A stretch of 60,243 nucleotides of DNA from Chloroflexota bacterium (GTDB lineage: Bacteria > Chloroflexota > Dehalococcoidia > Lucifugimonadales > UBA3495): assembly GCA_022568195.1 (NCBI GenBank), contig JADFFS010000003.1, positions 1 through 60,243 of the forward strand, given 5' to 3'. The notes below the pieces were generated by a model. It made no database searches. It saw nothing but the letters and a program-made list of their open reading frames with translations, and had not been told where the DNA came from. Position numbers and translations under genes: made by a program. Position 1 is the first letter of the stretch; each line of letters opens with the position of its first letter. Shown here in pieces: positions 1-60,243 of the stretch.

Positions 1-8
1 CCGGTACC

Positions 9-878
9 ATGATTGACTTCCTTCTCGAGCCCTGGGAGTTCGCTTTCATGCAGCGGGCTTTCCTGGCCGCCGCCTTGGCCGCCCTGGTATGCGCCCTGGT
101 GGGCACCTTCGTAGTTCTCAAGGGAATGGCGTTCATGGGCGACGCCGTGGCCCATTCATCTCTGGCCGGGATGTCGGTGGCCTACCTTTTCGGTGGCAGC
201 GTTTTCTGGGGAGCGCTGGCGTGGGCGGTCCCGGCCTCCCTGCTGATTACCTGGATCAGCCGCCGAGCCAATCTGCGTCTGGACACCTCCATCGGTATCA
301 TTTTCGCCAGCGGATTTGCTCTGGGCATCATCCTGATGAGCCGGGCCAGCGGCTACACCGCCGACCTGTTGGGCCTGCTATTCGGCAACGTGCTGGGTGT
401 CTCCTGGAACGAGATCGCGTTGATCGGCGCGATTGCCGGCGCGGTATCGCTGTTGGTGCTAGCCTTTTACAAGGAGTTGTTGTTCACTTCTTACGACGCC
501 ACCATGTCGGCAGCCTCCGGAATCCCGGTGCGTTTTATGCAGTACCTGCTGCCAGTACTGGTGGGGGTGACCACCGTTGCTTCTCTCAAAGCAGTGGGCA
601 TCGTTTTGGTGCTGGCCCTGCTGGTAACTCCCCCGGCCACCGCCGCTCTGCTGGCCCGGAGGCTACCCGCTATCATGGCCTACAGCGTAGTGATAGGGTT
701 AGCGGCCACGGTGGCCGGCCTGTACCTGTCGTTCTACGCCGACCTGCCATCCGGGCCCAGCATCGTCATGGTAGCCACCGGATTGTTTATCGCAGTCCTG
801 CTTTTCTCCCCGTCCAAAGGTCTTGTCTGGAACCTCCGCAAGGAGACACCGGTTCCGTCGGGCGAGACGGCCGGTTAG
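9..878 (+). CDS. Metal ABC transporter permease, ABC-3 (ZnuB/MntB) family
   Basis: The 289-residue product is almost entirely hydrophobic, with about eight membrane segments. It has the ABC-3 family layout: an early LVGTFVVLKGMAFMGDAVAHS block, then a GLLFGNVLG segment and a late KAVGIVLVLALLVTPPATA helix. Family members form the membrane channel of zinc, manganese or iron(II) importers together with an ATPase and a periplasmic binding protein. Neither partner is visible because the gene starts 8 bases into the window; the ATPase gene probably lies just upstream. Metal specificity cannot be read from the permease. The family call is secure. Confidence 0.9.
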   Translation: MIDFLLEPWEFAFMQRAFLAAALAALVCALVGTFVVLKGMAFMGDAVAHSSLAGMSVAYLFGGSVFWGALAWAVPASLLITWISRRANLRLDTSIGIIFASGFALGIILMSRASGYTADLLGLLFGNVLGVSWNEIALIGAIAGAVSLLVLAFYKELLFTSYDATMSAASGIPVRFMQYLLPVLVGVTTVASLKAVGIVLVLALLVTPPATAALLARRLPAIMAYSVVIGLAATVAGLYLSFYADLPSGPSIVMVATGLFIAVLLFSPSKGLVWNLRKETPVPSGETAG

Positions 879-1015
879 GACCGGGAAAACCCTTACGGAC
901 GGTCCTCCGCCGGCGGTGGTAGAATTTACCCCCGGACGCCACCATTCTCAGCCCGACATCGACGTTACGGGACCCCACGGCGGCGTCCCAAATCTTCAAG
1001 ACGGGAAAATAAGCC

Positions 1016-1864
1016 ATGTATGACCTCAACGGCAAAGTCGCCATCGTCACCGGAGCAGGGGGACGCCACGGGATCGGCCGGGCCATTGCTTTACGCCTGG
1101 CCCAGGAAGGCGCCGACGTGGTAGTCACCGACATCCAGCGCAGTCTGGACCATATGCGCCCCGCCGACCGCCAGGCAGGCTGGCGGGGATTGCCCAGCGT
1201 GGTGGAGGAGATCGAGGCACTGGGACGCCAGGGTTTGGGCTTGTACTCAGACGTCTCCGACAGCGCTCAAGTCACCGACATGGTTGGCCGCACCCTGGAG
1301 CAGTTCGGCCGGATAGACATTCTGGTAAACAACGCCGGCTCTCAACCGGGGCCCGACCGGGTATTGGTGGTGGAGCTGGAGGAATCCGCCTTCGACGAAG
1401 TGATGCGGGTAAACGTCCGTGGTACCTATTTGTGCTCCAAGGCGGTGGCCCAGCACATGATTGGGCGGGGCGGTGGCGGCAAGATCATCGTCATCTCTTC
1501 GGGGGCGGGCAAGCGGGGAAGGGCCAGGTTCGCCGCCTACTGCGCGTCCAAGTTCGCCCTGATCGGATTCACCCAATCCCTGGCTCAGGAGCTGGGTGAA
1601 CACAAAATCAACGTCAACGCCATCTGCCCCGGCCTGGTGGACACCGAACGCACCGACTTCATCGCGGCGGCCCTGGCGCCCGAGGGTCAGTCGGCGGAGG
1701 AGCACCGGGTGCTGATGATCCGTGAGCGGTCGGAGGCTATTCCCCTGGGAAGAGTGGCGGCAGGCGAAGACATCGCTCGCACGGCCGCGTTCCTGGCCTC
1801 CAGCGAGTCGGACTACCTGACCGGCTTGTCCATCAGCGTCGCCGGCGGCTCCGAAATGAGCTGA
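1016..1864 (+). CDS. Short-chain dehydrogenase/reductase (SDR)
   Basis: The 282-residue protein is a classical NAD(P)-dependent SDR. The nucleotide-binding TGAGGRHGIGRA motif is at about residues 13-24, NNAG is near residue 105, and the catalytic Ser...YCASK pair lies near residues 160-180. The C-terminal SDYLTGLSISVAGGSEMS is a normal SDR end. An acidic residue after the second strand (VVTDIQRS) suggests a preference for NAD over NADP. The substrate is unknown. It is a single gene, 137 bases after the metal permease, with a weak ribosome site. A TAGAAT box near 920 may be its -10 element, without a convincing -35. Confidence 0.9.
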   Translation: MYDLNGKVAIVTGAGGRHGIGRAIALRLAQEGADVVVTDIQRSLDHMRPADRQAGWRGLPSVVEEIEALGRQGLGLYSDVSDSAQVTDMVGRTLEQFGRIDILVNNAGSQPGPDRVLVVELEESAFDEVMRVNVRGTYLCSKAVAQHMIGRGGGGKIIVISSGAGKRGRARFAAYCASKFALIGFTQSLAQELGEHKINVNAICPGLVDTERTDFIAAALAPEGQSAEEHRVLMIRERSEAIPLGRVAAGEDIARTAAFLASSESDYLTGLSISVAGGSEMS

Positions 1865-1925
1865 CCCAGCCCCGCCGTAGCCGGCAGCAAAATAAAACTC
1901 CCCCAATATCCCCTTTTAGACCTTC

Positions 1926-2055
1926 TAACAATACTGGCCAGCGTCATTCTGAGAGCAGCGAAGAATCTCCCTCGGGGGCCGGACATGGTGCGACCTCCAC
2001 TGGGGAGATCCTTCGTTCCTGCGGTCCTCAGGATGACATGATGGGAGTATTGTTA
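1926..2055. repeat. MITE-like intergenic palindromic element, copy 1
   Basis: Imperfect inverted repeat. The outer arms are TAACAATACT (1926-1935) and AGTATTGTTA (2046-2055), an exact reverse complement. The next arms are GTCATTCTGAG (1943-1953) and CTCAGGATGAC (2027-2037), with one mismatch. Inner arms GAAGAATCTCC and GGAGATCCTTC can also pair. A related copy is at 19540-19643. The element fills most of the gene-poor stretch 1865-2177, and no reading frame is seen in it. Confidence 0.75.
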
Positions 2056-2177
2056 CAGCCTTCTAATCGGGTACTGGGGGATTTCTTTTAATGGCGATTT
2101 CCACCAACAATCGCCACACACCGCCGCCTTCTCCGCATCACGTGCGTGTAGAATTAACCGGAGGAGGGCAGTTATTG

Positions 2178-3173
2178 ATGTTCGGCCGCCTGCGGTTTCC
2201 TGGTAGACCGTCTCCGCCCCAGGGCGGCGCGGCTCAGTCTGCAACATCGCACCAGCCCGTTCACTCCCACGGCGCGGTAGACGCAGCGATATTCGCCAGC
2301 CAACGGGGAATTTGGGCCACCAAGGTGTCCTTATTGGCGTTGCTGGCCACTGCCGCCATCCAGGTAGTTGTCTTCCTGGCTACAGGGAGCGTGGCCCTTT
2401 TGGCAGACACCGTGCATAATGTGGGTGACGCCGCCACGGCTGTACCATTATGGATCGCGTTTGTCCTGGCCAAGAAGCTGCCGACCCAGCGGTTCACCTA
2501 CGGTCTGGGGCGGGCCGAAGACCTGGCCGGCTTGCTGATCGTTGCAACCATCCTGGTTAGCGGCGCCATAGCCGGGTACGAGTCCATCCGCCGCTTGTCC
2601 GACCCGCCGGAAGTCAACTTCATCTGGGCCGTGATAGCAGCGGGAGTGGCGGGATTCTTCGGCAACGAGGCGGTGGCCCTTTTCCGCATCAAGATCGGCA
2701 AAGAGATCGGCAGCGCCGCTCTGGTCGCCGACGGGCACCACGCCCGGGTGGACGGGTTAACCAGCCTGGCCGTGGTGTTGGGCGCCTCCGGGGTGTGGCT
2801 GGGGTATCCTCTGGCCGACCCCATCGTGGGTCTGTTGATAACCGTCGCTATCGTCCGCATCGGCATCCAGTCCGGCAAGTCGGTCCTGGGCCGCCTGCTG
2901 GACGGCGTGGAGCCGGAGGTCATCGACGAGGTGCGGCACACGTCCCTGGATACTCCGGGAGTGGAGGAGGTGGCCGGCGTGCGAGTCAGGTGGTTGGGCC
3001 ACCGCCTTCTGGCGGAAGTCAACATTGCCGTGCAGCCGGACCTATCGGTGGAGCGGGGGCACCAGATCGCCCAGGAAGTGAACGACCGGTTGATCGACCA
3101 CCTGGTTTACCTTTCCAGCGCAACCATCCACGTTTACCCCGCGGGAACACCCGGAGACGGGCACCACTGCTGA
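2178..3173 (+). CDS. Cation diffusion facilitator (CDF) family metal efflux protein
   Basis: This 331-residue protein has about six membrane helices and the metal-site motifs of CDF transporters. In helix 2 it has ADTVHNVGD (DxxHxxxD), and in helix 5 ADGHHARVDG (DxxHxxxD). A cytoplasmic C-terminal domain of about 80 residues follows, containing VRWLGHRLLAEVNI. Such proteins export Zn, Fe, Mn or Co in exchange for protons. I chose the start at 2178 because GGAGGAGGG lies ten bases upstream. An earlier in-frame ATG at 2091 lacks a ribosome site and adds a non-conserved leader. The two DxxHxxxD sites fit zinc or iron, but this is not proof. Confidence 0.88.
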   Translation: MFGRLRFPGRPSPPQGGAAQSATSHQPVHSHGAVDAAIFASQRGIWATKVSLLALLATAAIQVVVFLATGSVALLADTVHNVGDAATAVPLWIAFVLAKKLPTQRFTYGLGRAEDLAGLLIVATILVSGAIAGYESIRRLSDPPEVNFIWAVIAAGVAGFFGNEAVALFRIKIGKEIGSAALVADGHHARVDGLTSLAVVLGASGVWLGYPLADPIVGLLITVAIVRIGIQSGKSVLGRLLDGVEPEVIDEVRHTSLDTPGVEEVAGVRVRWLGHRLLAEVNIAVQPDLSVERGHQIAQEVNDRLIDHLVYLSSATIHVYPAGTPGDGHHC

Positions 3174-3270
3174 AGAACCTTTGAAAAACCTTGCGGCGTT
3201 CTGGTTCACCAATAGGCGCCGTTTCGGTTTAGGACTATGAAGTTACCAGCAAAACCCTTGGAGGCCTGAT

Positions 3271-3570
3271 ATGGACCTAGAGCGCTCGCAGGTGGAGCAC
3301 ATTGCCCTGTTGGCCCGCATCGGCTTGACCGATGAAGAGGTGGAGCTGTTCCGGGAGCAGCTCTCCCACATCTTAGAACAGTTTGCGGTGCTCCAGGAGT
3401 TGGATACCACCGGCGTTCTGCCCGCCGGTCACGCCGGGGAGCCGCCGGGGCTGGCCGGGGTCATGCGCGATGACTCTCCAGAGGACTCCCTGGACCATGA
3501 GGATGTGATGAGGAACGCGCCTCGCCGGGAAGGCGAATTTTTCCGCGTCAAAGTGGTTTTGGAAGAGTAG
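3271..3570 (+). CDS. gatC: Asp-tRNA(Asn)/Glu-tRNA(Gln) amidotransferase subunit C
   Basis: The 99-residue protein matches GatC in length and pattern, with an N-terminal helix containing [20 protein letters not shown] and a C-terminal [28 protein letters not shown]. GatC wraps around GatA and GatB and stabilises the complex that amidates misacylated tRNA. Two bases separate it from gatA, so the two are co-transcribed. gatB is not in this window. A GGAGG ribosome site lies just upstream (cttggaggcctgat). Since an AsnRS gene is present nearby, the complex probably serves mainly Gln-tRNA(Gln) formation. Confidence 0.93.
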
Positions 3571-3572
3571 CC

Positions 3573-5069
3573 ATGCCGTCTGATTCCGGGCCCCTGACCA
3601 TACATGAGGCGAGAGGCAAGCTGGACCGGCGGGAAGTGACCTCCGTTGATCTTACCCGGTCCTATCTGGACCAAATCGGCCGGGTGGAAGACAGGGTCAA
3701 GGCCTTCATCACCGTTACCGGCGATCTGGCGCTGCAGCAAGCCCGCCAAGCCGACCAGCGGATTGCATCGGGAGACGCCGGTCCGCTTACCGGGGTCCCG
3801 GTGCAGGTCAAAGACGTCATCTGCACCAAGGACGTGCTAACCACCTGCGCCTCCCGCATGCTGGAAAACTACGTGCCGGTTTACAACGCCACGGTCTCGG
3901 AAAAGCTTTTCCAGCAGGGCGCTGTACTACTGGGCAAGGGAAACATGGACGAGTTCGCCATGGGGTCCTCTTGCGAGAACTCGGCCTTCTTTCCCACCCG
4001 CAACCCCTGGGACCTGGAACGGGTCCCCGGGGGCAGCAGCGGTGGCGGAGCGGCCGCCGTGGCCGCCGGCGAGGCTGTTTACGCCCTAGGGTCGGATACA
4101 GGAGGCAGCGTCCGGCAACCTGCCGCGATGTGCGGAGTCGTCGGAATGAAACCTACCTATGGCCTGGTCAGCCGCTACGGCCTGGTGGCCTACGCATCTT
4201 CACTGGATCAGATAGGTCCTATCACCCAGGACGTCACCGACTGCGCCTTGGTGCTGAACGCCATCGTCGGTTACGACCCCAGAGACTCCACGTCTTTGAA
4301 CCATGACACGGCCGATTACACTGGCCAGCTCACCGGAGAGCTCCCCCGGCCGTCCCCCAACTCCAAGGGCGGCCAGCAAGGGGCAATCCGCGTGGGCGTG
4401 CCCGAGGAATACTTCGTCGAGGGAATGGAAGAGGGGGTTCGCCAGGCCGTGCTGGACGCCATAAAGACCCTGGAGGGACTGGGAGCGCCGGTCCAGCCCG
4501 TGTCGCTGCCCACTACCAAGTACGCCTTGGCCTGCTACTACGTCATCGCCCCTTCCGAATGCTCGGCCAACCTGGCGCGATACGATGGCGTCAAATACGG
4601 CTACTCCTTCCAGGACACCGATGACATGTGGCGGGCGATGGAGCTGACGCGCCAATACGGATTTGGTCCCGAGGTGAAACGGCGCATAATGCTGGGGTCC
4701 TACGCTCTGTCTGCTGGCTACTACGACGCGTATTATGTAAAGGCGCAGCAAGCCCGGACCCTGATCAGGCAGGACTTCGACCGGGTGTTCCAAGAGGTTG
4801 ACATTCTGGTCACTCCTACCTCGCCGGTAGTGGCCTTTCCCTTGGGCGAAAAGACGGAGGACCCGGTGCAGATGTACCTGATCGACGTTTGCACGGTTCC
4901 TCTGAACATCGCCGGCCTGCCCGGCATCTCCGTGCCCTGCGGCTATTCCCAGGGCCTCCCGGTGGGGATGCAACTTATCGGGCCCCACCTATCGGAAGCC
5001 ACCCTGCTAGGGTTGGCCTACGCCTACGAGCAAGCCACCCCGTGGCACAACGCCCGGCCGGATATTTAG
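3573..5069 (+). CDS. gatA: Asp-tRNA(Asn)/Glu-tRNA(Gln) amidotransferase subunit A
   Basis: A full-length amidase-signature protein (498 residues) that hydrolyses glutamine and feeds ammonia to GatB. The catalytic Ser-cisSer-Lys triad is visible: the lysine in [13 protein letters not shown] near residue 79, the glycine/serine-rich [16 protein letters not shown] near residue 155, and the nucleophile region [21 protein letters not shown]. The [20 protein letters not shown] segment is highly typical of GatA. An insert near residue 255 ([12 protein letters not shown]) is longer than in many homologues but lies in a variable loop. It follows gatC after two bases. Confidence 0.95.
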
Positions 5070-5110
5070 GCGCCACGCAAAGGAATTTCTAAAGGATTTT
5101 CTATGGTTAC

Positions 5111-5419
5111 CTAGCTCCGCCCTAATACCAGAACCTCTTGATTTAGCCGGTCGCCCAACCGGTCCTTTTCCACTTCAAGATCGTACCTGGCCTGCAGATT
5201 CAACCAGAACCGCTCTGAGGTGCCAAAATACCGCGATAGACGCAGCGCTGTATCGGCGGTCATCGAACGCTTACCGTGGACGATCTCATTAATCCGGCGA
5301 GGGTGGACACCGATGTCTTTGGCGACCCGGTACTGGCTGAGGCCCAACGGCCCCATAAACTCTTCTAATAGAATCTCTCCGGGATGGATTGGGTCTAATT
5401 TATCCTCGGTCATAACCAT
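5111..5419 (-). CDS. higA: HigA-family antitoxin (XRE helix-turn-helix)
   Basis: The 102-residue protein begins IHPGEILLEEFMGPLGLSQ, the standard HigA/VapI opening. It continues with an HTH (YRVAKDIGVHPRRINEIVHGKRSM) and ends with FGTSERFWLNLQARYDLE. It should bind and neutralise the HigB toxin and repress the shared promoter. It lies three bases downstream of higB. The toxin-first order is characteristic of HigBA systems. Confidence 0.92.
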   Translation of the reverse strand: MVMTEDKLDPIHPGEILLEEFMGPLGLSQYRVAKDIGVHPRRINEIVHGKRSMTADTALRLSRYFGTSERFWLNLQARYDLEVEKDRLGDRLNQEVLVLGRS

Positions 5420-5422
5420 CTC

Positions 5423-5704
5423 CTAGTGATAATCGGCGATTTCAACGTCGTAGGCGTCCGCCCCGATCCAACGGAAGCAGACTCTCCACTGGTCGTTTAC
5501 CCGGATGCTGTACTGTCCCTCCCGCACCCCCGATAGCCTCTCCAGCCGGTTCCCCGGCGGCACCCGCAAATCTTGCAGCACCTCCGCTGCATCTAGCACG
5601 GCCAGCTTGCGTTGCGCGTTACGTTGTATATCCGGTGGAAGCCTCCGAGACCTCTCCCTGTGGAATACTCTCTCGGAGTCCTGGTCACGAAAGCTTAATA
5701 TCAT
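5423..5704 (-). CDS. higB: HigB-family toxin (RelE/ParE superfamily mRNA interferase)
   Basis: I place the start at 5704, giving a 93-residue protein, MILSFRDQDSERVFHRER... This matches the usual HigB length and opening, and a promoter sits directly upstream. Longer in-frame extension to 5908 would overlap asnS and includes non-conserved sequence. The C-terminal block EGQYSIRVNDQWRVCFRW is the family's core strand region, followed by DAYDVEIADYH. HigB cleaves mRNA on the ribosome. The gene is immediately followed by the higA antitoxin. Confidence 0.9.
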   Translation of the reverse strand: MILSFRDQDSERVFHRERSRRLPPDIQRNAQRKLAVLDAAEVLQDLRVPPGNRLERLSGVREGQYSIRVNDQWRVCFRWIGADAYDVEIADYH

Positions 5705-5713
5705 CCCAGGTTT

Positions 5714-5751
5714 ATAATAACGTAGTACACTAATAGCGGCAAGCGTTATTA
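5714..5751 (-). promoter_or_regulatory. higBA promoter with overlapping dyad operator
   Basis: On the minus strand a -35 TTGCCG (5737-5742) and -10 TATTAT (5714-5719) are separated by 17 bases, and the -10 ends ten bases before the higB start codon. Overlapping the -35 is the near-perfect dyad TAATAGCG-gcaag-CGTTATTA (5731-5751), seven of eight positions matched. Its position suits a HigA operator, since HigA proteins usually autorepress. Confidence 0.6.
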
Positions 5752-5836
5752 CAGTATTCCAAAGGACAAGGAATGCGGCAGCCCCTTGGCCCGGCACTTC
5801 CCCGGTGCTAGAATTGGCCCCAGGAGGATGAGACCG

Positions 5837-7228
<1,392 letters not shown>

Positions 7229-7235
7229 CTCCTTT

Positions 7236-9038
7236 ATGGCAGCCCACAGGGCAGCTCCCTCGGAAAACGCTGGCCGTCCCGTGCCCACTGCCCAAGACTT
7301 AGCCCTAGCCTTGGGCCGCGATAGCCCCATCTACCAGCAAACCTTTACCCAGCTTCTCGAGCTATTCCGTCAAGCCCAAGGCACCCCAGGGGTGGACCTA
7401 CGCTATCGGGAATGGGCAGTTTACCTGTCGGCAGCGGTCCCGTCTGTTGAGTGCAGCGAAGAGTTATTCGTCAACCACACCTATTTAGCTTTGGTAGCCC
7501 GGCTTGTTGCCCGTTATTTCCTCAGCCCCGGTGCACCGGTCAGCGGCGCCGAAGAGTTGGCCCACATAATCGACGGAGACTACTTTCGAGAGCAGGGCAT
7601 CGACAACTACATAGAAGACGATTTTTTCACCTGGCTCCTGATTCCGGATATCGTCGCGTCGGGCGAGTCCGGATTGAAAACGATGGGCTGGTTGGCGAAC
7701 GCTCTGGCATCCTACGACTTCAGCCGAACTCCGCCGGGCCTGCTTACCGGGTTGTACCATCAGCTCACCGGTGGCCCTCCCAACGGTCCGAGCCCCGGGG
7801 ACATCCATACACCCTACTGGCTGGCTGAATACGTCCTGCAAGAGGAGCTGGGTCTGGGAACCGATGGGGAACAGAGCGTTTTGGACCCTTGCTGTGGGCC
7901 CGGGACCTTCCTGGCCGCTGCCGTGCGTTTGCACGCGGAGCGTCTGGCCGGCGAGGGCCAGGACGATTTCGATAGCCTGCTTCACATTCTTGACCGGGTA
8001 ATGGGGATGGACATACATCCCCTGGCGGTAACCGTGGCTCGAACCAACTACCTGCTGTCCCTTGGCAGTCTGGTGCAAGGGGTCCACGTGCCCGTGTTGC
8101 TCCCCGTGTACCTGTCAGGTCCCATCGCTACAGCCAGGAACCCCGGATCATCGGTGCTCTCCAACGGCGGGCCGGAACCGGTGTACACGTTTCACACGGA
8201 AACCCGGGAAGAGATGTTCCAGGTCCCCGATAGCGTCGCCTCCAACCTGGAGAGCCTGGACTGGTTGTTCGCCAGGTTGCCCAATTATCTCCGTGGAGCT
8301 GAAACGCGGGGCTCCAAGGGAGACGATGAGGCAGCCCAGGCAGTCCTCAACGCGTACTACAACTACCTGGTGGCGCCCAAGCTCAGGACGCCCATTCCGG
8401 AGCCTTTGAGCAGGTTTGCCGCCGATACGATGGTTGCCACGGCAGCCAAGTTGATCAACCGCTACCTGCAAGGCGCCGGTCTATTCTGGCCTTTTATCCT
8501 CAAGAATCTGCCGGCATCCGTGTACATGGCCCGGCGAAAGTTCGACTTGGTGGTGAGCAACCTGTGCCAACCGGTCACCGCAGAGGCTTCAGGTTCAGGA
8601 AAAGAAGACCGGCTGGGTCCAACCGCCGCCGCCAGCGGAGGCGAATCTGGCCGGGAAGCCGAGATATCCCCGGGTGATGACCCGGCGGGTGATCAATGGA
8701 GCGAGTACACCGCCCTCTACCTGAATGACGCCGGGCGCACGGCCTTGATAATGCCGTTTGACGCCCAAGCTTCTGGCGTGTCCGGCGCAGTCACGGGATA
8801 CAAGTCCCAGGCAACGCCGCTATATCAAAGGGCGGACAAGGTAGTAGACCTATCCGGCGTGGATGGGCTATCCAGCCCGCCCTACTGTGTGTTGATCGGT
8901 AATAAGAGCCTCGCCAGCCTCCAACCGGCTTCGACCACAACGTTAAAAGGCACGGCGCCATCCGACGACGCCCGGTGGGAACAGGCCAGGGAGCATGTAA
9001 CGATAGTGGATGAGGGGCCTCTGACTTTGCCCGACTAA
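7236..9038 (+). CDS. Degenerate N6-adenine DNA methyltransferase-like protein
   Basis: A 600-residue protein resembling Eco57I/type IIG-like N6-methyltransferases. After a helical N-terminal region it shows a motif X-like GDIHTPYWLAEYVL, the SAM-binding motif I VLDPCCGPGTFLAAA (about 214-228), and motif II GMDIHPLAVTVARTNYLL. The catalytic motif IV, normally NPPY/F, is replaced by SNLCQP at about 441-446. A later TALIMPFDAQASG resembles the usual IAFVMP segment. SAM binding is therefore plausible, but base methylation is doubtful. No restriction or specificity gene is adjacent. The ATG at 7236 is seven bases after the asnS stop and has no clear ribosome site; sequence upstream in this frame is only the shadow of asnS. 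Confidence 0.75.
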   Translation: MAAHRAAPSENAGRPVPTAQDLALALGRDSPIYQQTFTQLLELFRQAQGTPGVDLRYREWAVYLSAAVPSVECSEELFVNHTYLALVARLVARYFLSPGAPVSGAEELAHIIDGDYFREQGIDNYIEDDFFTWLLIPDIVASGESGLKTMGWLANALASYDFSRTPPGLLTGLYHQLTGGPPNGPSPGDIHTPYWLAEYVLQEELGLGTDGEQSVLDPCCGPGTFLAAAVRLHAERLAGEGQDDFDSLLHILDRVMGMDIHPLAVTVARTNYLLSLGSLVQGVHVPVLLPVYLSGPIATARNPGSSVLSNGGPEPVYTFHTETREEMFQVPDSVASNLESLDWLFARLPNYLRGAETRGSKGDDEAAQAVLNAYYNYLVAPKLRTPIPEPLSRFAADTMVATAAKLINRYLQGAGLFWPFILKNLPASVYMARRKFDLVVSNLCQPVTAEASGSGKEDRLGPTAAASGGESGREAEISPGDDPAGDQWSEYTALYLNDAGRTALIMPFDAQASGVSGAVTGYKSQATPLYQRADKVVDLSGVDGLSSPPYCVLIGNKSLASLQPASTTTLKGTAPSDDARWEQAREHVTIVDEGPLTLPD

Positions 9039-9086
9039 TAAAACCACGCCGTGTTCATTCGACAATGTCAGGCGGCGTACCTTCGG

Positions 9087-9116
9087 TTGACGCCTGGAGA
9101 GCGGCCCGAATATAAT
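9087..9116 (+). promoter_or_regulatory. Sigma-70-type promoter for the ThDP-enzyme cluster
   Basis: TTGACG (9087-9092) and TATAAT (9111-9116) are separated by 18 bases, giving a predicted transcript start near 9123 and a leader of about 38 bases before the first gene. Confidence 0.65.
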
Positions 9117-9160
9117 GGGGCGAATTCGTCGGCGCCCAGCTAGCCAGGGAAGGAGACTCG

Positions 9161-9667
9161 ATGACGACGCAAGAAGCTGTTTTGCACCCGCCCGCCATCA
9201 TCGCGGAACTGAAAAAGAACAATATCAGCCACGTGGTCTGGCTGCCGGACAGTGAGACCAACTTTATGTACCAGCTCCTGCAAAATGAGCCGTCCTTGGA
9301 CCTGGTGCCGGTGTGCCGCGAAGGCGAGACCATGGCCATCGCCGCCGGCTTGTGGGTCGGGGGCAAAAGGCCCGTGGTGCTGATTCAAAACACGGGAATA
9401 TTCGAGTCAGGAGACTCCATCCGTGGGTTGGGTCTGGACGTAAATCAGCCCTTGGTGATGCTGATCGGCTATCGGGGCTGGAGCCGCCACGGGATAACCA
9501 CCGACTCGGCCGCCCGGTTTATCGAGCACATTCTGCACGCTTGGGGCATCAACTACTACCTGATTGAGACCGACGAAGACGCCGTCCGCATCACCACCGC
9601 CATCGAGGAGGCCGAGCGCACCCGCAAACCTGTAGCGGTCCTGGTGGGCACCGAGTTCGGCGCCTAA
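9161..9667 (+). CDS. ThDP-dependent decarboxylase, PYR-domain subunit (sulfopyruvate decarboxylase alpha-like)
   Basis: The 168-residue protein is a stand-alone N-terminal (PYR) domain of thiamine-diphosphate enzymes, like ComD of sulfopyruvate/phosphonopyruvate decarboxylases. The conserved catalytic glutamate is in VCREGETMAIAAGLWVGGKRP (about residues 50-70), where it activates the cofactor. SHVVWLPDSETN and VLIQNTGIFESGDSIRGL are typical of this branch. AAGGAG lies five bases before the ATG. It forms an operon with the PP subunit 40 bases downstream. The real 2-oxoacid substrate cannot be read from sequence; sulfopyruvate is only the best-known family substrate. Confidence 0.82.
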   Translation: MTTQEAVLHPPAIIAELKKNNISHVVWLPDSETNFMYQLLQNEPSLDLVPVCREGETMAIAAGLWVGGKRPVVLIQNTGIFESGDSIRGLGLDVNQPLVMLIGYRGWSRHGITTDSAARFIEHILHAWGINYYLIETDEDAVRITTAIEEAERTRKPVAVLVGTEFGA

Positions 9668-9707
9668 TCAACCCGGCCTAAACAACCCGATAAGAGGAAT
9701 TCAATAA

Positions 9708-10298
9708 ATGATCAACAACACCGACGCCGTAAAGCTGCTGGATAGCAAGCGCGACGATTCGGTCTTCGTCGCCACCATGAACGCCAACAACGTGGGGTTC
9801 GGCTTGCCCAGCGTCACCACCAATGAACCGTTGGACTTCCCCATTTCCGGAGCCATGGGCAAGGCCTCTTCTGTGGGCCTGGGCTTGGCTCTGGCCCAAC
9901 CCGGCCGCAAGATCATGGTACTGGACGGGGACGGCAGCCTGCTGATGAACCTGGGTACCTTGGTCACCCTGTCCAACAAGGCCCCAAAAAACATGTACCA
10001 CTTCTTGTTCGACAATGGAGTCTATGCTGTAACCGGCGGCCAGCCGGTCCCAGGCGCTGACCGGGTCCAGTGGGAGGACATGGCCAAGTCGGCAGGCTAC
10101 GCGGCGACGTTTTCCTTCGACAACCTGGAGGACCTCACCACCGGCATCGACCAGGTTTTGGCCTCACAGGGCCCAGTGTTTATCCACCTGTCCATCACCC
10201 CGGAAATCGAGAACACTCCTGTAGCCGACAGGCCACGGGCCACTCGCAGCGTCCTGACCGCCTTCCGGGAGTTGCCCGCCGCACTGGGTAAAAAATAA
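9708..10298 (+). CDS. ThDP-dependent decarboxylase, PP-domain subunit (sulfopyruvate decarboxylase beta-like)
   Basis: The 196-residue protein is the ThDP-binding half matching the PYR subunit upstream. It contains the complete cofactor motif: GDGS at about residues 71-74 and the second Mg ligand in FLFDNGVYAVTGGQP. Both subunits together would form an active site at their interface and decarboxylate a 2-oxoacid. A ribosome site GAGGAAT precedes the start. A tandem relative of exactly the same length, with altered cofactor motifs, lies at 10664-11254. Confidence 0.85.
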   Translation: MINNTDAVKLLDSKRDDSVFVATMNANNVGFGLPSVTTNEPLDFPISGAMGKASSVGLGLALAQPGRKIMVLDGDGSLLMNLGTLVTLSNKAPKNMYHFLFDNGVYAVTGGQPVPGADRVQWEDMAKSAGYAATFSFDNLEDLTTGIDQVLASQGPVFIHLSITPEIENTPVADRPRATRSVLTAFRELPAALGKK

Positions 10299-10422
10299 TT
10301 ACAAGACCTAAACGGCGCGAACCCGCTGGCGGGTCGTACTTGGACCCTCCAGAAAGCCAAATGCGGAGCGATGGCTTGAACTTCGCCTCCGTCCCTCTTA
10401 TATTGAACATCGGACTTTGGTG

Positions 10423-10698
10423 ATGCCACCCCATGCCATACTGGTCACTTTGGTTCGGGGTCTGCTCGGTAGGTTACTGACCTACGGCGCCTTGGCCCTG
10501 GGGTTCTGGCTGCTCTTCCAAGGGTTTTCCAAGCCCAGTGTCCCGGCGGGGCTTTTGGGAGGAGCAGCGATTCTGGGCGGCATGTATTTTATGGTCGTGG
10601 TGCGTCGTTCCACCGGATCAGGCCCCGCGACAGATAAACCCGGCGACAAGGAGGACAACCCCAGTGATTCCTTCGATGGAAGCGACCAAGGCGATTAA
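10423..10698 (+). CDS. Small two-helix membrane protein of unknown function
   Basis: This 91-residue protein has two hydrophobic segments, ILVTLVRGLLGRLLTYGALA... and VPAGLLGGAAILGGMYFMVVV, followed by a polar acidic tail (PGDKEDNPSDSFDGSDQGD). I do not recognise a family. Possible starts are TTG 10417, GTG 10420 and ATG 10423; I chose the ATG, and none has a strong ribosome site. Its last 35 bases overlap the start of the next gene, whose ribosome site AAGGAGG is inside this gene, suggesting translational coupling. It sits between two paralogous ThDP PP-domain genes, so a linked role is possible but unproven. Confidence 0.6.
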   Translation: MPPHAILVTLVRGLLGRLLTYGALALGFWLLFQGFSKPSVPAGLLGGAAILGGMYFMVVVRRSTGSGPATDKPGDKEDNPSDSFDGSDQGD

Positions 10699-11254
10699 CT
10701 ACCACCGCAAAGATGCGTTGGTGGTGGCAACTTCGGCGGCGTTGCGGGAGTGGAACGTGGTGTCCGAACAGCGCAATTTGGACATCGATTTGAGCGATTG
10801 CATGGACCGCGCGCCTGCCGTGGGACTGGGTTTGGCTTTGGCCCAGCCCGATAGCAAGGTCCTGGTGCTGGACTGCGACGCCACCCTGCGCACCGACCTG
10901 GGGGGCTTGGCCACGATTGGGGAGTCCAAGCCGGAAAACCTGGTGCACTTTCTGTTCGACGACGCCACCCACATTTCCACCGATGGAATACCGATCAGAG
11001 GACTGGACAACATAAACTGGCTGTCCATGGCCGAGGGCGCTGGCTACGTCAAGCTATACCAGTTTGACGCTCTTGAGGAGTTTCTAATTGGCCTCGAAGA
11101 GGTCATGGTTCAGGAGGGGCCGGTGTTTGTGCTGGTGAAGGTGTATAGGGAACCCGAGCTGCTTCCTTTCCCTGAACGAACCATGGCCGAGAGTTGGAGC
11201 TCCGTGAGGGAAGCCCTGCTGGCCCGCTCGCAAAGCGAACCCGCCCCCGAGTAG
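10664..11254 (+). CDS. Degenerate paralogue of the ThDP PP-domain subunit
   Basis: Read from the GTG at 10664, nine bases after AAGGAGG (10648-10654), the protein is 196 residues, identical in length to the PP subunit at 9708. The two share AVGLGLALAQP, the VLVLD strand, HFLFD and the C-terminal QEGPVF(V/I). The cofactor motif is altered, however: GDGS became CDAT, and the DNGVY that carries the second Mg ligand became DDATH. The motif aspartate is retained but its flanking glycines are lost, so ThDP binding is doubtful. It may be a regulatory or structural pseudo-subunit. The frame is open and well conserved in layout, so it does not look like a decaying pseudogene. Confidence 0.75.
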   Translation: MIPSMEATKAINYHRKDALVVATSAALREWNVVSEQRNLDIDLSDCMDRAPAVGLGLALAQPDSKVLVLDCDATLRTDLGGLATIGESKPENLVHFLFDDATHISTDGIPIRGLDNINWLSMAEGAGYVKLYQFDALEEFLIGLEEVMVQEGPVFVLVKVYREPELLPFPERTMAESWSSVREALLARSQSEPAPE

Positions 11255-11452
11255 CTGAAAACCCGCAGAATTAATGGGTCGGTCCGCCTATGGGCCCTTC
11301 AGCCTGCCAGTCCGAAATCCCGTTTCGCAACGTAACTCGACGTAGCGCAATTGGTGGCTCGACGGCATCACAAGAAACGGGGGCAGCGCTGCCCGTTGGT
11401 GCTGAGGTTGTGTGGGAGGCCTAAGGCGACGAATACCGACAACAATTGCCGC

Positions 11453-12220
11453 TCAGGCCGATGAGGCCCGGTCTCCCTCGCAGGGACGCACTAGAATCTG
11501 GCGGGCCACGTTATAACCGATAGAAACTCGGTTGTCCGCCGCCGCCACCATCATTACTCCCAAGTAGGGCGTCGCCTCGACCACATTGATGTCGTTTTCC
11601 GGGATAATCCGCGAGACCGTCAGGAACTTTAGTAGTTGCTCATCCTCTTCGGGCACCCGGTCTATGATGTAGGTCACGCCGGTCGACGCCTGGTCCAGGG
11701 TCAGTGCGTCGAAAGGCACCCGTGGCGTGCCGGTGCCAGGGATGGGACGGCCGAAGGGAGACTTGGTCGGGTGGCCCAAACGCTCCATTAGCTTTTCTTG
11801 AAACTCTTGGGACATACCATGTTCCAGCCGGTGGGCCTCTATGTGGGCTTTGTGCAGGTCCATGCCCAGCAGACGCACCACCAGCCACTCTGCCAGCCGA
11901 TGCCTTCGGGCAATGTCCTCACCACCCTCCGTGCCCTTCTTGGTCAGCCGTATTCGCTTGTCCTGGCCGATCTCCACCAGCCCCTGCCGCTGCATGCGCC
12001 TGACCATTCCCGCGACGGAAGGTACCGAGGTGCCCAGTCCTTCGGCTACCGGCAACTGGCGCAGAGAATCGGTGAGCTGAGTGGTGGTGGGAATCTCCGA
12101 GTCTTCCCACAGCTTGTATAGACAGAGCAGGTAGTTCTCGGTTCCCGGAGAAAGTCGTTCGGGGGACGAATCCTGGCCGGTTGAGTCCGAAGATTGGCTG
12201 GTTTTGCGTGTTCGAGGCAT
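11453..12220 (-). CDS. DtxR/MntR-family metal-dependent transcriptional repressor
   Basis: The 255-residue protein has an N-terminal winged helix (SPGTENYLLCLYKLWED..., SVPSVAGMVRRMQRQGLVEIGQDKRIRLTKKGTE). A dimerisation/metal domain follows, with RRHRLAEWLVVRLLGMDLHKAHIEAHRLEHGMS, carrying the His and Glu ligands typical of DtxR. The C-terminal part resembles a FeoA/SH3-like domain. With Fe2+ or Mn2+ bound it should repress uptake genes. It lies 58 bases downstream of fbpC on the same strand, so it is probably made from the fbpC transcript and feeds back on the iron transporter promoters between fbpC and fbpA. Confidence 0.88.
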   Translation of the reverse strand: MPRTRKTSQSSDSTGQDSSPERLSPGTENYLLCLYKLWEDSEIPTTTQLTDSLRQLPVAEGLGTSVPSVAGMVRRMQRQGLVEIGQDKRIRLTKKGTEGGEDIARRHRLAEWLVVRLLGMDLHKAHIEAHRLEHGMSQEFQEKLMERLGHPTKSPFGRPIPGTGTPRVPFDALTLDQASTGVTYIIDRVPEEDEQLLKFLTVSRIIPENDINVVEATPYLGVMMVAAADNRVSIGYNVARQILVRPCEGDRASSA

Positions 12221-12277
12221 GGCGCTTCCCTACCAGCTTTCTAGCATCATCGGACAGCTACGGCCAAGCGTTGGGCC

Positions 12278-13411
12278 TTAGCCAGCAGCCCGCCCGTCCA
12301 CGAAAGGACGCAGGGTGTGGCCGTGTCGTAGGCCGATAGACACCGGAGTGCCCAACGGCAACTCGTCGATGTGGGAAAGTAGGCAACGTACGGAATGGCC
12401 CGACGGGAGCTCTACCCGGTAAAGGTAAAAGGCTCCTTGGAACTCTCGGGCAACTATTTTACCTTGACCGTCAGCTGATGGTTGGCATTCCAGACAGTCG
12501 GGCCGGATCATCACTTCCAGCGAACCGTCTGGGACAGCCGCGGTCCGTCCATTGGGCGATCCGTGCTCCGAAGGAACCGGCCAGGTTACCGCCCCAATTT
12601 CCGTCTCCAGCCTGCTTCCCTCGACCCAAGCGGGAATGAAATCAACCATACCTACGAACTGGGCCACAAAGCGGGTGGCCGGACTGTGGAAAATCGCCTC
12701 GGGCGTATCGGTTTGCTCGATGCGCCCGTTGTTCATCACCGCTATGGTGTCTCCCACCAGCAATGCTTCCTGCTGATCGTGAGTGACGAATATGGCGGTG
12801 ACCTGACTGGCGCGCAGAATGGCCATCACCTCTTCCCGCACCTGCTCCCGAAGCCTGGGGTCAAGGTTAGAAAAAGGCTCGTCCAGCAATAGCACTTGCG
12901 GCCGGGGCGCCAAGGCCCTGGCCAGGGCTACCCGCTGTTGCTGTCCACCGGAAAGCTCGTGAGGCATACGATAGCGCAGGCCGGCCAGGTCAACCAGAGC
13001 CAAAACCTCATCCACCCGTTGGGCCCGGCCATTTCCGCGGGCCAAACCGTAGGCGACATTCTGCTCCACCGTGAGATGCGGGAAAAGCGCTCCCTCTTGG
13101 AACACCATCCCGACCTTGCGTTGCTCCGGCGGTACTGAGAGCCCCTGCTGGCTGACCGTCCTCCCGGCGACGGAAATGGTGCCCTCATTGGGCTCCTCGA
13201 ATCCGGCGATCAGGCGTAGCGCGGTGGTCTTGCCGCACCCGCTGGGACCCAACAAGGCCAAGACCTGACCGGGTTTGACCGTCAAGTCAAACTCGGCGAT
13301 GGCCACCACGTCCCCAAACCTTTTGACAAGACCCCGGCACTCCAGCGCCGCCGCCTCGGATGACTCTGCCTGCGGGCGGGGATTCTCCCTCACGTTTCGC
13401 GCTCCAAACAT
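12278..13411 (-). CDS. fbpC: Fe(3+)-type ABC transporter ATP-binding protein
   Basis: A 377-residue ABC ATPase with Walker A (LLGPSGCGKTTALRL), signature HELSGGQQQRVALARALAP, Walker B (VLLLDEPFSNLD) and the switch histidine in FVTHDQQEA. A TOBE-like C-terminal domain extends to the end, as in FbpC/PotA-type importers. It is divergent from fbpA and fbpB and would energise that permease at the inner face of the membrane. Residues 1-22 are poorly conserved, so the true start may be slightly downstream. Confidence 0.88.
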   Translation of the reverse strand: MFGARNVRENPRPQAESSEAAALECRGLVKRFGDVVAIAEFDLTVKPGQVLALLGPSGCGKTTALRLIAGFEEPNEGTISVAGRTVSQQGLSVPPEQRKVGMVFQEGALFPHLTVEQNVAYGLARGNGRAQRVDEVLALVDLAGLRYRMPHELSGGQQQRVALARALAPRPQVLLLDEPFSNLDPRLREQVREEVMAILRASQVTAIFVTHDQQEALLVGDTIAVMNNGRIEQTDTPEAIFHSPATRFVAQFVGMVDFIPAWVEGSRLETEIGAVTWPVPSEHGSPNGRTAAVPDGSLEVMIRPDCLECQPSADGQGKIVAREFQGAFYLYRVELPSGHSVRCLLSHIDELPLGTPVSIGLRHGHTLRPFVDGRAAG

Positions 13412-13453
13412 TGATCGGATAGCCTGTCGCCTGGGTATCGTATATGCTTATTT

Positions 13454-13480
13454 ATTATATCGCCTAGCCTTAACGATAAC
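13454..13480 (-). promoter_or_regulatory. fbpC promoter -10 with DtxR-like box
   Basis: The minus strand carries a perfect TATAAT (13454-13459), 43 bases before the fbpC start codon. Immediately upstream is CGTTAAGGCTAGGCGA, whose TTAAGGCTAG resembles half of the DtxR/IdeR consensus. The -35 (TGGTTA) is poor, as is common for regulated promoters. A repressor bound here would cover the spacer. The gap 13412-13825 also holds the fbpA promoter; the rest shows no gene. Confidence 0.45.
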
Positions 13481-13675
13481 CAGTGTATCCACCGCGTTTT
13501 GCAATGTCAATAGACGATCGATTGATTTCTCCTTAGCTACCTCTATGGCGTCGCCACGGCACGATACCTCGGGGCAAGGACGGATTCTTAGGCAGGAACG
13601 GCCTTCCTAGCACCGCTTCTCGACCCCACCTGGAGCCCGCATTTCCCGTTAGCGAATTCCAATACCGGTATATGC

Positions 13676-13718
13676 TTGCACAAACTATGTATACGCGTTA
13701 AATTATTATTAGGCTACC
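13676..13718 (+). promoter_or_regulatory. fbpA promoter with DtxR-like box
   Basis: TTGCAC (13676-13681) and TAAATT (13699-13704) are 17 bases apart. TTAGGCTACC (13709-13718), at the expected transcript start, matches the DtxR/IdeR half-site TTAGGCTAACC with a one-base gap. It resembles the box on the fbpC side. Confidence 0.5.
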
Positions 13719-13825
13719 TTTACCCGCCGGCGGTGGCCAGACGTTAATCGCCCATAACAATTGGGATTGGGACGATCGCACCACCACCAGTGGGAGACCG
13801 AGTATTCGGAGAGACGCGAGATTCA

Positions 13826-14947
13826 ATGCTACTATCATCTACCCCATCGTTCTTGTTCAGCGCAATGCTTCCGGTTGGGTTACGGGCGGGGAAAATTTGT
13901 GGGTGGCTTATAATTACCCTGCTCGTTGGAATTTCCCTGGCCGCTTGCACCGGGGACCTGCCCCAAGAGGTTTCTGTGGATCCAGGCGTAGACACAGACG
14001 TGGTGAAGGTGTCTCAGCCCGCGGGGAAACTGACAATCTACTCCGGACGCAGCGAGTCTCTGGTCGACCCCATCATCCAGCAGTTCAGCGGAGCCACTGG
14101 TATAGAGGTAGCGGTGAAATACGCCAACACGGCCCAGCTGGCGGCTACCCTCTTGGAGGAGGGAGACAATACCCCCGCGGATGTGTTTTTCGCCCAAGAC
14201 CCCGGCGGCTTGGGGGCCGTTGAACCCATGTTGGCCGAACTCCCCGAGGAGATTCTAAGCACTGTGCCGGCCTGGGCCCGCTCTCCCGTCGGCAAATGGG
14301 TGGGCATTTCTGGGCGGGCGCGGACCGTGGTATACAACACCGAAAAACTGACGGAGTCGGACCTGCCCGACGACATGTTTGGATTTACCGACCCCAAGTG
14401 GAAGGGCCGCATCGGATGGGCGCCCACCAACGCATCCTTCCAGACCATGGTCACGGCGATGCGTTTCCTTTGGGGTGACGACAAGACCACCCAATGGCTG
14501 AAGGGCATTCAAGCCAACGATCCCAAAGTCTACCCCAAGAACACGCCTCAGGTCGCCGCCACCGCCGCCGGAGAGATCGACGTGGGATTCGTTAATCACT
14601 ACTACCTGTTTCGATTCCTAGCGGAACAGGGAGAAGGGTTTACGGCACGCAACTACCACCCCAGGGCCGGAGGTCCGGGCGCAGTGGTTATGGTGGCCGG
14701 CGCCGGTATCCTGGCTACGTCCCCAAACAAGCAAGTGGCAGAACGATTTTTGCAGTTCATGCTGTCCCAGGTGGGGCAGCAGTACTTTGCCAGCCAGACA
14801 TTCGAGTACCCCGTGGTCCAAGGGGTGAAAACGCCCAAGGTGCTGGTAGCTCTCTCGGAGATCAATCAGCCTACCATCCCATCGAAGAATTTGACTGACC
14901 TTCAGGGCACCCAGGACCTGCTGCGGCAGGCAGGGATAACCCCTTAA
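13826..14947 (+). CDS. fbpA: Fe(3+) ABC transporter substrate-binding lipoprotein
   Basis: A 373-residue extracytoplasmic solute-binding protein of the FbpA/FutA family. A hydrophobic signal (CGWLIITLLVGISLAAC) ends in the lipobox LAAC, so the mature protein is a lipid-anchored receptor. The mature part begins GKLTIYSGRSESLVDPIIQQF, the typical ferric-binding opening, and has NHYYLFRF, the tyrosine pair region that coordinates iron. The ATG at 13826 follows GGAGAG by twelve bases; an upstream GTG at 13790 and a later ATG at 13868 are alternatives. It is the first gene of an operon with fbpB. Confidence 0.88.
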   Translation: MLLSSTPSFLFSAMLPVGLRAGKICGWLIITLLVGISLAACTGDLPQEVSVDPGVDTDVVKVSQPAGKLTIYSGRSESLVDPIIQQFSGATGIEVAVKYANTAQLAATLLEEGDNTPADVFFAQDPGGLGAVEPMLAELPEEILSTVPAWARSPVGKWVGISGRARTVVYNTEKLTESDLPDDMFGFTDPKWKGRIGWAPTNASFQTMVTAMRFLWGDDKTTQWLKGIQANDPKVYPKNTPQVAATAAGEIDVGFVNHYYLFRFLAEQGEGFTARNYHPRAGGPGAVVMVAGAGILATSPNKQVAERFLQFMLSQVGQQYFASQTFEYPVVQGVKTPKVLVALSEINQPTIPSKNLTDLQGTQDLLRQAGITP

Positions 14948-14949
14948 CT

Positions 14950-16590
14950 ATGCAGTGGGCCGGCACCCAGGGTCTCAGGTCTTTGAGGAGGGTTCTGGCC
15001 GCACCGGCCCGGGGTTGGTCGGAAAAACCGGGCAAGCCGTCTGTAGTCCTGTTGATTGCCGCACTTGCCGTGGCAGCTGCTTTGTTGCTGCCCACGACGT
15101 ACCTGGTAATCCGAGCCGCCGGCGCGGGGTTGGAAACTTGGGAGCTTCTGTGGCGGGTCCGCATTCTGGAAATCCTGGTGCGCACCCTGTCCCTGATAGG
15201 AGCCGTTACCACCGCCTCGATCCTGTTGGCTGTGCCAATGGCTTGGTTGACGGTTCGCACCGACCTGCCCTTCCGAACGGCTTGGGCGGTGCTGGCAGCC
15301 CTGCCCTTGGTGATTCCCAGCTACGTGGCCGGGTTCATCGTGGTGGTGGCTCTAGGGCCCCGGGGAATGCTCCAAAAAATGCTGGACGGCCCTTTTGGCG
15401 TGGACCGCATCCCGGACATATACGGCTTCCCCGGGGCAACGCTAACCCTCACTCTTTTAAGCTATCCGTACGTGCTGCTCACCGTACGGTCCGCCTTTTT
15501 GCGCATGGACCCGTCTCTGGAGGAGGTCTCCAGGGGTCTGGGCCGCAACCCTTGGGCCACCTTCTTGGGCGTCATCCTGCCCTTGCTGCGTCCCGCCATC
15601 GCCGCCGGCGGATTGCTGGTGGCCCTGTACACCCTGGCGGATTTTGGGGCGGTTTCCTTGCTCCGCTACGAAACCTTCACGTGGGCGATCTTCCTGCAAT
15701 ACGAGTCCGCCTTGGACCGGGGCCTGGGCGCCGTCCTGTCTCTGGTGCTGGTGGGCGTGGCCTTGGCCATCGTGGCCGGTGAAATCCTCACTCGCGGGCG
15801 CTCCCGCTACTACCGTTCAAGTCCCGGGGCAGCCCGGTCCGTGGTCCGGGTTCGGCTGGGGAACTGGCGCTGGCCCGCTCTGACCTTCTGCGCCGCCCTG
15901 GTAGCCGCCTCGCTGATTCTGCCCATGTCCATACTGGTCTTTTGGGCAGTTCGGGGTATCGCTGCTGGAGAGCCTCTGCTGCTTTTGTGGGCGGCTGCCC
16001 GTAACTCCCTGTACGTTTCCGGCCTGGCGGCCCTGGCGGCGGTGGTCGCCGCCATGCCCATCGCCATCCTGTCGGTCCGGTATCCGGGCATGCTCAGCGG
16101 TCTGTTGGAGCGGACGGCCCACATAGGGTTCGCCTTGCCGGGGATAGCCATCGCCCTGGCCTTGGTGTTCTTCGGGGCCAACTACGCTCCAATCCTCTAT
16201 CAGACCACCGGCCTGCTGATACTGGCCTACGTTGTATTGTTCATCTCCGCGGCCCTTGGGGCAGTCCGTGCCTCATTGCTGCAAGTGAGCCCCAACGTGG
16301 AGGAAGCCGCCCGGGGTTTGGGCCGGACGCCGCTAATGGTGTTCACCTCGGTGACGTTGCCCTTGGTACGTCCCGGCATCATATCGGGCGCATCGCTGGT
16401 CTTTTTACTGACCATGAAGGAACTTCCCGCCACTTTGATCCTGGGCCCCATCGGCTTCAAAACCCTGGCCACGTCCATCTGGTCGGCTGCCTCGGAAGCC
16501 TTCTTTGCTCAGGCCGCGGCTCCTGCCCTGCTGCTAATCCTGGTGTCGTCGGCGCCCCTGGCGTTTTTCATGCTCCGGGAGCGGAAGTAG
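14950..16590 (+). CDS. fbpB: Fe(3+) ABC transporter permease (fused, two BPD domains)
   Basis: A 546-residue permease with about twelve membrane helices formed by two fused binding-protein-dependent transport domains. Each half has the cytoplasmic EAA loop that docks on the ATPase: LEEVSRGLGRNPWATFLGV (about residues 190-208) and VEEAARGLGRTPLMVF (about 450-465). It starts two bases after the fbpA stop. This fused arrangement is normal for FbpB/SfuB/HitB ferric transporters. Confidence 0.92.
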   Translation: MQWAGTQGLRSLRRVLAAPARGWSEKPGKPSVVLLIAALAVAAALLLPTTYLVIRAAGAGLETWELLWRVRILEILVRTLSLIGAVTTASILLAVPMAWLTVRTDLPFRTAWAVLAALPLVIPSYVAGFIVVVALGPRGMLQKMLDGPFGVDRIPDIYGFPGATLTLTLLSYPYVLLTVRSAFLRMDPSLEEVSRGLGRNPWATFLGVILPLLRPAIAAGGLLVALYTLADFGAVSLLRYETFTWAIFLQYESALDRGLGAVLSLVLVGVALAIVAGEILTRGRSRYYRSSPGAARSVVRVRLGNWRWPALTFCAALVAASLILPMSILVFWAVRGIAAGEPLLLLWAAARNSLYVSGLAALAAVVAAMPIAILSVRYPGMLSGLLERTAHIGFALPGIAIALALVFFGANYAPILYQTTGLLILAYVVLFISAALGAVRASLLQVSPNVEEAARGLGRTPLMVFTSVTLPLVRPGIISGASLVFLLTMKELPATLILGPIGFKTLATSIWSAASEAFFAQAAAPALLLILVSSAPLAFFMLRERK

Positions 16591-16617
16591 ACTATAATTC
16601 TTGGCGGGAGCCGAAGC

Positions 16618-16998
16618 ATGCATCACTGGCAGGTAGGCGGGACCATCAACATCGGCTGGCCCGACTTCGGTGTTCCCGAGCGCGGCTATACCATCGTGGA
16701 GTACGAACAGTACGGCCAGGTCTTCCGCGCCCGGGTGACCGATGGTAATAAAGAGGGCGGCTTTCTGGTGGTTTACCAGTGTCCCGACGTGGTGCTGGAA
16801 ATGCTGGCCGAGCAGGCCACCCAGGCCACCGGCATCAAGATAATTGTTTCCAATCTACGCTGTAGCATCGACGGGACCGTCTTGCGTAGCTTCGACTACG
16901 AATGGCGCCCAACTCCAGAATACGCCCACCGGCCGTCGGCGTTAACCCATGCCATCGCCGATTCCCTGGCAGCCATGCGAGGGCACCGGGACGACTGA
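16618..16998 (+). CDS. Hypothetical protein, 126 residues
   Basis: I do not recognise this family. The protein begins MHHWQVGGTINIGWPDFGVPERGYTIVEY and is soluble, with mixed alpha/beta character and no signal or membrane segment. It reads as a genuine gene: GGGAG lies seven bases before the ATG, it is 27 bases behind fbpB, and codon use matches its neighbours. A TATAAT at 16593-16598 could be its own -10 element. A role linked to iron uptake is possible only by position. Confidence 0.6.
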   Translation: MHHWQVGGTINIGWPDFGVPERGYTIVEYEQYGQVFRARVTDGNKEGGFLVVYQCPDVVLEMLAEQATQATGIKIIVSNLRCSIDGTVLRSFDYEWRPTPEYAHRPSALTHAIADSLAAMRGHRDD

Positions 16999-17057
16999 AC
17001 CTGGAGAGGCACATGGATGGGTCCCGGGGCACAAAATATCATTGAGGGGAATTTCAG

Positions 17058-17684
17058 ATGACCAGTGATGCCAGCAACCTTGATCAGGACGCCAAAATAT
17101 CTTCCGATGCCGTCTCGGTCCCATCAACCAACGTTTCCGTTTACGAGGCGCTCTATCGTCGCAGAATGTCTTGGCAATTGAGCAGCGCTCCGGTATCCAG
17201 AGAAACCATCGATCGTATGCTGGCGGCGGCTGTCTGGGCGCCCAACCACCGCCTGACGGAACCATGGCGGTTCTTCGTGGTGGACAAGGACAGCCCGGTG
17301 CGGCAGAAAGTAGCCGGCTTGGCTTACGAGTTCTCGATGCAGCGTAATAATAATCCCGAGCGTGCCGCGGCGGTGCGTAGCTCTGTGGCGGACCCACCCA
17401 TCCTGATCTACGTTTACTGCGTGCCGGGGCCCAACGAAGACACCACCCAGGAGAACTACGCCGCTGTTTGTTGCGCCGCCCAGAACATATCTTTGGCTGG
17501 CGTGGCCGAAGGCTTGGCGGTCACCTGGGAGACCGGTGGCGCTACCCGGCACCCCCAGCTTAAAGCGACCCTGGGCGCCGAGGAAGATTGGACCCTGGCT
17601 GCCATGCTTTCCGTGGGTGTTCCGGAAGACAATCCCCAGGCCAGCCGCACCCCGGTCACGGCCTTTGCCCGGTGGGTCACCTAA
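17058..17684 (+). CDS. Nitroreductase-family flavoprotein
   Basis: The 208-residue protein has the nitroreductase fold signatures: an early YRRRMSWQLSSAPVSRETIDRMLAAAVWAPNHRLTEPWRFFVV block that binds FMN, and the C-terminal GLAVTWETGGATRHPQLKATLG. It resembles small FMN-dependent NAD(P)H oxidoreductases of the NfsB/YdjA type. The substrate is unknown. The start has GAGGGG upstream. The first 30 residues are polar and probably disordered. Confidence 0.88.
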   Translation: MTSDASNLDQDAKISSDAVSVPSTNVSVYEALYRRRMSWQLSSAPVSRETIDRMLAAAVWAPNHRLTEPWRFFVVDKDSPVRQKVAGLAYEFSMQRNNNPERAAAVRSSVADPPILIYVYCVPGPNEDTTQENYAAVCCAAQNISLAGVAEGLAVTWETGGATRHPQLKATLGAEEDWTLAAMLSVGVPEDNPQASRTPVTAFARWVT

Positions 17685-17708
17685 CACGCTGCTAACCGGC
17701 CAGTAGAC

Positions 17709-17736
17709 TTGCCCACCGTTCCAGCGTTATTATTAT
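17709..17736 (+). promoter_or_regulatory. Promoter for the cupin gene
   Basis: TTGCCC (17709-17714) and TATTAT (17731-17736) are 16 bases apart and would start a transcript near 17743, about 95 bases before the cupin start codon. Confidence 0.45.
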
Positions 17737-17837
17737 CGCGGTCCGGGCTCGACGCGGGTACGACATTGCGGTCTATCGCGGACCTGCTGGGATCACAGCC
17801 GTATATGGGAATTCGACACTTGGACGAGGAGAGCTTT

Positions 17838-18209
17838 ATGAAAAAAGTAACGATGCGCGATGTTGCCAAGACAAAGGCGGAGATGACCGGTGGCCTGATG
17901 ACCGGGACTCAGGTCTGGCGGCAGGCCATTCTCCAACCGGAAGACAGCACCAACTTTAACTTCGCGATCGTGGCCTTCGACTCCGGATCGCGAAACAAGT
18001 TTCACAAACACAGCGGCGACCAGATCCTCATAATCACCGAGGGCACCGGCAAGGTCGCCACGGACAATGAGGTTTTGACTGTCAGTGAAGGCGACGTTGT
18101 GCTGATACCTGCGGGCGAGAACCACTGGCACGGCGCGCCCGACGACACGTCAATGGCCCACATCACCGTCACCGTCAAGGGCAGCCAGACGGAGCAGACC
18201 GAGGCCTGA
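17838..18209 (+). CDS. Cupin-domain protein
   Basis: The 123-residue single-domain cupin has both conserved motifs. The first is FHKHSGDQILIITEGTG, with its His pair and acidic residue; the second is PAGENHWHGAP. Together they would bind a divalent metal. The start at 17838 follows GAGGAG and fits the domain; sequence upstream in frame is leader. Function could be an oxygenase, isomerase or sensor. It is transcribed alone and closed by a strong terminator. Confidence 0.85.
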   Translation: MKKVTMRDVAKTKAEMTGGLMTGTQVWRQAILQPEDSTNFNFAIVAFDSGSRNKFHKHSGDQILIITEGTGKVATDNEVLTVSEGDVVLIPAGENHWHGAPDDTSMAHITVTVKGSQTEQTEA

Positions 18210-18249
18210 ACCCCTAGGGAAACGGCTGGCTCTAGAACCCGGACCTAGT

Positions 18250-18287
18250 AAAGGCTCCCGATGGCAACTGCCATCGGGAGCCTTTTT
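18250..18287 (+). terminator. Rho-independent terminator after the cupin gene
   Basis: A perfect inverted repeat of AAAGGCTCCCGATGGCA (18250-18266) with its complement at 18269-18285, ending in a run of T to 18287. Confidence 0.92.
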
Positions 18288-18380
18288 ACGCCGGAAGGGG
18301 TCTTCCATCCTCAGACTGACAAAATCAGGACGGCCTAACACACGCCGGGCTAGTAGCATTTCAACTTGAAAACGACCAAT

Positions 18381-18464
18381 GTCATTCCGACCGCAGGGAG
18401 GAATCTGAGGATGGGTGAAACGGCCCCACCCCAGATTCCTCGTCGCTTCGCTTCTCGGAATGAC
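18381..18464. repeat. Intergenic palindromic element, second type
   Basis: Terminal arms GTCATTCCGA (18381-18390) and TCGGAATGAC (18455-18464) are exact complements, and so are inner arms GAGGAATCTG (18398-18407) and CAGATTCCTC (18432-18441). It resembles the elements at 1926 and 19540 in its ends but not in its core. The rest of the gap 18288-18590 shows no gene. Confidence 0.7.
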
Positions 18465-18590
18465 AGGTGGACAAAATCAGCCAATCCAACACAATCAACT
18501 CGACGCTGTAGTAGAAACGTGCGACAAGGCGAACACCCGATTTTACCAGTGAATTAGAATACCCTGTATCTAGGCGCCCGGGGCGTCTCC

Positions 18591-19481
18591 TCAGCCGGTC
18601 TGATCCCGTACCGAATCGGCGATCACACGGATGGTCTCCTCCAAGGATCGTTCCCGGTCCTTATTCTCCGGAGTTTCCTCACCCAGGGGCGAATCCCCGA
18701 TGAGCCGGTACATATCGGTTACGCCGCGGAATATGTACGGCGTCAGACCCACACCGGCAAAGGTCGCTTCAATCTCCTGCATCTCGCTGACCCAGCGCCG
18801 GGCCTTGGATGGAACTCCAGGCAGACCGCGCTCCATCCTCTGCAACACCGCCGGCTGGCTTTCTTGGAATTGGGCCTTGAGTTGGTCCGACAATCCCAGA
18901 AGCTCGGCCGCCAGCAGCAATTCGGAATACAACGCCGACGACCCCTTGGTCATCGCGGCATAACACATCTTGATACCCGACGCTTGACCAATCTTATCCC
19001 CCATGACCCGGACATCCAGGCCGAAGTCGCGAAGCTCCTCCAACTCACCAGCGTGCTCGCCCGAGGCGTAGAAGCAGGGGCTGTAACTATCGTGGGGAGG
19101 ACCGCCTATGATGCCCGCGTCGACAAACCTGGCCCCGGCGCTGGTGAGGATTGGTTCCATACGAAGGGTGGCTTGGGGAGCGATGGCGTTGCACTCGACA
19201 AATAAAAGGTCTGTGTTGGTGGCCCGCACGGCGTCAGCTACGGCTTGACACATGGCCGGTACGGCCTCGGACACTATTATGGAAAGGAGCACATCCGATT
19301 GGGTGACCATCTCTTCCAGGGTTGGAACATCCACGATCCCGGCTTCTTCCGACAATGCCCGGGTCCGCGGGCTTCTCCCGGCCAGGCACGTAATAACCCG
19401 GAGCTCGTGCTCCCGAAGCGTTCGCCCCACGGCGTGACCCATGTCCCCAGGACTCATTATCGCAACAGTCTCAATCGCCAT
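18591..19481 (-). CDS. 6-phosphogluconate dehydrogenase-like NAD(P)-dependent oxidoreductase (DUF1932 C-terminus)
   Basis: The 296-residue protein has an N-terminal Rossmann domain (ETVAIMSPGDMGHAVGRTLREHELRVITCL) with the GxGxxG-like SPGDMGHAVG, as in the beta-hydroxyacid dehydrogenase superfamily. The C-terminal part, with ASGIKMCYAAMTKGSSALYSELL, resembles DUF1932. It carries the typical lysine of the catalytic helix in GIKMCYAAMTKG. The exact substrate is unknown. It is a monocistronic unit flanked on both sides by intergenic palindromes. Confidence 0.82.
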   Translation of the reverse strand: MAIETVAIMSPGDMGHAVGRTLREHELRVITCLAGRSPRTRALSEEAGIVDVPTLEEMVTQSDVLLSIIVSEAVPAMCQAVADAVRATNTDLLFVECNAIAPQATLRMEPILTSAGARFVDAGIIGGPPHDSYSPCFYASGEHAGELEELRDFGLDVRVMGDKIGQASGIKMCYAAMTKGSSALYSELLLAAELLGLSDQLKAQFQESQPAVLQRMERGLPGVPSKARRWVSEMQEIEATFAGVGLTPYIFRGVTDMYRLIGDSPLGEETPENKDRERSLEETIRVIADSVRDQTG

Positions 19482-19539
19482 TTATACGTCGTCCTTCTGT
19501 TTCGAGTTTGTCTTAAAACTTCTAAAAATACCGGCAACT

Positions 19540-19643
19540 GTCATTCTGATCCTTCAGCGGAAGGAGAAGAATCTCCCCTGGGGGCCGCACATGCTGCAAC
19601 GCGGCTGGGGGAGATCCTACGTCCCTCCGGTCCTCAGGATGAC
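19540..19643. repeat. MITE-like intergenic palindromic element, copy 2
   Basis: Ends GTCATTCTGA (19540-19549) and CTCAGGATGAC (19633-19643). The core, from GAAGAATCTCCC to GGAGATCCTACG, is homologous to copy 1 at 1926-2055, and the right flank ATGATGGGAGTCTTGTTA also matches. The rest of the gap 19482-19814 contains only a terminator. Confidence 0.75.
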
Positions 19644-19724
19644 ATGATGGGAGTCTTGTTAGGTTATGTTAGCTAAATGGGCCCCGCATAGCCTCGGGTC
19701 TTGCCTCCAAGGGTGTATCCCGGT

Positions 19725-19759
19725 CAAAAAGACAGCCCGGGCCAAACAGGCCAGGGCTG
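19725..19759 (-). terminator. Terminator of the fur-nickel transporter operon
   Basis: Minus-strand stem CAGCCCTGGCC with its near complement GGCCCGGGCTG (19733-19759), followed on that strand by TCTTTTTG. It lies 56 bases after the transporter stop codon. Confidence 0.8.
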
Positions 19760-19814
19760 CCGCAATGGGCGTTAACGCCGGAGTTGCCGCCCGATGGGCC
19801 AAATGGCCGGGCTT

Positions 19815-20555
19815 CTAGAAAAGTCCATCGACAAAGCCGATTTGGTACATCAAGAAGCCTCCGAAGATTATGCTCAACGTCCCCACGCCAAATTGAATCG
19901 CCCGGTTCAGGTTGGGCAACCGCCCGGCGGAAATCACGAAGGGAAGGCCGATCAATATGGTCATCACACCCATACTGAGCACCGAACCCAAACCGAACAG
20001 CAGGATGTAGCCCAATCCAGCCAAGGGTGACTCGATCGACGCCAGCACCAGCAGGGTCAGCGCGGCGCTGCCCGCAACACCGTGAACCGTTCCTACCAAA
20101 TAGGACTTCTTTCGCAAGAAGGGCTTGCCGATGCCGTGTGCTTCGTGATGCTCAGGCCTATGTTCCGGGCTCTGGGCGTGGGAGTGAAAGTGCTGGTGGG
20201 CTGCTTCCTGGTGACCGTGGGCGTGCTGGTGCACCTTCTTCCGGCGGAAGCTGTAGATGACCTGGGCACCCAGAGCAACCAGCATAATACCTACGAAGAA
20301 CTCGAACAGCAGGGCCATACGGTCAGGTATGGTTAAACGCAGGGCGATGATGACTACGCCGATGATCAGCAAGGTGGTGGTATGTCCCAGTCCCCAGGAG
20401 ATACCCACCCAGAAAGACCTCAAGGGGTTCCTGTATTCGGAAACGATGGTAGATACGGCTACCACATGATCTGGATCCAACGAGTGCCGTATACCCAGGA
20501 TTATGCCCAGTGCCAAAGCGGCGAAGAGCCCGAGTTCGGCCAGTTGCTCCTCCAT
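19815..20555 (-). CDS. Nickel/cobalt transporter, UreH/NicO-like
   Basis: The 246-residue membrane protein has about six helices and the NiCoT signature HX4DH in GIRHSLDPDHVVAVSTI near residues 23-35. A second helix has SWGLGHTTTLLIIG. Between helices 3 and 4 is a cytoplasmic-type loop very rich in histidine (about residues 108-145, ending HHEAHGIGKPF), which is common in nickel-handling proteins. The fur-family gene starts upstream on the same strand with 29 bases between, so the pair is an operon. Nickel is inferred, cobalt is possible. Confidence 0.85.
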   Translation of the reverse strand: MEEQLAELGLFAALALGIILGIRHSLDPDHVVAVSTIVSEYRNPLRSFWVGISWGLGHTTTLLIIGVVIIALRLTIPDRMALLFEFFVGIMLVALGAQVIYSFRRKKVHQHAHGHQEAAHQHFHSHAQSPEHRPEHHEAHGIGKPFLRKKSYLVGTVHGVAGSAALTLLVLASIESPLAGLGYILLFGLGSVLSMGVMTILIGLPFVISAGRLPNLNRAIQFGVGTLSIIFGGFLMYQIGFVDGLF

Positions 20556-20584
20556 TATTTCTCCTGGTTAAAGACCAAGACCCA

Positions 20585-21034
20585 TCAGTGGTCTTGATCG
20601 TTGGCGGTATTATCGGCCCGGCATTTCGAGCAGATGCCGGTAATCGCGAAGTGTTCCAGGTCCGGCTCGAAATCGAAGTCCCGCACCAGCGTTGTGCGAA
20701 ACTCTTCCAGGTAGTGGGGGCTCAAGTTGAAGGCCCCGTTGCACACCCGGCAGACCATATGGTGGTGCTTGCCGCTGGGGTCTGTCAGCTCGTAGTGCAA
20801 CCGGTCGCCGATCGCCACCTCGGTTACCACCCCCAGGTCCTTGAACAGGTGGAGGGTCCGGTACACGGTGGCAATATCCATGTACGGGTAAGCCTCTTTG
20901 GACCGGCGGAAGACCTCGTCCACACCCATGTGGCCGTCCCCGCCGGCGACGATGGACAGGACCAACATCCTTTGGGGTGTAAGACGGTGCCCCTTGTCCC
21001 TGAGGGTCTCGATTGCTCGTTGGTGCTGAACCAT
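20585..21034 (-). CDS. Fur-family metal-responsive regulator
   Basis: The 149-residue protein has the Fur layout: winged helix with RLTPQRMLVLSIVAGGDGHMGVDEVFRRSKEAYPYMDIATVYRTLHLF, then the dimerisation domain with GKHHHMVCRVCNGAF, and a second CxxC in GICSKCRAD. The two CxxC pairs form the structural zinc site. Position with a nickel transporter suggests Nur- or Zur-like function, but sequence alone does not separate the Fur subfamilies. Confidence 0.9.
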   Translation of the reverse strand: MVQHQRAIETLRDKGHRLTPQRMLVLSIVAGGDGHMGVDEVFRRSKEAYPYMDIATVYRTLHLFKDLGVVTEVAIGDRLHYELTDPSGKHHHMVCRVCNGAFNLSPHYLEEFRTTLVRDFDFEPDLEHFAITGICSKCRADNTANDQDH

Positions 21035-21098
21035 GCAACTACCAGTTAATGCAACTATTCGCGATTACTTACTTTAGCATATAACCAATGGTTGTCAA
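21033..21098 (-). promoter_or_regulatory. Promoter of the fur-nickel transporter operon, with direct repeats
   Basis: On the minus strand TTGACA (21093-21098) and TAAAGT (21071-21076) are 16 bases apart. Downstream, TAGTTGCAT occurs twice with a 16-base period (21049-21057 and 21033-21041), the second copy overlapping the start codon. These repeats are candidate sites for autoregulation. Confidence 0.6.
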
Positions 21099-21239
21099 CA
21101 CGTTTTGTGGTTTTGACCAAAACTGGCGCCGCAGACTGGGTTGACCCCTATTCTATCGGGGCGCCAAGTAGACCGTTTTAAAGAAGCCCGGGGTTTTGGA
21201 GTCCAGCATGTTCGGGTTTAGGCCGGGCACCGTGGTACG

Positions 21240-22400
21240 TCAGACACCCTCGCGTATGATGCCATACATATGCCGGTACAGCTTGGCGCCTTCTTTCGCC
21301 AGTTCCCAAAATCCGCCTTCGCTGACTGGGCGCACGTGCTCAAAGCCCAGGACCTCGGTATACCGGTAGTTACCTCGTTGTTCTAAGGCCTCGACCAGGC
21401 GTCGCGACTCCGCCGCCGGGACCAAGCGGTCGTTGCGGTCGTGCATGATCATCAAGCGAGCCTTGATATCTCCCACGTAGGCGCTGGGGGATATGCGGGT
21501 CATGTTGGCTCGGAAGTCCTCGGGCAAAGACTCGTAAATCTCTTCGGCGTTCTGAAAGGTGGTGCCGTCCAGTAACTGGCGAACGCGCTGCGACTCCGGC
21601 GATAGCCCTTCCAGGTCAGCCTGGGTGGACCGCCCGCCCTCCATGTACACCGTCCTCAAAACCTTTTGTTCCCGCGGGTCTTGAATGGTCTCGATCAACT
21701 CGTTGGCAAACACCCTGAGGGTCAGCTGGTCCACGTCCCACGGTGTGCTTTGCCCATGGTACTGCCGGGTCCTGCTGCTCACTTGCAGCAGCAGGTCTCG
21801 GGCATCGAAGTAAGGCCCGAAGGCGTTGAGGAACACCACGTCGTCGCGGATCCTGGGGTCGGCCGAGGCCACCAAGGCAAAGGACGCTCCCACGCAGAAT
21901 CCCGCCATGCCGACCCGGTCCCCTTCCACGTAGTCCTGGGACTTCAGGTATTGAAAAGCCCAAACCAGGTTATCGATCTCGCCGGGGTCGATGTTCTGTT
22001 GCAGGGCCATGGTGGGCGACCAGTGGAACATGGTAACGAACCCGGCGCGGGACAGCGCGTTACCCAGGTTGACCACGTCCCTGTCGTCTCGCCCAGCGGC
22101 GTTCGCGCCCAGGAAAATAAGCACCGCTGCCCGTTGTTGGCCGTCGGGAATCCGGTAGATATCCGCCAGGCCGGTTCCCGTGGCCTGGGGATAGCTGACT
22201 TCCCGGCGCTGGGGTTCCTGGGTGAACCAAGACTGGGGTTTTACTCCCACCTCCAAAACCTGGGTCACGAAAAGAGCCGTGTGGAACCCGGCGCGTCCCT
22301 GGGGAACGAAGGAGACGAAGATGGCGAGGGCCGCCCCGATACCCACCAGCACTACCAGTGAGTGCCGTGTCCACCTGCCTACGAAACGTATCGTAACCAT
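21240..22400 (-). CDS. Membrane-anchored dienelactone hydrolase-like alpha/beta hydrolase
   Basis: The 386-residue protein starts with a single membrane helix (TRHSLVVLVGIGAALAIFVSFV), so the catalytic domain is probably outside the membrane. The catalytic triad is readable: nucleophile elbow GFCVGAS near residue 170 with cysteine, as in dienelactone hydrolase, Asp in MIMHDRNDRLVP near 330, and His in GFEHVRP near 360. DLH-family enzymes cleave lactones or esters. The substrate is unknown. No lipobox was seen, and the anchor is uncleaved by appearance. Confidence 0.75.
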   Translation of the reverse strand: MVTIRFVGRWTRHSLVVLVGIGAALAIFVSFVPQGRAGFHTALFVTQVLEVGVKPQSWFTQEPQRREVSYPQATGTGLADIYRIPDGQQRAAVLIFLGANAAGRDDRDVVNLGNALSRAGFVTMFHWSPTMALQQNIDPGEIDNLVWAFQYLKSQDYVEGDRVGMAGFCVGASFALVASADPRIRDDVVFLNAFGPYFDARDLLLQVSSRTRQYHGQSTPWDVDQLTLRVFANELIETIQDPREQKVLRTVYMEGGRSTQADLEGLSPESQRVRQLLDGTTFQNAEEIYESLPEDFRANMTRISPSAYVGDIKARLMIMHDRNDRLVPAAESRRLVEALEQRGNYRYTEVLGFEHVRPVSEGGFWELAKEGAKLYRHMYGIIREGV

Positions 22401-22410
22401 GCTATCCCAG

Positions 22411-22438
22411 GTAGGGGCACGGCATGCCGTGCCCCTAC
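22411..22438. repeat. Perfect 28-base palindrome
   Basis: GTAGGGGCACGGCA followed directly by its exact reverse complement, between the stop codon of the MFS gene and the start codon of the hydrolase gene. It could be a repeat family member or a stem without U-tract. Confidence 0.75.
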
Positions 22439-22440
22439 AA

Positions 22441-23709
22441 TTAAACCTTGACCCGCCACATCATGCCCGCTGCTACGATTCTGGTGGCGGCCATGGCCAG
22501 GAAAACCACAGGCCAGGGGCTGCCGGTCATATCCAATATAACGCTGAACACCACCGCTTGCAGGCCGGCGTAGGCGTAACCGTGGGCGTCCAACAGCCCC
22601 GCCGCCGTCCCTGACATGCGCCGCCCCGCGATGTCGACCGCAACGGTGGAAATGGGAGATAGGCCCATGGACACTCCACCCACCAACAATAGCGCGCCTC
22701 CCAACGCCACGTTGAAGGGAGGCGCCAGCGCGATGCCAACCAACACTATGGCGCTGATTATGCAGGAGACGATCACCATGGGACGGCGGGCGCTGTGCAA
22801 CAACCGGTCCGAGATAACTCCGGACACAGGCGGGGCGATCAAATAACCCAGGGGTAGCAATAGGGTCACCAGGATGGTCGACTCTATGGAAAGACCGCCC
22901 TCGGTAAAGTAATAGATGGGCACCCAGGTGGTGAGCCCATAGCGCACCACGTTTTCCAAGCCCTTGACGTGGCTGGCCAGTTGGAATCGGGGGTTGGACA
23001 AAAGCTCTCGATAGGGGCCCATACCCCTGAGCCGTTCCGGCGCCAACGCCTCTGGGGTGGCTGAAACCTCGTCATCCTCCACGTACTCGGGCAAGCCCAG
23101 GTCGCCGGGCCGGTCCCGGACCAATAGGAAAAACGCCACCCCCAGCACCGTGATAATCAACGGTGGGTAGCGAAACGCGGCCCTCCAGCCGAACTCGGCG
23201 CCCACGGTGCCCGAAACCCACCACATCAACAGCATGGCCCCACCGGTGGCGGTCCCAAGGATTCCCATGGCCATACCCCTGTCCCGGCGGGGCCACCATT
23301 GGGAAATCATGCTGATGCCCGGGCTCCAACACGCGGCGTTGACGAAGCCCGCGATGCCCCAGGGTATGGCGATAGAGAGGGCCGAGGTACCATAGCTGGT
23401 TATCCAGTTGAGCACGGTGGTCAGGACCGCCCCGCCCAGGATCCACAGCCGCAGGCCGTAGGCTTCCGCAAGCCTCCCGTGCACCAGGTCGCCCAGGCCA
23501 AATCCCCACAGCAGCAGGGCGTTGATTATGCCGATCTCAATGTGGCTTAAAGCCAGGTCCTCTTGAACCAAGGGCGCCACGGGCCAGAAGTTGAACCGCC
23601 CCAGGTAGAGGAACAGGTAAAACCCGCAGAAAGACAGAAGAATGCGCCACTTCCAGCGATGGTAGCTTCGAGGGAGGTCAGAGTAGGGTTGTGCCTCGGC
23701 GCTACTCAC
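22441..23709 (-). CDS. Major facilitator superfamily transporter
   Basis: A 422-residue MFS protein with about twelve helices. The helix 2-3 loop has GFGLGDLVHGRLAEAYGLRLWILGG, a form of the conserved MFS signature, and a long central loop (DRPGDLGLPEYVEDDE...) separates the halves. It resembles the glycerol-3-phosphate/anion-cation symporter branch (GWWPRRDRGMA-type sequence appears as QWWPRRDRGMAMGI). The substrate is unknown. Its ATG overlaps the pepA stop by four bases, so the two are translationally coupled. Confidence 0.85.
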   Translation of the reverse strand: MSSAEAQPYSDLPRSYHRWKWRILLSFCGFYLFLYLGRFNFWPVAPLVQEDLALSHIEIGIINALLLWGFGLGDLVHGRLAEAYGLRLWILGGAVLTTVLNWITSYGTSALSIAIPWGIAGFVNAACWSPGISMISQWWPRRDRGMAMGILGTATGGAMLLMWWVSGTVGAEFGWRAAFRYPPLIITVLGVAFFLLVRDRPGDLGLPEYVEDDEVSATPEALAPERLRGMGPYRELLSNPRFQLASHVKGLENVVRYGLTTWVPIYYFTEGGLSIESTILVTLLLPLGYLIAPPVSGVISDRLLHSARRPMVIVSCIISAIVLVGIALAPPFNVALGGALLLVGGVSMGLSPISTVAVDIAGRRMSGTAAGLLDAHGYAYAGLQAVVFSVILDMTGSPWPVVFLAMAATRIVAAGMMWRVKV

Positions 23710-25214
23710 CGGGCAGCCAGCGTGATTGCCAGTTGGGCCAGGGTGCGCGCCGGGACCCCGGTGGCTCCTTTTACCAGGTGGCCTTTGGCCCGCTCCGAGG
23801 TAGACGTTCCGGCGATGTCCAGGTGCACCCAGGCGGCGTCATCCACAAACTCGGCCAGTAAGAAGGCGGCGCTGATGGACCCTGCCTGGCGCCCTCCGCT
23901 GTTCTTCATGTCGGCCACGTCGCTGCGGATCAAATCCTTGTAATCGTCGAACATTGGGAGTTGCCAGAACCGCTCGCCGGTCTCGGTTCCAGCGCCGATG
24001 GTCGCCTCGATCAACTCCTGGTTGTTGCCCATGACTCCGGTGCATACCTTGCCCAAAGTAGTCACCATCGCCCCGGTGAGGGTGGCCACGTCCACCAAGC
24101 GCCTGATTCCCTGCTGACGGGCGTAGCACAGAGCGTCGGCCAGCACCAACCGGCCTTCGGCGTCGGTGTTGATCACCTCGATGGTCTTGCCGTTCATGGC
24201 CCGCACCACGTCGCCGGGGCGCTGGGCTGTACCGCTGGGCATGTTCTCGGCGGCGGCCACGATCCCTGTCACGTTTATCTTCGGCTTGAGGCGCCCGATG
24301 ATCTGCATGGCGGCAATCACCGATGCGCCGCCGGCCATGTCTCCCTTCATGGCCTCCATGCCGCCGGCGGATTTTATGGAGATTCCACCGGTATCGAAGG
24401 TGATCCCCTTGCCCACCAGACCCAGGTTATTGTCCGGATTGTCCGGGTCTCCTGTGTAGGTCAGGATAATGAGCTTGGGCGGCTCTTCACTGCCTTGGGC
24501 CACCCCCAACAGCGCGCCCATACCCATCTCCCGCATCTGGGCTGTCTCAATGACAGTGAACTCCAGTCCTTCGGCATCGGCAACTTGGGCGGCAACGCCC
24601 GCCATCTTGGTCGGCGTCATGATGTTGGCTGGCTCGTTGACCATGTCCCGGGCCAGTATCGCCGCGTCCGCCATCACCTGACCCAACTCGACTCCCTCCT
24701 GAATCGACTCTACTCGTTGGGCGTCTTGTTCCACGATGGTAAGCTCCGTAAAGTCCGGCGCCCGGCCATCGCGATCGGACAAGTAGGCGGAAAAACGGTA
24801 GAGGCCCAGGGTAGTGCCTTCGGCAATGGCCTGACCCGACGCCGCCGGATCCAGTCCGCCAACGCCGGCGCCGTGGGCGATGGTGGCGGCGCTGGTGATT
24901 CCCCGTTGTCTCAAATATCGGACCGCGTCTCCGGAGATGCGGCGGACTACCTGGGCATCGAACTTCTCAACAGTGCCCAAGCCGACCACCAGCACTCGGG
25001 CGGGATTGATCTTGCCCAACGTATGAATCAGACAGATCTCGCCCTCTTTACCCTTGATCTCGCCGTCGCTAATGAGCTGGCTGATTGCCCCGTCTAAAGC
25101 CCGGTCGATCGCCCCGATAGCTCCTCCGGGCTCGGTCACCCCCTGGAACAGATTGACCACAAGAGCCGGTACCTCCAGGCGGGTGACGTCGCCGGTTTTT
25201 ACGGTGATTTTCAT
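23706..25214 (-). CDS. pepA: Leucyl aminopeptidase (M17)
   Basis: The 502-residue protein has both M17 landmarks: the metal-binding KGITFDTGGISIK near residue 265, followed by MKGDMAGGA, and the signature NTDAEGRL near residue 345. M17 enzymes are hexameric, bind two metal ions and release N-terminal residues from peptides in the cytoplasm. The N-terminal macro-like domain is present, so this is full length. It overlaps the downstream MFS start by four bases. Confidence 0.94.
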   Translation of the reverse strand: MKITVKTGDVTRLEVPALVVNLFQGVTEPGGAIGAIDRALDGAISQLISDGEIKGKEGEICLIHTLGKINPARVLVVGLGTVEKFDAQVVRRISGDAVRYLRQRGITSAATIAHGAGVGGLDPAASGQAIAEGTTLGLYRFSAYLSDRDGRAPDFTELTIVEQDAQRVESIQEGVELGQVMADAAILARDMVNEPANIMTPTKMAGVAAQVADAEGLEFTVIETAQMREMGMGALLGVAQGSEEPPKLIILTYTGDPDNPDNNLGLVGKGITFDTGGISIKSAGGMEAMKGDMAGGASVIAAMQIIGRLKPKINVTGIVAAAENMPSGTAQRPGDVVRAMNGKTIEVINTDAEGRLVLADALCYARQQGIRRLVDVATLTGAMVTTLGKVCTGVMGNNQELIEATIGAGTETGERFWQLPMFDDYKDLIRSDVADMKNSGGRQAGSISAAFLLAEFVDDAAWVHLDIAGTSTSERAKGHLVKGATGVPARTLAQLAITLAAR

Positions 25215-25267
25215 ACTATCTCTACCTCTTTGGCTCCCTAGTCTTTGGGCAGACCTTCAAATCAAGT

Positions 25268-25927
25268 TTATTGCGGTCCGGCACGGACCGCCCCATCCCC
25301 CGCCCGCACCAAGCGGACCACCTCTTCCAACACCGTACACGTCTCCTGAGATGTGTCGACATCGAAATGCTGGCGTTTAACGGCTTCCTCGTGAGGGGCC
25401 ATCCGGCAATAGATCTGCCAGCCAGCATCGGAGTAGTCTTCGGGGTGAACCCCGGCCACCCGCTCGGCAAGACGCCGGCGCACCATCTCCCTGGGCGCGG
25501 TGAAGCGCACCAAGACCAGAGGACAAGATGCCCGCCGGGCTATTTGATAGATGGGACGGCGAAACTTCTCCGTAAGGTTGGTGGCATCGAACAGCACCCT
25601 GTGCCCTTGGGCCACGTACTCTTCGATCAGCAAGTGGCATGCACCGAAGAGACGGGCGCTCTCCGCGGGGGTGTACCCCGGCTGAGGGGCCAACACCTTG
25701 CGCAACCGGTCGCTCTCCAGGATCAATAGCGGTACCCGGTTGGCCAACTCCCGGGCGAAGTGGGTCTTGCCAGTTCCAGGCAACCCGGCCAGTAAAATCA
25801 AAAAAGACCGGCGGGAAACAGTGTCTATGCGGGAGATGTCACCTTCCAGTACCTCCCGCAATACTGCGGAATCCCGCAGCAATAAATCGCTCGGGTGTCC
25901 TTGGGAGGTCAAACCGCTGCTGGCCAA
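25268..25927 (-). CDS. P-loop kinase-like ATPase (AAA_33/zeta-toxin fold)
   Basis: The 219-residue protein has Walker A LLAGLPGTGKTHFARELA near residues 45-62 and a D-R-type LLILESDRLRKVLA. A later RVLFDATNLTEKFRRPIYQIA is the typical DATN block of small polynucleotide- or metabolite-kinase-like proteins. It could phosphorylate a small molecule, and the substrate is unknown. No antitoxin-like partner is adjacent, so I do not call it a toxin. Confidence 0.8.
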   Translation of the reverse strand: MASSGLTSQGHPSDLLLRDSAVLREVLEGDISRIDTVSRRSFLILLAGLPGTGKTHFARELANRVPLLILESDRLRKVLAPQPGYTPAESARLFGACHLLIEEYVAQGHRVLFDATNLTEKFRRPIYQIARRASCPLVLVRFTAPREMVRRRLAERVAGVHPEDYSDAGWQIYCRMAPHEEAVKRQHFDVDTSQETCTVLEEVVRLVRAGDGAVRAGPQ

Positions 25928-25968
25928 ATCAAGTCAGCCTGGTTCAAAAGTCTCTCCGCTGTCCACGG

Positions 25969-26874
25969 CTATGCTGGCGGCGCAGGTTCCCATTCGCCTT
26001 CGTCAACGTAGAAAGCGACTCCCAACAGCCCCGGCCCGGTGTGGGCGCCCATCACCGGTGTAAACTGGCTGATGAACAACTCCCGGCAGTTGAACTCCGC
26101 CTCTATGCGGCTACGCAAGTCTAGAGCATCCTCTGGAGAGTCCGCTTCCAACACATTGACCAGCACCGGAGCTTGGCCCACTCGCTCCCGCATCAACTCC
26201 AACATCCGTTTGGTGGCCCGGGCACGGCTGCGGGGTAGCTCCAAGACCTTCGCTTCGCCCATATGCAGCTCGGTCAGTGGCCGGATGCCCAATATGGACC
26301 CGGTCCATGCCTTGATCATGCTCACCCGGCCGCTGCGCCGGAGATAATACAATGTTTCCAGGAAGGCGATCAAGTTAACCTTGGGCAGCAGAGCGTTGAC
26401 TCTGGTGACGACCTGGTCCAGGTCGTGACCTTCCCGTGCCCATCTAGCCGCCGCCAGGGCGATCAGACCGGAAGCTCCCGCCGCTGCCCGGCTGTCGATG
26501 ACTTCCACGCGGCTGCCTGGCAGCTTGCCGTTGGCTTGCTCAACCGCAGCCAGGGCCGAGCGATAAGTGACGCTGAAGCTGGCGGACAGGGTGAGGCACA
26601 GTATGTTCCGGCAGTGTTTACCAGCGGCTGAGAACGCTTCCAGAAACTCTTGGGGACGGGGCGCTGCGGTGGTGGGAACCGCCTCTCCCTGGCGCAGCAA
26701 CCGGTAAAAGTCGCTGGGCTGGATATCAACGCCGTCGCGGAAGGACCGGTCGCCGATGATCAGCTCGTGGGGGACAACCGTAATGTTCCATTTGCTGGCC
26801 AGGCCGGGCGGCAGACAACTGCTGCTGTCCACAACTATTGCTACGTCAGGCGCTACGTCGCGTTGGCGAACCAA
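25969..26874 (-). CDS. DegV family fatty-acid-binding protein
   Basis: The 301-residue protein has the DegV plan: IAIVVDSSSCLP-like opening (DVAIVVDSSSCLPP), ISDRSFRDGVDI-type segment, FLCLTLSASFSVTYRSA, and a C-terminal half with LIAFLETLYYLRRSGRVS and HTGPGLLGVAFY. Bacterial DegV/FakB proteins hold a fatty acid, often for phosphorylation by FakA. No fakA gene is visible here. The first 22 bases overlap the end of the upstream membrane gene, so both are probably in one transcript. Confidence 0.9.
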   Translation of the reverse strand: MVRQRDVAPDVAIVVDSSSCLPPGLASKWNITVVPHELIIGDRSFRDGVDIQPSDFYRLLRQGEAVPTTAAPRPQEFLEAFSAAGKHCRNILCLTLSASFSVTYRSALAAVEQANGKLPGSRVEVIDSRAAAGASGLIALAAARWAREGHDLDQVVTRVNALLPKVNLIAFLETLYYLRRSGRVSMIKAWTGSILGIRPLTELHMGEAKVLELPRSRARATKRMLELMRERVGQAPVLVNVLEADSPEDALDLRSRIEAEFNCRELFISQFTPVMGAHTGPGLLGVAFYVDEGEWEPAPPA

Positions 26875-27863
26875 TGGGTTACCACCTTACCGCCGGATCC
26901 GTAGGGCGAGTACAAGAAACGGCGGTGGTTCAGCTGGGTTTCCACTAGGGCGGGGCTTAACAGGAATGCCACCGACGCCAGCATCATCAGCACCACCGCC
27001 AGCACATTGAAGGCGACGGGTAGCGATGCCGCGGTGATTATTACCATGACCACGGTGCACAGGGTCAACAGACCGATTTTTATCAGCCGAGGCCCGACTC
27101 TCAAAAATACCCCGGTGGTCACAGCCAGGGCCACGAAGATTAAAGCGCGATCCGTATCGGTTTCCTGCATCCGCTCCCGGAGTTCCCTCCACGGTCCACC
27201 GTGCCAGTTGAGGAAAAGCGCCCAGGAGGTGAGGAAGGGGAACGGCAGAGCAGTCAACGAAGCCAGCAGCCAGTCCCGCCGCACCACATTTGAGACCACG
27301 TTGAAGACCAACCACATGGAGAACGGGACATAGCCGGTCAGCAAGAAGACTAGGACCAAATTAAAGGGTAGCTCACCGGTGGTGACCAGGGTCCAGCCGC
27401 CGTAGCTCAAAGTAATCAAAGCCAGCAGCCAGGATAGGATCGGAGCAGCCAAAGTGTAACCAAGCCAGGAATAGGACCACTTGCTGGGGTGCCCCGCCCG
27501 CCAGTTTCTCCAGGTTACCAGGGTCAGGCCAATCAGCAGCAACCCTACAAGGAAGTAGCTACTCCACAGGTGCAGGGCGAACAGGGAGGCCAGCACAAAA
27601 TGGGGCACCATCGCCAGCAGCACGTCCCGCCAAACGCCGGGGCTGTGGACCGCGTACAAGCTTCTGGCTACGGTCTGTGGGGCGCCCATCTCCCGGATGG
27701 CCAGGTCCAGTGCGGCTTCCCGGTCCATCCCCTCGGTTTCCAGATCGGCAGCTTTATCTTCCAGGTGGGCCCTAACCTCCTGGATGATGTCCTGCTCCTG
27801 GCCCGGGTCCAGGTGGAGCCGGCGGGACAGGGTCAGCAGATAATCGATGAGCTGAGCGGCCAT
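26853..27863 (-). CDS. HAAS-domain integral membrane protein
   Basis: The 336-residue protein starts with a helical HAAS/permease-prefix domain (LTLSRRLHLDPGQEQDIIQEVRAHLEDKA, about residues 10-38, and AALDLAIREMGAP). About seven or eight membrane segments follow. HAAS proteins are often encoded beside a PadR regulator and modulate membrane functions. Here padR is directly upstream on the same strand with 20 bases between. The exact role is unknown. Confidence 0.78.
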   Translation of the reverse strand: MAAQLIDYLLTLSRRLHLDPGQEQDIIQEVRAHLEDKAADLETEGMDREAALDLAIREMGAPQTVARSLYAVHSPGVWRDVLLAMVPHFVLASLFALHLWSSYFLVGLLLIGLTLVTWRNWRAGHPSKWSYSWLGYTLAAPILSWLLALITLSYGGWTLVTTGELPFNLVLVFLLTGYVPFSMWLVFNVVSNVVRRDWLLASLTALPFPFLTSWALFLNWHGGPWRELRERMQETDTDRALIFVALAVTTGVFLRVGPRLIKIGLLTLCTVVMVIITAASLPVAFNVLAVVLMMLASVAFLLSPALVETQLNHRRFLYSPYGSGGKVVTHWFANAT

Positions 27864-27883
27864 AGCTTCTCTTCAGAGGACGC

Positions 27884-28216
27884 CTATGTTTCGTGCAACA
27901 TTACCGAGTTCATGGCTTGGCTGAACCGCCGCCACTCGCTGAGCCTGTCCGCTAAGGCCTGCCTCCCCTTGGCGGTGATCTGGTAGTAGCGGCGGCGGAC
28001 CCCATTGGGAGTGTCCTGCCAACTGCCTTCCACCAGCTTGTCCCGCTCCAGACGATGGAGGGCCGGGTACATGGTTCCCTCTTTGAAGGCGAAGTATCCG
28101 CTGCTGCGCCGGTCGACCTCTTTGGCCAACTGGTAGCCGTACATCGGCTCCGCTTCCATCAGAACCAAGAGAAGGGTTTCGGTGTTGCCTTTAAGGAGTT
28201 CTGCCTGGTGCATCAC
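27884..28216 (-). CDS. PadR-family transcriptional regulator
   Basis: The 110-residue protein is a short PadR with winged helix LLKGNTETLLLVLMEAEPMYGYQLAKEV, FKEGTMYPALHRLERDKLVEGSW and GVRRRYYQITAKGRQAL, followed by a short helix. It probably represses its own promoter and the HAAS gene behind it. The ligand is unknown. Confidence 0.92.
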   Translation of the reverse strand: MMHQAELLKGNTETLLLVLMEAEPMYGYQLAKEVDRRSSGYFAFKEGTMYPALHRLERDKLVEGSWQDTPNGVRRRYYQITAKGRQALADRLSEWRRFSQAMNSVMLHET

Positions 28217-28247
28217 TCACGGTTAACCGAGGCAGGATAGACATATT

Positions 28248-28276
28248 ATTGTAGCCACGGGCGTGTGGAGGGTCAA
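28248..28276 (-). promoter_or_regulatory. Promoter of the padR-HAAS-degV transcript
   Basis: On the minus strand TTGACC (28271-28276) and TACAAT (28248-28253) are exactly 17 bases apart, about 30 bases before the padR start. Confidence 0.6.
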
Positions 28277-28333
28277 GGCGGATCTCCCACCTGCACTATG
28301 CCAAGGATCTCTCTTCTTGAGACAGGGACCGGC

Positions 28334-28609
28334 TCAAATGCCCCTGCTCAAAAGATTACGGATAAAGGCGAGTACTATGATCGCTACCATCGGGCTCAGG
28401 TCCAGCATGCCGATAGTCGGCAGCACCCGCCGGAGCGGGCCCACCATCGGTTCAGTTACCTGGGCCAGCAGGTTGTTAATGGTAATCAGCACCGGATGGG
28501 GTCTTTCCCCTAGCATCGGAATAACGAAGGAGAGAATCGCCCGTCCTACAATGGCAAATATGAACAGTAGCAACACCCTGTCGAGCAGCCCAAGTAGAAA
28601 CTCCAGCAT
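28334..28609 (-). CDS. YggT family membrane protein
   Basis: A 91-residue protein with two hydrophobic regions of the YggT type, including LLLFIFAIVGRAILSFVIPML and DLSPMVAIIVLAFIRNLL. The family is often encoded next to proC, as here (13 bases after the proC stop), and has been linked to envelope or osmotic functions. The PDSP pattern is reduced to DLSP. Confidence 0.85.
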   Translation of the reverse strand: MLEFLLGLLDRVLLLFIFAIVGRAILSFVIPMLGERPHPVLITINNLLAQVTEPMVGPLRRVLPTIGMLDLSPMVAIIVLAFIRNLLSRGI

Positions 28610-28622
28610 AGTAAGGTGACCG

Positions 28623-29426
28623 CTACTGTTGGCCCAGTTGGATGGACTTTTGGTAGGCGGCGTTGACCGCGTCCACGATTGCGGCGGGCACGCCCGCTCG
28701 CTCCAAGACTTGGAGACCCTCAGCGGTGGTGCCCCCTGGGGAAACCACCATGTCTTTCAACTGGGCGGGATGCTGTCCGGTTTCCATCACCAGCTTGGTG
28801 CTGCCGTAGACGGTCTGTAATGCCAGGGTGGTGGCCATGTCCCGGGGCAGGCCCACGTAGACACCGGCGTCGATCAGCGCCTCGATGAATAGAAATACAT
28901 AGGCTGGGCCGCTGGCGCTCAAGGCCGTGGCCATGTCCAGGTACTTCTCATCGTCCACGTACAGTTCCCGGCCCACGGTGGCCAGCACCGACCGGACCAG
29001 GTCCCGCTTATTTTCATCCACCTGCTCGGAGCAGGTCCACAAGCTCATACCCTCGCCGATCTGCGCCGGAGTGTTGGGCATCACCCGCACGATGCTCGGG
29101 TGACCCAGACCTTGGGTCAGGGTTGACATTTTTGCGCCGGCCACGATAGACAAGGCGGTCTGGCCTGGGTCCAACTTCTGATGCAGTTGCTTGAAGACGC
29201 TGGGCAAGTCCTGTGGTTTGATTGCCAGGACCACCAGATCGGCTCCCTGGGCGGCCACTTGGTTGTCTTGATCCGATCGGACACCAAACTGCTGGGTCAG
29301 GTATTCCCGCCGCTCGGCCCTGGGCTCCCCCACGCAAACGTCGCCGCCCCCTGCCAGCCGGGCGTCCAGCACGCCTCGGAGGATGGCCTCAGCCATGATA
29401 CCTCCGCCAATAAACGCTAGCTTCAT
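28623..29426 (-). CDS. proC: Pyrroline-5-carboxylate reductase
   Basis: The 267-residue enzyme makes proline from pyrroline-5-carboxylate using NAD(P)H. The N-terminal KLAFIGGGIMAEAILRG binds the nucleotide, VRVMPNTPAQIGEGMS is the family block near residue 115, and the substrate/proline signature appears in the C-terminal VVSPGGTTAEGLQVLERAG. Length and motifs are normal. It is first of a pair with yggT. Confidence 0.94.
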   Translation of the reverse strand: MKLAFIGGGIMAEAILRGVLDARLAGGGDVCVGEPRAERREYLTQQFGVRSDQDNQVAAQGADLVVLAIKPQDLPSVFKQLHQKLDPGQTALSIVAGAKMSTLTQGLGHPSIVRVMPNTPAQIGEGMSLWTCSEQVDENKRDLVRSVLATVGRELYVDDEKYLDMATALSASGPAYVFLFIEALIDAGVYVGLPRDMATTLALQTVYGSTKLVMETGQHPAQLKDMVVSPGGTTAEGLQVLERAGVPAAIVDAVNAAYQKSIQLGQQ

Positions 29427-29499
29427 AAGACCGGTCCGCCCGTTCTGGAATAGAATCGAATCCCGTGACCGAACTCATTATAGCATCCGGCCAAACCAA

Positions 29500-29544
29500 A
29501 TCCCCCTTTCATCCCCCTTTTAAAAAGGAGGATGAAAGGGGGAT
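29500..29544. repeat. Intergenic palindrome
   Basis: Inverted repeat with arms CCCCCTTTCATCCCCC/TTTT and AAAAGGAGGATGAAAGGGGG with one mismatch, at the 3' end of pdxA and upstream of proC. The low-complexity pyrimidine/purine arms resemble common intergenic repeats of environmental genomes. It could also act as a weak terminator of pdxA. Confidence 0.65.
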
Positions 29545-29594
29545 ATTCATCCTAGGCGAAGATGCCTACAAGCCCAATTCTATCCTGGGCTCGA

Positions 29595-30620
29595 CTAAAA
29601 ATCGGCGAGACCGTTGCCTTGGGCCAGGGCCACGGCCAAACGTATAGCCTCCAGCATGCTGACGGCACTGGCAATGCCCTTGCCGGCTATATCGAAAGCC
29701 GTCCCGTGGTCAACCGAAGTGCGCACGAAGGGCAGGCCCAGGTTGGCCGTAATACTCTCCTCGAAACCGTAGACCTTGACCGGAATGTGTCCCTGGTCGT
29801 GGAACATGGCCAGCACCGCGTCGTAGTTGCCCTGAATCGCCTGATGAAAGACGACGTCGGCGGGGATGGGCCCGACTACGTCGATGCCCCGTTCCCTGGC
29901 CTGGGCCACGGCCGGAGCGATTTCATCGGCTTCTTCGTTGCCCATTAGGCCACCGTCGCTGCCGTGGGGGTTAAGGGCCGCCGCAGCGATTCGGGGATGG
30001 TCGAACCCGTAACCGATGAAGCTGTCGTGGGTCAGTTGCAAGTAGGTCAGAATACGATCTTGCTTGACGTAGTCGCAGGCCAGGCGCAGCGACCGGTGGG
30101 TGGTCAGGTGGATGACCCTCAGGTTTTTGGCCAGGAGCATGGTGGCCACCGTCTCGGCTCCGGAGAGCTCTTGAAGGAGCTCCATGTGTCCAATGGACTG
30201 GTACCCGGCCAGGCTGGCCGCTTCTTTGTTCAGGGGCGCCGTGGCCAGCCCGGCAACCTGACCCGCTATGGCCAGCTCACCAGCCTTGGTTACCCATTCC
30301 ATGGCCGCTTTGCCGCAAGCCGGGCTGATCTTCCCAACGGTGATGTCTTCCGGGTTGAGGTTCCGGATATCCAGGACATCGACCTGTTCGGGGTCCCAGC
30401 CGGCGCTGTTTGGGCCGTCTACCTCATTTACCCGCAGGGGCACGCCGGTAATCTCCACCGCCCGCTGTATGGCATAAAGATTGCCCACCACCAGAGCGCG
30501 GCAGGAGGTATGGACCCTGGGGTCTGCCAGGGCTTTGACCACCACCTCCGGTCCGATGCCGCAAGGGTCCCCCATGGTAATGGCGATAGTAGGTCTTAGA
30601 TCGGGGACTCCAGTACCCAT
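29595..30620 (-). CDS. pdxA: 4-hydroxythreonine-4-phosphate dehydrogenase
   Basis: The 341-residue protein has the PdxA signatures: TIAITMGDPCGIGPEVVVKAL at the N-terminus, ATAPLNKEAASLAGY near residue 145, and AMFHDQGHIPVKVYGFEESITANLGLPFVRTSVDHGTAFDIAGKG near 270-310. Its zinc-binding histidines are present. It oxidises 4-phosphohydroxy-L-threonine in the DXP-independent pathway of vitamin B6 synthesis. Some PdxA2 relatives act in sugar acid catabolism, and no pdxJ is seen nearby, so the B6 role is likely but not certain. A TATAAT (30696-30701, minus strand) may be its -10. Confidence 0.9.
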   Translation of the reverse strand: MGTGVPDLRPTIAITMGDPCGIGPEVVVKALADPRVHTSCRALVVGNLYAIQRAVEITGVPLRVNEVDGPNSAGWDPEQVDVLDIRNLNPEDITVGKISPACGKAAMEWVTKAGELAIAGQVAGLATAPLNKEAASLAGYQSIGHMELLQELSGAETVATMLLAKNLRVIHLTTHRSLRLACDYVKQDRILTYLQLTHDSFIGYGFDHPRIAAAALNPHGSDGGLMGNEEADEIAPAVAQARERGIDVVGPIPADVVFHQAIQGNYDAVLAMFHDQGHIPVKVYGFEESITANLGLPFVRTSVDHGTAFDIAGKGIASAVSMLEAIRLAVALAQGNGLADF

Positions 30621-30715
30621 GAATTTAGGCCTCCTGACAACTGGACATTATGTGGGATAATCTGCTTGAATGGACATGTCCTAGGAATTGCGGAGATTAT
30701 AGCACGCCGAATGGA

Positions 30716-30854
30716 GAAGCCCCCGGGACCAGCCGGGGGCTTCAGAGAGGAGGGAACAGGTAGGCGCATTCACTGTCACCTACGAGGCAAATAATGCCTG
30801 TACCGATGGGCGACCCCAACCAGCCTCACACACACGCACCTGCCTGCTCCCTCC
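30716..30854. ncRNA. Candidate structured RNA or large hairpin between nrdJ and pdxA
   Basis: In the gene-free gap 30621-30914 two structures are visible. One is the hairpin GAAGCCCCCGG/CCGGGGGCTTC (30716-30743). The other is a long stem: GGAGGGAACAGGTAGGCG (30749-30766) pairs with CGCACCTGCCTGCTCCCTCC (30835-30854) along about 18 positions with one mismatch and a few wobbles. A small AGGCA/TGCCT hairpin lies inside. Strand is not determined. It could be an RNA gene, the 3' structure of nrdJ mRNA, or a repeat. I could not match it to 6S, SRP, RNase P or a riboswitch. Confidence 0.35.
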
Positions 30855-30914
30855 GGACTTTCAGATTACCGGGCCGGCCAGACCTTCCGGCGCCACCTAC
30901 CTCTTGCCACGCAC

Positions 30915-33329
30915 CTACTCACACTTGTTCCAGCCGCAGGAGACGCACATCAAGCATCCCTCTTGAAAGATAACCGGAGTGTTACAGTCGGGACACTTCC
31001 GGCTCGGCTGGTAGCCGTTGCCATTGGTACCGGCATTGCCCATCAGCTTCATTTGCACCCCGTTACCCTCCCCCTTTTCCACGGCCTTGGCCTCCCGGCC
31101 GGAATGCCGCTCCAGGGCCAGGGCCACCGCGTCGGGGCTGGACCGGACCAGAGTCCCCTCGTCCCATGCCGGACAGCACGTAATGCCCCGTAGCTGTTCG
31201 ATGACGATCTTGGGGTCGATGCCCGAGCGCAAGGCCAGGGAAACCAGGCGGGAAATAGCCTCCAACTGGGCCGAATCGCAGCCTCCGGCCTTGCCCAGGG
31301 TGCCGAACAGTTCGAAGGGCTTGTTTTCTTCGTCGAAGTTGATGGTCACGTACATGTTGCCGTGGCCGGTGCGCACCCTTTCGGTAACTCCGGCGATGGA
31401 CTGGGGCCGCTGACGCGGCCTCTGGTAGGGGGCGGTGTCAACACCTACCGCGATTAGCTCCCCGGAAAGGGCATCCTCCGCACCGGCGGCGCCGGTCTCT
31501 CCTGTGCTTAGCACCTGCCCGGCCTTGCTGCCATCCCGGTATACGGTGATGCCTTTGCAGCCCTCTTCGTAGGCCAGCATGTAGGCTTGGGCCACGTCTT
31601 GCACCGTGGCAGTGTGCGGGAAGTTGATGGTCTTGGAAACCGAGTTGTCGGTGTATTTTTGGAAAGCCGCTTGCATACGCACATGCCACCGAGGGGAAAT
31701 GTCATGGGAAGTGCGGAACACCTCTTGTACCCAAGCCGGCACCCCCAAGTCCGCGCTCAACAGGGACAGGCTGCCCTTCTCAGCCAGTTGCTCCATCAAC
31801 TGGTCGGAATAGAAGCCTTCGTGCTTGGCCACGGCCTCGAAATAGGGGTTGCCTTCCACCAAACGGGTGTTGTCCATCACGTTGCGGACGTAGCTCAAAG
31901 CGAACAGTGGCTCGATACCGCTGGAGGCTCCCGCGATAATGCTGATGGTCCCTGTGGGTGCAATAGTGGTGGGAGCGGAGTTGCGCATTTTGCGCTGTGT
32001 ACCCGCTCGGTTATAAATGCTCCCCTCCCAGGCCGGGAACACCCCCCGCTCTTCGGCTAGCTGGCCCGACGCCGAGTCGGTCTCTTCCTTGATGCGGCCC
32101 ATAACCTGCTCGGCCACAGCCAGGGCTTCCTCGGAGTCGTACTTGACGCCCAATTGAATCAGCAGGTCGGAGAAGCCCATCACCCCCAGCCCGATGCGGC
32201 GGGTCTTTTTGCTCATCTCCTCGATTTCCGGGATGGGGTAGCGGTTCATGTCGATGACGTTGTCCAGCATGTGGACCGTGGTGCGTACAACCTCGGCCAA
32301 CCGGTCCCAATCGATGCTGACCGTTTGACCGGTGTAGCGGACCATTCGGGCCAGGTTGATCGACGCCAGGTTGCACGATTCGTAAGGCAACAACGGTTGC
32401 TCGCCACACGGATTGGTGCTCTCGATCTCGCCTAGTTGCGGGTTTGGGTTATCCCGGTTGATCAGGTCCAAGAAGACCAGTCCCGGGTCCCCCGTCTTCC
32501 AGGCCATCTCAACCAACTGCTCAAAAACCTCGGCGGCGTTGAGTTGACCGGTAATTTTGCCTGTGCGGGGGTTGACCAAGTCATAATCCTCTTTCGACTT
32601 GACTTTCTGCATGAAATCCGAGTCCACCGCCACCGAGATATTGAAGTTGATCAGGCTCACTCCGTCCTCTTTGGAGTGGATAAAGGTTAGTATGTCGGGG
32701 TGGGTGACACTGAGAATAGCCATGTTGGCGCCGCGCCGGGTACCGCCCTGCTTGACCACGTCGGTGGCGGTGTCGAAGGCCCGGATGAAGCTGACCGGCC
32801 CGCTGGCGATCCCCCCGGTGGAGCCCACCACGTCTCCCGAAGGCCGCAGCCGGCTGAATGAAAAGCCGGTGCCGCCACCGCTCTTGTGGATCAGCGCCGT
32901 CTGCTTCACCTTGTCGAAGATGGAGTCCAAGGCGTCCTCCACCGGTAAAACGAAACAGGCTGAAAGCTGCTGCAGCTCCCGTCCGGCGTTCATCAATGTG
33001 GGCGAGTTGGGCAAGACTTCCAGCCGCCGCATGGCGCCGTAAAACTCGTCCTCGGTAGCCTGGCGGTCCTCTTCGGAAGCCCCGTAGCTCAGGTCGGCCT
33101 GGGACAGGTTGATGGCCACCCGGCGGAACATGCCGTCGGGTTCCTCCAGGACGTTGCCTTCCCGGTCCCTGGACAGGTACCGGCGTTCCAGAACCACTTT
33201 GGCGTTGTCAGTCAGTTCGGTGGAACGGTCGTTGTTTTTGTGTGCGATTCCCGCGTCCACCAGCGCCGCCGTAATCCGCCGCTGGGTGCCCGCGGTTGAT
33301 GAAACCGCATCCTGGTTTGCAAAGGTCAT
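30915..33329 (-). CDS. nrdJ: Adenosylcobalamin-dependent (class II) ribonucleotide reductase
   Basis: The 804-residue enzyme makes deoxyribonucleotides from ribonucleoside diphosphates using B12, without need of oxygen. Family landmarks include NSPTLMNAGRELQQLSACFVLPVED, the radical/active-site motif NPCGEQPLLPYESCNLASINL, and NSVSKTINFPHTATVQDV. A TSCPD-type segment near the C-terminus is followed by a Cys-rich end (CPDCNTP..., CLMCVSCGWNKCE) that reduces the active site. I chose the start at 33329 because GAGGAGG precedes it; an in-frame ATG at 33395 would add 22 non-conserved residues. nrdR follows upstream, consistent with control by NrdR. Confidence 0.94.
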   Translation of the reverse strand: MTFANQDAVSSTAGTQRRITAALVDAGIAHKNNDRSTELTDNAKVVLERRYLSRDREGNVLEEPDGMFRRVAINLSQADLSYGASEEDRQATEDEFYGAMRRLEVLPNSPTLMNAGRELQQLSACFVLPVEDALDSIFDKVKQTALIHKSGGGTGFSFSRLRPSGDVVGSTGGIASGPVSFIRAFDTATDVVKQGGTRRGANMAILSVTHPDILTFIHSKEDGVSLINFNISVAVDSDFMQKVKSKEDYDLVNPRTGKITGQLNAAEVFEQLVEMAWKTGDPGLVFLDLINRDNPNPQLGEIESTNPCGEQPLLPYESCNLASINLARMVRYTGQTVSIDWDRLAEVVRTTVHMLDNVIDMNRYPIPEIEEMSKKTRRIGLGVMGFSDLLIQLGVKYDSEEALAVAEQVMGRIKEETDSASGQLAEERGVFPAWEGSIYNRAGTQRKMRNSAPTTIAPTGTISIIAGASSGIEPLFALSYVRNVMDNTRLVEGNPYFEAVAKHEGFYSDQLMEQLAEKGSLSLLSADLGVPAWVQEVFRTSHDISPRWHVRMQAAFQKYTDNSVSKTINFPHTATVQDVAQAYMLAYEEGCKGITVYRDGSKAGQVLSTGETGAAGAEDALSGELIAVGVDTAPYQRPRQRPQSIAGVTERVRTGHGNMYVTINFDEENKPFELFGTLGKAGGCDSAQLEAISRLVSLALRSGIDPKIVIEQLRGITCCPAWDEGTLVRSSPDAVALALERHSGREAKAVEKGEGNGVQMKLMGNAGTNGNGYQPSRKCPDCNTPVIFQEGCLMCVSCGWNKCE

Positions 33330-33423
33330 GCCCGGCCTCCTCGGTGACAACGGGACCCCTCGCCCCGCAGTTGCTTCTTTAATCGGTGTTTCCACTGTTT
33401 TATCAGATACCCAGCATTCTTTC

Positions 33424-33463
33424 CCCGCTCCCCTGTCAGCGGGCTTCTCACGGACACAGCCCG
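33424..33463 (-). promoter_or_regulatory. Competing hairpins in the nrdJ leader
   Basis: Two hairpins of six base pairs share four bases and cannot form together: CCCGCT/AGCGGG (33424-33443) and CGGGCT/AGCCCG (33440-33463). They lie about 95-135 bases before the nrdJ start in a leader of about 290 bases. No cobalamin riboswitch consensus was recognised. An attenuator is possible. Confidence 0.35.
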
Positions 33464-33615
33464 AGCAGGTGAGGAAGCAAGAGGTGAATTGCGGTGTCTG
33501 ATGAAGTCGGCAAGCCCCGGTCGGCGATGGTCTTAAACCTTGTTAAACCCTTTGATCACCGCCGGTGTGGAGCGTTCCTAATAGGGTTCCAAACTATTTT
33601 TAAATTAATGGTTCA

Positions 33616-33655
33616 ATACCACATACGGTATAGGTATTTAGTATGACCACAACAA
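33616..33655 (-). promoter_or_regulatory. nrdJ promoter with inverted repeat
   Basis: On the minus strand TTGTTG (33650-33655) and TATACC (33627-33632) are 17 bases apart. The inverted repeat ATACC-N6-GGTAT (33616-33631) overlaps the -10, a position suited to a repressor such as NrdR. It differs from the clearer NrdR-like boxes at nrdR. The rest of the gap 33330-33778 shows only the leader hairpins. Confidence 0.4.
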
Positions 33656-33778
33656 ATAGTAGGCGGATTTTACATGGGAGTACCGGGAAAGTCAATAGCA
33701 CCGGGGACCGATTATCGGTGGGTATTGGAGAATTGGGGGGTTGAGGCCGGGTCTGAATTTATGGCCGCAATGACCGGC

Positions 33779-34015
33779 CTAATCGTCGTCGACTACGCCC
33801 ATCCAGCAGGTTACCAGGCTGGCACGAACCCCTTGGTCGATCTCCGCTTGCATCTCGGCGATCCGGTTCAGGGGGGCCGTTTCAATACTTGATTGGTTCA
33901 ACAGGGCTGTCGTGGGGACCGACTCCCGGAGCAACTGGTTTTCCAGGTCGTGAACCCGGTTGTTGATGGCCAGCAACCTGGCGAGCGTGGGGTACTGAAG
34001 GCTATCGTTCATCAT
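33779..34015 (-). CDS. Small protein coupled to nrdR, unknown function
   Basis: The 78-residue product (MMNDSLQYPTLARLLAINNRVHDLENQLLRES...) is helical and soluble. Its start overlaps the last 14 bases of nrdR, which suggests translational coupling. A reading frame on the opposite strand in the same place was judged a shadow. I do not recognise the family. It precedes nrdJ in the direction of transcription but is separated from it by a promoter. Confidence 0.5.
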   Translation of the reverse strand: MMNDSLQYPTLARLLAINNRVHDLENQLLRESVPTTALLNQSSIETAPLNRIAEMQAEIDQGVRASLVTCWMGVVDDD

Positions 34016-34619
34016 CGTTGCTGTTCTCCTCTTTGTCGCCAGGCTGCTCTTTGCTGTTATTGGCGCCGTCGCTGCTGATCCTGCCGGGGCGTAACTGGGG
34101 AGCGGGGGAGACCCGCCGACGCCGGCGCAGCGCCCGGGGAGCCGGCGCGTCTTCTAACAAAGGTATCTGGGTGTTATCCTCTCGGAGGTCCCGCACCGCC
34201 CGCTCGAAACTCTCGATATCTTGAAAGTCCCGGTACACGCTGGCCCACCGGATGTAGGCCACCCGGTCCAGGTTGCGCAGCCGGTCCATGACCATGGTGC
34301 CCAACTTGGAGGTCGGAACCTCCACCTGGCCTTGGTGCTGGAGCTCGGCTTCGATGTCTTCTACTAATTTTTCAATGGTCCTGGAGGAAATAGGCCGCTT
34401 GGTGCAAGCTTTGCGTATGCCGCTGATAAGCTTCTCCCGGTTGAACTCTTCCCGCCGGTTGTCCTGCTTGACCACCATTAGGCCCGTGATTTGTATGCGC
34501 TCATAGGTTGTAAACCGGAGGCCGCAACGGCGGCACTCCCGGCGGCGCCGGATCCCGTTCTCCACTTCCCGGGAATCGGTCACTTTAGAATCGTCGAAGG
34601 CGCAATAGGGGCAACGCAT
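34002..34619 (-). CDS. nrdR: Transcriptional repressor NrdR
   Basis: NrdR controls ribonucleotide reductase genes and binds nucleotides. The N-terminal zinc ribbon has two CxxC pairs (MRCPYCAFDDSKV and RRECRRCGLRFTTYER). The ATP-cone domain starts near residue 48 and includes VVKQDNRREEFNREKLISGIRKACTKRPIS. At 205 residues it is longer than the usual 150-160 because of a basic and polar tail (APRALRRRRRVSPAPQLRPGRISSDG...), whose function is unknown. Its promoter carries two palindromes that look like NrdR boxes. Confidence 0.93.
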   Translation of the reverse strand: MRCPYCAFDDSKVTDSREVENGIRRRRECRRCGLRFTTYERIQITGLMVVKQDNRREEFNREKLISGIRKACTKRPISSRTIEKLVEDIEAELQHQGQVEVPTSKLGTMVMDRLRNLDRVAYIRWASVYRDFQDIESFERAVRDLREDNTQIPLLEDAPAPRALRRRRRVSPAPQLRPGRISSDGANNSKEQPGDKEENSNDDER

Positions 34620-34665
34620 AAATACTGCTAAAAGTTTTAAAATTGTTTCGAAATGTTTTAAAAAT

Positions 34666-34744
34666 ACTACATGCTGTGTAGTGATTATGTTAAACTACAA
34701 CCGGTAGTAGTCTGAATTGTATACTGCCACCCAGGTAAAGTCAA
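34666..34744 (-). promoter_or_regulatory. nrdR promoter with two NrdR-box-like palindromes
   Basis: On the minus strand TTGACT (34739-34744) and TACAAT (34716-34721) are 17 bases apart. Two palindromes follow: ACTACAACCGGTAGTAGT (34694-34711) at the transcript start, and ACTACATGCTGTGTAGT (34666-34682) about 28 bases further. Their paired arrangement is like NrdR sites, although spacing and core differ from the best-known consensus. The rest of the gap 34620-35056 holds only hairpins. Confidence 0.6.
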
Positions 34745-34846
34745 TAGAAAACCGCCTACATCAGGGCCTGCGGGCGGCGTATTCCTTCATCCGAAGGTCT
34801 TGGCAGGGGTCTCTGGCTCAATGCCACGGCGTGGAAGTTGGAGAGG

Positions 34847-34882
34847 ACAAAAGAAGAGGCCGCCCCTCAACGGGACGGCCTC
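34847..34882 (-). terminator. Terminator downstream of ftsZ
   Basis: Minus-strand stem GAGGCCGTCCC pairs with GGGGCGGCCTC (34856-34882), followed by TTCTTTTG. It lies about 175 bases after the ftsZ stop. A second hairpin with perfect 10-base arms TTGCAGCTTC/GAAGCTGCAA is at 34983-35015, without a T-run. Confidence 0.75.
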
Positions 34883-35056
34883 AAGATGGTTCTCGGCGCC
34901 TGATTGCCTGATTGTATGTGGTACCGGATAACGGGTAGTAGTGCTGCTAGGGCTCCGAGAATATTACTCGCTGACTACATTATTGCAGCTTCACCAGGAA
35001 TTGGCGAAGCTGCAACGATACCAATTTGAGCGACTTTTTGCAGCAGAGATCCTCCC

Positions 35057-36211
35057 TTAACGGAAGAAACCCCGGTTGCGGGTGGAGGACTGGCGGCGCA
35101 GGAAGCTGGGAACATCCAGCTCTTCTTCGCTCTCTGGGATAACGTCCTGCAACAACCGTTCTAGGTCGGCTTCCCGAGCCATCTGGTTGTCCTGGATGAC
35201 CGGGAAGGCCGCAGCCACCATGGTGATCTTGACTTCGTCGTCAAGCTTGGGGTCCCGGCATGTTCCGAAGATGATGTTCGCGTCGGGATCGGCCATGTCC
35301 TGTATCACGCTGGCGGCTTCCTGAACTTCTTTGAGCGTCAGGGTGGGGCCACCGCTGACCACGAACAATATGCGCTTGGCCCCGTCCATGGCGATGTCCA
35401 GCAACGGGCTCTTGGTCGCCATTTTGGCGGCGTCCACCGCACGGGTTTCACCCTTACCGCGGCCGATGGCCATCCAGGCTGGTCCCGCGTTATTGAGGAT
35501 GGTCTTCACGTCGGCAAAGTCGACGTTGATCTCGCCCGGCACCGTTATTACTTCTGCAATGGCTTGGATGCCTTGTTGCAGCACTGAGTCGGCCTTCTTC
35601 AGGGCATCTTCCCAGGTGAAGGTCTGTTCCCCATGATTGTTCAATTCCAACAAACGGTCGTTGGGGATCACAATCAGGGTATCCACGTGGTCTTTGAGAC
35701 GGGCAATTCCTTCATCCGCGTTCTTACGCCGAGCGGCGGCTTCGAAGGAGAAGGGCTTGCTGACCACGCCCACGGTCAGCGCGCCGGACTCCTTTGCGAT
35801 CTGCGCGATGATTGGGGAGGCGCCGGTGCCGGTGCCACCGCCCATTCCCACGGCCAGGAAAACCATGTCCGCCCCTTCAATGGCTTTTTCAAGGTCTTGG
35901 CGGCTTTCCTCGGCGGCCTGGCGTCCCAGATCAGGGTTGGCGCCCGCGCCCAGCCCCCGGGTCAGGTTCTGTCCAATGGCTATTCTGTGGGCAACATCAC
36001 AACGGAAAAGGTGCTGCGAGTCGGTGTTCACCGCGTAGTATTCGACCGCCGGCAGCTTTTCCTTGTACATCCTACTGACTGCGTTGCTGCCACCGCCGCC
36101 TATCCCGACCACCTTGATTATTGGGACTCCCCCACCGATCTCGGGCATCATGTTTAACGGATCAACGTTCTCGACGCCCGGCTCCCAAGAGGCTGAATTT
36201 TCCAATACCAT
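35057..36211 (-). CDS. ftsZ: Cell division protein FtsZ
   Basis: The 384-residue tubulin-like GTPase forms the division ring. It has KVVGIGGGGSNAVSRM, the tubulin signature GMGGGTGTGASP, the synergy region NVDFADVKTILNNAGPAWM, and the C-terminal peptide EELDVPSFLRRQ that contacts FtsA. The linker between core and C-terminal peptide is short. It lies 44 bases after ftsA, in the usual order. Confidence 0.96.
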   Translation of the reverse strand: MVLENSASWEPGVENVDPLNMMPEIGGGVPIIKVVGIGGGGSNAVSRMYKEKLPAVEYYAVNTDSQHLFRCDVAHRIAIGQNLTRGLGAGANPDLGRQAAEESRQDLEKAIEGADMVFLAVGMGGGTGTGASPIIAQIAKESGALTVGVVSKPFSFEAAARRKNADEGIARLKDHVDTLIVIPNDRLLELNNHGEQTFTWEDALKKADSVLQQGIQAIAEVITVPGEINVDFADVKTILNNAGPAWMAIGRGKGETRAVDAAKMATKSPLLDIAMDGAKRILFVVSGGPTLTLKEVQEAASVIQDMADPDANIIFGTCRDPKLDDEVKITMVAAAFPVIQDNQMAREADLERLLQDVIPESEEELDVPSFLRRQSSTRNRGFFR

Positions 36212-36255
36212 GGTTTACCCCTCCGCATCACAATTTTTGTCTCGAATTCTTGTGT

Positions 36256-37518
36256 CTACCGTTTTTCGGCCGCTACCTTTTGCTCCTCCTTGTGACCTCG
36301 CCTGAACGACCAACCGCGGGTCTTCTGGGCTTTCAGTGTTCTATCGCCGTTGCGATAAGTGCGCTTCTCCCCCTGATGTTTGATCCCCCAAAGCAATAGC
36401 CCCACGGCGGTTGAGGCCGAGGCTTTTTGCAACTGGGTCGGCAAGCCGGCAATGCCCATGGGGTAAGCAACCCGTACGGGACCGCCCAGGGTCTTCAAAG
36501 CCAGCTCCCGTATGCCCGGCAGATCGGCACAGCCACCGGTGATGACCAAGCCGCCGGTGGGTAGCTGGCGCAACCCAGCCTGCCTCACCCTGAGCAGAAT
36601 CAGCTTGAACATCTCAACCAAACGTTCCTGCAGAGGCTCGCACAAAGACCGTCTCTTGACTATGCGGCGGGGCTGGCCCTGGAAACTGGGAACCACGACC
36701 TCCTCGTCCGGGCGAACCAGCTCCGGCATGGCCTGGGCCCACTTGACCTTGATTTCATCGGCCAGGTAATAGGGCACCCGCATGGCCACCGCCAGATCCC
36801 GGGTCAACTGATTGCCCCCAACAGGTATCACCGCCGAATACCACGGGTTGCCCTGGCGGTAGATAACCAGGTCGATGGTCCCGCCGCCGATGTCCACCAG
36901 CACGGCCCCCATCTCCCTTTCGTCTCCCGTCAGCGTGGCTTCCGCCGAGGCCAGGGATTCGAGCACCAGGCTCTTCACCGAGACTTTGTTGGCCTCCACG
37001 GCTTTCACCGTGTTCTTCAAGGCCGGCGCGTCTCCCAGCACCACATGGGACTCCACCTGGACCTGTTTGGCATGCAGGCCGGCCGGGTTTCGCACCGCCG
37101 AGAGACCGTCCACTTCATAGCCTATGGGGATGATATGAAGGACTTCTTGGGACGACTCCACCTCGGGAAAGGATGACTGGATGAGACGTTCCAAATCCCG
37201 GGAGTTGACGTCCTCGACGTCATTTGGATTGTCCAGAACGTCCTTGGTGTTCAGGCAGGAGATGTGACTGCCACTAGCGCCCACATATACGCCGGAGATC
37301 ACCCCCCGGCCGATGTAGCGTTGGGCTTCCTCCAGGGAAGCCTTAATCGCAGTTTTGACTTCCCCGATGTTTTCGATGCGTCCTTTGAGCATGCCCAAGG
37401 AGGGGACTATGCCGGTACCCAGGATTTTTAGCTCCCCCTCGGTGCCTACCCGGGACACAATAGAGCAGACTTTATTGCTGCCAATATCGACGGCCGTATA
37501 GAACGTTTCCTTAGCCAA
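36256..37518 (-). CDS. ftsA: Cell division protein FtsA
   Basis: FtsA is an actin-like ATPase that anchors FtsZ to the membrane. AVDIGSNKVCSIVS, VDIGGGTIDLVIYRQG and VITGGCADLPGIRELA mark the ATP-binding sites, and a 1C/SHS2 domain is near residues 85-170. I chose a TTG start at 37518, preceded by AAAGGA, for a 420-residue protein of normal length. The longer frame to 37632 overlaps rsmH and adds unrelated residues. The C-terminal membrane helix is not of the classical aromatic/lysine form; the end is rich in K, R and E. Confidence 0.9.
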   Translation of the reverse strand: MAKETFYTAVDIGSNKVCSIVSRVGTEGELKILGTGIVPSLGMLKGRIENIGEVKTAIKASLEEAQRYIGRGVISGVYVGASGSHISCLNTKDVLDNPNDVEDVNSRDLERLIQSSFPEVESSQEVLHIIPIGYEVDGLSAVRNPAGLHAKQVQVESHVVLGDAPALKNTVKAVEANKVSVKSLVLESLASAEATLTGDEREMGAVLVDIGGGTIDLVIYRQGNPWYSAVIPVGGNQLTRDLAVAMRVPYYLADEIKVKWAQAMPELVRPDEEVVVPSFQGQPRRIVKRRSLCEPLQERLVEMFKLILLRVRQAGLRQLPTGGLVITGGCADLPGIRELALKTLGGPVRVAYPMGIAGLPTQLQKASASTAVGLLLWGIKHQGEKRTYRNGDRTLKAQKTRGWSFRRGHKEEQKVAAEKR

Positions 37519-37564
37519 GTTGCCACCATCCTTTAATCCTGGTTCGGTCCAGATTTTCCCGGGT

Positions 37565-38602
37565 CTATGCTGGACGCCGCTGCGCCACCCGCATCTTGGC
37601 GCTCCTGCTTCGAGGGTTAAGCTCCACCTCATGGGGCGACGGCCTGATCACCCTGCGGTTGACGAGGTTGACGGCAGGGACATGGCCACAGACGCAGACA
37701 ACAACCTCCGGCGGGCAGATGCACCCCGCGGACTCTTGGGCCAGGACAGCCTTCACAATCCGGTCCTCCAGGCTGTGGTAACTGATCACCGCCAATCTGC
37801 CCTCGGGAGCCAAAAGCCGAATGGCCTGCTCCAGCCCCGTCTTCAAGTTTTCCAACTCATCGTTGACCGCAATGCGCAGGGCCTGGAAAGTACGAGTCGC
37901 CGGGTGAATGCGGCGGCGGCTCCTGCTCCCCAAAGCGCTGGTAACCAGCTGGGCCAGCTCCCCGGTAGTCCTGACCGGCCGGTTCCGGACCACTGCCCGG
38001 GCGATGGCTCGGGCTCTGGGTTCCTCCCCATAGCGAAACAGGACCTGAGCCAGTTCCTCTTCTCTATAGGTGTTGACGATCGTCTCGGCAGTAACCGGCG
38101 AGGCCGGGTCGTAGCGCATGTCAAGGGGCTCGTCAACCTGAAAGCTGAAGCCGTAGCCCGGTGCTTCCAGGTGTCGTGAGGATAGTCCAAGGTCCAACAA
38201 AACACCGTCGGCCTGGGTGATGCCGCGGTCTGTGGCCAGGGTCACCATGTTGGCATAGTTTCCTTGAACGGAGGTGAAACGGCCGCCATACCGGCTGAGG
38301 CGCAGGTCTGCCCGAGCCAAGGACCGGGGGTCCCGGTCGATACCCAGCACCCTGCCTTCGGATGCTAAAGCTTCAAGGATCGCCGAGGAATGGCCGCCTT
38401 CTCCAACCGTGGCATCCACGTACACGCCGCCCCGTTCTACCAAGAGGTGATCAAGCGTTTCCCGGATCATGACCGCCTGGTGGAAGATCGGCTCATCTAC
38501 ATCAGGGGTAGGAGCGTCGACCCGGCCTATTTCTCTTTCTTGAGAACCCGGCTCTTGAGGGTCCGCCAATCCGCCCTCCGTTTCCAACACCGCAAGTACC
38601 AC
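37565..38602 (-). CDS. rsmH: 16S rRNA (cytosine(1402)-N(4))-methyltransferase
   Basis: RsmH (MraW) methylates the decoding site of 16S rRNA. It has FHQAVMIRETLDHL near the start, the SAM-binding YVDATVGEGGHSSAIL, LDLGLSSRHLE, and the C-terminal VISYHSLEDRIVK. I propose the GTG at 38602, five bases after AGGAG, giving 345 residues. Even this leaves an acidic extension of about 40 residues before the family core, and an in-frame ATG at 38731 would be longer still. It is upstream of ftsA. The ftsL, ftsI and mur genes usually found behind rsmH are missing. Confidence 0.9.
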   Translation of the reverse strand: MVLAVLETEGGLADPQEPGSQEREIGRVDAPTPDVDEPIFHQAVMIRETLDHLLVERGGVYVDATVGEGGHSSAILEALASEGRVLGIDRDPRSLARADLRLSRYGGRFTSVQGNYANMVTLATDRGITQADGVLLDLGLSSRHLEAPGYGFSFQVDEPLDMRYDPASPVTAETIVNTYREEELAQVLFRYGEEPRARAIARAVVRNRPVRTTGELAQLVTSALGSRSRRRIHPATRTFQALRIAVNDELENLKTGLEQAIRLLAPEGRLAVISYHSLEDRIVKAVLAQESAGCICPPEVVVCVCGHVPAVNLVNRRVIRPSPHEVELNPRSRSAKMRVAQRRPA

Positions 38603-38900
38603 CGCGTCTCCTGGCCGGTAGCCCCGGATAATTACCAGGCCACCGGAACCACAAGCTGAACTTGGGTAAAGGCTGCGGTCTCGGGTCCTGCTAGAAGCAG
38701 AACCACTCCCGGTCAAGGGAACGTTGACCAATCAACCGCTGTCCCAGGATCCATCGGCTACTCACGGAATTCCGAGCGAATTCTCGGGTTAGCCAAGTCA
38801 GACCGGACAATACCCAGAAGAATGGGCTTGCGCCGGCGATAGTGAGGTGGGGAACAGGGGGATTTACCCCCCCACAACCCTGCCATTCACAGATGGATAG

Positions 38901-38930
38901 AACTTACCAACCCTACTTTGGAAATGTCAA
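38901..38930 (-). promoter_or_regulatory. Promoter for rsmH-ftsA-ftsZ
   Basis: On the minus strand TTGACA (38925-38930) and TAAGTT (38901-38906) are separated by 18 bases. It would give a leader of about 290 bases before the GTG at 38602. The leader has a GGGGGATTTACCCCC-type hairpin. Otherwise the gap 38603-39041 shows nothing clear. Confidence 0.45.
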
Positions 38931-39041
38931 CGGAATTTTCGTCCGTTTTTAAATAAATTTTAAGCATTTAACCAAACAACCGGCGTGTTATGTGAAATCA
39001 TGAAAACGTAACCCCCTGCCTTTTGCCCTGCGTCGAGAATC

Positions 39042-39070
39042 TTCCAACGCTAGGACGGTTATGCTATACT
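39042..39070 (+). promoter_or_regulatory. Promoter for tig
   Basis: TTCCAA (39042-39047) and TATACT (39065-39070) are 17 bases apart. A transcript starting near 39077 excludes the in-frame ATG at 39061 and supports the GTG start at 39157. Confidence 0.5.
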
Positions 39071-39156
39071 CCTCGTTGCCCCAGTTCCTCAAATCGTCGT
39101 TGCCGCAAGGGGCGGGAAGGGTGGAACGACAACCCTCGGATCGGAGAAAGCCTGCG

Positions 39157-40509
39157 GTGAACGTCATCAAGGAGTCTGCCAGTCCTACCGAGGTCACTCT
39201 AAATATCTCAATGGACTCAGAGGACGAGGAACCCTTCCTCAGCAGATCCTACCGCCGGTTAGCCACCCGTTTGCAGATCCCCGGTTTTCGCCGTGGTAAA
39301 GCCCCCAGGTCCATCGTGGAAAGTCACGTAGGCCGCAGCGCGCTGGTTCAAGAAGCACTGGAGTTCATGATTCCGGAGACTTTGGACCAGGTCCTCAAGG
39401 ACGAAGACCTCCAGGCCTTCATCGACCCCCAGCTAGAGTTGCTGGAGATGGAGCCTGTTTCCTTCAAAGCCGTGGTGCCGTTGGAGCCCCTGGTCGACCT
39501 TGGGAATTTCCGGGACATTAGGGTGGAACAGGAGCCCGTCGAGGTCACCGAGGAACAGGTGGATGAAGTGCTGGAGCACCTCCGCTATGAGTCGGGGCCA
39601 TGGGAGCCGGTAGAACGCCCGGTCCAATTCGGCGACCTGCTCAGCCTAGACGTCAGCGGCACTATCCAAGGGGAGCAGGCCATTAACGATCAGGGTATCG
39701 ACTTCATTCCCCAACTGGACAACCAGTTGCCCATGCCGGGCTTCTCCGTGTACTTAGAGGGTATGTCCGCCGGCCAAGAGAAGGACTTCACCCTGTCTGT
39801 TCCCGATGACCACCGCCAAGCGGAGTATGCTGGCAAGGAGTGCCATTTCCACGTACACGTGCTGTCTATCAAGGAGAAACAGCTCCCCGACCTGGATGAT
39901 GAGTTCGCCAAAGGCATTAGAGACGGTTACGAAAGCCTGCAGGCCCTGAGAGACTTCTTGCGGGAACGTTTGACCGAGGACGCCCAGTCGTCTGCCGAGC
40001 GGCAGCTACAAGAGAAGGGCCTTCAGCAGTTGATGGAAGTCGCGTCAGTCCAGGCATCGAAGTTGATCTACCAGCGAGAGCTGGACATGATGCGCGAAGA
40101 GCGGGAACGGGCACTGCGCAATCAGCGCATGGACATGGACACTTACCTGAGCTACATAGGTAAGACCGACGACGAATGGCAGGAGCAGTTGCGCCCCCAG
40201 GCCGAAGAGCGGCTAAACACTTACCTGGTGCTGCGCAAGCTGGCCCAAGAAGAAAACATCGAGGTTACCCCGGAGGAACTCCAGTCCGAGATAGACTCCA
40301 TGATAACCTCGGCCCCCGAGTCGGAAGACGCAATGCGCCGGGTCCTCTCTTCGGAAAACGCCCGCGACTCCGTTCGTTCATCGCTGTTAAACCGGCAGGT
40401 GATGAGCCGATTGGCGCAGATCGTCCAGGGCATAGAGAACGATTCCCAGCAGCCCGAGGCGGACGCCGAGGAACCCCAGGATGAGCTCCGGTCAGACCCG
40501 GCCCAATAA
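39157..40509 (+). CDS. tig: Trigger factor chaperone/peptidyl-prolyl isomerase
   Basis: Trigger factor binds the ribosome exit and helps nascent proteins fold. The N-terminal ribosome-binding domain contains IPGFRRGKAPRSIVESHVG (about residues 43-61), the standard GFRxGxxP signature. A central FKBP-type domain (VQFGDLLSLDVSGTIQGE...) and a helical C-terminal domain follow. I chose the GTG at 39157 after GGAG, giving 450 residues. It is followed 91 bases later by clpP, the usual tig-clpP-clpX order. Confidence 0.94.
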   Translation: MNVIKESASPTEVTLNISMDSEDEEPFLSRSYRRLATRLQIPGFRRGKAPRSIVESHVGRSALVQEALEFMIPETLDQVLKDEDLQAFIDPQLELLEMEPVSFKAVVPLEPLVDLGNFRDIRVEQEPVEVTEEQVDEVLEHLRYESGPWEPVERPVQFGDLLSLDVSGTIQGEQAINDQGIDFIPQLDNQLPMPGFSVYLEGMSAGQEKDFTLSVPDDHRQAEYAGKECHFHVHVLSIKEKQLPDLDDEFAKGIRDGYESLQALRDFLRERLTEDAQSSAERQLQEKGLQQLMEVASVQASKLIYQRELDMMREERERALRNQRMDMDTYLSYIGKTDDEWQEQLRPQAEERLNTYLVLRKLAQEENIEVTPEELQSEIDSMITSAPESEDAMRRVLSSENARDSVRSSLLNRQVMSRLAQIVQGIENDSQQPEADAEEPQDELRSDPAQ

Positions 40510-40600
40510 TCAGTTCCGACCCAATAAATAGACCCAGAAGAACCATCCAACCACGCCCAAGGGTCCGAGGCTCCAGGACCTGACCAAGGAGTTGAGCATT

Positions 40601-41332
40601 ATGCAGAGTAATTTCCAAGACTCGCCACTGTGGGTCCCCGAGAGCCTCATACCCATGGTAATTGAAACCAGCCCCCGCGGAGAGCGGACCTTCGATATCT
40701 ACTCGCTGCTGCTCAAGGAACGGATCATCTTCCTGGGAAGCTCCATCAGCGACCAGGTCGCCAACGTGATTATCGCCCAGTTGCTGTACCTGGAGAGAGA
40801 AGAACCGGATAAAGGAATCAGCCTCTACATCAACAGCCCGGGTGGAGTGATCAGTTCGGGGTTGGCCATTTACGACACCATGAGGCTAATCAGCCCAGAG
40901 GTCTCCACCATCTGTCTCGGCATGACTGCGAGCATGGCCACCGTGCTGCTGTCCGGCGGACACAAGGGCAAGCGGTACGCCTTGCCCAACTCCACCATCC
41001 ACATGCACCAACCCATGGGTGGGGCCCAGGGCCAGGCAACCGACATCGAAATCGCCGCCCGGGAAATTATCCGGTTGCAAGACAAGATTCGCACGATTCT
41101 GGCCGAAAACACCGGCCAAACCTACGACAAGATTGCCCGGGACACCGACCGAGACTATTACATGTCCGCGGACCAAGCGGTCGAATATGCTCTGGTGGAC
41201 GAGATTCTAGGCGCTAAGTCCGAGGATTCGGGTAACGGTTCGGGTAACGGTTCGGGTAACGGTTCGGGCAATGGTTCGGGCGAGGAATCGGGCAATGGCT
41301 CCGACCCAGCAGAGGAGTCTGAGAGTTCCTAG
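40601..41332 (+). CDS. clpP: ATP-dependent Clp protease proteolytic subunit with an acidic GNGS tail
   Basis: ClpP forms the tetradecameric degradation chamber. The catalytic residues are in [14 protein letters not shown] (Ser), [19 protein letters not shown] (His) and the later [22 protein letters not shown] (Asp). AAGGAG lies nine bases before the ATG at 40601. The protein is 243 residues rather than about 195-205. The surplus is a C-terminal tail of GNGS units followed by DPAEESESS, encoded by a 12-base tandem repeat. The tail would sit on the outer faces where ClpX docks. Confidence 0.94.
41231..41302 (+). repeat. 12-base tandem repeat in clpP
   Basis: Six units in frame: three copies of GGTAACGGTTCG, then GGCAATGGTTCG, GGCGAGGAATCG and GGCAATGGCTCC. 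They encode the GNGS tail and are a likely site of copy-number change. Confidence 0.85.
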
Positions 41333-41397
41333 GCCCACTATAGAGCTTCATCCGCCTCGCTCGGCGCCTAGTTCCGGTAAAAAGCTTCGGGGGGTGT

Positions 41398-42696
41398 GTG
41401 TTGGCCAGCACCAGAAATGGATCCAGGCGCTCGCAGTGTTCTTTCTGCGAGAAGGTACAAGCCCGGTCCGATCTCATAATCGCTGGACAGGGAAGGGCGG
41501 CGGTTTGCTACGACTGTATCCGTGTTTTGGGCCAGTTGGTGAATGAAGAGTCTCCACCTGCGGCCACCACATCGAACAACCACGGCCCCTTGGTGCCTAG
41601 GGAAATCTACGCCAATCTGGACACTTACGTGGTGGGTCAGGACCGGGCCAAAAAGATACTCAGCGTCGCGGTATACAACCATTTCAAGCGAATCTGGAAC
41701 GTCAAGAAAAAATCGGACGTTGAGCTACAAAAGACCAATATTCTGTTGATGGGCCCCACCGGCTGCGGCAAGACGCTCCTGGCGGAGACCCTGGCCCGAA
41801 CCCTTGAGGTGCCCTTCGCGGTGTGCGACGCCACTTCCCTTACCGAATCCGGCTACGTCGGTGAGGATGTGGAAAACATCCTCCTTCGTTTAATACAGGC
41901 CGCCGACTGGGACGTCTCTAAAGCGGAACATGGCATTATCTACATTGACGAGCTGGACAAGATCGCTCGCAAGGAGGGCGTCAACCGCTCCATTACCAGG
42001 GACGTCTCCGGCGAAGGTGTCCAGCAAGAGCTGCTGAAGATCATCGAGGGGTGCGTTGCCAACGTCCCACCCCAGGGAGGACGCAAGCACCCCCACCAGG
42101 AGTTCCTTCAGATCAACACCAAGAACATTCTGTTCATCTGCGGCGGGTCCTTCGACGGGCTGGAAGAGGTGGTCTCCAAACGGCTGGCCTCCGGGTCTAC
42201 ACAACTGGGCTTCTTGGCCGGAAACCGCGGCAAGAATGGGGCCGAAATCGAGGGCAACCCATTGCAATTCGTCACGCCGGAGGACCTGCTTCAGTTTGGG
42301 TTCATCCCAGAGATGGTGGGCAGGCTGCCGGTCACCGTATCCTTGGAGCCTCTGGACCGGGACGACTTGCTCAGGGTGCTGACCGAGCCGAAAAACGCCA
42401 TCGTCAAACAATACCAACAGCTGTTCGCCATGGACGGGGTGGAGCTGGAGTTCACCACCGACGGGCTGGAGGCAGCCGCCGAGCGGGCCCAGGAGCATCA
42501 CACGGGGGCCCGTTGCTTGCGCTACGTGATCGAGGAGACCCTACTGGACGTGATGTACGAACTTCCGTCGCTGGGTAGCGTGGTCCGGTGCGTGGTAGAC
42601 CGGAAAGCGATTGAAGGGATCAGCGATCCTTGCTTGCTCACAGAAAACGGCGAGACCGTCAGCCTCTCCCTGGGTCCAGTGCAGAAGTCGGCCTAG
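41398..42696 (+). CDS. clpX: ATP-dependent Clp protease ATP-binding subunit ClpX
   Basis: The 432-residue AAA+ unfoldase feeds proteins to ClpP. An N-terminal zinc-binding domain has CSFC and CYDC pairs (residues about 12-40). Walker [18 protein letters not shown] and Walker [13 protein letters not shown] are present, with the pore GYVGEDVE and the GFxxE-type [13 protein letters not shown]. The start is GTG or the next TTG, following GGGGGG. It is 65 bases after clpP. The last 4 bases overlap the convergent formyltransferase gene. Confidence 0.95.
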
Positions 42697-43520
42697 GCTC
42701 CAGCAATCCCGTCAGCCGCCAGCGCGCCTTCGATCTCCGGGTCGAGACATATCCCTTGGGGGCCAAGCAGCGAAGATTCACTTCCCGTTCCCTCGGAAAC
42801 CCGGCCGTTGCTGATGGCCACCCTCTGTTGTTCTATAGCCCTTAGAGTTTCCAACAACAAGTAGGGCTCTTTTCGGTATTCGGCCTGACGGATTTGCTGG
42901 AACAGGGGCAGGTCCTCTCCCTGGGCCTCTTTGATGCTGGCCAGGTCGCCTTGCTCCAAGGCCCGCCAATGGGGGGCAAACCCTTCTCCCGTGATCGGCA
43001 TGGTGCAGTAGGACACCACCGGTCCCCGGTCCACTTCCTCGGTGGCAAGATGCATCATGGCCCCGGTGCGGCTGGCCCGGGTCTCTATCAGCTTCCAGAT
43101 AACCTCTTGCCAGGTGCCGGTGGGGCCGTCGGGCAACGCCGGGTGCAGGTTCAATAGGTCATAGCGGCGGCACATGTTGCCCCCGACGATCAGCATGTAT
43201 CCGGCTAAGACGCAAATGCCGGGGTGGAACTGGGCAAGCAATTCCATTACGTGGCCGTCGTACTCCTCGCGCCGGGAAGCGAATGAACCCTGTCCGGCCC
43301 GCCGAAACTTAGCCGAAGAGTACGTTATCAATGGCAGGCTGTAACCCTCGACCAACCGGAAAAACTGGTCCGACCCTTCCGCCTCGCCGGGGTCCCGGTT
43401 GCTAAAGACAAACTGAATACGGGCGTCCAACTGTCCGGCCAATATCCGGTCCTGCACGAACCGCAATAGCCCCTGGGAGCCAGCCCCTCTACCCGTCGAA
43501 AACCACCCGATGTCAATCAC
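42693..43520 (-). CDS. Formyltransferase-fold protein (PurN-like)
   Basis: The 275-residue protein has a formyltransferase core. It starts IDIGWFSTGRGAGSQGLL, and has CVLAGYMLIVGGNM and the catalytic-type NLHPALPDGPTGTW, with the expected Asn and His. An Asp is in TEEVDRGPVVSYCTMPI. The core is like GAR transformylase PurN, which moves a formyl group from 10-formyl-THF in purine synthesis. The C-terminal 90 residues differ from PurN and include LPLFQQIRQAEYRKEP, so the reaction is open. It lies convergent to clpX. Confidence 0.75.
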   Translation of the reverse strand: MIDIGWFSTGRGAGSQGLLRFVQDRILAGQLDARIQFVFSNRDPGEAEGSDQFFRLVEGYSLPLITYSSAKFRRAGQGSFASRREEYDGHVMELLAQFHPGICVLAGYMLIVGGNMCRRYDLLNLHPALPDGPTGTWQEVIWKLIETRASRTGAMMHLATEEVDRGPVVSYCTMPITGEGFAPHWRALEQGDLASIKEAQGEDLPLFQQIRQAEYRKEPYLLLETLRAIEQQRVAISNGRVSEGTGSESSLLGPQGICLDPEIEGALAADGIAGA

Positions 43521-43549
43521 GGTCAGAACAACACTATCCGAAATTCTAC

Positions 43550-43738
43550 TTAGCCGGACACCATCAGCGGCAAGAGATTCGGACCTTTGCCTGCCATCTC
43601 CACCGCTTTCACCGCAGGACCAGGGCCTTTATCGCGACAGTGGCTGACCAGGGAGTCGATGGGCGAGGTGGAATCTTTTGAGAAGCCGGTGTGGACGTGC
43701 CGGTCCAAGCGCAGCAACCCTACACCTCCGGGTCCCAC
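43550..43738 (-). pseudogene. Remnant of a PHP-domain phosphoesterase gene
   Basis: The 62-residue frame contains LRLDRHVHTGFSKDSTSPIDSLVSHC, which closely matches the N-terminal metal-binding strand of PHP-domain proteins (DxHxHTxxSxDS). It then runs into AVKAVEMAGKGPNLLPLMVSG and stops. All later PHP metal-binding motifs are missing, so this is a truncated gene, probably with an internal deletion after HCRDKG. It overlaps the end of xseB by 19 bases. If expressed it would be only a short peptide. Confidence 0.5.
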
Positions 43739-43998
43739 TCCTGGTCCCGCTCCTGGTCCGAAGAAGACGGGGAGAAGCTGTCCCTTAGATTGGTGATCTT
43801 CAACTCAGCCTCGTCCAGCAGACGGTTACACCGCCCCACCAGGTTCATCCCCTCCTCGTAACGAGCGGTGGCCTGGGCCAGAGTCAGACCACCGTCTTCC
43901 AAGGACTCGGCCATCTCGCTGAGCCGGCGAAAAGCGTCCTCAAATGACAGGGAGTCGATGCCGGTTGGATCTTCGGCGGCGGTCGAATTGGTCATCAC
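43720..43998 (-). CDS. xseB: Exodeoxyribonuclease VII small subunit
   Basis: The 92-residue protein has the XseB core LSFEDAFRRLSEMAESLEDGGLTLAQATARYEEGMNLVGRCNRLLDEAELKI. It joins several copies per XseA to degrade single-stranded DNA. The acidic tail DQERDQEWDPEV is encoded by short repeated triplets. It follows xseA by 27 bases. Confidence 0.93.
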   Translation of the reverse strand: MMTNSTAAEDPTGIDSLSFEDAFRRLSEMAESLEDGGLTLAQATARYEEGMNLVGRCNRLLDEAELKITNLRDSFSPSSSDQERDQEWDPEV

Positions 43999-44025
43999 CC
44001 GGGCCTCCTGGGATATTCTCCTAGC

Positions 44026-45276
44026 CTACAGCAACCGCTTCATCGGGGTTGCCTCCGCCCCTTTCTTTGGCTTCTTCCGGGCTGTCCTGGGTTTGGTTCC
44101 GGAGCCAGCCAAAGCCGGGATAACGCCGTCGCTGACGGTGATGGACAGAAGGTCGCCGACAGCAACCTGGCCGGTGCTGGTGACCACCTGGTCCGTTCCC
44201 TGTTTCTGAACCACCGAGAAACCCCGCTTCAAGGTGGCCGCCGGGTCCAGGGCTCGCATCCGGTCCTCCCGGTTTTGCACCGACAAGCGAGTCACCGTTA
44301 AATAGTTATCCAGGGAAACCCCGGCCGCCCGGGCAATGTCGTCCACCCTCCGGCGCCAGTCGCCGGTGTTGGGCATTGACCCTTCCAACTGGCGGGAGAC
44401 CCGAGACACCTCAAGACGCCGGCTGGACACTTGATAAATCGCGCTTTGTTGGCAAACTTCCAGGAGCTCGGCCAATCGCCGCCTCAACTCGAACTGGTCG
44501 GGCACCGCCAGCTCGGCCGCTGCCGAGGGCGTCGGCGCCCGCAGGTCGGCGACCATGTCGGCGATGGTAATGTCGGTCTCGTGGCCGATGGCGCTGACCA
44601 CCGGAATGCGGCTGGCGAAAATGGCCCGGGCAACGGCTTCTTCGTTGAAGGGTTGTAGCTCTTCCAGAGAGCCGCCGCCCCGGGCAACCAGCATCAGGTC
44701 GGCCCGGCCGTCGCGGTTCAACGCATCTATCGCATTGACTATTTCGGCGGCAGCGTCGGGGCCTTGCACCAGCGTGGGAGACAAAAGCAGTTCAACCAGC
44801 GGGTAGCGCCTCTGGATGACGTTCTGTATATCGTGAAATACCGCGCCGGCTGGGGAGGTGACAACCCCGATCACTTGAGGAAATTTGGGCAGGGGACGTT
44901 TCCGGGACTCCTCGAACAGCCCCTCGGATTCCAAGCGCAGCCGAAGCCTCTCCAACTCCAGGGCCAACTCTCCCATGCCTTCGGGCATGGCAACGTCCAC
45001 CATGAAGTCGGTGGAACCCCGGGGCTGGTAAAAACTGATGCGGCCGTGGGCCACCACCACTTGGCCGTTGGCCAGCAGCTCCACCCCGGACTGTCCCCGG
45101 AACATCACGCAGTTGAGCAGGCTCTGGCCGTCTTTCAGGGAGAAATAGGCGTGGCCGGCGGAAGAGAGCCGCAAGTTGGAGACTTCCCCCTCAACCCACA
45201 GGTCGGCCAACAGGGGGTCCAGCTCCAGCACCTCCTGTAGGTGGGTGGTAACCTGGCTAACGGTGTAAACAGCCAC
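44026..45276 (-). CDS. xseA: Exodeoxyribonuclease VII large subunit
   Basis: The 416-residue catalytic subunit has an N-terminal OB domain (VSQVTTHLQEVLELDPLLADLWVEGEVSNL), followed by GVVTSPAGAVFHDI, ARGGGSLEELQPFNEE and SAIGHETDITIADMVADLRAPTPSAAAE. It is full length for the family. It lies 26 bases downstream of efp and directly upstream of xseB. Confidence 0.95.
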   Translation of the reverse strand: MAVYTVSQVTTHLQEVLELDPLLADLWVEGEVSNLRLSSAGHAYFSLKDGQSLLNCVMFRGQSGVELLANGQVVVAHGRISFYQPRGSTDFMVDVAMPEGMGELALELERLRLRLESEGLFEESRKRPLPKFPQVIGVVTSPAGAVFHDIQNVIQRRYPLVELLLSPTLVQGPDAAAEIVNAIDALNRDGRADLMLVARGGGSLEELQPFNEEAVARAIFASRIPVVSAIGHETDITIADMVADLRAPTPSAAAELAVPDQFELRRRLAELLEVCQQSAIYQVSSRRLEVSRVSRQLEGSMPNTGDWRRRVDDIARAAGVSLDNYLTVTRLSVQNREDRMRALDPAATLKRGFSVVQKQGTDQVVTSTGQVAVGDLLSITVSDGVIPALAGSGTKPRTARKKPKKGAEATPMKRLL

Positions 45277-45302
45277 GGCGCTGGAAGCTCCTGGGTGGTC
45301 GT

Positions 45303-45869
45303 CTAGCTGACGCGCTCGGTGTAGTTCCCGGTGCGGGTGTCCACCCGGATCACGCTACCTTGGGTAATGAACATGGGAACGGTCACCCGCAGCCCCGTTT
45401 CCAGGGTCGCCGGCTTGGTGCCGCCCTGGGCCGTGTCGCCCCGGAATGCGGGCGGTGTTTCGGTCACTTCCAGGTCCACGTGGGTGGGCAGGTTGATGTT
45501 GATGGGGTTCCCTTTGTAGATCACCACCTCGACCATCACCTGTTCCTTGAGGTAATCCAGGGTGTCGCCCAACAGTTTCTTGTCCAGCTCATACTGGTCA
45601 AAGGTCTCTTGGTCCAAAAAGTAGTAGTACGTGCCGTCGGTGTAAAGGTACTGGGTCTGCCGGTTATCGATGTCCGCCACTGAGAACGCTGTGTCGTAAC
45701 GCTGGAAAGTCCGCTCCACCACCGCCCCACTGATCAAGTTCTTCATCTTGATTCGGGTTACGGGCGCTCGCTGTTGCATCTTGTGGCGCTCGTAGTCCAT
45801 GATCTGCCATGGCTGGTCTTCGAGCTCGATCACCATGCCCCGGCTGAGGTCGCTAAAGTTGATGCTCAT
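45303..45869 (-). CDS. efp: Translation elongation factor P, unusual loop tip
   Basis: The 188-residue protein has all three EF-P domains (ISFNDLSRG-type MSINFSDLSRGMVIEL, VKMKNL-type RIKMKNLISGAVVERTF, and the C-terminal TRTGNYTERV). EF-P rescues ribosomes stalled at polyproline. In place of the usual PGK(G) tip it reads HKMQQRAPV; aligned to the E. coli factor, the modified lysine position holds glutamine. This tip cannot be lysylated at that position, though a nearby Lys is two residues before. No modification genes (epmA, earP) are in the window. Confidence 0.93.
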   Translation of the reverse strand: MSINFSDLSRGMVIELEDQPWQIMDYERHKMQQRAPVTRIKMKNLISGAVVERTFQRYDTAFSVADIDNRQTQYLYTDGTYYYFLDQETFDQYELDKKLLGDTLDYLKEQVMVEVVIYKGNPININLPTHVDLEVTETPPAFRGDTAQGGTKPATLETGLRVTVPMFITQGSVIRVDTRTGNYTERVS

Positions 45870-46019
45870 TGCGAGTTGCCTCTCAGCTGTCTGCCTTCAG
45901 CTATTAGCGTTCGGCGTCCAACCCCTTAACGTTTTGCCGTATTTCGATGGATACAGTAGCGGCGGGCTGAGAACTGTCCGGAGTACTCGGCCTGTCGGCT
46001 GATGGCTGATGGCTCCGTT

Positions 46020-47087
46020 TTACTTGGATGCCTTGCTCAGAGGAGTGGCTCCCTCTTCGCCCAAGACAACAATGTCCTCGATACGGACCCCTCCCCAGCC
46101 GCTAAGATAGATTCCCGGTTCCACGGTGAACACCATGTTGGGTTTCAGGGTGTCCGGTGACTTGGGACCCACCCGCGGGTTTTCGTGCACCTCCAACCCC
46201 ACGCCGTGGCCCAGGCTGTGGCCGAAGTTGTCACCGTACCCGGCCTCGTCGATAACCGAACGGGACAGCCCGTCGCACTCTTCGCCGGTCATGCCAGCCT
46301 TGACCGTGTTGATGGCGGTGAGTTGGGCTCCCAATACGATGTCGTAAATCTTGCGGAAGGTATCGTCGGGCTCGCCCACCACCACGGTCCGGGTGATATC
46401 CGAGCAGTAACCGCCGACCTTAGCGCCCATGTCGATGACTATGGGTTGTCCCGCTTGAATAATCGTGTCCGAGGGGCTGTGGTGGGCCATGGCCCCGTTG
46501 GGACCGGCGGCGACAATGGTGTCAAAGCTCAGGCCGTCGGCGCCATTGTCCCGCATGGCGACCTCCATGCGCCAGGCCACCTCCTTCTCGGTCATGCCTT
46601 CCCGAATGGTTGGACAAACTGCCTCCATGGCGGCATCCGATGCGTCGATGGCTTTTTGTAGCAGGGCCAGCTCTTCCTTGTCCTTGAACACCCGTTGCTC
46701 GTCTCCAACGCCGGTGGTGGCTATCAAGGACACCTGGCTCAGGTCCCCGTCTTCTTTAATGGCGTCCAGCAGCGCGTTGTAGGTGGCCACGGTCATGTCG
46801 CGGCTTTCAAAACCCAGTCGTTTGATCCCGGTCTCTTTCAGCAACTCCAGCAGCCAGCCCCAGCCGCTTCTTACTTGCAGCACGTTAAAATCCGGAGCCT
46901 GGCTGGTAGCTTGCTCGGTATACCTGGAGTCGGTGGCCAGCACCGCCCGGTCCTGGGTAATGAGCAGATGGCCCGCGGAACCGGTAAACCCCGAAAAGTA
47001 CCGGCGGTTCTCGGGCACTGAGATCAGCACCCCATCCAGCTCCTTCTCCGGCAACAGGGTCAGCAACTGGTCCAAGCGGTCTCTCAT
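46020..47087 (-). CDS. pepP: Xaa-Pro aminopeptidase (M24B)
   Basis: The 355-residue peptidase removes N-terminal residues before proline. It has an N-terminal creatinase-like domain (about 1-125). The catalytic pita-bread domain carries metal ligands Asp in IVIDMGAKVGGYCSDITRTVV, His in GHSLGHGVGLEVHENP, and Glu in VFTVEPGIY and GVRIEDIVVL. Length is normal. The start codon overlaps the end of aroQ by four bases. Confidence 0.93.
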   Translation of the reverse strand: MRDRLDQLLTLLPEKELDGVLISVPENRRYFSGFTGSAGHLLITQDRAVLATDSRYTEQATSQAPDFNVLQVRSGWGWLLELLKETGIKRLGFESRDMTVATYNALLDAIKEDGDLSQVSLIATTGVGDEQRVFKDKEELALLQKAIDASDAAMEAVCPTIREGMTEKEVAWRMEVAMRDNGADGLSFDTIVAAGPNGAMAHHSPSDTIIQAGQPIVIDMGAKVGGYCSDITRTVVVGEPDDTFRKIYDIVLGAQLTAINTVKAGMTGEECDGLSRSVIDEAGYGDNFGHSLGHGVGLEVHENPRVGPKSPDTLKPNMVFTVEPGIYLSGWGGVRIEDIVVLGEEGATPLSKASK

Positions 47088-47533
47088 CCCGCCTCCTCCT
47101 CTTTGATCAACGCCGTCAATATTTCTAGAGCCGCAGTATAGCTTCTCGAGCCGAACCCGGCAATCTGGCCCCTGGCGATATCGGTGATTACCGAGTGGCG
47201 GCGCCAGTCCTCCCGGGCATAGGGATTCCCCAGGTGGACCTCGATCACGGGTACTTTGGCGTCTATTAGACCGTCCTTCAAAGAGTACCCGTAGTGGGTC
47301 AGCGCACCGGGATTGACGATGATGCCCTGGATCGCCCCCCAGTTTTCTTGAATGCAGTCCACCAAGTGCCCTTCCACGTTTGACTGGAAGAAGGTAACTT
47401 CAACCCCCAGTTTCTCCGCAAGTTGGGAGATTTCGCGGTTGACCTCCTCCAACGTCTTGGAACCGTAAATCTCCGGGTCCCGCCGGCCCAGGACATTGAT
47501 GTTGGGGCCATTTAATATTAGAAATCTGGACAT
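47084..47533 (-). CDS. aroQ: Type II 3-dehydroquinate dehydratase
   Basis: The 149-residue enzyme converts 3-dehydroquinate to 3-dehydroshikimate in the shikimate pathway. The N-terminal ILNGPNINVLGRRDPEIYG carries the catalytic Tyr in the flexible loop with Arg. NPGALTHYGYSLKDGL and EVHLGNPYAREDWRRHSVI complete the active site, and GSRSYTAALE ends the family block. It is coupled to pepP. Confidence 0.95.
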   Translation of the reverse strand: MSRFLILNGPNINVLGRRDPEIYGSKTLEEVNREISQLAEKLGVEVTFFQSNVEGHLVDCIQENWGAIQGIIVNPGALTHYGYSLKDGLIDAKVPVIEVHLGNPYAREDWRRHSVITDIARGQIAGFGSRSYTAALEILTALIKEEEAG

Positions 47534-47549
47534 CGGTTGTTAGCTTCTG

Positions 47550-48596
47550 TTAGCTTCCTTGCCCTGTTCCGGGCCCTGTCCCGGCGGGGTTAGACTCGTT
47601 CCCGGTTTCGGTGGCGGGAGTACCCGGGTCTCCAGACCTGGGATGGTGGGTCAGGTAGGCGGCCCGCGCTTCCTGCTTGGTCACATGGGTATAAATCTGG
47701 GTGGTGCTGGGACTGGAGTGACCCAGAAGCTCCTGTATGACCCGTAGGTCCGCGCCGCCTTCCAGCATGTGGGTGGCGAAGGTATGCCTCAGGGTATGGG
47801 GATGGACGTTCTCCCTGGTCTGGGCCCGGATGGCGTAGCCTCGAACCAATTTTTCTATGCTCCTCCTGGAGAGCCGGGCTCCGTACCGATTCAGGAAAAG
47901 GGCCGGATTGGTTTTGTTTGCCAATTCTGGCCGCGCCTCGTTCACGTACAGGCGCAGGGCCATGGCCGCGGGACGGCCGTACAGCACCCACCGCTCTTTG
48001 GAACCCTTGCCACGCACCAGTATCTCCTGCCTGGAGAAGTTCACGTTTGGCAGGTCCAAATCGTGAATCTCCGACACCCGAACCCCACAGGAGTACAGAA
48101 CCTCGAGAATCGCCCGGTCACGGATGCCCACCGGGGTAGAATCGTCCGGGGCCTCCAATAGCCGCGCCACCTCCCGCTTGCTCAGGAAACCTGGAAGGGG
48201 CTTTTCCACCTTCACTCGCAAGCTTCGACCCGAGGGCATCGGGTTGGTCTTGAACAGGCCCTGTTGGACCAAGAACCCATAGAATGAGCGCAACGCGGTC
48301 AACTTGCGGGCGACGCTAACCCGGGCATAGCCGGTCTTACCCCCGGTTTTACCAACCACGGCGGTGGTGGCCAGCCAGGCCAAATAACCTCGAAGCATCT
48401 GCCGTTCCATGGCCGCCAGGGACAAGTCCTCCCGGTACAGGTAGGCCCGGAAGGAGGCCAGGTCGTCCATGTATATACGAACCGTGTTTTCCGAGAGGGC
48501 ACGCTGCCCGCGAAGAAACAGAGGGTAACGGCCGGCCAGTTCGTCGAACTGCTCCAGGTCTGTTGAGTTAACGCGGGTTTCCTCGGCTAGTGACAC
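47550..48596 (-). CDS. Tyrosine recombinase XerC/XerD
   Basis: The 348-residue protein has an N-terminal SAM-like domain (QRALSENTVRIYMDDLASFRAYL...) and a C-terminal catalytic domain with Arg in LYSCGVRVSEIHDLDL, HTLRHTFATHML, LLGHSSPSTTQIYTHV and the final Tyr in that segment. Xer enzymes resolve chromosome dimers at dif. The tail after HHPRSG is Gly/Thr/Pro-rich and non-conserved. Its place behind topA, not among phage genes, fits the housekeeping XerC/D role. I did not find a dif site. Confidence 0.9.
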   Translation of the reverse strand: MSLAEETRVNSTDLEQFDELAGRYPLFLRGQRALSENTVRIYMDDLASFRAYLYREDLSLAAMERQMLRGYLAWLATTAVVGKTGGKTGYARVSVARKLTALRSFYGFLVQQGLFKTNPMPSGRSLRVKVEKPLPGFLSKREVARLLEAPDDSTPVGIRDRAILEVLYSCGVRVSEIHDLDLPNVNFSRQEILVRGKGSKERWVLYGRPAAMALRLYVNEARPELANKTNPALFLNRYGARLSRRSIEKLVRGYAIRAQTRENVHPHTLRHTFATHMLEGGADLRVIQELLGHSSPSTTQIYTHVTKQEARAAYLTHHPRSGDPGTPATETGNESNPAGTGPGTGQGS

Positions 48597-48648
48597 GCCG
48601 GCGCCTCTTGCGATTGATTCATCCCTGCGCGGGACACCCCTTCTAACG

Positions 48649-48693
48649 CTCCCCGTTGGGGGAGAGGCCTACTTTACTCCCCCGCAAAGGGAG
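48649..48693. repeat. Two short hairpins between topA and the xer gene
   Basis: CTCCCC-N4-GGGGAG (48649-48664) and CTCCC-N7-GGGAG (48677-48693) in the 195-base spacer of the topA-xer transcript. They look like pieces of a G/C-rich intergenic repeat. Confidence 0.4.
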
Positions 48694-48791
48694 AGGGCAC
48701 CGATACCTTCCCGATCGAAGGGATGGCGGTGACATGCTCTGCCTCTCCACGGCTTCCAGTCAAGGCAACAACCCCGCCACAACGGCGGCGT

Positions 48792-51071
48792 CTAATCCCC
48801 AACCGGGACCAGCTCTTCAGACTGATCCTCGGACTGCTCCTCAAGCGGTTGTTTCCAAGCACAGTTGGTACAGGCCGCGTTGCTTCGTCCTTGCTGAACC
48901 ATCAATCCATTGCACTCGGGGCAGGGAGTCGGCACTGGACGGCCGTTGGTGAGGAAGTCGCAGTCGGGCCATTTGGAACATCCGAAGAAGGTCCGTCCCG
49001 TTTTCCGGGCTCGGCGCTCGATCAACTCACCATCGCAATCTGGCTTAGGGCAGGACGCCCCTGTTCGCTTTACGATGTTCTTGGTGGCCCCGCATTCGTC
49101 GCGGGTCCCAGTGCAGGCCAGGAACCGGCCAAACCTGCCGGTCTTGATGACCATGGGCCGCCCGCATTTCTCGCACACCTCGTCGGTCTCTTCCTCCACC
49201 TTGGTCCGGGGCATGGATTCCTCGGCGATTTCCAGCGCTTGTTGGAAAGGCCCGTAAAACTCTTGAAGCATGGGGACCCATTCCCGTTCTCCACGCGATA
49301 CCTCGTCCAGGCCCTCCTCCATCTTGGCAGTGAAGTCCAGGTCCATCACGTCGCTGAAGAACTGGACCATCAGGTCCGTGATCGTGGTCCCCAAGGTAGT
49401 GGGCACCAGCCGGTTTTGCTCCTTGTCCACGTAATGCCGGCCCAGCAGGGTGCCCACCGTGGGCGCGTAGGTGCTGGGACGTCCGATACCCTTCTCTTCC
49501 ATCGCCTTGATCAGCGTGGCCTCAGTATATCTGGGAGGAGGCTGGGTAAAGTGCTGCAGGGCATCAAGCTTGGTGCAGGCTAGATTGTCTTTGGCTGCAA
49601 TCTCGGGAAGGGCCTGGCGGCCGCCCTCCTCTTCGCCGTCGTCACGGCTTTCCATGTACAGGGCCCGGAAGCCGGGAAAGATGAGGACGCTGCCGGTGGC
49701 CCGGAAGATATAAACTTTGGAAGAACCCCGGCACGCTGCCTCGATGTCCACGGTTGTGGCCTGTGACCGAGCATCGGACATCTGGCTGGCCAGCATTCGA
49801 GACCAGACGAGCCTGTATAGGTCTAGCTGCTCCCGGCTCAAATAAGGCCGCAAAGAGTCGGGGGTGCGTCGGATTGAGGTGGGACGGATGGCTTCATGGG
49901 CCTCTTGAGCCGCCTTCGCCTTGGTCTTGAACAACCTGGGCTTCTCCGGCACGTACTCTTTGCCGTAGGTCTCGACGATATAGCTACGGGCTTCGCTAAC
50001 CGCCGCCGGTGTAACCTGAACGGAATCCGTGCGCATATAGGTAATGAGCCCCTCGGATTTGCCATCGCCCAAGGGCAGCCCCTCGTAAAGCTGCTGGGCA
50101 ACTGCCATCGTATGCTGGGCGGTGAACCTCCTGCTAAGCTTTCGCCCGGCCTCCTGTTGCATGGTGCTGGTGGTAAAGGGGGCGGTGGGGCGCTGCCGGA
50201 CTTCCCGTTTCTTGACGTCGGCCACAATATAGCCAGCGTCTTTCAGTTCGGCCTGATAGCTGCGGGCCTCCTCTTCCTTTGAGATGACCAACCGTCCCCG
50301 TTGCCCCTTGGTGGAGTGCAGCACGGCGGTAAAGGTATCCGCATTGGCCGCTTTGCCGGGTTCCTTATGAAGCTGAGCCTCCAGGGTCCAGGATTCCACG
50401 GGCACGAAGGACTGTATTTCCCGCTCACGGTCCACCACCATGCGCAGCGAGACCGACTGGACCCGCCCAGCGGAGGTGCCGCGTTGCACCCGGCGCCACA
50501 GCAATGGGCTGATCTGGTACCCCACCAGCCGGTCCAAAATGCGGCGGGCTTGCTGGGCGTTGACCAGTTCCATGTCGATTTCCCTGGGATGCTTGAAAGC
50601 CTCCTCCACGGCCTGCTTGGTAATCTCGTGGAAAATTACCCGTTTGGGTGGGTCGGCCCGCTGGTCCCATTGGGCTGCCGCCTGGAGATGCCAGGAAATG
50701 GCCTCGCCTTCCCTGTCAGGGTCGGTGGCCAGGTAAATGGTTGACGCTTGGTCTCCCGCCTTTATAAGGTCATTGAGAATGGCGCGCTTGTCCCGCATGA
50801 TTACGTAGGAAGGCTGGAATTCGTTGTCCACATCCACGCCTATTTTGCTTTTGGGCAAGTCCCGCACGTGTCCCTGGGAGGCCGCAACCACGTATTTGCT
50901 GCCCAGCATCTGCCCCACGGTTCTGGCCTTGGCTGGGGACTCTACGATAACCAGGCTTTTGCCCGCGGTCCGGGTGGAAATGCCGGTCTTGCTCGCGCTG
51001 GATTTGCGGCCCGTGGACTTGCTGGCTTTCTTACCCTTGGTCGAAGCTTTAGTTTGGGACTTAGCTGCCAT
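48792..51071 (-). CDS. topA: DNA topoisomerase I (type IA)
   Basis: The 759-residue enzyme relaxes negative supercoils. The Toprim domain begins near residue 38 with KSLVIVESPAKARTVGQML and has YLATDPDREGEAISWHL. The active-site Tyr is in GLITYMRTDSVQ near residue 325. Three C-terminal zinc fingers follow: CEKC...CTGTRDEC, CPKPDC...CSKWPDC, and CPEC...CTNC. The first 35 residues are a Lys/Ser/Thr-rich extension (KASTKGKKASKSTGRKSSASK) before the conserved start. dprA overlaps its start by 11 bases. Confidence 0.95.
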   Translation of the reverse strand: MAAKSQTKASTKGKKASKSTGRKSSASKTGISTRTAGKSLVIVESPAKARTVGQMLGSKYVVAASQGHVRDLPKSKIGVDVDNEFQPSYVIMRDKRAILNDLIKAGDQASTIYLATDPDREGEAISWHLQAAAQWDQRADPPKRVIFHEITKQAVEEAFKHPREIDMELVNAQQARRILDRLVGYQISPLLWRRVQRGTSAGRVQSVSLRMVVDREREIQSFVPVESWTLEAQLHKEPGKAANADTFTAVLHSTKGQRGRLVISKEEEARSYQAELKDAGYIVADVKKREVRQRPTAPFTTSTMQQEAGRKLSRRFTAQHTMAVAQQLYEGLPLGDGKSEGLITYMRTDSVQVTPAAVSEARSYIVETYGKEYVPEKPRLFKTKAKAAQEAHEAIRPTSIRRTPDSLRPYLSREQLDLYRLVWSRMLASQMSDARSQATTVDIEAACRGSSKVYIFRATGSVLIFPGFRALYMESRDDGEEEGGRQALPEIAAKDNLACTKLDALQHFTQPPPRYTEATLIKAMEEKGIGRPSTYAPTVGTLLGRHYVDKEQNRLVPTTLGTTITDLMVQFFSDVMDLDFTAKMEEGLDEVSRGEREWVPMLQEFYGPFQQALEIAEESMPRTKVEEETDEVCEKCGRPMVIKTGRFGRFLACTGTRDECGATKNIVKRTGASCPKPDCDGELIERRARKTGRTFFGCSKWPDCDFLTNGRPVPTPCPECNGLMVQQGRSNAACTNCAWKQPLEEQSEDQSEELVPVGD

Positions 51072-52170
51072 ATGCTGGGATAACCTCCCGTATTCTGATG
51101 TAGTGCATGCATCCCACTTGCCGCACCATGCCCTTAAGCTCCAGCATGGTCAACAAGGTGTTTACCGCCGTGATGGGAAGGCTGGCACGCCTTCTAATAT
51201 CGTCGATATGTTTGGGTTCGTCGTCCAGATGTCCCAGCAATAGCGCCTCGCCATCATCTTCAGCAGCCACCGGGAAGGGCATCTGCACCTGATGGGCCAC
51301 CGCCGTAAGGTTTAGCTCCTCCAGCACGTCGGTGCAGTTGGACACCAGCTTGGCTCCCTCTTGAATCAAATGGTTGGTCAACCGGCTGACCGGTGAGAAT
51401 ATGCTCCCTGGAACGCAGAAGACCTCTCGGTTTTGCTCCAGGGCGTGTTGTACAGTCCACTTAGCTCCGCTGGCTTCACCGGCCTCCACCACCAAGGTGC
51501 CTAGACTCATGCCGCTGATCAATCGGTTGCGCCGGGGAAAGTTCTTGGGGAGAGGCTGCACACCCAAGGGATACTCGCTTACAACCGCGCCTTGCTCTTG
51601 GGCCTGTTGTGCCAGCTTGGTGTGTTCCTTGGGGTAGACCTTGTCTAGACCGCCGGCCAGCACCGCGATGGTTCGCCCTCCCGCTTCCAAGGCGGCCCTA
51701 TGGGCAATGGCGTCGATGCCCCTGGCCAGGCCGCTGACGATGGTAATTTCGTTGCGGGCCAGGTCTTTCGTTATAGCTGCGGCGGCTTCCCGGCCATAGG
51801 CCGTGGGGCCACGGGTTCCCACTACCGCCACCGCCCGTTCGTCCTGCGGCAGGATCGAGCCTTTGTAGTACAGCACCGGGGGAGGGTCCGCGATTTCCTT
51901 CAATCGGGGCGGGTAATCCGGGTGGTGCCAGTTAACGGTCTGGACTCCCTCTCGACTCAACCTTTCCATCTCCCCGTCGGGAGACACCTCGCCTCTGATT
52001 CTTACAATCTCTCGCGCAACCCGATCCTCGATGCCCGCTTCTTTGAGCTGGACGGGGGTAGCCCCCCACGCGTTTTCAAGCTGTTTAAAGTACGTTTCTA
52101 ATCGGCGGAATCGAACCGTACCTAACTGGGGGACCCGGTTCAGAGCCACCCAGAATTTTATGTCATCCAT
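51061..52170 (-). CDS. dprA: DNA processing protein DprA (Smf)
   Basis: DprA loads RecA on incoming single-stranded DNA during transformation. The 369-residue protein has a helical N-terminal region and the Rossmann core (VAVVGTRGPTAYGREAAAA, SGLARGIDAIAHRAAL, GGLDKVYPKEHTKLA, FPRRNRLISGMSLGTLVVEA). A C-terminal winged-helix segment contains DDIRRRASLPITAVNTLLTMLELKGMVRQVG. It begins the topA series. Other competence genes are not in the window. Confidence 0.95.
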   Translation of the reverse strand: MDDIKFWVALNRVPQLGTVRFRRLETYFKQLENAWGATPVQLKEAGIEDRVAREIVRIRGEVSPDGEMERLSREGVQTVNWHHPDYPPRLKEIADPPPVLYYKGSILPQDERAVAVVGTRGPTAYGREAAAAITKDLARNEITIVSGLARGIDAIAHRAALEAGGRTIAVLAGGLDKVYPKEHTKLAQQAQEQGAVVSEYPLGVQPLPKNFPRRNRLISGMSLGTLVVEAGEASGAKWTVQHALEQNREVFCVPGSIFSPVSRLTNHLIQEGAKLVSNCTDVLEELNLTAVAHQVQMPFPVAAEDDGEALLLGHLDDEPKHIDDIRRRASLPITAVNTLLTMLELKGMVRQVGCMHYIRIREVIPAYGS

Positions 52171-52226
52171 GTCACGATTCTAGCACACCCCTTATCCGCC
52201 AAACAACGATGTAAAGGCGTCCTTAA

Positions 52227-52255
52227 TTGACAACAATAGAAGCTGATGATATATT
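52227..52255 (+). promoter_or_regulatory. Strong promoter for korAB
   Basis: TTGACA (52227-52232) and TATATT (52250-52255) are exactly 17 bases apart. The predicted leader of about 265 bases contains an AACCT/AGGTT hairpin nested in GGAA/TTCC near 52277-52308. No ORF is recognised in it; the rest of the gap 52171-52528 is featureless to me. Confidence 0.65.
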
Positions 52256-52528
52256 TCTTAGGCTGAACCGACACGGAATATTCCAACCTAAAAGGTTGTT
52301 CCTTTACGTACCAAACGGCGTCCCCCAAGGATTGCCAGACCGAAGTGCGGGTCCTAACGGGGACTCCCTCCAAAAACCGACATGACAGCCAGCTCTACAT
52401 ACCCATGCCCCAGCCCTCGAGCCTCATTTTCCCTTTCCGCAGCGTTGCGCCACACGACCGGCAGACGGCTTTGGCGGATATGATCGTGGAGTTTTACCGG
52501 GCCGAACTTTAGGCAGGGAGGATTGCAC

Positions 52529-54244
52529 ATGCCAATGCGTGACTTTGTCGTCCGGTTCGCCGGTGAAGGCGGGCAGGGAGTGGTAACCTCGGCGGAAGGG
52601 TTGGCCCAGGTTTCCACCCAGGTCGGCTACCACGCGTTGACCTTTGCTACGTTCCCTTCCCAAATTCAAGGTGGCCCCACTTGGACCCAGGTCCGTATGT
52701 CCGTCGATCCCGTGTTCAGCCCCGGCGACGACGTGGACGTTCTGGTGGCCTTTAACCAGGAAGCCTACGACACCCACATAGGCGAGGTGCGGGAAAACGG
52801 AGTGGTCATCTTCAACGCCGACGAGTTCGATTTGCAAGGAGACCCGCGGGCCCTTGGTTTGCCCGTGGACGAGCTGGCGCGCTCCACTGGAAACAACAGG
52901 GCCGCCAACATGGTGATTATCGGCGCCTTGGCCCACTTGGTGGACATGCCCCAGAACTACCTGGACGAGTTCGTGACCAAGCGGTTCACCCGGGGCAGGG
53001 CCGGCGATGATGAAATCATCAGGTCGAACATCATGGCGATCGGCCTGGGCCGGGAGCACATGGCCGCCAGCGGTTTCTCCCTGGGATCCCTGGAAGACCC
53101 GGTGATGCCCGATTATGCCCAGCTGATGCTCAAGGGCAACGAGGCACTGGCGCTGGGAGCGCTGGCCGGAGGACTGGAATTCTACGTGGGCTACCCCATC
53201 TCCCCCGCCACGACCATTCTGCTGTACATGGAGCGCAACCTGGTGGGCGAAGGGAAGTTTGCCTACCAGGTCAGCTCGGAGATCGAGTCTATTACGGCTT
53301 TGCTGGGAGCGGGCTTTGCTGGCAAGAAAGCCATGACAGCCACCGCCGGCCCCGGCTTTTCATTGATGAGCGAGGGAATCGGGCTGGGCTGGATCGCCGA
53401 GATACCCGTAGTGATAGTCGACGTGCAGCGGGGAGGCCCCGCCACGGGCTTGCCCACCAAAACCGAGCAGTCTGACTTGATGGCCTGCATGTTCCCTGCC
53501 CATGGCGACGTTCGCATTCCAATCATCGCCGTCGGTACTGTTGAAGAGTGCTTCTACGGGGCGATCAAAGCCTTGAATTGGTCCGAGCGTTACCAGGGTC
53601 CCGTGGTGTTGATGACCGAGATGGCCCTGGCCGAACGGGCCCAGAACATCCCCAAACCTGACCTTTCCAAAGTTCAGGTAAAAGGCCGGCAGGTATATCA
53701 AGGAACCAACGGCTACCGCCGCTACGCAGGCCACGAACTGTCTCCCATGCCCATTCCGGGCAACCCGGGAGCCTACGTGGCCAACGGCAGCGAGCACGAC
53801 GACATGGGGGACACCACCCACCTGCCCGAGCGTCACGTCCAGATGACCGAACGCAGGTTCGGCAAGCTTAAGCTTTTGGAAGAGGACGACTACGAGGTCG
53901 ACAAACCCGACGAGTCCATCGTCCTCATGACCTGGGGAGGGTCGAAAGGCTCCGCCTGGGAGGCATACAACCAGCTAAAGGAGCAAGGCGTGCCGGTGGG
54001 CTGGCGCTACACCATGTATCTCAACCCGCTGCCGCCCAGACTTCTGGAGGAGCTTAAGCAAAAGGAGTTGGTGATTGTCCCCGAGTTGAACTACCAGGGG
54101 CAGTTCGCCAGCATCCTGCGCTCCCAAGGGGTCAAAGCGGAAGCCATCACCCAGTACACAGGACTACCTTTCAAAGTCCGGCATCTGGTCGAGGAAGTAA
54201 CTCGCATGACCGAGTCTCGGCTCAAGGAGACGGTCGGGGTATGA
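52529..54244 (+). CDS. korA: 2-oxoacid:ferredoxin oxidoreductase, fused gamma-alpha subunit
   Basis: The 571-residue protein has an N-terminal gamma domain (RFAGEGGQGVVTSAEGLAQVSTQVGY) fused to the alpha domain starting near residue 200 with GNEALALGALAGGLEFYVGYPISPAT. VDVQRGGPATGLPTKTEQSDL is a typical KorA block. With KorB it converts 2-oxoglutarate or another 2-oxoacid to the acyl-CoA, reducing ferredoxin. I chose the ATG at 52529 after GGGAGGA. korB overlaps its stop by four bases. Confidence 0.92.
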   Translation: MPMRDFVVRFAGEGGQGVVTSAEGLAQVSTQVGYHALTFATFPSQIQGGPTWTQVRMSVDPVFSPGDDVDVLVAFNQEAYDTHIGEVRENGVVIFNADEFDLQGDPRALGLPVDELARSTGNNRAANMVIIGALAHLVDMPQNYLDEFVTKRFTRGRAGDDEIIRSNIMAIGLGREHMAASGFSLGSLEDPVMPDYAQLMLKGNEALALGALAGGLEFYVGYPISPATTILLYMERNLVGEGKFAYQVSSEIESITALLGAGFAGKKAMTATAGPGFSLMSEGIGLGWIAEIPVVIVDVQRGGPATGLPTKTEQSDLMACMFPAHGDVRIPIIAVGTVEECFYGAIKALNWSERYQGPVVLMTEMALAERAQNIPKPDLSKVQVKGRQVYQGTNGYRRYAGHELSPMPIPGNPGAYVANGSEHDDMGDTTHLPERHVQMTERRFGKLKLLEEDDYEVDKPDESIVLMTWGGSKGSAWEAYNQLKEQGVPVGWRYTMYLNPLPPRLLEELKQKELVIVPELNYQGQFASILRSQGVKAEAITQYTGLPFKVRHLVEEVTRMTESRLKETVGV

Positions 54245-55107
54245 GCAAAAAGAACGCTGAATACGATTTCAAGTGGTGCCCCGGTTGCGGCGACTTCGGA
54301 GTCCGCCGAGCGTTGGAGTTTGCCATGGTGGACTGGCTGGAAGAGACCGGTCTCCCCATGGAGAACAACGTGGTGATCGCCGGGATCGGCTGTTCCGGCA
54401 ACCTGGTGCACCTCCTAGAAGGCCCTCAACCCTACGGCTTCCACGGCATTCACGGGCGTTCCTTACCCATTGCCATGGGCGTAAAAATGGCCCGCCCGGA
54501 GCTGAATGTGGTGGTGATCGCGGGGGACGGAGACTTCCTCAGCATCGGCGCGGAGCACATCGGCCCCCAAGCATCACGCAATCTGAACGTTTGCGCCATA
54601 ATCATGGACAATGGCGTCTATGGACTTACCAAGGGCCAGAGCTCGCCAACCACCGCATTGGGCGTGATTACAAGTTCGACGCCCTTCGGCAAGCTGGAAG
54701 CTGAGATTAACCCCCTAGAGCTGTACCTGACTTTGGGTGTTTCTTTCATCGCTTCAGGCTTTTCGAGCCAACCGAGACCGCTGGCAAAGTTGATCACTCA
54801 AGGCATGGAACATCGGGGTTTCTCAATCGTCCACGTTCAATCTCCCTGCACAGCCTACAACGACACCTACGAAACCTTGAAAGGGAATGCCAAGAAGGGG
54901 ATCCAGCCTGCTCTTTGGTCAATCCCCGACGAGCACGATCCGGGAGACCGGGCCGCCGCCCATGAATTGCTCCAGCAGGGAGGAATCCCGTTGGGAGTGA
55001 TCTACCAGGATTCCGACCGGCTTTCCCTGGACCAGCAAGTGGAAAAAACGTGGGCCAAGGCCGGTGCCAAGTCGGTCCAGGAACTGATGGGCGCCTTCGA
55101 ATTCTGA
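54241..55107 (+). CDS. korB: 2-oxoacid:ferredoxin oxidoreductase, beta subunit
   Basis: The 288-residue protein binds thiamine diphosphate. It starts with KWCPGCGDFGVRRALEFAM, and has GIGCSGN, GIHGRSLPIAMGVKMARPEL and the ThDP motif GDGDFLSIGAEHIGPQASRNLNVCAIIMDNGVYGLTKGQ. The Cys residues of CPGC may hold a cluster, as in family members. It overlaps korA by four bases and is closed by a strong terminator. Confidence 0.94.
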   Translation: MSKKNAEYDFKWCPGCGDFGVRRALEFAMVDWLEETGLPMENNVVIAGIGCSGNLVHLLEGPQPYGFHGIHGRSLPIAMGVKMARPELNVVVIAGDGDFLSIGAEHIGPQASRNLNVCAIIMDNGVYGLTKGQSSPTTALGVITSSTPFGKLEAEINPLELYLTLGVSFIASGFSSQPRPLAKLITQGMEHRGFSIVHVQSPCTAYNDTYETLKGNAKKGIQPALWSIPDEHDPGDRAAAHELLQQGGIPLGVIYQDSDRLSLDQQVEKTWAKAGAKSVQELMGAFEF

Positions 55108-55127
55108 GTTTCGGTGAACCCCAAAAC

Positions 55128-55163
55128 AAAAGCTCCCCTATGTGAAGGGGAGCTTTTATTTTG
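55128..55163 (+). terminator. Terminator of korAB
   Basis: AAAAGCTCCCC (55128-55138) pairs with GGGGAGCTTTT (55147-55157), loop of eight bases, followed by ATTTT. The A-run at the left may make it bidirectional for the convergent sigma factor gene. Confidence 0.92.
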
Positions 55164-55310
55164 GCAGGCATTCACACCTGGGCCATGGCCTTTACTTCGA
55201 TGTTGTTGGGCATCGTGGCTCATAAACCGGACCAGACAATTTGAGCACGGGGGATAGCGTGGTACCCTGGACCGTAAGCCCGCCGGAGTAGGTCTGGCCG
55301 GGGAGCCTGG

Positions 55311-55838
55311 TTACTGGCTGGTCGCCAGATAATCCTGCATGTGTTTACGAAGTAATACCCGGCCTCGGTGGAGCCGGGCTTTTAGCGAAGAGACCGAGAT
55401 GTTCAGCGATTCGGAGGCTTCTTCGTTGCTCAGCCCCTGGATGTCTCGCATGACCACTGCGGCCTTCAAGTTGGCCGCCAGCATGTCCAGGCCCTGCTCC
55501 AAGTGCTCCCTGAGCTCGCTGTTCAATGCCATCTTCTCCGGGCCCTCAGTAGGGCTGGGGAAGTCCATGTCTTCGTAGCCGGTCTGGGTCAGGGTCCTGG
55601 TGGGCCGGTCCTTGCGCAGCTTCATAAGCGCCGCGTTGACCGCGATGCGGTACAGCCAGGTGGTGACCTTGGATTCTCCTCGGAACCGGTGGAAGTTGCG
55701 ATAAGCGGCCAGAAACGCGTCCTGGGCGGCGTCTTCGGCATCCGCGTGGTTGCCCAGGACCCGGTAGGTCAGGTTGTACACGAAATCACCGTACTGATCG
55801 ACGATGCTTTCGAAATCTAGCTCTACCTTGCTTTCCAT
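55311..55838 (-). CDS. ECF-type RNA polymerase sigma factor
   Basis: The 175-residue protein has sigma region 2 ([58 protein letters not shown]) and region 4 ([38 protein letters not shown]). It resembles RpoE/SigW-like ECF factors. A zinc-finger anti-sigma-like gene lies divergently upstream rather than in the same operon. Confidence 0.93.
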
Positions 55839-56080
55839 TCCTCTCCGCTTGGCGTTCTTGATGCATCCTTTTGGGGGGTATTGTGCATCTAATTGAATAA
55901 GGTTGTCTATAGCCGTACAATTGGAAGCAGTACCCTGTACTCAGGGGCGCACCACATGGCGGCGATGCGACTAACCTGGACGGAGGCGGTTCCACAGCGG
56001 ATCTGTTACGCGAATTTCGTCAAGGTCAGGTGGTTGCCCATTGGCACGGATGGCTTTAGAATAGGTTGGGAGTTACCAAA

Positions 56081-56344
56081 GTGAATAGCTGGCTTACGAA
56101 AATATTCCGAAGAGGCGAGGTCGACTGCAACGACGTGCGGCGACTCTCCTCTGATTACCTTGAGGATGACCTTCCAGAGGTTAAGCAATCCGCTATCCGG
56201 ACCCACCTGAGCAATTGCGGTCCCTGCCGCGCCTTTGTGGAAACCCTGGCTTCTACCATAGGGATTCTGTCCCGCTTGCCCAGAGTATCCGCGCCATCAT
56301 CCTTCAAAGAATCGGTGATGAACCGCATAAAACGGGGCGATTAA
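56081..56344 (+). CDS. Putative zinc-finger (zf-HC2) anti-sigma factor, short form
   Basis: The 87-residue protein has the ZAS motif DCNDVRRLSSDYLEDDLPEVKQSAIRTHLSNCGPCRAFVE, with HxxxCxxC. It stops before any clear membrane segment, so it is a soluble, short anti-sigma. I chose the GTG at 56081 because GGGAG sits eight bases before it; a TTG at 56066 is also open. A promoter-like TTGCCC-N17-TAGAAT (56034-56062) directly precedes it. Its partner is probably the divergent sigma factor gene. Confidence 0.7.
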   Translation: MNSWLTKIFRRGEVDCNDVRRLSSDYLEDDLPEVKQSAIRTHLSNCGPCRAFVETLASTIGILSRLPRVSAPSSFKESVMNRIKRGD

Positions 56345-56372
56345 CCCAAGGGTCGTAGTCTGGTCCGGCACT

Positions 56373-56852
56373 TCAGGACGCTTTGTCCAGTTCCGCTTGT
56401 AACGATTGATACTTGGACGGGCACTTGACCAGGATACTGTCCGCTTGGAACACTTGGTCGGGCCCGTAGCTGCCCTGCAGAATAACCTCCGAATGGGGAT
56501 TGAAAAACAGGTCTGGAAGCACACCCACGTAGGCTGCTTCTAGCTGTGCACCTGCCAGACCGCCTCCCTCGTCCTGAAGCCGGAAACTGGATGTGATAGA
56601 GTTTCCTTCCCGTAGAAAAGACCCTTCCACCAGCTTGCCCGACACCCGTACGATCCGCCCATCCTGCGCGGTCTGCTTACCGGCGAATTCGCTTACGGTT
56701 AAAAAATAAAGGGCGTTACCAGGGAAGGCGGCGTAGATCATGTAGCCCAGCGCCAGGGCCACCACTACCCCCAGGATCAGAAACCGGGTCCGGTGGCTGC
56801 CGCTTTCCGCTTCCTCCTCGACACTCGCTTCATCTAGCTCGAAATCGTCCAT
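56373..56852 (-). CDS. ccmE: Cytochrome c maturation heme chaperone CcmE, CxxxY type
   Basis: The 159-residue protein has a membrane anchor (RFLILGVVVALALGYMIYAAF) near residues 23-43 and an OB-fold domain (GRIVRVSGKLVEGSF, FRLQDEGGG, VGVLPDLFFNPHSEVILQGSYGPDQVFQADSILVKCPSKYQ). CcmE holds heme covalently before transfer to apocytochrome. The usual heme-binding HxxxY is CPSKY here, so the heme ligand is cysteine, as in the CcmE* variants of archaea and some anaerobes. It ends the ccm operon. Confidence 0.88.
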   Translation of the reverse strand: MDDFELDEASVEEEAESGSHRTRFLILGVVVALALGYMIYAAFPGNALYFLTVSEFAGKQTAQDGRIVRVSGKLVEGSFLREGNSITSSFRLQDEGGGLAGAQLEAAYVGVLPDLFFNPHSEVILQGSYGPDQVFQADSILVKCPSKYQSLQAELDKAS

Positions 56853-56939
56853 CCAAGCTCCTTATCACCGACACCTTATTTCCATTGTACTACGGTTCTA
56901 CAACAGCACCCCGGCCCGGCGGCCGCGAGACCTATGGCC

Positions 56940-57131
56940 CTAGGCGCCACCCTCAGACTCGGATTGCTCCAATGCTCGGCGCATCTCCCTGAGCTCTCGC
57001 TGCAACTCCTGTTGCCGGCGGGTGACAAAAAAGGCATAGATAAAGAAGGCCGCCCAACTCACTGCGAACGCGGCAAAGAGAAAGGGTAGGTTGGTCGAGG
57101 GCAACTCAGACTGTAGCAGGATAACCGGCAT
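56940..57131 (-). CDS. ccmD: CcmD-like small membrane protein
   Basis: The 63-residue protein has one membrane helix (LPFLFAAFAVSWAAFFIYAFFVT) followed by a charged coiled tail (RRQQELQRELREMRRALEQ). CcmD in other bacteria has the same plan and helps release holo-CcmE from CcmABC. The position between ccmC and ccmE supports the name; sequence similarity in this family is always low. Confidence 0.75.
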   Translation of the reverse strand: MPVILLQSELPSTNLPFLFAAFAVSWAAFFIYAFFVTRRQQELQRELREMRRALEQSESEGGA

Positions 57132-57172
57132 CGCGCCTTACTCCTTCAGGTCAGGGTCGGGTTCAACACCGG

Positions 57173-57889
57173 CTACCGGGCCGCCCTTCGCAGCATAGAT
57201 CGTATACCCCGTATCTGGTCTTCGTTGTCCCGCAGTGCCGAGCGCTCCAGCACCAGATACACGAAAAGAAACAGCAGTGCCACCATTGAAAACAGCAGCA
57301 CGGCCAGCATGGTGCCGTCCAGGGAGTCCGCGGCAGCCAATGGTCCCACCACCGGCGACGGATGGATCGACCGCCACCAGATCACCGAGAAATACACGAT
57401 GGGCACATCGACGAATCCCACGATGCCCACCACCGCCGAGTAGATGGCTGCTTTGGCCTGGTTTGGGGCGTAGGCCCGTGTCATCAAATACGCCACGTAG
57501 ATCAGCCAAAGTATCAACGTGGTAGTCAACCGGGGCTCCCATGTCCACCAGGTGTTCCAGATCGGTCTGGCCCAAATAACGCCGGTGATCAGGGCCAAGC
57601 TGACGAATACCACGCCCACCTCGGCCGAGGCGTGGGCCAACCGGTCCCACTTGGCGTCCCGTCGCACAAGATATGCGATGCTGGCCAAAAACACTATAAA
57701 GAAGGCCAGAAACGACATGATTGCGATGGGCACGTGGAAGTAGAACACCCTTTGTATGTGGCCCAGCACCGCGTCTGTAGGCGCCACCATGAAAATCAAG
57801 TACAAATCGGCCAGCATGAGCAAGCCACCCAAAATCAACAAATAAACCCTGATGCTGCCACCACCGGCAAATCCGGTCAACGCGCCCAT
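57173..57889 (-). CDS. ccmC: Heme exporter/handling protein CcmC
   Basis: The 238-residue membrane protein has about six helices and the tryptophan-rich heme-handling motif in WARPIWNTWWTWEPRLTTTLILW, with conserved histidines in RVFYFHVPIAI and the SIHPSPVV loop. CcmC loads heme on CcmE. A longer frame on this strand in another phase was judged a shadow, as only this one gives helical membrane segments. Confidence 0.92.
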   Translation of the reverse strand: MGALTGFAGGGSIRVYLLILGGLLMLADLYLIFMVAPTDAVLGHIQRVFYFHVPIAIMSFLAFFIVFLASIAYLVRRDAKWDRLAHASAEVGVVFVSLALITGVIWARPIWNTWWTWEPRLTTTLILWLIYVAYLMTRAYAPNQAKAAIYSAVVGIVGFVDVPIVYFSVIWWRSIHPSPVVGPLAAADSLDGTMLAVLLFSMVALLFLFVYLVLERSALRDNEDQIRGIRSMLRRAAR

Positions 57890-57898
57890 GCTGCACCT

Positions 57899-58573
57899 CT
57901 ATTCCTCGACGACAACGGCAAACAACCATGAACATATTACGATAAAAAGGGCGTCGAAGATTCCTAACAAGGGTAACCAACGGTTCAGCCCCACGGTGCC
58001 CTCAAAGCCAAGGGCGGCGGAGGTTGCCTCCACCGCACCGATAATCACCGGCAGGATCACCGGAAAGAAAAGCACGGGCAGCATGATCTCCCGGGACCGG
58101 GTCTGGACCGCGATAGCCGAAAACAGTGTCCCCACCAACGCAAAGCCCAGGGTTGCCAGGACGATAGTCACAATGAGCGCCAAAGACAAAGCGGAAAACC
58201 CCAGCAGAATGGAGAATATGGGCAGCAAAACCATCTCAATCGTCAGCATGAACAGGAAGCTGCTCAATGCTTTGCCCAGGAATATGGCGTCCCGGCTAAT
58301 CGGAGCCAGCAGCAAGCCATCCAGCCCGCCCTGCTCCCGTTCACGGACAAAGGCCCGGTTCATCGCCAGCGTGGCAGCAAAAGCGAAAGCGACCCAAAGG
58401 ATCCCTGGGGCCAAAATGGCGGAACGCTGGGGCGCCACGTTCAACGCGAAGTTGAACACGACCACCACCACGAGGCCGAACACCAGCACGGAAACCACCA
58501 GCTCCCGCGAACGCCACTCCAGGAGGATATCTTTCCAGACCAGAACCAACACCGGTTTCACAAGCTGGCTCAT
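57899..58573 (-). CDS. ccmB: Heme exporter protein CcmB (ABC permease)
   Basis: CcmB is the membrane partner of CcmA in the ABC transporter that releases holo-CcmE. The 224-residue protein has six hydrophobic segments and starts MSQLVKPVLVLVWKDILLEWRSRE, the family opening. I chose the ATG at 58573, which overlaps the ccmA stop by four bases. An upstream extension to 58750 is only the shadow of ccmA. EREQGGLDGLLLAPISRDAIFLGK is a typical CcmB block. Confidence 0.92.
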   Translation of the reverse strand: MSQLVKPVLVLVWKDILLEWRSRELVVSVLVFGLVVVVVFNFALNVAPQRSAILAPGILWVAFAFAATLAMNRAFVREREQGGLDGLLLAPISRDAIFLGKALSSFLFMLTIEMVLLPIFSILLGFSALSLALIVTIVLATLGFALVGTLFSAIAVQTRSREIMLPVLFFPVILPVIIGAVEATSAALGFEGTVGLNRWLPLLGIFDALFIVICSWLFAVVVEE

Positions 58574-59307
58574 CGCCCTACCCCCAGCGTAGTGGCCAGC
58601 AACTCCTGAAAACCGGCGGCGTCCGGATACTCGTCGGAACCGCGAAAACGTACCCTGCCCCGGCATAGAACCCCCACTTTGTCGCTCCATGCCATGCCCA
58701 ATTCGGGGTTGTGGGTGGTCATTACCACCGACCGCCCGGCGGAAGTCCACTCCTCCAGCAGGTCCTTCAGCACCGAAACCGAACCCGGGTCCAGGCCGGT
58801 CTCGGGCTCGTCCAGCAACAGCACCGGCGGCTGGTGCAAGATCGCCCGGGCTATGGCTACCCGCTTCTGCAATCCATGCGACAGGGTACGGACACGCTGG
58901 GCTTCCCGGCTGGCCAGACCCAACCGCGACAGGGCCTCGCTGGCCCGCTGCCGAGGGTCGCTCAGGCCGTAGAGCCGCCCGTAATACACCAAATTTTCCA
59001 GGCAGGTAAGGTCGTCGTAAAGGAAGGTCTGGTGCGCCACCACGCCGACCCTGCGGCGGACCGCCTCGGGCCGGCGGCGAGCGTTATATCCGGCGATTAC
59101 CACGGTTCCCGAGTCAGCCCGGGCCTGGGTAGCCAGAATACGCAGCAGGGTGGTCTTCCCTACGCCGTTAGCACCCAAGAGGACCAGCAGTTCTCCCCAA
59201 CCTAGCGCCAAATCCAGGTCCCAGAGGACTGGCCAATCGTCGAAGCTCTTTTCCAGGCCCTCCACCCGGATGGCGCCGGCTATGCTGGCCGCCGGCCCCG
59301 ATTCCAT
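58570..59307 (-). CDS. ccmA: Heme exporter ATP-binding protein CcmA
   Basis: A 245-residue ABC ATPase with Walker A LLGANGVGKTTLLRILA, signature RTLSHGLQKRVAIARAIL, Walker B VLLLDEPETGLD and the switch His in VMTTHNPE. Its neighbours ccmB, ccmC and ccmE identify it as CcmA. It opens the operon ccmA-B-C-D-E, where the genes are separated by small gaps or overlaps. Confidence 0.92.
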   Translation of the reverse strand: MESGPAASIAGAIRVEGLEKSFDDWPVLWDLDLALGWGELLVLLGANGVGKTTLLRILATQARADSGTVVIAGYNARRRPEAVRRRVGVVAHQTFLYDDLTCLENLVYYGRLYGLSDPRQRASEALSRLGLASREAQRVRTLSHGLQKRVAIARAILHQPPVLLLDEPETGLDPGSVSVLKDLLEEWTSAGRSVVMTTHNPELGMAWSDKVGVLCRGRVRFRGSDEYPDAAGFQELLATTLGVGR

Positions 59308-59366
59308 CGGGGCTACCTCTGTCCCACCGGCCGGGAGTGTCGAGTCATTGCTAAGCCCTCACATCA

Positions 59367-59396
59367 ATTCTAATTTCGGGGTGATGTCACTGCTAA
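59367..59396 (-). promoter_or_regulatory. Promoter of the ccm operon
   Basis: On the minus strand TTAGCA (59391-59396) and TAGAAT (59367-59372) are 18 bases apart, about 60 bases before the ccmA start. The direct repeats GTCATTGCTAAG and GTCACTGCTAAG flank it. Confidence 0.45.
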
Positions 59397-59466
59397 GGGT
59401 AGGCCTCCTTAGCTTCAGATTCAATCTCTTAGAGAATTGTTTCTGCTGATCACACCCGGTTCCAAG

Positions 59467-60243
59467 TCAGTCCGGGAAGTCGCCGCCGTGCAACCGGGCG
59501 TACAGGCCTTTGAACGCGTCCACCGTGTCCCCGGTAGCCTGCCGCAGAAAGGCCTGGTAAATCTCGTTTTCATCTACCGGCCGCTTTTGCTGAGCAGCCA
59601 GTTGATGGAGCTCTCGCCAGGCGGCGCTGAACGGGCCGGGGCTCAGTAAATCGTAAAGTTCGATAAACAGGTTCTCGCCCCGGTTGTGGTTACAGGTGAA
59701 ATTGGACGCTTGCCGGTGAGCCGCGTAACCTTCAACGGCAAGCTTATCAATAAGTTTCTGTATGGTGGGCACCTGCATTGAGTCGCAGGACTTCAGGCCA
59801 AAAGCCAGCTCGGGAGACACGTTAACCCGAAGAGATCCCCCGTAAGTCCTATCGCGTACGTAGCTGGTGAGAAAGTCGGCCGCCCCCTCGCGAAACCACA
59901 ACGGCGCCTGGTCAGCGCCCCAATAATAATGGGCTATCTCGTGGAAGAGGGCGCGGTTGGTCTCCCCTGGTATCGTCAGCTCAGGGTCTACCAGGATGTG
60001 GGTTCCCCTATTGAGGTCCAGGTAGTCAACTTCGGACCCAAGGTTGAGCTCCCGTGGTAAGGCAAGCAGCGTGATGACCTCTTGGCGAGGGAACGGCAGT
60101 CCGGTTAGCTCCTCCATCGCTCTGATCGCGTCTTCCAACTGGTCCAACATCGCCTCTCGTTTGTCTCGAAGCTCTTGCGCCGCCCGTTCCACCGTCACGG
60201 AACCCATGGCTTCCGGTTCGGCTTGTATCCAGTTCAGCCGGCC
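59467..60243 (-). CDS. Gluzincin-type zinc metallopeptidase, 5' end outside the window
   Basis: The visible protein has the zinc motif HEIAHYYWG (HExxH) with a second-site Glu in PLWFREGAADFL, the layout of M1-like gluzincins; catalytic residues are intact. The frame stays open to the window edge (residues GRLNWIQAEPEA before the ATG at 60207), so it is probably the C-terminal part of a larger protein. No signal peptide is seen in the visible part. It lies 159 bases upstream of ccmA on the same strand but with a promoter between. Substrate is unknown. Confidence 0.7.
   Translation of the reverse strand, partial: GRLNWIQAEPEAMGSVTVERAAQELRDKREAMLDQLEDAIRAMEELTGLPFPRQEVITLLALPRELNLGSEVDYLDLNRGTHILVDPELTIPGETNRALFHEIAHYYWGADQAPLWFREGAADFLTSYVRDRTYGGSLRVNVSPELAFGLKSCDSMQVPTIQKLIDKLAVEGYAAHRQASNFTCNHNRGENLFIELYDLLSPGPFSAAWRELHQLAAQQKRPVDENEIYQAFLRQATGDTVDAFKGLYARLHGGDFPD

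Follow-up and report, generated by a model that had tools for sequence, protein, structure and literature searches.

A gene in the window (the whole 60,243-nucleotide stretch analyzed here, part of a 3.7-Mb metagenome-assembled genome, G000:C112) encodes a protein with the PP fold that probably no longer holds ThDP in the normal way, its cofactor pocket having apparently been remade into a different, strictly conserved site. We refer to this altered PP protein as beta', to the intact PP subunit encoded near it as beta, and to an older PP lineage as beta2. Comparison with the relatives in a named collection (Dehalococcoidia and other Chloroflexota records, many of them labelled SAR202 cluster bacteria) showed that beta' is a conserved orthologous group under selection, that its altered pocket is hyper-conserved, that it belongs to a lineage distinct from that of beta, and that it persists without the adjacent PYR and beta genes. 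We favor, with about as much doubt as confidence, the explanation that the small membrane protein and beta' form a module in which a ThDP-incompetent beta' with a repurposed pocket serves, most likely, as a ligand-responsive regulator or anchor.

The four open reading frames from which the sequence-only reading started, i.e., PYR, PP, membrane protein and second PP, were all present (Table 1). PYR and beta (9161-10298) have the properties of a two-subunit ThDP decarboxylase, namely adjacent genes, a catalytic Glu and a full PP motif; the catalytic-Glu context CREGETMA is retained in PYR, and its REGE aligned to RhiE. The nearest solved structures are RhiE for PYR (9iz3_A, E 1e-12) and RhiF for beta (9iz3_B, E 5e-20). 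The best NCBIfam models for the pair were those of the sulfopyruvate decarboxylase ComD/ComE, against which PYR scored 93.2 bits (TIGR03845, equivalog cut-off 147.95) and beta 123.6 bits (TIGR03846, cut-off 221.5), while beta scored 122.1 against the phosphonopyruvate decarboxylase model TIGR03297, which describes the fused single-chain form (cut-off 312.5); beta' reached 61 bits in the ComD/ComE comparison. Because PYR and beta fall far under every equivalog cut-off, a sulfopyruvate or phosphonopyruvate substrate is not assignable, and substrate prediction from these models was rejected. We also drew no functional conclusion from the neighboring genes (GatA, AsnRS, methylase-like, DtxR and iron ABC), which are of housekeeping or iron-related type and only partly conserved. 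Of 51 loci, 35 have the DtxR-type repressor, which is fused to a FeoA domain, in the vicinity of beta', and an iron ABC transporter frequently accompanies it. The open reading frame between AsnRS and PYR showed weak similarity to N6-methylases (E 0.01) and evolves fast (35-49% identity), yet its synteny is kept in 14 loci. The 3.7-Mb genome as a whole has a rich set of ThDP enzymes, with 41 TPP_enzyme_C matches.

Table 1. Features of the PYR-beta-membrane protein-beta' locus (positions in the window) and of other PP loci mentioned in the text (positions in the named locus).
Feature	Position	Strand	Remarks
ORF between AsnRS and PYR	7014..9038		
PYR-type (alpha) subunit, two-subunit ThDP decarboxylase	9161..9667	+	168 aa; TPP_enzyme_N 31.1 bits
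PP-type (beta) subunit	9708..10298	+	196 aa; TPP_enzyme_C 63.8 bits; complete motif GAMG / GDGSLLMN / DNGVYAVTGGQP
Small membrane protein	10423..10698	+	91 aa counted from the second possible start; stop inside the beta' gene
Shine-Dalgarno-like AAGGAGG	10648..10654	+	9 nt before the GTG of beta'; read from sequence
Altered PP-type protein (beta')	10664..11254	+	196 aa from GTG; TPP_enzyme_C 27.7 bits
D45-C46-M47-D48 of beta'	10796..10807	+	in place of GAMG of the aminopyrimidine-side loop; D45, C46 and D48 in 52/52 orthologues
D70-C71-D72-A73-T74-L75-R76-T77-D78 of beta'	10871..10897	+	in place of DGDGSLLMN of the diphosphate/Mg loop; D70, D72 and R76 in 52/52
D100 of beta'	10961..10963	+	in place of the Mg-ligand Asn (N103 of the PP subunit); Asp in 52/52
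DtxR-type repressor fused to FeoA domain	11453..12220	-	
DSEG subfamily	L044:4499-5086(-), L054:1948-2541, L057:4061-4651, L058:4064-4651(-), L127 from 2648(+), L129 (minus strand), L173		
PYR followed by three PP genes, family f30	L167 from 2233, L168 from 2698, L169 from 2117		
PP-only beta2 cluster, example	L118:2959-7227		
PYR followed by three tandem PP genes	L046:4521-6837		
Divergent PP-like protein	L048:5573-6139		

Beta and beta' share 39% identity over 181 positions, and beta' lies narrowly above the Pfam cut-off for TPP_enzyme_C (PF02775, 21.9 bits). In their alignment GAMGKAS of beta is replaced by DCMDRAP, DGDGSLLMN by DCDATLRTD and DNGVYAVTGGQP by DDATHISTDGIP, and the TGGQP loop of beta is lost. 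The changes of GDGS to CDAT and of DNGVY to DDATH that had been read from the sequence are therefore correct, but that list was incomplete, as it lacked GAMG to DCMD, LLMN to LRTD and the TGGQP loop. D45, C46, D48, D70, D72, R76, D100, T106 and G108 are invariant in the alignment of 52 beta' orthologues; C71 and T74 are each present in 48 of the 52 and are replaced in early branches, and the divergent relative L156 has ESDAT and DCPERV. The differing residues that are fixed (beta'/beta) are D45/G, C46/A, C71/G, T74/S, T77/M and D100/N, plus D48/G and R76/L, and these fixed differences cluster at the cofactor site. Thus, where a functional ThDP-binding PP motif has GDG...N and a Gly after the V-conformation Met, the orthologues of beta' have CDA...D and DCMD.

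Among 21 further proteins with a ThDP domain in this genome, Gly follows the Met/Leu in 19 of 19, and GDG is kept at its first Gly in 19 of 21 and at its third position in 20 of 21. Because GDA- and GDC-type motifs, with Ala or Cys at the third position, occur in some other ThDP-domain proteins of this genome, A73 alone does not disqualify beta' from binding ThDP; the probable loss of ThDP binding is argued instead from C71, D45/D48, R76 and the lost TGGQP loop. D100 also has a precedent, Asp being already at this position in beta2 relatives that retain GDGS. Since Asp72 and a carboxylate at position 100 remain in beta', Mg binding is possible. We considered LDCDATL as a HAD-like DxDxT phosphatase motif and rejected it, as active beta has the first Asp too (LDGDGS), and L156 has Glu in its place.

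Beta' was present in 46 of 50 genomes of its family, and three other families of this order of SAR202-type Dehalococcoidia have it as well; a scan of species genomes gave 51 named loci with the altered motif, far beyond chance; all beta' loci come from MAGs. The search of related genomes for the four-gene arrangement, which the sequence-only reading had proposed, showed the order PYR-PP-membrane protein-altered PP at nearly all loci, and this order is kept even where the flanking genes differ. Absence or frameshifting of the altered gene in close relatives, and an intact motif in relatives that would betray a sequencing error, were the two objections that this reading had foreseen, and both came back negative: frames were intact, with no frameshift in the conserved part of beta' across 52 assemblies, and no intact ThDP motif was found in any beta' orthologue across the loci examined. 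Its suggestion that the clean frame reflects selection was borne out as well, since close-pair dN/dS values of beta' were 0.02-0.15, similar to those of beta and indicative of purifying selection. The identical lengths that it had emphasized are real (both proteins have 196 residues) but coincidental, as they depend on the choice of the GTG start and conceal 9 gap positions, and the orthologues of beta' range from about 179 to 213 aa. Our results further showed that constraint on beta' is strongest at the pocket positions, with a pN/pS of 0.071 versus 0.364 elsewhere, and that the same positions in active beta have a pN/pS of 0.128. Such constraint on the pocket would not be expected of a relic in decay or of a protein that only fills a place, and this pattern points to a functional site.

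The hydropathy of the small membrane protein shows two hydrophobic segments, its C-terminal tail is charged, and no Pfam family matched it above cut-off. It was found by tblastn at 49 of 52 beta' loci; its gene overlaps beta' in 33 of these 49, by 35 nt of coding sequence in the window (an overlap that the sequence-only reading did not list), and GGAGG-type sites are present in many beta' orthologues too. The distance from beta to the membrane gene varies from 6 to 1374 nt. A profile of the membrane protein (A2) detected it in 16 of 118 genomes of the order, 14 of which have beta', and its matches were limited to families f1, f4, f10 and f15; in G149 and G155 a similar membrane gene lies beside gltX, with no beta'. 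Because the membrane gene commonly overlaps beta', the gap between beta and the membrane gene is variable and the profile tracks beta', the locus suggests two modules, PYR-beta and membrane protein-beta'. A membrane link of beta', raised earlier as a possibility, is therefore plausible, and beta' and the overlapping two-helix membrane protein would act as one module.

In the census of the 50 family genomes, beta' was found in 46, PYR in 43, beta in 43 and all three in 43, and no genome had PYR/beta without beta'; the four genomes with none of the three are 67-85% complete. Three of the 46 genomes with beta' lack PYR/beta (G004, locus L080; G018, locus L078; G029, locus L103), and beta' thus does not occur only with its enzyme. 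In each of these exceptions a single contig carries the methylase-like gene that lies upstream, followed by the membrane gene and beta' without the intervening PYR and beta; a 111-aa remnant of beta is still present in L080. L078 and L080 are sisters in the tree, and L103 is the sister of L071, in which PYR and beta are present; because these exceptions fall in separate places, PYR and beta must have been deleted twice independently. All 53 of 53 invariant positions of beta' are unchanged in the three genomes, and dN/dS is not raised. Since beta' was kept unchanged after two deletions, its function seems to be independent of the adjacent PYR/beta, and beta' very probably performs a task of its own, with the qualification that the exception genomes are MAGs and that G004 and G018 contain PYR paralogues at 57-63%; in G029 there is no PYR closer than 26%. 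The earlier suggestion of a pseudo-subunit is not supported as it stood, as beta' is not strictly an accessory of the adjacent enzyme: it persists where PYR and PP have been deleted, and one or more of its functions would have to be possible in the absence of the PYR-beta decarboxylase.

A tree with outgroups placed all beta' sequences in one clade (100/98), nested within a 40-sequence beta2 group (98/94) and separate from the adjacent beta and its clade (99/95). A grouping of beta' with the "Asp-type" beta2 relatives was not rejected (p-AU 0.44). Most other beta2 members retain GDGS. The rooted tree rules out a recent duplication of the adjacent PP as the origin of beta', contrary to the derivation assumed in the sequence-only reading; instead, its position in the tree makes beta' a degenerate offshoot of a second, old PP lineage. 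The beta2 genes of L044, L045 and L046 are 3' of an intact beta, and those of L047 and L050 are the sole PP beside a PYR. The SAR202 beta2-type proteins (L045, L046, L047 and L110-L124) share the clade of beta' (98/94) and mostly have Asp at the Asn position, but retain GDGS, some beside a PYR and others alone, with no PYR, in a cluster with UbiD, UbiA and UbiX-like genes. The PP-only proteins of L110-L124 have GDGS or GDGG, and their conserved cluster, which contains UbiD, UbiA, a UbiX-like flavoprotein and a PHP-domain gene, possibly functions in quinone biosynthesis. L046 has three PP genes in tandem behind a single PYR, and the GDG motif is intact in each.

The AlphaFold2 model of beta' has a PP fold (pLDDT 89.8), and its best fold match was RhiF (Z 24.6, 173 residues, 1.8 A), followed by AzcBC and single-chain ThDP enzymes; the PP domains of AHAS and POX gave Z values of 19-20. 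Sequence score and fold therefore both place beta' among PP domains. The model of beta alone was less confident (80.3), mainly around the cofactor loops, which is in line with, but does not prove, beta' being more self-contained than beta. In RhiE/RhiF, a phosphonopyruvate decarboxylase (PDB 9iz3 and 9iz4), PYR and PP are encoded by separate genes, as here, and ThDP is bound at an interface of the heterotetrameric enzyme (PMC12141560). However, RhiF, which is 22-24% identical to beta', retains GSMG, DGDGS and DNG, and that review, which regards two-subunit ThDP decarboxylases as an ancestral form of the superfamily, mentions neither a membrane protein nor a second PP subunit for RhiE/RhiF (PMC12141560). 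The alpha-imino acid decarboxylase AzcB/AzcC (PDB 9u8q) also has a small separate PP subunit, matched by beta' with a Z of 20.6 over 175 residues and 18% identity, but is ThDP-dependent according to its entry title. Yeast Thi3, a relative of pyruvate decarboxylase, serves as a regulator and is reported to bind TPP in a pseudo active site (PMC10246790). Its likeness to beta' is limited to the way in which it works, i.e., as a ThDP-enzyme relative kept for regulation and not for catalysis; Thi3 is a eukaryotic decarboxylase relative, whereas beta' consists of a PP domain alone, its pocket rebuilt. The part of the literature that was covered contained no report of PP subunits without cofactor in two-subunit decarboxylases, or of ThDP pseudo-subunits in SAR202.

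From these comparisons we infer that beta' does not bind ThDP, and that it most likely binds another ligand in the old pocket and acts at the membrane as a regulatory or anchoring partner, of PYR-beta where that enzyme is present. Where it is encoded beside PYR-beta, it would probably either replace one beta chain, giving a mixed alpha/beta/beta' assembly, or dock the enzyme to the membrane. Against this explanation stand the possible Mg binding by Asp72 and the carboxylate at 100, the GDA/GDC motifs elsewhere in the genome and the derivation of every locus from MAGs. Moreover, every genome with PYR/beta has beta', which fits a strict subunit whose partners were swapped for paralogues in the three exceptions. 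Beta' might accordingly be a dedicated regulatory pseudo-subunit that works only inside a mixed heterotetramer with PYR and beta, in which half of the sites are active, and that sets the activity, substrate choice or location of the enzyme, with a PYR paralogue as its partner in the three exceptions. The absence of PYR/beta without beta' (0 of 43), the gene order kept despite differing flanks and the heterotetrameric state of RhiEF, the nearest solved enzyme, with its interface ThDP (PMC12141560), all favor such a subunit. However, we consider it unlikely, if far from negligible, as PYR and beta were deleted twice while beta' stayed unchanged, G029 is without a close PYR, and the tightest constraint of beta' falls on its pocket.

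The same constraint, which exceeds that of the active beta pocket, would suit a neofunctionalized enzyme in which D45, C46, D48, D70, D72, T74, R76 and D100 form a new ThDP-free catalytic center, possibly Mg-dependent, as would the clustered acidic residues, Cys and Arg that are identical in 52 of 52 orthologues and the independence of beta' from the adjacent PYR. This is decidedly unlikely in our judgment, since C71 and T74 are replaced in early branches, the divergent L156 has ESDAT and DCPERV, no known catalytic motif could be assigned, and the protein is small and has no extra domain. It is highly improbable that beta' is still a ThDP subunit with an unusual motif and with Mg held by D72 and D100: Asp72 is retained, Asp replaces Asn in beta2 relatives with GDGS, and Ala or Cys occupies the third motif position in other ThDP proteins of the genome, but beta' has other residues than Gly both at the start of GDG and after Met, its invariant Asp48 and Arg76 are new, it lacks the TGGQP loop, and in one genome no close PYR is present. 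A decaying pseudogene or sequencing error would account for the loss of the motif and for nothing further; the census refutes it, with the same substitutions in 52 assemblies under low dN/dS and without frameshifts in the conserved part, and we regard its probability as practically nil. Returning to the membrane protein-beta' module, we propose tentatively, with doubt prevailing over belief, the broader statement that a PP domain has become a membrane-coupled protein standing on its own, in whose old cofactor pocket a new site for ligand binding or catalysis (D45, C46, D48, D72, R76 and D100) has arisen, and which is kept in four SAR202 families and operates independently of the adjacent decarboxylase.

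Beta' is without the cofactor motif, yet it is under tighter constraint there and has outlived its enzyme, and it offers a clear example, open to testing, of how a pseudo-subunit can gain a new role. Deep-sea SAR202 bacteria commonly have it; SAR202 are abundant in the ocean, and a paralogue expansion of catabolic enzymes has been proposed for them (PMC10444878).

Other PP proteins of the order are altered as well. In a DSEG subfamily encoded beside PYR, which the genome of the window also carries (L127 and L129), GDGS is changed to DSEG, the Mg-ligand Asp being replaced by Glu, and the Asn is kept. In family f30, where PYR is followed by three PP genes, the middle PP has VDTDG[GA] for DGDGS and PD[VA][VL]GKG for GAMGKAS, and forms a third, separate altered branch within the beta2 clade. 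That the order has two or more altered PP families besides beta' suggests that alteration of PP is a recurrent route. Finally, L048 contains a very divergent PP-like protein (~25% identity) after an intact PYR-PP pair, in which the motif is replaced by LQSNESMKAS and the Asn region has a deletion.
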